Below, in pieces: positions 1 to 32,626 of a stretch of 32,626 bases of DNA (position 1 is its first letter; the number at the start of each line of letters is the position of its first letter). The DNA is taken from positions 1-32,626 of the forward strand of contig MNYK01000125.1 in the NCBI GenBank assembly GCA_001873115.1, written 5' to 3'. Source of the stretch: Desulfobacterales bacterium CG2_30_60_27. GTDB taxonomy: Bacteria; Desulfobacterota; Desulfobulbia; Desulfobulbales; CG2-30-60-27. The notes beneath the pieces are model-generated. The model was not told where the DNA came from. It did no database searches and saw nothing but the letters and a program-made list of their open reading frames with translations. The position numbers were made by a program, and so were the translations under genes.

Positions 1-35
1 ACATCCTGCGCAAATACGGCGCGCTCCGGGAGTAG
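1..35 (+). CDS. C-terminal end of an upstream gene (partial)
   Basis: Read in the frame starting at base 3, the window opens with codons giving ILRKYGALRE and then a TAG stop at 33-35. The codon choice (CTG, CGC, GGC, CTC, GAG) matches the genes further on, so this is probably the last eleven residues or so of a protein whose body lies upstream of the window. Too little is visible to name it. Confidence 0.4.
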   Translation, partial: ILRKYGALRE

Positions 36-416
36 ATACTTCGGTTGTCCACTCCTTGCATTTCCTCTGCCCCGCTCTCGCAGCGAGATGTTCCGTCCGC
101 TGTTGGGGGAACTTTTTCCACCCCGCATATAAAGCTTCCCTTCTCAACGTCCTCGCTGCTGCCGGATAGCCACCCTTGCCAATGCATCGACCGCATAATC
201 AGAGGGCGCCGACCGCGTTCCATGGGGATGATTGGCAGAGATACCTGTCTCGTCCTGCTGTTATGTCGAATATCCAGAAGGGCTGGCGTCTGGCCACGGG
301 AAAAAGCGGGCATGGCGCGGGCGATTACCGGAACCTGGAACAACGCCGGCGTTCGTGGTACAATGTCAATGGTCGATCTCAAGATCCGCCCGGCCTGGCC
401 GGGCATGGAGGGCTGG
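36..416. other. Gene-free stretch before the metallo-hydrolase gene
   Basis: About 380 bases separate the partial gene from the metallo-hydrolase start. Reading frames run through it, including one joined in frame to the hydrolase. Their translations are rich in R, P, C and W without domain-like pattern, so I do not treat them as coding. I see no convincing sigma-70 promoter. The only clear structure is a GC-rich inverted repeat at 388-404, described separately. Confidence 0.5.
388..404 (+). promoter_or_regulatory. GC-rich perfect inverted repeat just upstream of a ribosome binding site
   Basis: GCCCGGCC (388-395) and GGCCGGGC (397-404) are exact reverse complements around one base. In RNA the innermost pair would open, leaving a 7-bp GC stem with a 3-nt loop. 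It ends two bases before the GGAGGG Shine-Dalgarno (407-412) of the metallo-hydrolase gene, so it could restrict ribosome access. It could also be chance in GC-rich DNA. Confidence 0.35.
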
Positions 417-1178
417 ATGGAAATTTTGTTTCTCGGCGTGGGCGAGGCCTGCGATCCGGCGTATCTCAACACCTCGTTGCTGGTCAGGCCGGAGGGCGCC
501 AAGGCCTGCACGGCCATGCTCGATTGCGGTTTCACCGTCCCGCACCGCTATTTTCTGGGCTGCGGGGATGCCGAACAACTGGAGGCCCTGTGGATTTCCC
601 ATTTTCACGGCGATCATTTTTTCGGAGTGCCCTTGCTGCTCCTGCGTTTTTGGGAGATGGGCCGGCGGCAGCCGTTGCGGGTGCTGGGTCCGGCCGGCGT
701 GGCCGATCGAGTGACCGCGGCCATGAATCTCGCCTATCCAGGTTTACTGGAAAGATTGACCTTTCCTCTGGAGTTTTCCGTCGTTGCCGATAACGAGGGG
801 GTGGAGGCGGCCGGTATGAGGTGGCGCGGCGCTCCCTGCGAGCATGCCCAGGAGGCCCGCGCCGTGCGTCTTGACGATGGCGGGGTGTCGCTCTTTTATA
901 GCGGTGACGGTCGCCCTACCCCGGCCAGCGCGGCCCTGGCCCGCGGCTGCGCCTGCGTGGTGCATGAGGCCTTCAACTTCGCGGGTGAGACGGTCGGGCA
1001 CGGTTCGGTGTCCGGCGGCATCGATTTTGCCCGCCAGGCCGGGGCTGGTCTCCTGGCCCTGGTTCACGTGCAGCGGGAGGAGCGCCAGCGCCATGCCGGG
1101 GAGATGCAAGCGTTGCTTGGCAGTCTGAAGCCGCTCCGGATTGTGCTGCCAGGGGTGGGCGATTGGCTGCGGTTTTGA
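417..1178 (+). CDS. Metallo-beta-lactamase-fold hydrolase, RNase Z-like
   Basis: The 253-residue product is a zinc-dependent hydrolase of the metallo-beta-lactamase superfamily, closest in pattern to ribonuclease Z (tRNA 3'-end maturation) and related phosphodiesterases. The HxHxDH metal motif is visible as H62-F-H64-G-D66-H67. Further metal-site signatures follow: PCEH near residue 143, SGDGRP near 163 and VHEAF near 181. The strand-1 motif is GVGEACD where RNase Z usually has GTGSA. I chose the ATG at 417 because GGAGGG lies four bases upstream; an in-frame ATG at 405 has no such site. The protein lacks the long exosite arm of classical RNase Z, so its substrate may not be pre-tRNA. Family confidence is high, substrate confidence moderate. 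Confidence 0.8.
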   Translation: MEILFLGVGEACDPAYLNTSLLVRPEGAKACTAMLDCGFTVPHRYFLGCGDAEQLEALWISHFHGDHFFGVPLLLLRFWEMGRRQPLRVLGPAGVADRVTAAMNLAYPGLLERLTFPLEFSVVADNEGVEAAGMRWRGAPCEHAQEARAVRLDDGGVSLFYSGDGRPTPASAALARGCACVVHEAFNFAGETVGHGSVSGGIDFARQAGAGLLALVHVQREERQRHAGEMQALLGSLKPLRIVLPGVGDWLRF

Positions 1179-1196
1179 AACCGGCATAGTTTTGTC

Positions 1197-1225
1197 TTGG
1201 CTTTCCAGCCCGGACGTCTTACATA
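1197..1225 (+). promoter_or_regulatory. Possible sigma-70 promoter for the Bax-inhibitor-1 gene
   Basis: TTGGCT (1197-1202) and TACATA (1220-1225) are separated by 17 bases, about 60 bases upstream of the ATG at 1289. The -35 box is good, the -10 box is weak, so this is a moderate call. Confidence 0.35.
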
Positions 1226-1288
1226 TATGCTTGTTCGTACCGCCCAGGTATTTCTTTAAAGTCACCGCCATACGGAGGACAAAAAATC

Positions 1289-2002
1289 ATGGATCAGTAC
1301 AGGAACAGCACCATGACCGTGGCCCAGGCCCGGGCCCAGGACTCGACCATTTTTCTTGCCAAGGTCTTCAACTGGATGGCCGTCGGTCTCGGGGTGACCG
1401 GCCTGGTTGCCTTGCTGGTGGCCAATTCGGCCGTGGCGCAACAGATGATTTTAGGCAATCGGCTGGTCTTTTTCGGCCTGATCATCGGCGAACTTGGGTT
1501 GGTTTTTTACCTGTCCGCCCGTATCCAGCGCATTTCCGCCCAGGCCGCCACCGGGCTTTTCTTGCTCTATTCGGCCTTGAACGGCGCCACCCTGTCGGCC
1601 ATCCTGCTGCTCTACACCGCCACTTCGGTGGCCGCCACCTTCTTTGTTACCGCCGGCATGTTCGGGGCCATGGCCGTCTATGGCCTGGTCACCAAGAAGG
1701 ATCTGGCCTCCTTCGGTTCCTTTCTGTTCATGGGGCTAATGGGCATGATCATTGCCTCGGTGGTGAACATGTTCCTCGGCAGTTCTTTGCTCTCGTGGTT
1801 GATCTCCGGGATAGGGGTGCTCGTCTTCACCGGTCTTACCGCCTATGATGTGCAGAAGATCACCCAGATGGGCGCCCAGGGCATCATGGAGCAGGGCGAA
1901 GTGGCTATCAGGAAGGGCGCGGTCATGGGGGCGTTGGCCCTTTACCTTGACTTCATCAACCTGTTTCTTAGTTTGCTGCGCTTTATGGGGGATCGGCGCT
2001 AA
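1289..2002 (+). CDS. Bax inhibitor-1 / YccA-type integral membrane protein
   Basis: The 237-residue product is a BI-1-like (UPF0005) inner-membrane protein. Bacterial members include YccA, which modulates FtsH, and YetJ, a calcium-leak channel; the role here is unknown. The short polar N-terminus (to about residue 20) is followed by seven hydrophobic segments, the expected topology. The loop ending in FTGLTAYDVQKI near residue 185 carries the conserved aspartate region of the family. The start is supported by GGAGG at 1274-1278. A terminator-like hairpin lies downstream at 2033-2072, so the gene is probably monocistronic. Confidence 0.88.
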   Translation: MDQYRNSTMTVAQARAQDSTIFLAKVFNWMAVGLGVTGLVALLVANSAVAQQMILGNRLVFFGLIIGELGLVFYLSARIQRISAQAATGLFLLYSALNGATLSAILLLYTATSVAATFFVTAGMFGAMAVYGLVTKKDLASFGSFLFMGLMGMIIASVVNMFLGSSLLSWLISGIGVLVFTGLTAYDVQKITQMGAQGIMEQGEVAIRKGAVMGALALYLDFINLFLSLLRFMGDRR

Positions 2003-2032
2003 CCGGGGTGGCAAGAAATTGCCAGATAACCA

Positions 2033-2072
2033 GGGGCTGTCCAGTCATCGCTGCTGGGCCGCCCCCTTTTTT
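2033..2072 (+). terminator. Intrinsic terminator after the BI-1 gene
   Basis: GGGGC (2033-2037) pairs with GCCCC (2061-2065), and inside it CCAG (2041-2044) pairs with CTGG (2054-2057). The stem is followed by six T residues (2067-2072). It lies 30 bases after the BI-1 stop codon. Confidence 0.6.
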
Positions 2073-2135
2073 GCTGATGCTAAGTTTTTTGGGCAGGGGG
2101 ACTTCCCCGCTTTCGCAGCGCAGGGTCATCAGGCC

Positions 2136-2429
2136 ATGGGGCAAACAATCCGGCAGAGAATACTGGACATGCTGGTCGCGGGACCGGTGTCGGCCCTGAA
2201 GATTTCCGGCGCCGTGGGGATCCCGGAAAAGGATGTGGCTGCCCATCTGTTCCATATCGAGAAAACCCTGCAACAGGACGGTGGGCGTCTGGTCGTTATT
2301 CCCGCCGCCTGTCGGAGTTGCGGCTTTCTGTTCATAAAACGGCGCCGGCGATCCAAACCCGGCAAGTGTCCGCGGTGTTGTTCCACCTTTATCGGGGAAC
2401 CACTATTCGCCGCCAGGATGACCCGTTGA
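2136..2429 (+). CDS. Small HTH / zinc-ribbon transcriptional regulator (COG3357-like)
   Basis: This 97-residue protein joins an N-terminal winged-helix region (about residues 1-50, with GPVSALKISGAVGIPEKDV as the likely recognition region) to a C-terminal zinc ribbon with C59-x2-C62 and C78-x2-C81. The basic patch KRRRRSKPGKCPRC lies between and over the second pair. That order matches the family described as predicted transcriptional regulators with an HTH domain fused to a Zn-ribbon. The start is the ATG at 2136; the Shine-Dalgarno is weak (AGGGT about ten bases upstream), so the start is less certain than the frame. The next gene begins six bases after the stop, which suggests co-expression. 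Targets are unknown. Confidence 0.75.
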   Translation: MGQTIRQRILDMLVAGPVSALKISGAVGIPEKDVAAHLFHIEKTLQQDGGRLVVIPAACRSCGFLFIKRRRRSKPGKCPRCCSTFIGEPLFAARMTR

Positions 2430-2434
2430 GGATC

Positions 2435-2986
2435 ATGACACCTATGCCGAAATGGTATGAGCGTTATCTGCCCTTTGTGGCCCGCGGCCTGGAAAAGCAA
2501 GTGGAGTGGCTGGCGGGCACCCTGCGTAAGACGTTGGTCAGTCCGGAGGGTGGCGGCACCCTTTCCCTGGACGAGATACAACCATACGTAAGGCTGTTGC
2601 TGGAGGACGAGGGGGAGGAGAGACGGCGGCAACTGACCGGTCTGTTGGTCGGGTTGGATGAAGAGATCGTCGTCCAGATGCTGCGGGCGGCCGATATTTA
2701 CGATGTAACAAGCCTTTTCGGCCTCCTTGGTCGCCCCACGGCCGGGCAGGCCATGGTGGCCCTTGGCAAGCCGCCGCCGCCCTACGACAAATCACCCCAG
2801 TTGCTGACGGACAGGCTTTTCCTTGCCGTGCACCATAAGGCGCCCGCCCTCATGGAAGAGGCGGTTCGTCTAATGCGCGAACGCGGCGCCACGCCCGCCC
2901 ATTTCGAGCCGGCCTATGGGAGATTCAGGGAGATGCTGATGGATCAGGAGATTTTGAGTTCGCTCTTTCCAAAGGCCAAGGCCTGA
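2435..2986 (+). CDS. Conserved-looking hypothetical protein, partner of the HTH/Zn-ribbon gene
   Basis: I do not recognise this 183-residue soluble protein. It looks mostly helical and rich in E, R and L, with segments such as LSLDEIQPYVRLLLEDEGEE and LVGLDEEIVVQMLRAADIYD. No signal peptide, membrane span, cysteine pair or catalytic motif is visible. Codon use matches the neighbours and the stop is followed by a strong inverted repeat, so it is probably a real gene. GAGG (2428-2431), overlapping the previous stop codon, could serve the ATG at 2435 or the one at 2444. Close linkage to the regulator suggests translational coupling. Confidence 0.7.
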   Translation: MTPMPKWYERYLPFVARGLEKQVEWLAGTLRKTLVSPEGGGTLSLDEIQPYVRLLLEDEGEERRRQLTGLLVGLDEEIVVQMLRAADIYDVTSLFGLLGRPTAGQAMVALGKPPPPYDKSPQLLTDRLFLAVHHKAPALMEEAVRLMRERGATPAHFEPAYGRFREMLMDQEILSSLFPKAKA

Positions 2987-3006
2987 CTGTCCGCCCGGCC
3001 TTGGCC
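2974..3006. terminator. Perfect 10-bp inverted repeat between convergent genes
   Basis: GGCCAAGGCC (2974-2983) and GGCCTTGGCC (2997-3006) are exact reverse complements with a 13-base loop. The left arm covers the last codons of the gene ending at 2986, and the repeat lies just beyond the stop of the minus-strand gene ending at 3020. No long T tract follows on either strand (only TTT on the minus side), so it may be a bidirectional but inefficient terminator, or a 3'-end stabiliser. Confidence 0.55.
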
Positions 3007-3019
3007 CATGGAAGAATGT

Positions 3020-3268
3020 TTACTTGCCGGCCATGGCCCGTTTGGAGGCCTTCAGCGGGTTCACCTTGATCTTCACCACCAGAGTTTCGGGCTTCTGATG
3101 GGTGGCGAAATTGCAGATGCCCAGCTTCCATTTGGCCGCGGGGTCGGTATAGGCGGTGCAATATTTCGCCTGCTCGGTCGTAACGACCCTTTCGCAGCCC
3201 TCGCATTTTTCAATGATCGGGGTGAAAAGGCCGCTGGCATAATTGATCGGGGATACGTTTTTGGCCAT
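3020..3268 (-). CDS. PxxKW-type cysteine-rich small protein
   Basis: The 82-residue product has four cysteines (C22, C25, C37, C52) and the signature DPAAKWKLGICN (P43 to W47 forming PxxKW). These are hallmarks of a small cysteine-rich family known mainly from deltaproteobacteria and of unknown function. The spacing suggests one zinc or iron site. The ATG at 3268 is preceded by a perfect AAGGAGGT Shine-Dalgarno. A very good sigma-70 promoter lies about 120 bases upstream (3398-3426). Strong signals for transcription and translation suggest an abundant protein. No signal peptide or membrane span is seen. Confidence 0.78.
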   Translation of the reverse strand: MAKNVSPINYASGLFTPIIEKCEGCERVVTTEQAKYCTAYTDPAAKWKLGICNFATHQKPETLVVKIKVNPLKASKRAMAGK

Positions 3269-3624
3269 GATAAAAATACCTCCTTACATGCGGTACGCGG
3301 ATTACGCAAACCGACTTTATCGTGATGTAAAATCAGTTCCGGTCGAGGATGACCTCGGCAGGCGCGGCGCCATGCTCTGACCGGAGAAAAACGTTATTAC
3401 ATAAAGAATTAAGAGCGTTCTGTCAACAAAAACTTGCCCAAAAAATATCTCCGGAAAAACTTCCAGCAAAACGCCCTGGCATATTTCCCCCGCCTGGGGG
3501 TCATGATCGCTTGCCGACCTATAACTTCCCTGGTTTTATTCATAAATTGCTATTGTGTTTGGGAAATTCTTGATATATATAAATCTAGTACTTTGTCTTC
3601 CTGTCAACCAGAGGAGTATACTGT
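3269..3624. other. Divergent intergenic region between the PxxKW gene and the pilC-like gene
   Basis: This 356-base stretch is AT-richer than the rest. It holds the minus-strand promoter (3398-3426). An AT-rich run near 3555-3600 (TTGATATATATAAAT) may form the plus-strand promoter, but I cannot assign boxes with confidence. Short frames crossing it have no domain-like content. No sigma-54 (-24/-12) site is evident. Confidence 0.5.
3398..3426 (-). promoter_or_regulatory. Strong sigma-70 promoter of the PxxKW gene
   Basis: On the minus strand, TTGACA (3426-3421) and TATGTA (3403-3398), extending to TATGTAAT, are 17 bases apart. A perfect -35 box, ideal spacing and a good -10 box make this one of the clearest promoters in the window. 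The predicted leader is about 120 nt. Confidence 0.7.
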
Positions 3625-4833
3625 ATGCCCGTTTATATCTGGAAAGGCACGAACTCCTATGCTGAGAAGCGCAAGGGCAGACTGGAGGCCCACGACGAAC
3701 AGGCGGTTCGCTCGCACCTGAAAAAATTGCGGATCACGCCGGACTCCATCAAGGAGGCCCCCAAGGATCTGTTGGCGAGCATTCCGTTATTCCGCCCCAA
3801 GATCACGGGCAAGGATGTGGTGATTTTTGTCCGGCAGCTTTCCACCATGATCGACGCCGGCCTGCCCCTGGTCCAGAGCCTTGAGATCCTCGGTCGGCAG
3901 CAGGACAATCCCACCTTCAAGAAACTGCTCATCGAGGTGCGCCTCGACGTGGAATCTGGTTCCACCCTGGCCGACGCCATGAAGAAGCACCCGGACGTCT
4001 TCGACAACCTGTTCTGCAACATGGTGGAGGCCGGTGAGGTAGGTGGTATCCTTGATACCATTCTTACCCGCCTCGCCACTTTCATGGAAAAGAGCATGGC
4101 CCTCAAGAAAAAGGTGAAGGGCGCCATGACCTATCCGGCCATCTGTCTGGCCATCTCCATTATCGTTTTTGTGGTCATGCTGGTGTTCGTGGTGCCGGTG
4201 TTCGAGAAGATGTTTGCTGAGTTCGGGGCCGCCCTGCCCGCCGCCACCCAGGCGGTGGTTGACTTGAGCAACTTTCTAAAGACAAAATTTCATTTCTTTA
4301 TCCTTTTCGTGGTGTTTGTGGTGGTGGCCTTTAAAAAGGTCTACAAGACCGAGAAGGGGCGGCTGCGCATTGATGCCGTCATGCTGCGGCTGCCCGTGGT
4401 GGGTCTGCTCATCCGTAAGGTGGTGGTGGCCCGTTTCAGCAGGACCATGGGCACCATGCTGCAGTCCGGCGTCCCCATTCTGGAGGCCCTGAACGTGGTG
4501 GCCCGGACCTCGGGCAACAAGGTGATCGAGCAGGCGGTCTATCGGGTGGTGGACGCCATCAGCGAGGGGTGCGCCATTGCCGAGCCGCTGGAGGAGACCG
4601 GGGTTTTCCCCGGCATGGTGGTTCAGATGATCAATGTTGGCGAATCCACTGGCGCCCTGGACGTCATGCTGGAAAAAATCGCGGATTTTTATGACGAGGA
4701 GGTGGACCAGGCCGTGGAAAACCTCACTTCCATGATCGAACCCTTTATGATGGTTTTCCTGGGCGGCATGATCGGCGGTCTGGTCATCGCCCTGTATATG
4801 CCGATATTTAAGATCGGCGAGGCTATTCAGTAA
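3625..4833 (+). CDS. pilC: Type IV pilus / type II secretion inner-membrane platform protein (PilC/GspF family)
   Basis: This 402-residue protein belongs to the PilC/GspF/TadC family, the inner-membrane platform that couples the assembly ATPase to pilin or pseudopilin polymerisation. Two T2SSF repeats are visible, at about residues 65-190 and 268-390. Each starts with the FVRQLSTMIDAGLPLVQSLE / FSRTMGTMLQSGVPILEALN pattern and contains an E-x-G-E or G-E-S-T-G turn (EAGEVGG, NVGESTG). Hydrophobic spans lie near 170-195, 222-240 and 372-395. The N-terminus (YIWKGTNSYAEKRKGRLEA) matches the pilus branch better than GspF. GAGGAG precedes the ATG by about nine bases. No other pilus gene is visible nearby; enolase starts 29 bases downstream. 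Confidence 0.9.
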   Translation: MPVYIWKGTNSYAEKRKGRLEAHDEQAVRSHLKKLRITPDSIKEAPKDLLASIPLFRPKITGKDVVIFVRQLSTMIDAGLPLVQSLEILGRQQDNPTFKKLLIEVRLDVESGSTLADAMKKHPDVFDNLFCNMVEAGEVGGILDTILTRLATFMEKSMALKKKVKGAMTYPAICLAISIIVFVVMLVFVVPVFEKMFAEFGAALPAATQAVVDLSNFLKTKFHFFILFVVFVVVAFKKVYKTEKGRLRIDAVMLRLPVVGLLIRKVVVARFSRTMGTMLQSGVPILEALNVVARTSGNKVIEQAVYRVVDAISEGCAIAEPLEETGVFPGMVVQMINVGESTGALDVMLEKIADFYDEEVDQAVENLTSMIEPFMMVFLGGMIGGLVIALYMPIFKIGEAIQ

Positions 4834-4853
4834 CATCACGACAGCGAGGTTAG

Positions 4854-6180
<1,327 letters not shown>

Positions 6181-6220
6181 ATAAGGCACTTAGCACACCA
6201 CTTTGCAAGGAAGGTGCGGT

Positions 6221-6508
6221 ATGACTCTTACAAAAGCCGATTTGGTCCAGCAGGTATATCAAGAGCATAAACTGACCAAGCTTCAGGCATCCGAAGCGGT
6301 GCGGGCCTTTATCAAGGTGTGCAAGCGTTGCCTGGAAAGCGGCGAAGACCTGCTGATCAGTGGTTTCGGAAAATTCAATGTCAAGGAAAAGCGGGCCAGG
6401 CGGGGCCGAAATCCGCAGACCGGCGAGGAACTCATCCTTGCGGCCCGCAAGGTGATTACCTTTAAACCGTCCGGTATCCTCAGAAATCGGATTAACGCTG
6501 GCAAGTAA
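6221..6508 (+). CDS. ihfA: Integration host factor / HU-family DNA-bending protein
   Basis: The 95-residue product is a nucleoid-associated protein of the HU/IHF family. The opening MTLTKADLVQ, the central ISGFGKFNVKEKRARRGRNPQTGEE and the closing VITFKPSGILRNRIN match the family; GRNPQTGEE is the beta-arm with the intercalating proline. Resemblance is closest to IHF alpha, but bacteria of this group often carry several HU/IHF paralogues, so the subunit name is tentative. The ATG at 6221 is preceded by AAGGAAGG. Expected roles are DNA bending and sigma-54 promoter architecture. Confidence 0.88.
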   Translation: MTLTKADLVQQVYQEHKLTKLQASEAVRAFIKVCKRCLESGEDLLISGFGKFNVKEKRARRGRNPQTGEELILAARKVITFKPSGILRNRINAGK

Positions 6509-6576
6509 TTACCGCCGGCAGGGGCCGTGCCTTTTTTGGGGTCCCGGTTTGGCGCTTGGCCTGCAACAGCTTTAGA

Positions 6577-6620
6577 AGACGGGTTGGCGTTCCCCCGGGA
6601 AACGGCTCGTCTTTTTTTTT
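6577..6620 (+). terminator. Terminator between the IHF gene and lpxD
   Basis: AGACG (6577-6581) pairs with CGTCT (6608-6612). Inside, CGTTCCC can pair with GGGAAACG, with an internal loop. Nine T residues follow (6612-6620). The T tract is the strongest element. A second, weaker GC stem followed by TTTTTT lies near 6516-6538. Confidence 0.5.
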
Positions 6621-6693
6621 AGTCCGGTTGGTCGCCTGGCAGCGGGACGGTGGTCGGCATGATTTTTCACAGCCGACAACAAGGTGGATGGCC

Positions 6694-7749
6694 ATGGAGC
6701 CTACGAGACTGTCCGAATTGGCCCGTATGGTCGGCGGTGAGTTTGCCGGAGATGGTGACCCGCTCATCCATGGGGTCGCCGACCTTGCCACCGCCGGCGC
6801 CGGGCAACTGGCCTTTGTCGCCCTGGCGCGACAGATGGCGGCTGCCACTTGCCGGGCCGAGGCCTTCATTGTGCCTTCATGCCTTATTGAGACCGACCGG
6901 CCGGTGATCCGGGTGGCCAATCCCGCCTTGGCCCTGGCCGTTATCCATGCCGCTTTCCTGCGTAAACCCTTTCAGGCCGGCGGTCTGCACCCGACCGCTC
7001 ATGTGGGGGCCGACTGCCGGATACCGGTGGCGGTCACCGTGGCGCCGGGCGTGGTTATAGGCGACCGGGTGACCCTGGGGGAACGGGTGACGCTTATGGC
7101 CGGCACCGTGATCGGGGATGATGTGAGCATTGGCGACGATACCGTGTTGCACGCCAATGTGACAATCTATCCGGACTGCCGGATCGGCGCCCGGGCGATC
7201 ATCCATAGCGGCGCGGTCATTGGCGCCGATGGTTTCGGTTACGTTACCGATACGGCCACCGGTCGCCAGGTGAAGCGCCCCCACGTGGGCACGGTGCGGA
7301 TCGATGACGATGTTGAGATTGGCGCCAACACCTGCGTGGATCGCGCCACCATGGGTGTTACCCGCATTCGGCAGGGGACAAAGCTCGACAACCTGGTGCA
7401 TGTGGCGCACAACAACGATCTTGGCGAGAACTGCTTGCTGGCGGGACAGTGCGGCCTGGCCGGTTCCGTTACCCTCGGCAATAACGTGGTCATGGGCGGT
7501 CAGGCGGGGGTCAGGGATCATGTGCGGCTTGGCGACCAAGCCATGGTCGCTGCCAGGGCCGGCGTTACCGCCGACCTGGAACGCGGCAGCGTGGTGTCCG
7601 GTATGCCGGCCATCCAGCACCGGCAATGGCTCAAGGCCAGCATAGCGTTTGCGGAGCTGCCTGACCTGGTTCGGGAGATCAGGCGGCTCAAGAAAAGGGT
7701 GGCCGAGCTTGAGGGGCAGCTTCCCCGGGTCGGCGGGGAATCCAAGTAA
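6694..7749 (+). CDS. lpxD: UDP-3-O-(3-hydroxyacyl)glucosamine N-acyltransferase
   Basis: The 351-residue enzyme adds the second (N-linked) acyl chain to UDP-3-O-acylglucosamine in lipid A synthesis at the cytoplasmic face of the inner membrane. An N-terminal uridine-binding domain (to about residue 100) precedes a left-handed beta-helix of hexapeptide repeats. The active-site region NLVHVAHNN carries the catalytic-type histidine. The C-terminal tail RRLKKRVAELEGQLP is the usual helix. I chose ATG 6694 because AAGGTGG ends about six bases upstream; ATG 6688 is an alternative. It starts the lpxD-fabZ-lpxA-lpxI run. Confidence 0.95.
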   Translation: MEPTRLSELARMVGGEFAGDGDPLIHGVADLATAGAGQLAFVALARQMAAATCRAEAFIVPSCLIETDRPVIRVANPALALAVIHAAFLRKPFQAGGLHPTAHVGADCRIPVAVTVAPGVVIGDRVTLGERVTLMAGTVIGDDVSIGDDTVLHANVTIYPDCRIGARAIIHSGAVIGADGFGYVTDTATGRQVKRPHVGTVRIDDDVEIGANTCVDRATMGVTRIRQGTKLDNLVHVAHNNDLGENCLLAGQCGLAGSVTLGNNVVMGGQAGVRDHVRLGDQAMVAARAGVTADLERGSVVSGMPAIQHRQWLKASIAFAELPDLVREIRRLKKRVAELEGQLPRVGGESK

Positions 7750-7769
7750 CTCTGGAGGGAAACGGGTTT

Positions 7770-8201
7770 ATGGAGCTTAATATAACAAAGATTCTCGATT
7801 TACTGCCGCATCGCTACCCCTTTCTGCTGGTTGATCGGGTTCTGGAGGTGGAATTGGGGCAGCGGATCGTGGCGCTCAAGAACGTCACCATGAACGAGCA
7901 GTTTTTTCAGGGGCATTTCCCGGTGGAGCCGGTGATGCCCGGTGTTCTTGTCCTGGAAGGCATGGCCCAGGCTGGCGCCCTGCTTGCCTATCTTACCGAT
8001 CCCGAGAAGGTGGGCAAAAGCCTGGTTTACTTTGCTGGGTTAGACGAGGTCCGCTTCCGGCAGAAGGTGGTGCCCGGCGACCAGCTCATCTTTCGTCTTG
8101 CCGTACTCAAACGCAAATCCAAACTGTACAAACTGGCCGGCCAGGCATACGTAGACGACAAGCTGGTGGCCGAGGCCGTACTGATGGCCACCTTGTCCTG
8201 A
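7770..8201 (+). CDS. fabZ: 3-hydroxyacyl-[acyl-carrier-protein] dehydratase
   Basis: The 143-residue hot-dog-fold enzyme dehydrates 3-hydroxyacyl-ACP in fatty acid elongation and competes with LpxA/LpxD for the same substrate. The catalytic histidine and glutamate are visible as H49 in GHFPVEPVMPG and E63 in VLEGMAQAGA. Length and the opening LLPHRYPFLLVDRV are typical. GGAGG precedes the ATG with a somewhat long spacer. It lies 20 bases after lpxD. Confidence 0.97.
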   Translation: MELNITKILDLLPHRYPFLLVDRVLEVELGQRIVALKNVTMNEQFFQGHFPVEPVMPGVLVLEGMAQAGALLAYLTDPEKVGKSLVYFAGLDEVRFRQKVVPGDQLIFRLAVLKRKSKLYKLAGQAYVDDKLVAEAVLMATLS

Positions 8202-8256
8202 AGCCTCCGGCACCTCGTCTTTCCAGCCTTTTTATCATTTCTTTCCGGCGGTTTTT

Positions 8257-9054
8257 ATGAGCATTCATCCAACAGCAGTAATCGCTCCCGGTGTTGACCT
8301 GGACCCCGGCATAAGTATCGGGCCTTTCGCGGTGATTGACCAGGGCGTGACCCTCGGACCTGGCGCTCAGATCGGTTCCCACACCGTCATCACCGGTCAT
8401 ACCACCATCGGCAGGAACACCAGGATCGGGCCCTTTGCCCACATCGGTGGCCCTCCCCAGGACCTTAAGTACCACAACGAGGACACCCGGCTGGTTATCG
8501 GCGACAACAACGATATCCGGGAATACGTCTCCATTCACCGGGGCACGCCCACGGGCCACGGGGTGACCACGGTTGGCGACTACAACCTGATTATGGCCTA
8601 TTGTCATATTGCCCACGACTGCGTGGTCGGCGACCACGTTATCATGGCCAATGCCGCCACTCTGGGCGGCCATGTCGAGGTGGCCGACCGGGTTACCCTG
8701 GGCGGTCTGGTGGCGGTGCATCAGTTTTCCCGGATCGGCACCTTCGCCTATGTCGGTGGCCTTTCCGGCATCAGCAGGGACGTGCCGCCCTATGTCATCC
8801 TGTCAGGCACCCGCAACCAGATGCGGATCAGCGGCATCAACAAGATCGGCCTGCGCCGCAACGGGATGGCCGTGGAAACTATCAAAAAACTGGAACATGC
8901 CTTCAAGATCATCTTCCGCACCCCCGGTTTTCTGCTTCAGGACGCCCTGACAAAGACCATGGATGAGATAGCGGATTGCGATCCGGTGACCCATCTCGTA
9001 CAATTCATTCAGGCCTCGCAACGGGGCGTGGTGCGGGTCTGGGAAGATGAGTGA
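8257..9054 (+). CDS. lpxA: UDP-N-acetylglucosamine acyltransferase
   Basis: The 265-residue enzyme carries out the first step of lipid A synthesis, O-acylation of UDP-GlcNAc. The left-handed beta-helix hexapeptides run from the N-terminus to about residue 190, followed by the helical C-terminal domain typical of LpxA. The catalytic histidine is H120 in CHIAHDCVVGDH. Family hallmarks IGPFAHIGGPPQDLKY and REYVSIHRGT are present. The start at 8257 lacks a strong Shine-Dalgarno; the opening MSIHPTAVIAPG nonetheless fits the family start. The end overlaps lpxI by eight bases. Confidence 0.97.
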   Translation: MSIHPTAVIAPGVDLDPGISIGPFAVIDQGVTLGPGAQIGSHTVITGHTTIGRNTRIGPFAHIGGPPQDLKYHNEDTRLVIGDNNDIREYVSIHRGTPTGHGVTTVGDYNLIMAYCHIAHDCVVGDHVIMANAATLGGHVEVADRVTLGGLVAVHQFSRIGTFAYVGGLSGISRDVPPYVILSGTRNQMRISGINKIGLRRNGMAVETIKKLEHAFKIIFRTPGFLLQDALTKTMDEIADCDPVTHLVQFIQASQRGVVRVWEDE

Positions 9055-9880
9055 GAAGATCGGCATTATCGCCGGCGGCGGCCAGTTTCCTCTGCTGTTC
9101 GCCAAGGCGGCTCGCCAGGCCGGCCGGCAGGTGGTGATCGTGGCCCACGAGGGCGAGGCCTGGCCCGACCTGGAGTCGGTGGCCGATAAATTTTTCTGGG
9201 TCAAGCTCGGCCAGCTTGGCAAGATCATCCGGCATTTTCAGGACGAACGGGTCACGGAAACCGTTTTACTGGGCACCATCACCAAGACCCGCATCTTCCG
9301 AGACGTTTTGCCGGACCTCAAGGGCTTGAGTCTCTGGCACAAAATCAAGGCGCGACAGGACGACGCCATTCTGCGGGCCGTGGCCGAGGCCTTGGAACAC
9401 GAAGGCATCCGGGTGGTGGAATCCACACTGTATTTAAAACATCTGCTTTTCCCCAGGGGACTGCTTTCCAAAAAGAAACCCACCGTTGAGCAGATGGAGG
9501 ACGTGGCCTTTGGCTGGCGCATCGCGCGGGCCCTGGGCGCCTTTGACATCGGTCAGTGCGTGGTGGTGCGCGACCGTACCGTGCTGGCGGTGGAGGCCAT
9601 TGAGGGCACCGACGCCACCATCAAGCGGGGCGGCGGTTTGGGTCGGGAAAAATGCGTGGTGGTAAAGGTGAAGAAGCCGCATCAGGATTTTCGCTTCGAT
9701 CTGCCGGCCATTGGCTGGACCACCATGGGCAGCATGGAGGAGGCGCACTGCGCCGTACTGGCGGTGGAAACGGGGCAGGCCCTGCTCTTCGACCGCGAGG
9801 CGGTAATCAAGAAGGCCAGGGAGACCGGCATCGTGGTGCTCGGGGTTGAGGAACAAGCCGACGGCACGCTTGCCTATTGA
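9047..9880 (+). CDS. lpxI: UDP-2,3-diacylglucosamine pyrophosphatase, LpxI type
   Basis: The 277-residue product (DUF1009 family) hydrolyses UDP-2,3-diacylglucosamine to lipid X, the step done by LpxH in enterobacteria. LpxI was first described in Caulobacter and is common in alpha- and deltaproteobacteria. Hallmarks are the opening IGIIAGGGQFPLLFA, KTRIFRDVLPDL, the catalytic-domain segment EAIEGTDATIKRGG and the near-terminal PAIGWTTM. Length is typical. The gene overlaps lpxA by eight bases and its stop overlaps the next ATG (TGATG). lpxB, often next, is not in the window. Confidence 0.95.
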   Translation: MSEKIGIIAGGGQFPLLFAKAARQAGRQVVIVAHEGEAWPDLESVADKFFWVKLGQLGKIIRHFQDERVTETVLLGTITKTRIFRDVLPDLKGLSLWHKIKARQDDAILRAVAEALEHEGIRVVESTLYLKHLLFPRGLLSKKKPTVEQMEDVAFGWRIARALGAFDIGQCVVVRDRTVLAVEAIEGTDATIKRGGGLGREKCVVVKVKKPHQDFRFDLPAIGWTTMGSMEEAHCAVLAVETGQALLFDREAVIKKARETGIVVLGVEEQADGTLAY

Positions 9881-10767
9881 TGTTCATGCAGGCCATGATT
9901 CTTGCGGCCGGGCTGGGAACCCGGCTTCGTCCCTATTCCATGCAGCGGCCCAAACCGCTCTTTCCGGTGCTGAATCGGCCTCTGCTGCTTCGCCATCTTG
10001 ATCAGGTGCGGCAGGCCGGTGGCGCGCCCATCGTGGTCAACGCCCATCATCTTGGTGAGCAGATTGCTCGCCTGGTTCACCTTGAGCCGGATGTTGTTCT
10101 ACAGACTGAACAAGAGATCCTTGGTACCGGCGGCGGCCTGCGCCTGGCCCTTGAATATTTCGGGCCCGACCCCATTCTGGTGGTTAACGGCGACATCTAC
10201 CACACCATTGATCTGCGTTGGGTGATGGCGGAACACCGGCGCGCCGGCGGTCCGGTCACCCTGGTGCTGCATGACTATCCCCGCTTCAATCAGGTCGAGG
10301 TGGCGGCCGACTTGACGATCCGCTCCTTTGGCCGGCAGGTTGCCGACCGGGGGGGGCAACGGCTTGCCTTCACCGGCATCCAGGTGGTGGAGCCGGAGAT
10401 CATGCGGCGGCTGCCGGCTCGTGGTTTTGCCGATATCATCGCCTGCTATGAAGGGCTGATCCAGGACCAGATCCCGGTGCGCGGGCTGGTGGCCCGTGGG
10501 CATTTTTGGGCCGATATCGGCACGCCGGCGGATTATCTCGGTCTGCACGGTCTGCTCCTCGGCCAACAGCAGCATGGGGCAGGGCAACCATCTTTATTAA
10601 TCGAACCGACGGCCATTGTGGCAACCGAAGTCCGCATGCAAGACTGGGTGTGCGTGGGGGCCGGGGCGCGGATCGGCCAGGGCGCCGAACTTACCCGCGT
10701 GGTGGTCTGGGAGGGCGCGATTGTCGAGTCGGGCGCCCGGCTCGACGACGCGATTGTGACCACATGA
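9880..10767 (+). CDS. Sugar-1-phosphate nucleotidyltransferase, MurU-like with hexapeptide tail
   Basis: The 295-residue product has the nucleotidyltransferase signature AMILAAGLGTRLRP plus PKPLFPV, a metal-site region VVNGDIYH and GHFWADIGTPADYL. The C-terminal 60 residues look like left-handed beta-helix repeats. Because it is followed with a 4-base overlap by an AmgK-like kinase, the most economical reading is a MurU-type N-acetylmuramate-1-phosphate uridylyltransferase in cell-wall sugar recycling. A mannose-1-phosphate or glucose-1-phosphate enzyme cannot be excluded. Known MurU proteins lack the hexapeptide tail, which is a difference. The start ATG 9880 shares a base with the lpxI stop; ATG 9886 is possible. 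Confidence 0.8.
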   Translation: MFMQAMILAAGLGTRLRPYSMQRPKPLFPVLNRPLLLRHLDQVRQAGGAPIVVNAHHLGEQIARLVHLEPDVVLQTEQEILGTGGGLRLALEYFGPDPILVVNGDIYHTIDLRWVMAEHRRAGGPVTLVLHDYPRFNQVEVAADLTIRSFGRQVADRGGQRLAFTGIQVVEPEIMRRLPARGFADIIACYEGLIQDQIPVRGLVARGHFWADIGTPADYLGLHGLLLGQQQHGAGQPSLLIEPTAIVATEVRMQDWVCVGAGARIGQGAELTRVVVWEGAIVESGARLDDAIVTT

Positions 10768-11846
10768 TGACCAGTGGGCAACTAGCCGGGATTCTCCACG
10801 TCATAAGCCAGGTCACGCCTTCTCCGGGCTGGCGGGTGGAGGCCCGGGGCGCGGATGGCTCGGTGCGGCGGTTTTTCCGGCTGCACCCGGAGCGGGAGCT
10901 GGCCATGGGCCTGGGGCTTGCCGGCGCCAGTTGTATCGCCATCTTGCCGGCGGTCGACGGCGCACGGGAGCTGGCTGAAGCCCGAGCCTGTTTTTTAATA
11001 GGTAGTCATCTCCATGCCAGGCATGTCCAGGTGCCGGCGCCGTTGGGCTACGACCCCGGCAGCGGCCTGGTGGTCTTCGCGGACCTGGGCGACACCCTGC
11101 TGCACGGGATGGTCCGCGAGCAAGGCACGGCCGGGGCCATGGGTTGGTATCGCGAGGCCGTGCAACTGCTGGCGCGTTTCCAGGTGCAGGGGCGGGCCGG
11201 CTTTGAGGTCGGCTGGTGCTGCGACACCCAGCATTATGACCGTTCCCTCATGCTGGAACGTGAATCAGGTTATTTTCTGGAGAGGTTCTGGCAGGGATAT
11301 CTGGGTATGAATCTTCCGGCAAGCGGCCTGCGGACCGAGTTCGAGGTTCTGGCCGACCGGGTGGCCGAGGAGCCCTCCGACTATCTGCTGCACCGGGATT
11401 TTCAATCCCGTAACCTGATGGTGCACCAAGGGCGGCTGTGGGTCATCGATTTCCAGGGTGCCCGTCTCGGGCCCCTGGCCTACGACCTCGCCGCCCTGTT
11501 GCTGGACCCCTATGTGAGCCTTACCAGCGACCAACAAGGCGAGCTGATGGACGGTTATCTTGACGAGATAGGTCGATATATTTCCCTTGACCGGGCCCGC
11601 TTTGTTGCAGGATATTATTACATGGCCCTGCAGAGGAACCTGCAGATCCTCGGGGCCTTCGGTTATTTGACCACGGTACGTAATAAGCCATTTTTCCGGG
11701 ATTATATACCTCCAGCCCTGCACACCTTGCACGATCTGTTGAGCCAGCCGGACGGCCGTCGTTTTCCGCGGTTGCGGTCCATTGCCGCGGGCGCCTGTGA
11801 GGCGCTGTGTCGTAAAGAGAGTCAGGAAAAGGACCCTACCCCATGA
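10764..11846 (+). CDS. Aminoglycoside-phosphotransferase-like sugar kinase, AmgK-like
   Basis: The 360-residue protein has the APH/choline kinase fold. The catalytic loop and metal site read YLLHRDFQSRNLMV and WVIDFQGARLGPLAYDLA. The HRDFQSRNLM variant is the pattern of AmgK-type anomeric kinases, which phosphorylate MurNAc or GlcNAc at C1 to feed MurU. The start overlaps the previous stop (ATGATGA); an ATG immediately after is equally possible. The pair with the preceding nucleotidyltransferase supports a peptidoglycan-recycling role, which is inference. Its stop overlaps the der start (ATGA), so translation is probably coupled. Confidence 0.8.
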   Translation: MMTSGQLAGILHVISQVTPSPGWRVEARGADGSVRRFFRLHPERELAMGLGLAGASCIAILPAVDGARELAEARACFLIGSHLHARHVQVPAPLGYDPGSGLVVFADLGDTLLHGMVREQGTAGAMGWYREAVQLLARFQVQGRAGFEVGWCCDTQHYDRSLMLERESGYFLERFWQGYLGMNLPASGLRTEFEVLADRVAEEPSDYLLHRDFQSRNLMVHQGRLWVIDFQGARLGPLAYDLAALLLDPYVSLTSDQQGELMDGYLDEIGRYISLDRARFVAGYYYMALQRNLQILGAFGYLTTVRNKPFFRDYIPPALHTLHDLLSQPDGRRFPRLRSIAAGACEALCRKESQEKDPTP

Positions 11847-13186
11847 TCAACCCCATTCCGATTGTGGCCTTGGTCGGCCGCCCCAACGTGGGGAAGTCGT
11901 CACTGTTCAACCGGCTGGCCCCCCGGAACAAGGCCATTGTTGATCCTACGCCCGGCGTTACCCGGGATCGTCATTACCAGCGGGTCACCTGGGAGGAAAA
12001 AGAGTTCATCCTGGTCGACACCGGCGGTCTTGAAACCGACAGCGATGACAGCATGGCCGGCAGTATTCAGGAACAGACCTGGCAGGCGGTGCAAGAGGCC
12101 GACGTCATCCTCCTGGTGCTGGACGGCAAGGAGGGCCTGGCCGTTGAAGACTACCGGGTGGCGGATCTCCTCCGCCGCAGTGCCAAACCAGTGTATTACC
12201 TGGTGAACAAGGTGGACGGCCCCGAGGTTGAGGAGACCTTGCTGCCGCAGTTCTATGAGTTGGGCGCGGACCGTTTGTGGCCAGTATCGGCGGCGCACGG
12301 TTATGGGTTTAAAACCTTTTTCGACCACCTGGCCAGCCACCTGGTCTTACCCGCGGTCCTGGACAGTGCCGTGCCCGAAGACACCATTCGTCTGGCCTGT
12401 CTGGGTCGACCCAATGTCGGCAAGTCCTCCCTGGTGAACCGTCTGCTCGGCCAGGAGCGCATGGTGGTATCCGCCATACCCGGCACCACCCGGGATGCGG
12501 TGGACACCCTGCTTGAAAAAAACGGCAAACGCTATCTCCTGATCGACACGGCGGGTATCCGCCGCAAGGGCAAGGTCCGGGAGAAGCTGGAGAAATTTTC
12601 CGTGATGGGCGCCCTGGGCACTCTGGAACGCTGTGATGTTGTCCTGATTATCATCGATGCCGAAGAGGGGATCACCGAGCAGGATACCAATGTCATCGGC
12701 TACTGCCACGAGCGGGGCCGCGCCTGCCTGCTGGTGGTGAACAAGTGGGACCTGGTGAAGGGCGATCCGCGTCGTCAGAAGTATCTGTCCGAGGGGGTGG
12801 AGCGGGCCACCACCTTTATCGGCTATGCGCCTACCCTTACCATCTCGGCCCTCACCGGCAAGGGGGTTGAGAAGATCCTGCCCATGGTACGGGTCGTGTA
12901 CGACCAGTACTGTCAGGAGTTTACCACCGGCCGGTTGAACCGCCTGCTGCAAGAAGCGGTGCTTGCCCATTCGCCTCCCCTGTACCGGGGCCGGCGGGTG
13001 AAGCTCTACTACACCACCCAGTTGACCAGCAAACCACCGACCTTTGTGGTTTTTGCCAATTATCCGGATGGTCTGCATTTCTCCTATCACCGCTATCTGA
13101 TGAATTTTTTCCGCAAAGGGCTTAAGATTGACAAGGCGCCCCTGCGGGTCTTTTTCAGGGAGAGGGCACGTAAAAAATATGACTGA
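11843..13186 (+). CDS. der: Ribosome assembly GTPase Der (EngA)
   Basis: The 447-residue product has two tandem GTPase domains, unique to Der, and a C-terminal KH-like domain. G1 motifs are GRPNVGKSS near residues 11 and 183. G3 regions are DTGG and DTAGI, and G4 motifs NKVDG and NKWD. It acts in late 50S subunit maturation. An AGGAAAAGGA stretch lies about ten bases upstream of the ATG. Both ends overlap neighbours (4 nt upstream, 8 nt downstream). Confidence 0.98.
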   Translation: MINPIPIVALVGRPNVGKSSLFNRLAPRNKAIVDPTPGVTRDRHYQRVTWEEKEFILVDTGGLETDSDDSMAGSIQEQTWQAVQEADVILLVLDGKEGLAVEDYRVADLLRRSAKPVYYLVNKVDGPEVEETLLPQFYELGADRLWPVSAAHGYGFKTFFDHLASHLVLPAVLDSAVPEDTIRLACLGRPNVGKSSLVNRLLGQERMVVSAIPGTTRDAVDTLLEKNGKRYLLIDTAGIRRKGKVREKLEKFSVMGALGTLERCDVVLIIIDAEEGITEQDTNVIGYCHERGRACLLVVNKWDLVKGDPRRQKYLSEGVERATTFIGYAPTLTISALTGKGVEKILPMVRVVYDQYCQEFTTGRLNRLLQEAVLAHSPPLYRGRRVKLYYTTQLTSKPPTFVVFANYPDGLHFSYHRYLMNFFRKGLKIDKAPLRVFFRERARKKYD

Positions 13187-15266
13187 CCCGGGCCGCCCCT
13201 CGTTCTCCGCCATCCTGGCGCTTGACGAGGAGATGCTGTTGCAGAAATTTTTGTCCACTGTCGCCGGAGTTGGACTGCAAGGCGCCGAGGCCCAGGCCGG
13301 GACGTGGCGCGCCGTGCTCCGGGAGTTGCTGGCCGCTATCCGGCAATGGCGCGCGGGCCATGGCCCGGATGCAACCGAGGCCGGCGCCGGCCTGCCGCCA
13401 GATCAGGCGGTTAGTCAACTCGGGGTCCGCCTCTCCGACCTGGCTCACGACCAGGGTATCGTCTTTGCCACCTTTTTCCCTGGCGTTAAGCTGATCGGCC
13501 AGCTCTGCGCCGCTTGTTTGCAGGACCAGGGCGGCACCCTGGTCCAACTCGCCGATTTGCGAGGCTTTTTTGACCAGATGGAGACCGGCCTTTGCGGCCA
13601 CTGGCTGGCGGTGGAAGCCGATCATTATCACAAGGAACTACGACAGGCGCGCTACCATCTGCTGCATGAGAAGCGGCGTTACTTTGTCGTGTTCCAGCGC
13701 ATGGCCGAGCCCGCCTTTGTGGTGGATGACCGCCTGCGTATCATCGATGTGAATCAGGCCTGCCTGGAGTTCTTTGGCGGCAGCTCCCAGGAGTTGATCG
13801 GCAGGGCGTGCTGCGACCTTTTGGGTTACAAGGCATGTCAGGCTTGCGCCTTGGAGGAGGCCCTGGCGGCGCAGACCTCCTTTTCAAATATCGAGGTGGC
13901 CATTATTGTGGGTGAACAGGAGAAGACGGTGTTCATGAACGGCACCTTCCTGGGCGACATCAATCACGAATATCCGGGCATTCTGGTCATCCTCAAGGAC
14001 ATCACGGACAAAAAGGCCACCGAAATGGCGCTTTGTGAGTCGGAGGAGAAGTACCGCTCCCTGGTCGAGAACGTGCCGGATGCCGTTTGGCGCGCCGACC
14101 ACAGCGGCCGTTTCCTCTTCATCAGTCCCAATATTCAGCGGCTCTGCGGCTATCCGGCCAGCGAGTTCGCGGCAACGGGCCTGGCCGGTTCACCCCATAT
14201 TCATGCCGATGACGCGGCAGGAGTAAGGCAGGCATTGCAGCGCTTCTTCGCCACGCCGGGAACCGCCTTTGATGTGCAATATCGTTTTCTCACCTGGCAG
14301 GGCGAGTGGATCTGGCTGCACGACCGGGCCGGGCAGCCGTATGAGAAGGACGGCGTCTGGTATGCCGACGGGGTGGTTTCCGATATCACCGCGCTGAAGC
14401 GGGTGGAGGAGGAACTGGAGCGGCACCGCTCGCGGCTGGCCGAGCTGGTGGAGGCCCGCACCGAGGAGCTGCGCACCGCCAATCTGCATCTGCAGAAGGA
14501 GGTGGCGGTGCGGGAAAGGGCCGAGGAGGAGCTTACCGAACTGGCTGTGCGCTTGCAGCGCTCCAACCGTGAACTTGAGCAGTTCGCCCATGTGGCCTCC
14601 CATGATCTCAAGGAACCCCTGCTCCTGATCATCGCCTTTTGTCAGAAGCTCATCGACCGATGTTACCTGGCCCTCGACAGCAAGGGCCGGCAGTACGTTG
14701 ACCGGGTGCAGCGGGCCGCCGGCAAGATGCAGACACTCATCGATGACCTCCTGCAGCTCTCCCGCATTGCGCGCAGTGAGCGGGCCTTGGTGCCCATTGA
14801 CTTGAATACCCTGGTGCAGGAGGTGGTCGATGATCTGGAGGAGCAGATCAAGAAAGAAAACGCCACCATCAAGTTGGCGGTTCTGCATGATCTGGAAGGC
14901 GACCGGGTGCAGGTGCGCCAGCTTTTTCAGAACATCATCGCCAATGCCCTAAAGTTCCGCAAGGCGAATCGTCCGCCGGTCGTGCAGGTGCGCAGTCGCC
15001 TGACCGAGGACGGCATGTGCGAGATCATGGTGGAGGACAATGGCATCGGTTTTGATGAAAAGTATCTGGCCCGCATTTTTACCCCCTTTGAACGGCTGCA
15101 TCCCAGCAGCAAGTATGAAGGGAGCGGCATCGGTCTGGCCACCTGCTCTTCCATCGCCACGCGGCACGGCGGGGAGATCACGGCGCGCTCGGTGCCGGGC
15201 AAGGGGTCGGTCTTTATCGTGCGGCTGCCCCAGCACCAGGGAGCCAAACCGCGGCAGCATGGATAA
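13179..15266 (+). CDS. Two-PAS sensor histidine kinase
   Basis: The 695-residue protein is a cytosolic-looking histidine kinase; no signal peptide or membrane span is seen. Order: unrecognised helical N-terminal region (1-165), PAS 1 (about 165-285), PAS 2 (about 288-405, ending in SDITALKRVEEEL), coiled coil (405-465), HisKA with H475 in HVASHDLKEPL, and HATPase (N box IIANALKF near 586, G1 VEDNGIGFD, G2 GSGIGLA near 650). PAS 1 carries four cysteines, C211, C212, C220 and C223, a pattern frequent in deltaproteobacterial PAS domains that might bind metal or sense redox. The SHDLKEPL box resembles phytochrome-like kinases. The ATG overlaps der by eight bases, with GGGAGAGGG upstream. No response regulator is adjacent. 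Confidence 0.92.
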   Translation: MTDPGRPSFSAILALDEEMLLQKFLSTVAGVGLQGAEAQAGTWRAVLRELLAAIRQWRAGHGPDATEAGAGLPPDQAVSQLGVRLSDLAHDQGIVFATFFPGVKLIGQLCAACLQDQGGTLVQLADLRGFFDQMETGLCGHWLAVEADHYHKELRQARYHLLHEKRRYFVVFQRMAEPAFVVDDRLRIIDVNQACLEFFGGSSQELIGRACCDLLGYKACQACALEEALAAQTSFSNIEVAIIVGEQEKTVFMNGTFLGDINHEYPGILVILKDITDKKATEMALCESEEKYRSLVENVPDAVWRADHSGRFLFISPNIQRLCGYPASEFAATGLAGSPHIHADDAAGVRQALQRFFATPGTAFDVQYRFLTWQGEWIWLHDRAGQPYEKDGVWYADGVVSDITALKRVEEELERHRSRLAELVEARTEELRTANLHLQKEVAVRERAEEELTELAVRLQRSNRELEQFAHVASHDLKEPLLLIIAFCQKLIDRCYLALDSKGRQYVDRVQRAAGKMQTLIDDLLQLSRIARSERALVPIDLNTLVQEVVDDLEEQIKKENATIKLAVLHDLEGDRVQVRQLFQNIIANALKFRKANRPPVVQVRSRLTEDGMCEIMVEDNGIGFDEKYLARIFTPFERLHPSSKYEGSGIGLATCSSIATRHGGEITARSVPGKGSVFIVRLPQHQGAKPRQHG

Positions 15267-15298
15267 TTTGTCATGCACCCCGTGTCGGCCCCGTAACC

Positions 15299-15934
15299 AT
15301 GAAAGTCATCCTGATTGCCGCCATCACCTTGTGCGGCCGGATCAGCCCGGCCACCATGGGCAGTCCGGAAGACCGCCGGTTGCTCGAGCGGATGCGCCAG
15401 GAAACCGACGCGAGCCTGATGGGGGCCGACACCCTCCGGAACGGCGACCCCGAGATGCGGGGCCCGGGCGGCGTGCTTTTCGGCGACCGACTGCGGGCCG
15501 TGGTCAGCGGTTCCGGGGACTTTCCCTGGCAAAAGAAACAACTCTTCCAGAAAGGGCCGCCACCGCTGATCTTTACCGGCCTGGAGATGGCCGCTGTGCT
15601 TGGCCGGCGTTTCGGGGAGCGGGCCGAGGTGCTCGGCCTGGCCGCCGGCCCCTGCGGCCTTTTACTGGCCCCGGCCTTTGCGGCATTGGCCAGCCGCGGG
15701 GCGCGCCGGGTGCTGGTGGAGGGCGGCGGCCGGCTCAACTACGCCTGCCTGGCCGAAGGGCTGGTGGACGAGCTGATGGTAACCTTGTGCCCCCGCCTCT
15801 CCGGCGACCGGCATGCCGCTTCCCTGGCCGATGGCCCCACGGCCCTTGGCGACCCTTTTCTGGATTGTGAGCTGCTCGCCGCCCGTCAGGGAGAGCAAGG
15901 CGAGATGTATCTGCGCTACCGCATGCGGAGATAA
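15299..15934 (+). CDS. RibD C-terminal / DHFR-like reductase
   Basis: The 211-residue protein matches the stand-alone RibD_C (dihydrofolate-reductase-like) domain, which in riboflavin synthesis reduces the ribosyl group of an aminopyrimidinone with NADPH. Visible motifs are the opening VILIAAITLCGRIS, the substrate/NADP-loop ETDASLMGADTLRN and the glycine-rich VLVEGGGRLNYACL, followed by DELMVTLCP. The deaminase half of RibD is absent. The ATG at 15299 has no clear Shine-Dalgarno. Eleven bases separate it from a PP-loop gene, and FolE2 lies two genes on, so a pterin or riboflavin-like substrate is plausible. The true reaction is not determined by the sequence. Confidence 0.8.
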   Translation: MKVILIAAITLCGRISPATMGSPEDRRLLERMRQETDASLMGADTLRNGDPEMRGPGGVLFGDRLRAVVSGSGDFPWQKKQLFQKGPPPLIFTGLEMAAVLGRRFGERAEVLGLAAGPCGLLLAPAFAALASRGARRVLVEGGGRLNYACLAEGLVDELMVTLCPRLSGDRHAASLADGPTALGDPFLDCELLAARQGEQGEMYLRYRMRR

Positions 15935-15945
15935 AGGAGCATCCC

Positions 15946-16689
15946 TTGGAACGCAAAGACCTGGCCATTCTTTTTTCCGGCGGCACAGATTCCCTGGCCC
16001 TTTACGCCCTGGCCGCGGCCGGTCGCCACGCCAGTCTACCCCGTCCCCGTCATATTCACCTCCTCCACATGTTGAACGGCATGGAGCGCTTTGCCGATTT
16101 TCCCAGGCAACGCTTTGAGGTTGCCCAACGGATTCTAAAAAAGCAGGTGACGGCACCGGACGATTTGGCCGAGGCGACCATGGTGGAACTGGATATGGGT
16201 CGCCTGTTCCAAGGCTTGTGGCTGGATCGCTACGAGGAGATCATGCCGCGTTATGGCGGCAAAAATTTGGTCTGTGTGGCCTGCAAGGTGGGCATGCATG
16301 CCCGGTCCGTGCTTTATGGCGTGGAGCATCTGGTGCCAATGGTTGCGGTCGGCTACACCAAAAAGCAGCGGCATTACCCGGAGCAGACCGCGGTTTTCAT
16401 GGAGAAGATCGCCGCCTTTGCCGAACGGTTCGGCATTACCACGATTTTTCCAGTGTACGAGGCTTTTGACGACGTCCAGGTAACCCGGCAGGTGCTGGAG
16501 GATTTCGGTCTGCCCTCCACCGGCGGGGGGGAGCGCAAGTGCCTTTTCTGTCAGACGCTCACCACGGCCACGGAGGCGGAGATCGGTCGTTATCTGGACG
16601 ACATGCTGCCCCGGGTTGGCCGGTATCTGGAATACAAACTGGCCGGCCGCGTCCAGGAGGCGGCCCTGGTCTTTCCGCCGGGCCGGTAA
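15946..16689 (+). CDS. PP-loop ATPase with two CxxC pairs, function unknown
   Basis: The 247-residue protein starts with the ATP-pyrophosphatase P-loop, ILFSGGTDSLALY (residues 8-20), so it likely adenylates a substrate, as do QueC, ThiI, TtcA and asparagine synthetase. Two cysteine pairs, C110-x2-C113 and C199-x2-C202, could hold zinc or an iron-sulfur cluster. A conserved-looking segment GYTKKQRHYPEQT lies between them. The pattern differs from QueC, whose cysteines cluster in one C-terminal site, and from TtcA. The start is a TTG at 15946; AAGGAG lies exactly six bases upstream and no in-frame ATG fits better. Neighbours are a RibD_C-like reductase, a glycosyltransferase and FolE2. Confidence 0.75.
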   Translation: MERKDLAILFSGGTDSLALYALAAAGRHASLPRPRHIHLLHMLNGMERFADFPRQRFEVAQRILKKQVTAPDDLAEATMVELDMGRLFQGLWLDRYEEIMPRYGGKNLVCVACKVGMHARSVLYGVEHLVPMVAVGYTKKQRHYPEQTAVFMEKIAAFAERFGITTIFPVYEAFDDVQVTRQVLEDFGLPSTGGGERKCLFCQTLTTATEAEIGRYLDDMLPRVGRYLEYKLAGRVQEAALVFPPGR

Positions 16690-16698
16690 GGGAATGGC

Positions 16699-17502
16699 AT
16701 GGGCATAAGCTGCATCATTCCCACCCGGGACCGGCGCGAACTGGTCATGGCGGCCATTGCCAGCGTGCGGGCCCAGGACCTGGCGGTGGAGATCGTGGTG
16801 GTGGACGACGGCTCGATAGACGACACCGTGGCCAGGGTGCGTGATTGTTTTCCTGAGGTCTCGCTGACGCGGCTTGGCGGCGAGGGCCCGGGAGCGGCCC
16901 GCAATGCCGGCGTGGCTGCCGCAACCAATGACCTGTTGATGTTCCTTGACTCGGACGACCTCTGGTTGCCGGGCCATGCCCGGGCCTTGCAAGAGACCAT
17001 GGGCCGGGGCTTTGCCGTGGCCTATGGGGTCACCCGGAACCGGAATGCGGTGCATGGCGGCGAATTCTGCCTGCCCGGAGCTGGCGAGGCGGTGGAAGGC
17101 GACTGTTTTCACGCCTTGCTCCGCTGGTGCTTTCTGGTGCCCTCGGCCTTGGCCATGACCCGCCAGGCCTTTGTGGCGGCCGGCGGCTTCGGCCCGGGCC
17201 TGCTGGGCGAGGACTGGGCCTTTTTCCTGCGGCTGGCGGCCCGCTTGCCGTTCGGCTTCGCCGGGAGCGCGCCTATTTCGGAACGGCGGTTGCACCGGGG
17301 TAGCCTCTGCGCCATGGTGGACCGTCGAACCATCCTGGCCTCGGTGCGCCGCCTTGGCGCAGCGAGCCGGGCTGATCTAGCTTACGGCCATCTGGCCGTA
17401 CAGCGCTTTGAGGAAATGGAGCAATGGGTTCTGCGAAGCGAGGAGAACTGGACCACGGTCCAGGAGTGGTACACGGCCCTGCGCCGGGACAACATGATCT
17501 GA
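16699..17502 (+). CDS. Family 2 glycosyltransferase
   Basis: The 267-residue product has the GT-A fold of GT2 enzymes. The opening is SCIIPTRDRRELVMAAIASV, followed by VVVDDGSIDDT (nucleotide site), GPGAARNAGVAAAT and the metal-binding FLDSDD near residue 85. GEDWAFFLRLA near 170 supplies the catalytic-base-type ED. There are no membrane spans, so it is cytosolic or peripheral. ATG 16699 follows the PP-loop gene by nine bases, with AGGGAA upstream. Donor and acceptor are unknown. It is odd to find it between a PP-loop ATPase and FolE2 rather than in a sugar locus. Confidence 0.88.
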   Translation: MGISCIIPTRDRRELVMAAIASVRAQDLAVEIVVVDDGSIDDTVARVRDCFPEVSLTRLGGEGPGAARNAGVAAATNDLLMFLDSDDLWLPGHARALQETMGRGFAVAYGVTRNRNAVHGGEFCLPGAGEAVEGDCFHALLRWCFLVPSALAMTRQAFVAAGGFGPGLLGEDWAFFLRLAARLPFGFAGSAPISERRLHRGSLCAMVDRRTILASVRRLGAASRADLAYGHLAVQRFEEMEQWVLRSEENWTTVQEWYTALRRDNMI

Positions 17503-17534
17503 ACCCCGTTATCTCCGCTGAGGACCATCGGCGG

Positions 17535-18416
17535 GTGTTGAGGCATTGCGTGGACGTGCCTGGCCAGCGGCCGGCTTTTCCCGTGCCACTGAGCGGAGTG
17601 GGCATCGCCAACAAGACGGTGTGGGTGGATCTGCCCCAGGGGCGTCTCGCTTTTACAGCCCGGCTCGAGGTGGACCTGCCGGGCCATATCCGTGGTATCC
17701 ATATGTCGCGCATGGAGGAGGTTATCAGCCTTCTGCATGGCCGGCAGTTTGTTGACCCGCGGGCATACGCCGAAGAACTGGGCCGTCTTATGATCCTGCG
17801 CCAGGAGGCCACGGCCGGTTCGGTGCAGTTAAGCGGTAAGGTCCCGGTGCTCCGCGCCACCCGGGTAAGCGGCCGAGTCTCCGTGGATGCGGCCGAGCTT
17901 CTGGCCCGGGTGGATTTGCGCAGGGCCGGGGAGCAGGTTACAACCCGCACTACCCTGGGTGCCGGGCTGCACCATATCACGGCCTGCCCCTGTACCCAGG
18001 CCTATAACAGCGTACTTTTTGAGCATGCGGCCGAACCCTGCCCATTGCCCACCCATTCGCAACGCTCCAGCACCCGGCTGGAGATCGGCCCACTGGCAGA
18101 TCAGTTGTGCCTCGATGATCTGCTCGCCTGCCTGGAGGCGGCCCTGCATGTTACCAGCGATTTGCTGAAACGTTCCGATGAGGCCGATCTGGTCCTTATA
18201 GCCCATCGCTATCCCCAGTTTGCCGAGGACGCGGTGCGCGGGACCGCCCGGGAGGTATTGAGCCGCTTTGGGCGCATCCTCCCGCAGGCCACCGGGCTGG
18301 TTATCGAATCCACCAGTCTTGAGTCCATCCATATTCATGACGTGGTCTGCCGACTGGCCACCACCCTGGGGCAACTGGCGGCCTTTGGCGAGTGGCAGCC
18401 AGCGGATCCCGTCTAA
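17535..18416 (+). CDS. folE2: GTP cyclohydrolase FolE2 (type IB)
   Basis: The roughly 293-residue enzyme converts GTP to 7,8-dihydroneopterin triphosphate, the entry to folate and queuosine synthesis; FolE2 replaces the zinc-dependent FolE in many bacteria and tolerates other metals. Family segments include VDLPGHIRGIHMSRMEEV, the metal-cysteine motif ITACPCTQAYN and the C-terminal IESTSLESIHIHDVVC. The start is uncertain. GTG 17535 has GAGGA about ten bases upstream and gives a typical length; an in-frame ATG at 17424 would overlap the glycosyltransferase by 79 bases with unfamily-like sequence. It converges on the next gene with a four-base gap and no terminator. Confidence 0.9.
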   Translation: MLRHCVDVPGQRPAFPVPLSGVGIANKTVWVDLPQGRLAFTARLEVDLPGHIRGIHMSRMEEVISLLHGRQFVDPRAYAEELGRLMILRQEATAGSVQLSGKVPVLRATRVSGRVSVDAAELLARVDLRRAGEQVTTRTTLGAGLHHITACPCTQAYNSVLFEHAAEPCPLPTHSQRSSTRLEIGPLADQLCLDDLLACLEAALHVTSDLLKRSDEADLVLIAHRYPQFAEDAVRGTAREVLSRFGRILPQATGLVIESTSLESIHIHDVVCRLATTLGQLAAFGEWQPADPV

Positions 18417-18420
18417 CCGG

Positions 18421-19644
18421 TCAGGGCAGCGTCTTGACCACTTCCTCCCGCAGGCTGGCCAGTTGCTCCAGGGTGAGTGCCCAGCGGGCCTGGCAGGCCG
18501 GGTCCATGACCGGCGGGCAGTGATTGCCGCTCTGGCCCAAGGCGAAGCGTTGCACCAGGACGTCGGCCATGTGTACCGAATCAATGATTTCACGGTCGGT
18601 GTTGCACAACGAGGGGGTGTGGTGCCAGCGGATGGCGTTGACGATAAACGACGGCATGCTCCACCACTCCGCCAGATAGCTGCCGATCTCCTCGTGGGTA
18701 GTGCCGAGCTTTTCCTGCTCCGCCTGTTCCATCGTTCCTTGCTGGTCGCAGGCCAGGCCGACTATCTCTTCAAAGGCCGCGGTCAGGCAGACCTCCTCCA
18801 CCAGTTTGCCGATATCGTGCAGCAGACCGGCGGTAAAGGCACGGTCGACAAATTCCGACTCTCGCATGCCGCGCAATTCCATGAGTTTTTTGGCGGTGAT
18901 GCCGCAGGCCATGGAATGGGTATGAAATTCCCGCCGGCTGAAACCGGGCACCGCTTTGTCATCCGCGGGCTTGAAGACCGAGTGGGCCAGGATGAGGCCC
19001 TCGACGATATCGCTGCCCAGCACGACCAGCGCCCGTTGCACGGACTCCACCCCCTGCCTTTGCCCGAACAGGGCGGAATTGGCCCAGCGGATCATTTCGG
19101 CGCTAAGAGAAATATCCTGGTCAATGACCTTGGCCACCTGGTCGACGGAAAAACCATCCGGGTCGGCCAGGTATTCTTTTACCTTTATATAGGTCTGGGG
19201 CATGGGGGGCAGCGCGGTGATGGAATTGATCGCCTGCTGCAGACCCTGGAACTTTTCCTGCTGTTTCATGGCCTGGCGCAGGGCGCCCTTAATCACCTGC
19301 CTGAGCTCGTTATCATCCCATGGCTTGGGCAGCAACTGCTGGGCGCAGCCATCGGCAAAGGCCTTGGTGACCGCCTTATGGTCGGCATAACCGCTCAGGA
19401 AAATCCGCACGATGCGGGGATAGTTTTTTTTCACTTCGTTCAGAAAAACGATGCCATTCATGCCCGGCATACGCACGTCGGAAACCACCAGATCCATCGA
19501 CTCTTTCTTGAGGATGCGCAACCCCTCCTCGGCGCTGGTGGCAAAGTATAACTCCCAGTCTTCCTCATGAAAAAGCCGGCGCAGAGTGGCAAGAATGCCC
19601 TTTTCGTCATCCACGAACAATACGTGGGGTTTTTGTGGTTCCAT
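18421..19644 (-). CDS. Response regulator with HDOD output domain
   Basis: The 407-residue protein has a receiver domain (1-125) with acidic pocket D12-D13, phospho-acceptor D56 in VVSDVRMPG and the conserved lysine in LLPKPWDD near 107. An HDOD domain follows (about 150-350, INSITALPPMPQTYIKV to TAGLLHDIGKL). The histidine/aspartate pairs HSMACG, LLHDIGK and HEEIG suggest that metal-binding HD-type residues are partly kept, blurring HDOD with HD-GYP. Such proteins act in signalling, often linked to c-di-GMP or motility. ATG 19644 is chosen because AGGAG lies five bases upstream. A strong promoter lies at 19874-19903, giving a leader over 200 nt. Confidence 0.92.
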   Translation of the reverse strand: MEPQKPHVLFVDDEKGILATLRRLFHEEDWELYFATSAEEGLRILKKESMDLVVSDVRMPGMNGIVFLNEVKKNYPRIVRIFLSGYADHKAVTKAFADGCAQQLLPKPWDDNELRQVIKGALRQAMKQQEKFQGLQQAINSITALPPMPQTYIKVKEYLADPDGFSVDQVAKVIDQDISLSAEMIRWANSALFGQRQGVESVQRALVVLGSDIVEGLILAHSVFKPADDKAVPGFSRREFHTHSMACGITAKKLMELRGMRESEFVDRAFTAGLLHDIGKLVEEVCLTAAFEEIVGLACDQQGTMEQAEQEKLGTTHEEIGSYLAEWWSMPSFIVNAIRWHHTPSLCNTDREIIDSVHMADVLVQRFALGQSGNHCPPVMDPACQARWALTLEQLASLREEVVKTLP

Positions 19645-19873
19645 CATCGCTCCTGTCTTTTCCAGCCCAAAGGGCAGGGCTTGTCTGGCATGGCGTCCTC
19701 GTTTGTCCACGGGGCTGAGCCTTCATGGGAGACACCGGCCAAGAGGCCATATCAGCTCGCATAGGCGTAATAATCGCGGGCCATGGTAACGGCCTTGCCG
19801 GGCATGGAAAAACTCGCGTTCCTTCCGGCATGTGGACCGAGCGGGCTTTGTCCGTTGTGGGTGATCTAACCGT

Positions 19874-19903
19874 ATTGTATATTACTTGGAAAATGATTGC
19901 CAA
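19874..19903 (-). promoter_or_regulatory. Sigma-70 promoter of the HDOD regulator gene
   Basis: On the minus strand TTGGCA (19903-19898) and TACAAT (19879-19874) are 18 bases apart, each matching consensus at five of six positions. The predicted untranslated leader to ATG 19644 is about 220 nt, long enough to carry regulation. Confidence 0.6.
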
Positions 19904-20115
19904 AAAAGAGGAAAAAGGACTGCGCATGACGGAGCAGGGATCCAGGCAGGATGAAAGCAACGTGTCTGCGCGTTGCAGCTTGACAAACTTGCCATGCAAG
20001 GAACAAAATAAAGTAACTAACTTACAAGCTGGAGAGTCTATAGGACTCTTGCAAAAGGGTCTTTCAAGTAAGTTCACGGTAACTGTTTGAAATTGCGTAG
20101 CTCGGATTTTGAATA

Positions 20116-20220
20116 GAATATCGAATATCGAACAAGGAATATTTAATGTCGAAGGAAAACTGGGAGTGAGCTTTTGCCAAACTTCATGATTCGACATTTC
20201 TTGTTCGATATTCGATATTC
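20116..20220. repeat. 105-bp palindromic repeat element
   Basis: The 21 bases 20116-20136 (GAATATCGAATATCGAACAA plus G) are the exact reverse complement of 20200-20220. Inside, AATGTCGAA (20145-20153) pairs with TTCGACATT (20190-20198). The left side has eight extra bases between the two arms and the right side one. The arms contain the internal direct repeat GAATATC. This looks like a non-coding mobile or REP-like element of the TTCGATATTCGATATTC kind scattered in several deltaproteobacterial genomes (general knowledge, not checked). Confidence 0.75.
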
Positions 20221-20350
20221 GTCCTATGAAAAGTTACATTACGATAAACCGTCACCGCAGGCGGCATGCGGCGCTACAGTCTAAACAAGCTTGTGCAGTT
20301 ACAAAATAAATATAGTTTGTTAAAAAAATATGGTATGTGACAGAATAAGT

Positions 20351-20368
20351 TGATAAATTAATTTATCA
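20351..20368. promoter_or_regulatory. Perfect 18-bp operator-like palindrome upstream of the PilZ gene
   Basis: TGATAAATTAATTTATCA reads the same on both strands. It lies 124 bases before the PilZ ATG in AT-rich DNA, the position and shape of a dimeric regulator site. No matching regulator can be named. Confidence 0.45.
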
Positions 20369-20491
20369 GGCAAGGCATACTGTTACGTTGCATACCGTGG
20401 CTAAGACAAGTATCCGGATCGCGGCAACAGGGACCGATGGGGTTGTTCTGTCCGTCTTCCGGTATGGGGCGTCAGGAGGGAGGTGATCATC

Positions 20492-20869
20492 ATGGATACG
20501 GCACAATCAGAGGCAATGCGCAACAGGCGTAAAGAGCCAAGATATCCAGTGCGAAAAGGGGTGAAGGCCCTTTTCGGGCAGCGGGAAGGGCTGGTACTCG
20601 ACGTGAGCAAGGGTGGCCTTGGCATTCACTTTGAAGGAGACGATCTCTTCCCGGGTACCATAAGTACATTGGATATCGAGGCGGCGCGGCAGGAATTTTT
20701 CCTGGGTCAGGTGCCGGTGCGGAACGTGACCCATTGCGAACTGGAGGATGAGTTTCTGAAAGGGGTGCCGGTCGCCAAACGTTGCGGCCTGGTGTTCGGC
20801 GACCTCAAGCCGCACCAGCGTTTCCAGTTGGACTATTTCATCTGGCTCAACACGCATGGCGAGGGCTGA
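20492..20869 (+). CDS. PilZ-domain protein, probable c-di-GMP receptor
   Basis: The 125-residue single-domain protein has the two PilZ ligand motifs: RRKEPRYPVRK near residue 12 (RxxxR) and DVSKGGLGIHF near 40 (D/NxSxxG). These bind cyclic di-GMP, so it should sense that messenger. The remainder (FFLGQVPVRNV, GLVFGDLKP) fits the beta-barrel. ATG 20492 is preceded by an extended AGGAGGGAGG about eight bases away, better than the in-frame GTG at 20483. The HDOD regulator and pilus platform protein in the window may share signalling themes, but no direct link is visible. Confidence 0.9.
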   Translation: MDTAQSEAMRNRRKEPRYPVRKGVKALFGQREGLVLDVSKGGLGIHFEGDDLFPGTISTLDIEAARQEFFLGQVPVRNVTHCELEDEFLKGVPVAKRCGLVFGDLKPHQRFQLDYFIWLNTHGEG

Positions 20870-20886
20870 GCGGGTCGCGGCCAAAT

Positions 20887-21765
20887 TCATCTCCAGTGCG
20901 GGGTGCGCAACAGCACCAGATCGCCAGTGGTCACGGCCCGGGCCGGCATACCGGTCAGCGCGGCAATGTGGTCCGCCACCACTTGACACTTGACCATGAG
21001 CAGGAAGTAGAGCGGCGCCCTGGTCTCGGACAGGGTTTCGAAGTTGCCCTGACCCTTGCTGATGATGAGGTCTGCCGCGGCAAAGGCCTGCTGGAACTCT
21101 GGTGAACAGAGGGGTACCGGGGTGCCGGGACAGGCCGTGCCGTTATCCATGACCTTGGCCAGGCGATCCAGGCCGCAGGTCAGGGCGTCTTCCCGCAGGG
21201 CGTCGTTGATGATCGGCCGTTCCTTGACCGCCAGAGTCACCTCCTGCTTTAGTCTTTCCAGCACCAGCCCGTCAAAGACCAGTTCCCCGCAGTTGTCACC
21301 GAGATAGAGCACGGTCCTGGCCGTGCGCAGATCTTTTTGCAGCAAACCATAGTGGTTGATCGCCGGTTCCCGGGCCAGGCAGTCGCCCAGGGCCTGGTTA
21401 AGGTCGAAGTCGTGGTGGGCGCCGTAGTCAATGACATTGCCGGCCATGGCCAGGCGGATGGCGGCCCACAGCGGGTCAGCCGCCGCGGCCAGGATTTCCT
21501 TGAGCCGGGGCAGCAGGTCCAGGGCCCTCTGGTTGCTTGTCTTTTTGAGGTCAAGGAATGGATCCGGGCAGCCCGACAGTCTGGCAATGGTTTCATAGAC
21601 CAGCATGGAGTTTTCCGGCGGCGTGCTGGTCATATCCAGATCAGGCAGGAGTCTGGCGACCTCTCTGACGATCTTCTGCCGCAGATCCGCGGCCGGGGTG
21701 GAAAGACGGGCGGCATAGAGGGCCTGGCGGAGAAAGCAGGGCAGGCATTCCAGGGCCATCAGCAT
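20887..21765 (-). CDS. DUF89 (ARMT1-like) metal-dependent phosphatase
   Basis: The 292-residue protein belongs to the DUF89 family. Members characterised in yeast, plants and human are metal-dependent damage-control phosphatases acting on sugar phosphates or phosphopantetheine derivatives. The opening LECLPCFLRQALYAARL carries the CxxC of the prokaryotic subfamily. The metal-site motif is YLGDNCGELVFD, followed by VKERPIINDA and SKGQGNFE. It overlaps the TtcA-like gene by seven bases if ATG 21765 is used, or by one if ATG 21759 is used. Tight coupling to that gene implies a shared process. The substrate cannot be read from sequence. Confidence 0.85.
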   Translation of the reverse strand: MLMALECLPCFLRQALYAARLSTPAADLRQKIVREVARLLPDLDMTSTPPENSMLVYETIARLSGCPDPFLDLKKTSNQRALDLLPRLKEILAAAADPLWAAIRLAMAGNVIDYGAHHDFDLNQALGDCLAREPAINHYGLLQKDLRTARTVLYLGDNCGELVFDGLVLERLKQEVTLAVKERPIINDALREDALTCGLDRLAKVMDNGTACPGTPVPLCSPEFQQAFAAADLIISKGQGNFETLSETRAPLYFLLMVKCQVVADHIAALTGMPARAVTTGDLVLLRTPHWR

Positions 21766-22499
21766 GGTGGGGCCAGCCTGGTGAGCAGGTAATCGGGCTT
21801 GACGTTGGCCAGGGCCGCGAAGATGCTGGGCATGATTTTTTTGTCTTTGGCGGCCAGGGTTTGCAGCAGGTTTCGCACCTCCTCGCGTTTGGTCTCCTTG
21901 GCCAGGGGGCAAGGATTGGCCACGGCATTGAGATTCAGGCCGGCGGCAATGGCCTGGATCTGACTTTTTTCCAGCAGGGCCAGAGGCCGGATCAGGGCCA
22001 GGCGGCCGCCGAACAGATCCTGCCGGGGCACCATGGTACTAAGGTTGCCGCTGTAAAGCAGGTTCAAAAAAAAGGTCTCGATGATGTCCTCCTGGTGGTG
22101 ACCGAAGGCGATTTTGTTGCACCCCCGGGCGCGGGCCAGGTCGAACAATCGGTTGCGCCGCTGTCTGGCGCAGTGATAACACCCGCTCCTGCCGTCCTCG
22201 GCGGCCAGGGCGCGGCGGCCGAAATCGGTGCGCTCCAGAAAGTAGTCCACCGGCTGTTGCCGCAGTCGCTCTTCCACCGCCTGCCCGGTGCCAGGCGTAA
22301 AGCCCATGTCCAAGTGCACGGCAAGCAGGTCATAGTGGATGGGCGCCTTCAGGCGCCAGTGGTGGAGCAGCCAGAGCAGCACCAGGCTGTCTACCCCGCC
22401 GGAGACGGCGATAAGGACACGGTCGCCTTCGGCCAGCATGTCGTAGGCATGCATGGCCTGGCCTACTAGGCGGTTGGCCCGTGGATCGAGAGGGCGCAA
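21759..22499 (-). CDS. TtcA-like PP-loop sulfurtransferase / ATPase
   Basis: The 246-residue protein has the PP-loop VSGGVDSLVLL (32-42), C107-x2-C110 in GCYHCARQRRNRLF and a third cysteine C197 in NPCPLAKETKREEVRNLL. That trio matches the [4Fe-4S] ligands of TtcA (tRNA 2-thiocytidine synthesis), and GHHQEDIIETFFLNLLYSG is also conserved. It is shorter than E. coli TtcA. The start appears to be TTG 22499 with GGGGA about ten bases upstream; the only nearby ATGs (near residues 16 and 21) would cut into the family's conserved N-terminal helix. It sits between a lipoprotein gene and a DUF89 gene, so it may be a TtcA paralogue with another substrate. Confidence 0.85.
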   Translation of the reverse strand: MRPLDPRANRLVGQAMHAYDMLAEGDRVLIAVSGGVDSLVLLWLLHHWRLKAPIHYDLLAVHLDMGFTPGTGQAVEERLRQQPVDYFLERTDFGRRALAAEDGRSGCYHCARQRRNRLFDLARARGCNKIAFGHHQEDIIETFFLNLLYSGNLSTMVPRQDLFGGRLALIRPLALLEKSQIQAIAAGLNLNAVANPCPLAKETKREEVRNLLQTLAAKDKKIMPSIFAALANVKPDYLLTRLAPPC

Positions 22500-22517
22500 G
22501 GCGGAAGTTCCCCGGGC

Positions 22518-23144
22518 TTAAGGGGTGAGCGAGGGACAGTCATCCAGCATCTTCATGATCCCCTCGCGGGCGAGCTGTTCGGCGGTGAGCCATTTGTTGC
22601 CACGTTTGAACCAGGTGGTGATGTTGAACAGATTGTCGGTCAGGGTCTGCTGGGTCTCGTCAAACCTGCCTGAGCAGAGGGTGCGGCCCGTGGCCGCGGC
22701 GTACAGGCGGAAATCAAAGGCCACCGAGGCTGGCTGTTGCCTGGAGGCGACCCGCTGGCGGAATCGGAAAACGTGTACCATGAGGACGCCGTCGCTGGCC
22801 GTGCTCTCTCCGATTTTGCGGGCGGTGCGAGCGGGGTCGGCCTGGGTTTCCATGAGCAGTGCCTCGGTCTGGCCGTCGGTGTACACGGAAATGCGCGGCT
22901 GGTTGGCAAAATGTTCCTGGAGAATTTCGTCCAAGGCGGCGATGCCAGCGGGGATTTCTTCTTTTGATGGGGCGCCGCCGGGTTCATGGCTCGGGATTTC
23001 CTGCCCGGCCAGCACCACCACGGCGATTTTTTCCAGGTGCGCCAGGGGTGGGGCTTGCCGCGGTTCGGTGGCCAGTCGGGCGCAGGCGAAGACGCAGCAG
23101 ACGGCAAGGCAGACCAGGAGCAGGCGGATAATGGGTCGCAACAT
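22518..23144 (-). CDS. Lipoprotein of unknown function
   Basis: The 208-residue product starts with a lipoprotein signal peptide (LRPIIRLLLVCLAVCCVFAC) and lipobox VFAC, giving lipidation at C21. The mature part has an LEKIAVVVLAG strand, a long segment DEILQEHFANQPRISVYTD and IGESTASDGVLMVHVFRFRQRV, a layout seen in small outer-membrane lipoproteins that form a mixed alpha/beta domain. I do not assign a family. The ATG has GGAG about seven bases upstream. The next gene starts 18 bases downstream of the stop. Confidence 0.75.
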   Translation of the reverse strand: MLRPIIRLLLVCLAVCCVFACARLATEPRQAPPLAHLEKIAVVVLAGQEIPSHEPGGAPSKEEIPAGIAALDEILQEHFANQPRISVYTDGQTEALLMETQADPARTARKIGESTASDGVLMVHVFRFRQRVASRQQPASVAFDFRLYAAATGRTLCSGRFDETQQTLTDNLFNITTWFKRGNKWLTAEQLAREGIMKMLDDCPSLTP

Positions 23145-23188
23145 GGCAATCTCCGATCAGGGGGGGGCCGGGAACCTTGCAGGCCAGG

Positions 23189-23791
23189 TTACAGGGATCC
23201 CTTTGAGGACAGGGGGCGTTCCCCGGTTCGGGGCTCAATGGTGGTAGCCTGGTCCAGCACCTTGCCCAGGGCCTTGAAAACCGCCTCCAGGATGTGGTGG
23301 GTGTTTTCGCCGTGCGCCAGTTCCACATGCATGGTCAGGCCGGCATGCAGGATGAGGGCCATAAGAAACTCACGGGCCAGGGCGGTGTCGAAGGTGCCGA
23401 CCTTCTGGTCCGGCACGGTGACGCCATAATCCAGGAAGGGTCGGTTGGAAAAGTCTACCGCCATGAAAACCAGGGCCTCGTCCATGGGGAGCAGGCAGTG
23501 GCCATAGCGGCGGATGGAACGGAAATCGCCCAGCGCCTGTTTCATGGCCTGGCCGAGGCAGATGCCCAAGTCCTCCACCGTGTGATGGTCGTCTACCTCG
23601 GTATCGCCGGTGGCTTGCACGTCCAGATCAAAAAAACCGTGCACCGCGAACAGGGTGAGCATATGGTCAAGAAAGGGGACGCCGCTGGCGATGTTGGTCC
23701 GGCCAGCGCCGTCTATGCCCAGGGTAAGGGCGATATTGGTTTCGCTAGTTTGTCGTGCGATGATGCCTTGGCGGCCTTGCTTTGCGGTCAT
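23189..23791 (-). CDS. hisB: Imidazoleglycerol-phosphate dehydratase
   Basis: The 200-residue monofunctional enzyme catalyses the dehydration of imidazole glycerol phosphate to imidazole acetol phosphate in histidine synthesis. Manganese-binding motifs are present: the first GVPFLDHMLTLFAVHG and TEVDDHHTVEDLGICLG, the second ILHAGLTMHVELAHGENTHHILEA. AGGAGC precedes the ATG. No other classical his operon gene is adjacent; a PHP-type histinol-phosphatase-like gene lies 5 kb away. Upstream lie a possible promoter and a striking pair of crossed hairpins. Confidence 0.96.
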   Translation of the reverse strand: MTAKQGRQGIIARQTSETNIALTLGIDGAGRTNIASGVPFLDHMLTLFAVHGFFDLDVQATGDTEVDDHHTVEDLGICLGQAMKQALGDFRSIRRYGHCLLPMDEALVFMAVDFSNRPFLDYGVTVPDQKVGTFDTALAREFLMALILHAGLTMHVELAHGENTHHILEAVFKALGKVLDQATTIEPRTGERPLSSKGSL

Positions 23792-23867
23792 TGGTGCTCC
23801 TGCGGCGCCGCTGGGAGGGTTTCATCGAATGATTGGCAAGACTTTGCTTTGCAACGGCACCTATGCA

Positions 23868-23897
23868 TCTATACCAAGTTCCGGTCCTGCCTGGCAA
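23868..23897 (-). promoter_or_regulatory. Possible hisB promoter
   Basis: On the minus strand TTGCCA (23897-23892) and TATAGA (23873-23868) are 18 bases apart. The transcript would start near 23860 and have a leader of about 70 nt before the hisB ATG. Confidence 0.45.
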
Positions 23898-23916
23898 TAG
23901 CCTTAACGGGAAAAAT

Positions 23917-23954
23917 AAAAAAAAGACCAGCAGCCTTTTCTGGTCGAAAAGGCT
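23917..23954 (-). terminator. Terminator/attenuator-like crossed hairpins upstream of hisB
   Basis: Reading the minus strand, AGCCTTTT (23954-23947) can pair with AAAAGGCT (23939-23932). GACCAG (23945-23940) can pair with CTGGTC (23930-23925), which is followed by eight T residues (23924-23917). The two helices cross, so they are mutually exclusive or form a pseudoknot. The second is a textbook intrinsic terminator. No minus-strand gene lies upstream to be ended; the source transcript is unknown. Confidence 0.65.
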
Positions 23955-23986
23955 TGCGCCGGCCTGATTTTTCTCTGTTTTTTTTA

Positions 23987-24016
23987 TTGACAGCCCCCCG
24001 TTGACCTGGTTATATT
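23987..24016 (+). promoter_or_regulatory. Promoter for tRNA-Gly (and perhaps rplM-rpsI)
   Basis: A perfect TTGACA (23987-23992) and TATATT (24011-24016, five of six) are 18 bases apart. The start site would be about 30 bases before the tRNA. No other good promoter is visible before rplM. Confidence 0.65.
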
Positions 24017-24052
24017 CCCCCCCTCGCAACCATGGTATGTTGGGTGCAGTGA

Positions 24053-24127
<75 letters not shown>

Positions 24128-24131
24128 TGAA

Positions 24132-24169
24132 AATTTTAAAGGTTCAAGCGATATCGAACCTTTAAAATT
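24132..24169 (+). repeat. Perfect 14-bp inverted repeat just after tRNA-Gly
   Basis: AATTTTAAAGGTTC (24132-24145) and GAACCTTTAAAATT (24156-24169) are exact reverse complements around ten bases, starting four bases after the tRNA CCA. It lacks a separate U tract, so it is either a tRNA terminator of unusual form, a processing signal, or part of the rplM leader. Confidence 0.65.
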
Positions 24170-24174
24170 AGATA

Positions 24175-24236
24175 CCGGAGTTTCCGGATAAAAACGGCCG
24201 CGCTTGTGGCCCAGGGTTGGCAAGGCAAAACAACCC
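24175..24236 (+). promoter_or_regulatory. rplM leader with two further hairpins
   Basis: CCGGA/TCCGG (24175-24179, 24183-24187) and GGGTTG/CAACCC (24214-24219, 24231-24236) form small stems between the tRNA hairpin and the rplM Shine-Dalgarno. L13 autoregulates its own message in some bacteria; these stems are candidates for such a site. Confidence 0.4.
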
Positions 24237-24257
24237 GCCCAGATGAGGATCAGTTCA

Positions 24258-24686
24258 ATGAAGACATTTCTGACTCCGGTTAAGGAGATCGAAAGAAAAT
24301 GGTTTTTGGTGGATGCCACGGACAAGATTCTTGGCCGGCTGGCCACCGAGATCGCCAGCCGTTTACGGGGCAAACACAAGCCCAGTTTCTGCACCTTTCA
24401 GGACAACGGTGATTTCATCGTCGTGGTGAATGCCGAAAAGGTGAAGCTCTCCGGCAACAAGTGGGACGACAAGAAGTACTACAACCACTCCGGTTTTATG
24501 GGTGGCATGCGGGAACGATCCGCCAAGGAACTGCTGGTGGTCTGTCCCGAGGACTTGCTCACCAAGGCGGTGCGTGGCATGCTGCCTAAGAATACCCTGG
24601 GACGGGCCCAGTTAAAAAAGCTGAAGGTCTATGCCGGTGGCGCGCATCCGCACGAGGCCCAGCAGCCTGAGAAGTTGGAGATTTAA
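24258..24686 (+). CDS. rplM: 50S ribosomal protein L13
   Basis: The 142-residue product has the canonical length and sequence of L13, an early-assembling 50S protein. Visible family segments are [61 protein letters not shown] and the closing [17 protein letters not shown] 24258 is preceded by GAGGA at suitable spacing; an upstream in-frame extension to 24204 is not family-like. rpsI follows, the usual L13-S9 pair. Confidence 0.98.
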
Positions 24687-24740
24687 CTCGTCCTGCCGAC
24701 GGGATTTTGATACGAACGTATCGTCTATCTGGAGAACATG

Positions 24741-25136
24741 ATGGCTGAGAAAAGTTTTTACGCTACCGGGAAAAGGAAAACGGCGATTGCCCGGGTTTGG
24801 CTTAAGGCCGGTAGCGGTAATATGGTGGTGAACAAGCTGCCTATTGAAGAGTACTTCGGTGGCCTGCTGGTCACCCGCGATGCGGTGGCCAAACCGTTTA
24901 CCCTTACCGAGAGCGGCGCCAAGTTCGACGTGATGGCAACCCTGCACGGCGGCGGCAAATCGGCCCAGATGGACGCCTTGCGGCATGGTATTTCCAAGGC
25001 TCTGCTGGCGATTGATCCTGAGTTCCGGCTTACCTTGAAGAAGGCCGGGCTGCTCACCCGGGATTCGCGGGCCAAGGAACGGAAGAAATACGGCCAGAAG
25101 GGGGCCAGGGCCCGCTTTCAGTTCTCCAAGCGTTAA
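24741..25136 (+). CDS. rpsI: 30S ribosomal protein S9
   Basis: The 131-residue product is S9, whose C-terminal tail contacts tRNA in the P site. Typical segments are [69 protein letters not shown] and the terminal FQFSKR ending in the essential arginine. Of two adjacent ATGs I chose 24741, since GGAG lies six bases upstream of it. A strong terminator follows. Confidence 0.98.
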
Positions 25137-25190
25137 TTTTTTTATCCAGGAGTCTGGGGCTGGCAAGCCCTATGGCGCTGGAATTTTTAG

Positions 25191-25225
25191 GGGAAGGCGA
25201 TTGCTGCAATCGTTCTTCCCTTTTT
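25191..25225 (+). terminator. Intrinsic terminator after rpsI
   Basis: GGGAAG (25191-25196) pairs with CTTCCC (25215-25220), and GATTG (25199-25203) with CAATC (25207-25211) around a 3-base loop. Five T residues follow directly. It separates the ribosomal pair from argC. Confidence 0.8.
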
Positions 25226-25267
25226 GTTTGGGGCCTGACCGGGAAGCATGGCAAAGAGGAGATTATT

Positions 25268-26305
25268 ATGAAACGGGTTGGCATCATCGGCGCTTCCGGT
25301 TACACCGGGGTGGAATTGGCGCGGTTGCTGGCCGGTCATCCGGACGTCGAGTTGACCGTGGCCACCTCAAGGCAGTATGCCGGCAGACCGCTGGCCGAGG
25401 TCTACCCGAGCCTGGCTGGTCGGGTGCAGGTGGTCTGCGAGGATGCCCAGCCCGCGGCCGTGGCCCACAAGGCCGATCTTTTTTTTACCGCCGTGCCGCA
25501 CCAGACCGCCATGAGCATCGTACCGGTGCTGCTTATGGCGGGCTGCAAGGTGGTTGACCTGTCGGCCGATTTCCGTCTTGCCGACGCGGCGGTGTACGAG
25601 GAGTGGTATCAGCCCCACAGCGCCCGGCAGTATCTTAGGGAGGCGGTCTATGGCCTGCCGGAGATCCATCGGCAGGCCATCCGGCAGGCGCGCCTGGTGG
25701 CCAATCCCGGCTGTTATCCGACCAGTGTCATTCTTGCCCTGGCGCCGCTTTTGCGGGCTGGAGTGGTACGCACCGAAACCCTGGTGGTCGATGCCAAATC
25801 CGGCGCTGCCGGGGCTGGGCGCGGCGCCCAGACCGATACCCTCTTCTGCGAGGTGAACGAGGGCTTCAAGGCCTACAAGGTGGGCGAGCACCGCCATACC
25901 CCGGAGATCGAGCAGGAACTCGGCCGGCTGCACGGCGCCCCTGTGACCATCACCTTCACCCCCCACCTTGTCCCCATGTCCCGCGGCATTCTGAGCACGA
26001 TCTATGCCAACCTGAATCAGGAGATGTCGCGGGTCGCGGTGCATGACTTGCTGACCGCGGCCTATGCCTCCGAACCCTTTGTCCGGGTCAGGCCGCTTGG
26101 TACTTACCCGGCCGTGCAGTGGGTGCGGGGCAGCAATTTCTGCGACATCGGGGTGCAGGTTGACCGGCGCACCGGCCGGGTAGTGCTGGTTTCGGTTATC
26201 GACAATTTGGTGAAGGGCGCGGCGGGCCAGGCCATCCAGAACATGAACCTGATGCTCGGTTTCCCGGAGGAGGAGGGACTGCGGGCCCTGCCCGTTTTCC
26301 CGTAA
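25268..26305 (+). CDS. argC: N-acetyl-gamma-glutamyl-phosphate reductase
   Basis: The 345-residue enzyme reduces N-acetylglutamyl phosphate to the semialdehyde in arginine synthesis, using NADPH. The nucleotide-binding start RVGIIGASGYTGVEL and the catalytic cysteine C149 in VANPGCYPTS are visible. GEHRHTPEIEQEL and HLVPMSRGILSTIY complete the family pattern. ATG 25268 has GAGGAG six bases upstream; longer upstream reading would run into the rpsI terminator. truA begins two bases after the stop. Confidence 0.97.
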   Translation: MKRVGIIGASGYTGVELARLLAGHPDVELTVATSRQYAGRPLAEVYPSLAGRVQVVCEDAQPAAVAHKADLFFTAVPHQTAMSIVPVLLMAGCKVVDLSADFRLADAAVYEEWYQPHSARQYLREAVYGLPEIHRQAIRQARLVANPGCYPTSVILALAPLLRAGVVRTETLVVDAKSGAAGAGRGAQTDTLFCEVNEGFKAYKVGEHRHTPEIEQELGRLHGAPVTITFTPHLVPMSRGILSTIYANLNQEMSRVAVHDLLTAAYASEPFVRVRPLGTYPAVQWVRGSNFCDIGVQVDRRTGRVVLVSVIDNLVKGAAGQAIQNMNLMLGFPEEEGLRALPVFP

Positions 26306-26307
26306 CC

Positions 26308-27108
26308 GTGCGGACTCTCAGACTGACCCTGGCCTTTGACGGTACCGGCTATGCGGGCTGGCAGGTTCAGAAGGGCCAGCCCACCATCCAGGGGGTGCTG
26401 GAGGCGAAACTTGCCCGCATGACCGCCGCCAAGGTGAAGGTGGACGGGGCCGGCCGCACCGACGCTGGCGTCCATGCCCTGGGCATGGTGGCCAGTTTTT
26501 GTACTTCCGCCACCATTCCCGGGGAGGGCTTCTGCAAGGGGTTGAACAGTCTGCTGCCTTCGGATATCCGGGTGCTGGAGGTGGCCGAGGAGGTCCCCGG
26601 CTTCCACGCCCGTTACAGCGCCGTGGCCAAGGCCTATGAGTACCGGCTGGACTTTGGCGCAACGCAACTGCCCACTGCCCGGCTTTATGCCCATCATCTG
26701 CGCCAACCTTTGGACCAGGCGGCGATGCAGGTCTGCCTGCAGGCCCTGGTAGGCACCCACGATTTCGCCAGTTTCGAGGCGACCGGGTCCAGGGATCGAA
26801 GCCAGACCGGCGGGCGCGGGGCGGTCCGCACCCTTTTCGCCGCCGGATACCGGGAGAGCGGGGCAGGCTCCTTGCGCCACGGCCTCTTCCAGTTCGTGGG
26901 TGACGGCTTTCTGCGGCACATGGTGCGCAATCTGGTGGGCACTTTGATTGACGTGGGGCAGGGCAGGTTGACCCCGGTCGGGTTTACGAAAATCATGCAG
27001 GCCAGGGATCGTTCACTGGCCGGACCAATGGCGCCGGCCCGCGGCCTTTTTCTGCGGGGCGTTTATTTCGATCAGGCCGCCGTGGCCAGGGCCTGTGAAA
27101 TTCGCTAA
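26308..27108 (+). CDS. truA: tRNA pseudouridine(38-40) synthase
   Basis: The 266-residue enzyme makes pseudouridine at positions 38-40 of the tRNA anticodon arm. The catalytic aspartate is D52 in GAGRTDAGVHALG, and LAFDGTGYAGWQ, FHARYSAVAKAYEYRL and FLRHMVRNLVGTL are family motifs. The start is a GTG at 26308, two bases past the argC stop, with no nearby Shine-Dalgarno, so translation probably depends on termination of argC. Confidence 0.96.
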   Translation: MRTLRLTLAFDGTGYAGWQVQKGQPTIQGVLEAKLARMTAAKVKVDGAGRTDAGVHALGMVASFCTSATIPGEGFCKGLNSLLPSDIRVLEVAEEVPGFHARYSAVAKAYEYRLDFGATQLPTARLYAHHLRQPLDQAAMQVCLQALVGTHDFASFEATGSRDRSQTGGRGAVRTLFAAGYRESGAGSLRHGLFQFVGDGFLRHMVRNLVGTLIDVGQGRLTPVGFTKIMQARDRSLAGPMAPARGLFLRGVYFDQAAVARACEIR

Positions 27109-27134
27109 CAGTTGAGCCACTTGCAAAAGTCGTC

Positions 27135-27154
27135 ATTCCCGTGAAAACGGGAAT
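27135..27154 (+). repeat. REP-like hairpin between truA and the aminotransferase gene
   Basis: ATTCCCGT (27135-27142) and ACGGGAAT (27147-27154) form a perfect 8-bp stem with a GAAA tetraloop. The surrounding GTCATTCCCG...GGAATCCAG matches a short palindrome widely scattered in proteobacterial genomes. It lies within a 77-base gap and ends about 30 bases before the next start. Confidence 0.65.
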
Positions 27155-27185
27155 CCAGAAAGCTAATAATTAGAGGAAGACAGTC

Positions 27186-28394
27186 ATGGATACGCCGCAA
27201 ATTGTCCTGGCCCAGCGGGTGCAACTGATCAAACCTTCCCCCACCCTGGCGGTGAATGCCAAGGCCAAGGCGCTCAAGGCCTCTGGGGCCGATGTGCTTA
27301 ACTTCAGCGTTGGCGAGCCGGATTTCGATACGCCGGCGCATGTGCGGGCGGCAGGCAAGCAGGCCATTGACGACGGCCATACCCGCTACACGGCCGTACC
27401 TGGCATCATCGAGCTGCGTGAGGGTATCTGCCGCCGTTTTGCCGAGGATCACGGCTGGAAGTTTACGCCAGATCAGATCCAGGTTTCTTGCGGCGGCAAG
27501 CATGGCCTCTACAATATGGCCCAAGTCCTGTTCAATCCGGGCGACGAGGTGCTGATCCCAACACCCTATTGGGTGTCCTATCCGCCTATCGTCCTGCTGG
27601 CCGGCGCCACGCCGGTGCTGTTTCCCCTGGATGAAAAGGATGATTTTGACCTCAACCCGGACATCCTAAGGCAGCACATCACGCCGCGCACCCGCGCCAT
27701 CATCCTGAACAGCCCGTCGAACCCCACGGGCGCCGTGTTTTCCAGGAAGGCCTTGGAGGCCGTCGGCGCCATGGCTTTGGAGCGGGGCTGGATCATCATC
27801 AGTGACGACATTTACGACACCATCACCTTTGGCAACGCCCCCCTGCCGCACATCCTTGACGTGGACCCGCGCCTGCAGGCCCAAACCCTGGTCTTAAACG
27901 GCGTGTCGAAGTCCTTTGCCATGACCGGCTGGCGCATCGGTTACACCGCCGGGCCCAAGCACATCATCGCCGCCATGAACAAGGTGCAGAGTCAGTCCAC
28001 CTCCAACCCGTCGTCCGTGGCCCAGTATGCCGCCCTGGCGGCCGTTACCGGTCCCCAGGATTTTCCGGGCGTCATGCGCCAGGCCTTCCTGCCCCGGCGG
28101 GCATATATGGTGAATACCCTGCGGGCCATGCCGGGCGTTACCTGTGTACAGCCGGCGGGCGCCTTTTACGTATTTCCCAACATGGCCGCCTATTTTGGCC
28201 GCTCCTTTGGCGGAAAACCGATCACCGGTTCCGTGGAACTGGCCGAGTTTCTCCTGGAGGAGGCCCTGGTGGCGGTGGTGCCGGGCGCAGCCTTTGGCGC
28301 CGACCAGTTCATCCGTTTTTCCTTTGCCGCGGCCATGGACGTGATCGAGGAGGGCCTGCGCCGGGTGGGTTCTGCCCTGGGCAAGTTGACCTGA
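27186..28394 (+). CDS. Class I pyridoxal-phosphate aminotransferase (aspartate type)
   Basis: The 402-residue enzyme is a fold-type I aminotransferase of the prokaryotic aspartate aminotransferase subgroup. The PLP-binding lysine is K242 in NGVSKSFAMTGWRIGY. VGEPDFDTP, TPYWVSYP, LNSPSNPTGAVFS and the closing arginine region IRFSFAAAMDVIEEGL fit the subgroup. Likely it moves amino groups between aspartate/glutamate and oxoacids; some members also accept prephenate or act in other pathways. GAGGAAG precedes the ATG. The gene ends 48 bases before a palindromic repeat. Confidence 0.93.
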   Translation: MDTPQIVLAQRVQLIKPSPTLAVNAKAKALKASGADVLNFSVGEPDFDTPAHVRAAGKQAIDDGHTRYTAVPGIIELREGICRRFAEDHGWKFTPDQIQVSCGGKHGLYNMAQVLFNPGDEVLIPTPYWVSYPPIVLLAGATPVLFPLDEKDDFDLNPDILRQHITPRTRAIILNSPSNPTGAVFSRKALEAVGAMALERGWIIISDDIYDTITFGNAPLPHILDVDPRLQAQTLVLNGVSKSFAMTGWRIGYTAGPKHIIAAMNKVQSQSTSNPSSVAQYAALAAVTGPQDFPGVMRQAFLPRRAYMVNTLRAMPGVTCVQPAGAFYVFPNMAAYFGRSFGGKPITGSVELAEFLLEEALVAVVPGAAFGADQFIRFSFAAAMDVIEEGLRRVGSALGKLT

Positions 28395-28442
28395 GCTCTT
28401 CTGTCTTCTGTCTTTCTTCTTCCGCCTTTGCGTAAAAAATGG

Positions 28443-28573
28443 GGTAACTATCCAGCGGAACCGAAACCCGGGTTAGTTCCCGGACGCCTCGGAGGCGGGC
28501 AGGACGCCCGCCGAGCATGAGCGCAAGGCATGGCCAGCCCGGGAACGCTTAAATGTCGACACAAGCTGGATAG
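28443..28573. repeat. Nested palindromic dispersed repeat, copy A
   Basis: CTATCCAGC (28448-28456) pairs with GCTGGATAG (28565-28573), GTTCCCGG (28476-28483) with CCGGGAAC (28539-28546), and a central GGCGGGC/GCCCGCC hairpin lies near 28494-28512. The first 43 bases (28443-28485) match 32549-32591 at 39 positions, so the element occurs at least twice in the window. It resembles a MITE or REP-type element; no transposase is present. Confidence 0.75.
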
Positions 28574-28634
28574 ATACAAAATGGGCGCGATTATTTTTTT
28601 GACTTTCCTGGTTACGTTGTGCAATACTGGAAAT

Positions 28635-28792
28635 GTAAGGAAGAAAGCGGTGATTCAAAAATTGAGTAAGAACTTCCCGTTCTCCTGTAAAAAGGAACAC
28701 TCAATTTCACCGGATTTATTCTTCCCTACAGAGAAGGCCCAGCACAGAGGCCTTCCAAAGAAGCCCTTACCCAGCCAGGTAAGGGCTTTCTT
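28635..28792 (+). ncRNA. Candidate structured small RNA
   Basis: TTGACT (28599-28604) and AATACT (28623-28628), 18 bases apart, would start a transcript near 28635. Stem 1 is AAATTGAGT (28659-28667) with ACTCAATTT (28699-28707), extended by GTG/CAC across a bulge. Stem 2 is GAAGGCC (28733-28739) with GGCCTTC (28749-28755). Stem 3 is the terminator 28762-28792. It could be a free small RNA or a leader upstream of the PHP gene. I recognise no known RNA family. Confidence 0.45.
28762..28792 (+). terminator. Strong intrinsic terminator before the PHP-phosphatase gene
   Basis: AGCCCTTACC (28762-28771) and GGTAAGGGCT (28778-28787) form a perfect 10-bp stem with a 6-base loop, followed by TTCTT. 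It ends about 130 bases before the next start codon. Confidence 0.75.
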
Positions 28793-28920
28793 GTATGGGG
28801 CGGCCGGCATGGCATACGCCACCAGGAGCATTAGACTGGCATCGCATGCTTGGTAACGTGGGAGGATGGCGGAGGTAACCACGCCTTTTGCCCGACGTGG
28901 CATGGCAAAGGAGGGGCAGG

Positions 28921-29685
28921 GTGCGGATCGACACCACGGTTGACGGGCACGTTCACACCAAGTTATGCAAGCACGCCACCGGCGAGATGGAAGAGTATGT
29001 ACAGGCTGCCGTGGCCAAAGGGCTGACCGGTATCATCTTCCTTGAACATCTGGAATCGGGCATCAGTTATTTCGAATCCACCTGGCTCTCCGAGGCGGAG
29101 TTCGACCTCTATTTCGCGGAGGGCCTGCGCCTGCGGCAGAAGTATGCAGGGCAGATTACCGTCGGCCTTGGGGTGGAGGTGGGCTATAACCCGCATAAGG
29201 TGGCGGCAATTGCCGACTTTCTGGCCCGCCATGTCTGGGACCGGGTGGGACTGTCCTGCCATTTTCTGGAGACCAGCGGCGACCACCTCAATCTGGTAAG
29301 CCGGCGCCAAAGCAACTGGGGGCCACTCGGCGAGCTGGGGATGGACAAGGTGGTGGCCATCTATTTTCAGCGGCTCAGGCAGGCGGTTGAAGAGCTGCCG
29401 GGTACCGTGGTCTGCCATCTCGACGCCGTGCTGCGTCATCACCCCGACATCCGTTTCACTGCCGAGAATCGTCAACTGGCCTTGGCCGTGCTGAACGCCA
29501 TGGCAGAGCGTGGCTTGGCCCTGGAGGTCAACACCTCGGGTTTCCCGCACCGGGGCGAGCCCTATCCAGACAGTTTTTTCAGAGACGAGGCGGTGCGGCG
29601 CGGCATCCAGTTGGTGCCCGGCTCCGACGCCCATCAGCCCCGCGATGTAGGTCGCTACTTTGAGCGGCTGGCCACGTGGCCCTAA
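28921..29685 (+). CDS. hisK: PHP-domain phosphatase, probable histidinol-phosphatase
   Basis: The 254-residue protein has the PHP metal-dependent phosphoesterase pattern. Motif I is [14 protein letters not shown], with H10 and H12. Further metal ligands are in [29 protein letters not shown] and the closing [15 protein letters not shown]. The size and pattern match HisK-type histidinol phosphatases, the second-last step of histidine synthesis, but other PHP phosphatases look similar. The start is GTG 28921 with AAGGAGG six bases upstream. Confidence 0.8.
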
Positions 29686-29717
29686 GGTTGTCAGGCCGGG
29701 AGGGGTTGGCCGCCCGC

Positions 29718-29860
29718 CTGTTGCCTACCGCTCATCATATGGCAGCCATGCTATATGCGCTGGCATGCGCTTGCTGGAGTGCACTCGGCCGCGGGTGCAG
29801 GATATTGACTTTGCCCAAGGGTTGATCGTGGTGCGGGACGACAAGGGGCAAAAGGATGGG
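29718..29860 (+). pseudogene. Relic of an integron/phage-type tyrosine recombinase
   Basis: The stretch encodes [13 protein letters not shown] in one frame, then, after an apparent one-base loss near 29757-29764, [20 protein letters not shown] and [12 protein letters not shown] in another. This is the segment around the first catalytic arginine of integron integrases and related tyrosine recombinases (typical pattern LLYGxGMRLLExLRLRVKDIDF...VRxGKGxKDR). The rest of the enzyme, including the HxxR and tyrosine motifs, is missing. It is a decayed fragment that marks past integration here. Confidence 0.7.
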
Positions 29861-29984
29861 GGCAGGGGCAACCTTTTTGTCCAACCGTAAATCATTGCCA
29901 AAGCCCGGCAGGAATGCTATAGAAAAATACCAGACAGGCGGGGGCCACCGCCATTAATCTCCAAAGGAAGGCCAGGAACGGCGT

Positions 29985-31076
29985 ATGCGTTTTCACTGCC
30001 CACAATGCGGCTTTACCAAGGAAATTCCCGACCGGTTTAAAAACCGCGCCCTGCAATGCCCGCGCTGCCAGCATAGCCAGGCCGTTGTCGGCAAACTGGC
30101 CGTCTCCCGCGCCTTCCCGGCCGAAACCATCCTCTTCTACTGCGATACCTGCGGCTTCCGCAAGACCATTCCCTTCAAATTCTCCGGCGCCACGGCCAAG
30201 TGTCCGCAATGTCGGACGCCCGTCTTGATCACCGACTACCGCGATTATTGGAACCTCACACGCAGCCCGTTCCCGGCCGGCAATCACCCCGACTTCTTTT
30301 TCGAGGGCTACGACCATGTGGAGGCCTTGGAACGGCTTTTTTACATCGTTGAAGACGGGGACATGCACTTCGGCCTGCTCACCGGCGACATCGGTTGCGG
30401 CAAGACCATCACCCGCCTGGTTTTCAAGAAAAAGCTGCTTGGCCAGAGTTATGAACTGGTAGACTTGGAAAACGCCAACCTGAGCTTTCCCTTTCTGCTG
30501 CTCGAGGTCTTGCAGTGCCTGGGGGCCGCCGATAGTTTCACCGAACGTCCCATCGACCCCAGCGCCCTTTATTATCTGCTGCGGGAATTCAAGCAGGTGC
30601 TTAAGAACCGCATCCATGCCAAGGGCAAGCGGCTGCTCATCATGCTGGACGAGGCCCAGCAGCTTGACCGGCAGACCCTGATCGAGCTGAAGAATCTCAC
30701 CAATATCACCTTGGACGGGCAATGCCCGGTCACCATCATCCTGATCGGCCAGCCCGACCTGCGGGATCTGGTGAAAACCCTGCCCCAGGTGGACCAGCGC
30801 ATCAGCCTCCGTTATCACCTGCCGCCCTTGCGACCCCAAGAGATCGGCGACTATGTGCGCCATCGGCTGGCCGTGGCCGGCAACCCGCGGCCGGACATCT
30901 TCACCTCGGACGCCGCCGATTCGCTGCACCGCATCACCGGCGGGGTGCCCCGGGAGATCAACCGGGTCTGTAAACTGGCCCTGGCCCGCGCCTGTACCCT
31001 GAAAAGCCGGATGGTGGACGGGGCCATGCTCGAATCCATTGCCCTCGACCTGCGCCGCCAGGACGGGCTGGCCTAG
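29985..31076 (+). CDS. ExeA / XrtA-associated-type ATPase with two N-terminal zinc ribbons
   Basis: The 363-residue protein has an AAA ATPase core like ExeA/GspA and the XrtA-linked EPS ATPases. The core opens with YWNLTRSPFPAG and FFEGYDHVEALERLFY. Walker A is GDIGCGKT (134-141), Walker B LLIMLDEAQ (near 217-225), sensor region ILIGQPDLR, then GGVPREINRVCKLAL. Unlike the usual form, it has about 80 extra N-terminal residues with four CxxC pairs (C5/C8, C25/C28, C53/C56, C73/C76), forming two zinc ribbons of the same layout, apparently a duplication. AGGAA lies about six bases before the ATG. The export lipoprotein gene starts nine bases after it, so a role in polysaccharide synthesis or export is likely. 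Confidence 0.85.
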   Translation: MRFHCPQCGFTKEIPDRFKNRALQCPRCQHSQAVVGKLAVSRAFPAETILFYCDTCGFRKTIPFKFSGATAKCPQCRTPVLITDYRDYWNLTRSPFPAGNHPDFFFEGYDHVEALERLFYIVEDGDMHFGLLTGDIGCGKTITRLVFKKKLLGQSYELVDLENANLSFPFLLLEVLQCLGAADSFTERPIDPSALYYLLREFKQVLKNRIHAKGKRLLIMLDEAQQLDRQTLIELKNLTNITLDGQCPVTIILIGQPDLRDLVKTLPQVDQRISLRYHLPPLRPQEIGDYVRHRLAVAGNPRPDIFTSDAADSLHRITGGVPREINRVCKLALARACTLKSRMVDGAMLESIALDLRRQDGLA

Positions 31077-31085
31077 ACCTGCACC

Positions 31086-32540
31086 ATGCCGAAAACCCAT
31101 GGCCTGCCAGAGATCGTCCTGCCCCGCTTTCGCCGGCGCTATCTTGTGGCCATGCTTCTCTGTTTCTGGATGGCCGGCTGCGCGCCGCGGCCATCCGGTC
31201 CCCTGGCAACCGTCAACTCCGACGAACCAGAGTCGCAAACCCGGTTCATCGGTTACGCGCCGGGGGTAGCCCACTCCGCCACGGTGACCGAGAAAACGCC
31301 AGCCATGCCGGCCCAGCCGGAGCCACCCGTCGCTACCCCCCAGGCGGCCATCCTGGAGACACCGGCCGCATCGGTCGCAACCAAGCCGGCAGCCGTTCCC
31401 CGCACGCCCACCGGTGCGGCGGCCGTGCCGACCGAGGTCATGTCAGCCCACGTCCCGCAGGCCGCTGCCCCGCAGGCCATCGCCGCGCCGCCGGCCATGC
31501 CGGTCGAGGCAAAGCCGAACACGGCCCAGCCCGAGCTGGCTATCGCCGCGATCATCACGGCCAGCGAAAAGGCGCTGGCCGAAGTCGAGAAACCGGCAGC
31601 GCCCACGGTTGCCACCCCTGGCCCGCAAAACCCGCGCGGCCCGGATGAGATCATCGCCTCCTACGAAACGCGGCAGCAGACGGCCACGCCCACGCTCTCC
31701 GATTATGTACTGTCACCCGGCGATGTGATCGAGATCTCGGTGTGGGGCGAGGACATGACCCGGGAGATTGTCGTGCCGCCGGACGGTAAGATCTCGTATT
31801 TTCTCATCGGTCGGATCAAGGTGGCGGACCGTACCATGGAAGAGATCCGGGGCGAGATCGAGGCACGCCTCGTCGAATACATCCGGAGCCCCAAGGTCAT
31901 CGTACTCGGCAAGAGTTTCATCGGCAACGCGGCCAGCGTCCTGGGGGCCGTTAATCAGCCGGGGCAGAAGACTATCAACCCGGGCGACCGGGTCACCGAC
32001 CTGCTGGCCAAGGCCGGCGGCTTCATGTACGTTTTGGGCGACAATACCGCCGAGGATTCCAGACTGATGGCCGACCTGCCTGACGCCTACCTGTCACGCC
32101 ATGGCAAAAACCAGGACATCGACATGGCCAGGTTGCTGGACCAGGGCGACATGAGCCAGAACGTCTTGCTGCAGAAAGGTGATTTCCTGTTCATTCCTTA
32201 CGCGAAACGGGCCAACGTCTATGCCCTGGGCGAAGTGGCCAACCCCACGGTCATCCATTTCCGGGAGAACCTGACCCTGCTGGACGCCATTGCCCATGCC
32301 GGCGGTCTCAACAAGACCACGTATAAAGACGAGGTCTGCATCGTGCGGGGCAGCCTGAAAAATCCGGAAGTCATCCGGCTGCATTATCCCTCCATCCTGA
32401 AAGGCATTGAACCAAACCGTCTGCTCATGGCCGGCGACATCGTTTACGTGCCCGCCACCATGGTGACCAGCATCGAACGTCTTTCCCGCCAGATCATCCC
32501 CTTTCTGGACGCCCTGGTGCGCAGGAAGGAGGCGATGTAG
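31086..32540 (+). CDS. Wza-like outer-membrane polysaccharide export lipoprotein
   Basis: The 484-residue protein carries a lipoprotein signal (hydrophobic YLVAMLLCFW, lipobox MAGC, lipidation at C32). A long low-complexity linker rich in P, A, V and T follows (about 50-190). The Poly_export domain starts near 204 (DYVLSPGDVIEISVWGEDM), followed by two SLBB domains (near 280, VLGAVNQPGQKTINPGDRV; near 378, VYALGEVANPTVIHFRENL). It should form the export channel for an exopolysaccharide, as Wza or the XrtA-system EpsE-like proteins do. The proline-alanine linker is unusually long. No good Shine-Dalgarno precedes ATG 31086; coupling to the ATPase gene is plausible. Partner genes would lie beyond the window. 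Confidence 0.9.
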   Translation: MPKTHGLPEIVLPRFRRRYLVAMLLCFWMAGCAPRPSGPLATVNSDEPESQTRFIGYAPGVAHSATVTEKTPAMPAQPEPPVATPQAAILETPAASVATKPAAVPRTPTGAAAVPTEVMSAHVPQAAAPQAIAAPPAMPVEAKPNTAQPELAIAAIITASEKALAEVEKPAAPTVATPGPQNPRGPDEIIASYETRQQTATPTLSDYVLSPGDVIEISVWGEDMTREIVVPPDGKISYFLIGRIKVADRTMEEIRGEIEARLVEYIRSPKVIVLGKSFIGNAASVLGAVNQPGQKTINPGDRVTDLLAKAGGFMYVLGDNTAEDSRLMADLPDAYLSRHGKNQDIDMARLLDQGDMSQNVLLQKGDFLFIPYAKRANVYALGEVANPTVIHFRENLTLLDAIAHAGGLNKTTYKDEVCIVRGSLKNPEVIRLHYPSILKGIEPNRLLMAGDIVYVPATMVTSIERLSRQIIPFLDALVRRKEAM

Positions 32541-32548
32541 AGCTGAAA

Positions 32549-32626
32549 GGTAACTATCCAGTGGAACCGCAACCCAGGTGAGTTCCCGGACTGGCAATGC
32601 TTTTCGCGGGTTCGTCCGCGACCTCA
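32549..32626. repeat. Nested palindromic dispersed repeat, copy B (cut by window end)
   Basis: Bases 32549-32591 match copy A (28443-28485) at 39 of 43 positions, starting GGTAACTATCCAG and ending AGTTCCCGGAC. The following part differs from copy A, but again forms a GC hairpin, TCGCGG/CCGCGA, near 32604-32621. The right half is outside the window. Confidence 0.7.

Follow-up and report, generated by a model that had tools for sequence, protein, structure and literature searches.

Very probably, the palindromic element in the window is an IS66-family (ISBst12-like) MITE whose core is an independent, nested structured repeat. The window is the whole stretch of DNA that was analysed, 32,626 nucleotides. 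It makes up the whole of contig C137 in the assembly of Desulfobacterales bacterium CG2_30_60_27, which contains 157 contigs and 2.5 Mb. Copies of the element (63 to 223 bp) encode no transposase of their own, are in many cases flanked by an 8-bp duplication and have GTAA-starting ends that match those of an IS66-family IS, the autonomous partner. We assign the element to IS66 because this partner, a single-ORF IS66-family element resident in the same genome, shares the 13-bp ends of the MITE and also carries an 8-bp duplication.

Structure of the window copies

The first-pass annotation had described three nested inverted repeats in a region of about 130 bp at 28443-28573. All three arm pairs were located: the outer pair GTAACTATCCAGC/GCTGGATAGATAC (12/13 matched), the middle pair GTTCCCGG/CCGGGAAC and the inner pair GGCGGGC/GCCCGCC (28494-28500/28506-28512). 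The element stands as described, with its ends corrected to 28444-28577 (134 bp), and an exact 8-bp repeat flanks it on both sides (Table 1). The family has 13-bp ends, GTAACTATCCAGC/GCTGGATAGTTAC, and a typical length of 195 bp. The folding energy of the element strand is -60.9 kcal/mol, compared with -43.5 ± 3.6 kcal/mol for shuffled sequences (z -4.9; 0/200 shuffles). No intrinsic-terminator-like site was found at 28300-28900.

Table 1. Coordinates of the features of the two MITE copies in the window
Feature	Position	Strand	Basis
Left target-site duplication AAAATGGG, 8 bp	28436..28443	.	sequence; exact match to 28578-28585
MITE copy, 134 bp, internally deleted version of the 195-bp element	28444..28577	+	copy comparison
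Left terminal inverted repeat GTAACTATCCAGC, same as the ends of the IS66-family IS at G000:C93:8804-10532	28444..28456	+	
GTTCCCGG, 5' side of the base of outer stem P1, nested structured core	28476..28483	+	
CGGAC, 61-bp deletion junction (one of two CGGAC direct repeats in the long form)	28480..28484	+	long-copy comparison
P4 hairpin GGCGGGC-AGGAC-GCCCGCC, loop type A(N)GGAX	28494..28512	+	
CCGGGAAC, 3' side of the base of outer stem P1	28539..28546	+	
Right terminal inverted repeat GCTGGATAGATAC, one mismatch to GCTGGATAGTTAC	28565..28577	+	
Right target-site duplication AAAATGGG, 8 bp	28578..28585	.	sequence
GCTGAAAG, presumed left target duplication of the second copy; partner beyond the contig	32542..32549	.	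sequence
Second MITE copy, long (CCTCA) form, first 77 bases	32550..32626	+	cut at contig end

The reported recurrence of the first 43 bases is exact in its count: 28443-28485 and 32549-32591 differ at four positions. The second copy stops at 32626 because the window is the entire contig. The centres of the two copies do differ, as had been noted, because 61 bp that lie between CGGAC repeats have gone from the first copy, as alignment A2 shows. This deletion takes out inner P1, P3 and P3b, while the P1 base and the P4 hairpin stay. The 63-bp class is joined at CAACCCGGG/CAGCCCGGG repeats, likewise between direct repeats. That class was considered as the ancestral form and rejected; the variants at the CAACCCGGG/CAGCCCGGG junction are better explained by deletion from the long form.

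Both window copies lie just after stop codons (49 bp and 9 bp), as the annotation had it. Across the genome, a crude frame test of insertion sites gave no clear avoidance of open frames. A zinc-ribbon/AAA ATPase gene and, directly after it, a Poly_export/SLBB polysaccharide export gene lie in 29985-32540, immediately before the second copy. The left flank of the second copy, GCTGAAAG (L237, C137 end), reappears as the right flank at the end of contig C113 (L215), so the window may continue into C113. The join is ambiguous because C149 and C54 also have the GCTGAAAG 8-mer as left flank.

Copy number and target duplications

A mobile family should have further copies in the genome, and a genome-wide search returned about 100-135 of them, not two. 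The 12-bp tip GTAACTATCCAG (at most 1 mismatch) has 235 matches in the genome (111 + 124), compared with 2 for the reversed control. Longer end queries retrieved the right end 101 times and the left end 108 times, and these matches were grouped into 139 places. The stretches around these places were extracted and then checked for complete elements. They contained 62 complete elements and about 68 tips whose contig breaks off no more than 275 bp further on, which gives the estimate of roughly 100-135 copies. The complete elements measured 63 bp (12 copies), 65-99 bp (4), 134 bp (2), 145 bp, 170-175 bp (6), 187-198 bp (36) and 223 bp. An additional 130-bp copy (L003) was missed by stricter tip matching. 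Pairwise identity among the long copies was 83-99.5%. The plasmid and phage collections contained no match to the element, and a literature search with the tip sequence returned unrelated papers only.

Target-site duplications, which the annotation had proposed as a check, were sought in the 55 copies with both flanks. An exact 8-bp duplication was present in 20/55 copies and one with a single mismatch in 9/55. Random re-pairing of the flanks, used as the control, gave about 0.5 exact and about 0.2 with one mismatch (at most one mismatch, about 0.6), compared with the 29/55 seen. Duplications of 5, 6, 7 or 10-12 bp were found in none of the 55. A good duplication was absent from 26/55 copies. 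Many of these sit at contig joins with repeated flanks, such as GAAAAAGG in L155, L173, L208 and L215. The repeated flanks suggest assembly chimeras, with real recombination as an alternative.

The 223-bp copy (L132:451-673, on contig C17 of the window's genome, G000) has two right ends and inverted-complementary flanks and is likely an assembly fold-back. A complete copy of the MITE also occurs in a contig labelled Fibrobacteres bacterium CG2_30_45_31 (L114, MNYL01000054.1). About 100 bp of its flank matches contig ends in the window's genome at 99% identity. That contig is probably mis-binned and hints at the same sample.

The IS66 partner

The window's genome contains a single IS66-family (PF03050) match. 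It belongs to an intact IS of 1729 bp (L080:1343-3071, G000:C93:8804-10532) whose 13-bp ends are identical to those of the MITE. The IS carries an 8-bp duplication, GAATATTT, and encodes one long transposase ORF of 483 aa, which fits the single-ORF layout (no tnpA/tnpB) of the ISBst12 group. The protein matches PF03050 at 6e-47 (Pfam) and NF033517 at 4e-86, above the cut-off (NCBIfam). The IS breaks a short ORF (MKLSQFDKTMVAMAFAEAGE..., within L080:1120-3200), apparently the gene for a small membrane protein.

ISDge4, of the ISBst12 group, was caught transposing in Deinococcus; it has ends GTAACTGCTCAGCA / GTGACTACTCAGCA, an 8-bp direct repeat and one ORF of 449 aa (PMC12898284). The element resembles ISDge4 and its group in the GTAAC..CAGC ends, the 8-bp target duplication and the single ORF of the resident IS. 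Unlike members of that group, the MITE has no gene, and it is like the resident IS over the outermost 13-17 bp alone. Past these bases the ends differ, so the direct parent may be an IS66 other than the C93 IS. In another Deltaproteobacterium an IS66 relic lies immediately within the end GTAACTATCCAGCTTGTGCCG, which is close to the MITE right end GTAACTATCCAGCTTGTGTCG.

The element also resembles the prokaryotic MITEs reviewed in PMC10969869. It is short and non-coding, has terminal inverted repeats and target duplications, reaches a high copy number and has size variants from internal deletion. It differs from them in its interior, an independent, covarying structured repeat. IS66 is not mentioned in that review, and our literature searches found no described IS66 MITE.

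Tips of the MITE kind occur in 22/58 relatives, where most of them belong to other short elements. Across the order there are related short elements, each of them with several tips. The window's genome contains a second short-element family with ends GTAACTGTYCAGCAGCACCACATCTG and 29 tips (C1:21078, C45:5689, C147:25180 and others), which also appears to be of IS66 type.

The suggestion of a mobile non-autonomous element therefore agrees with what was found. The family has about 100 copies with terminal inverted repeats and 8-bp duplications, and it shares its ends with an autonomous IS66 partner. Judging from the shared ends, the MITE is probably mobilised in trans by an IS66 transposase. Such an enzyme, that of the C93 copy or one no longer assembled, would recognise GTAACTATCCAG ends in trans and move the 63-223 bp element, leaving 8-bp target duplications. 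The copy at 28444 is one insertion of a form that lost 61 bp between short direct repeats.

Other explanations of the element were weighed against the IS66 assignment. Being short, palindromic, in high copy number and near stop codons, it could pass for a REP/BIME element that owes its mobility to a RAYT (Y1) transposase; the annotation had proposed looking for such a gene. REP elements lack a terminal-repeat and target-duplication signature. This element, however, has terminal inverted repeats and 8-bp target duplications, and its ends recur on an IS66 in the genome. Y1 transposition is not known to leave a target duplication of this kind. Ends and duplication point to IS66, and a REP/RAYT origin is very improbable. 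We give the lowest probability to a composite or accessory region, with the polysaccharide genes, delimited by the two window copies. These copies do lie on either side of 4 kb, but the first has its own full 8-bp duplication and the left flank of the second is a different one, so each inserted independently; there are also about 100 or more copies across the genome. No integrase was found between them in a limited Pfam check of three ORFs (28530-29634).

The nested core

The core of the MITE is a structured repeat in its own right, about 132 bp long. When a long copy was compared with relatives, only positions of about 57-141 matched. They matched a dispersed repeat without MITE ends in two genomes, G005 (a single-contig genome) and G027. 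In both, a conserved 85-bp core lies within outer arms of very different sequence that still pair almost perfectly. The core folds into an outer stem P1, a GG/GA internal loop, P2, P3 with P3b, and P4, a three-helix arrangement.

Compensatory changes in the arms, another check that had been proposed, were abundant: 279 double-changed cells, compared with 82 ± 7 after shuffling and no more than 80 in the slid controls. In alignment A4 (31 sequences from three genomes), 97.2% of cells are paired, and both sides have changed in 32/50 pairs; one of the aligned sequences served as the source of its structure, and it is cleaner than alignment A5. Alignment A5 (46 distinct sequences, with more distant members added) has 592 double-changed cells, compared with 168 ± 11 shuffled; its sequences were fitted to the structure of the model, and a few of them are the same elements read in antisense. 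Copies from the window's own genome (A1) gave weak covariation when taken alone, with 4 double-changed pairs, a number reached by 45/500 shuffles, and their left and right arm alleles are mixed. The decisive signal thus comes from the relatives, not from the own-genome copies. The fold is kept by compensatory changes, so the folded single strand matters. Of the earlier idea of a structured RNA under pairing constraint, the constraint holds for the core, with strong covariation, and RNA as the active form stays putative.

Among 258 genomes of the class, a covariance model located the core in 13, which all belong to a single order. Copies are numerous across several genera of family f5, and G023, G075 and G243 have one each. 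The same search found none in the same-genus genome G001. The single copy in G023 is also preceded by the GTAACTATCCAGC end. The window copy has no Rfam match at E up to 5, and the cores of the relatives have none at E up to 1. The exact pattern of the core was absent from IMG/VR, and a literature search with the P4 hairpin sequence returned nothing relevant.

The sequences show that in the window's lineage this independent palindromic repeat sits inside the MITE and was amplified along with it. We infer that the MITE captured the core, and likewise the order of these events.

In relatives, the core also occurs in frame within genes for a PepN-type aminopeptidase (L334:1501-1633), HypF (L370:2028-2160), a CbiA-type synthase (L327:1178-1291) and a transglutaminase-domain protein (L300:1478-1610). 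It lies there in both orientations, and between conserved domains where domains are recognised. When HypF is aligned with a solved structure, the query jumps from 398 to 477 and the chain from 371 to 376. The PepN insert is of the same kind.

Possible function of the core

GGA is present in the P3b loop of 34/38 copies and in the P4 loop of 34/39. In both loops an A(N)GGAX motif sits immediately on a stem closed by C-G, and this is retained while the stems change. A(N)GGAX on a stem is the high-affinity CsrA/RsmE site (PMC4005645, PMC7652899). Genes for csrA were found in 12/14 genomes searched, including the window's; the other two are less than 80% complete. The most specific role we can propose, possible but doubtful, is that both loops act as CsrA/RsmA-type binding sites once the sense strand is transcribed. 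Core orientation relative to neighbouring genes was unbiased (20:14 upstream, 18:17 downstream, from crude gene calls made for the analysis), which argues against a simple role in cis within mRNA. A cis-acting mRNA element was rejected on this absence of bias.

Two explanations concern the core only. It may be a DNA-level palindromic mobile element without RNA function, akin to the Rickettsia palindromic elements, and would then move as folded single-stranded DNA or a cruciform through some recombinase; we put this at slightly below an even chance. The core is dispersed in relatives in both orientations, its copies are intergenic as well as in frame in genes, and its outer arms are wholly different between copies yet paired. 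It resembles the Rickettsia elements (PMC10969869) as a dispersed palindrome of about 130 bp that lies in frame in some enzyme genes, a placement in unrelated genes that was found in relatives only. The likeness is one of form and placement; the core belongs to other bacteria and, unlike those elements, rides a transposase-dependent MITE in the window's genome. Against a purely DNA-level element, the loop GGAs are retained while the stems compensate, and no target duplication or recombinase was identified for the core. G-U pairs also exceed A-C mismatches (38:15), which points to one strand, weakly, because the copies share ancestry.

The core may instead be a structured regulatory RNA that spread by hitch-hiking, either as a CsrA/RsmA-type sponge or as a site embedded in mRNAs, which we regard as possible but doubtful. 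Its covariation, the A(N)GGAX loops in both hairpins and the csrA genes of its carriers are consistent with this. Such loops directly on a stem recall the CsrA/RsmA-binding RNAs CsrB and RsmZ. Unlike those RNAs, the core has just two such hairpins per copy and many dispersed copies, no Rfam family of CsrA-binding sRNAs matches it, and its transcription is putative. The unbiased orientation also counts against a regulatory RNA, no promoter, terminator or transcript of the core is known, and the loop motif was noticed after the fact.

Implications

The assignment to IS66 links an abundant short repeat to one specific transposase family. The 63-bp class appears to be a natural minimal substrate, with about 28 + 35 bp of ends. 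The element terminates a large share of the contigs of this assembly. Within this MITE, moreover, sits a second structured repeat that is dispersed independently of it. More speculatively, and with a low probability, the core could be an undescribed RNA family of the order (probably Desulfobulbales) with two CsrA/RsmA hairpins. It would have spread as a palindrome, in some genera in frame into genes, and been captured by the IS66 MITE in the window's lineage, and its roughly 100 copies there would act as genome-wide CsrA decoys or regulatory sites. Whether mobile palindromes distribute the sites of post-transcriptional regulators becomes directly testable, because the core combines strong covariation and the lack of an Rfam entry with in-frame enzyme copies in relatives and CsrA-like loops.
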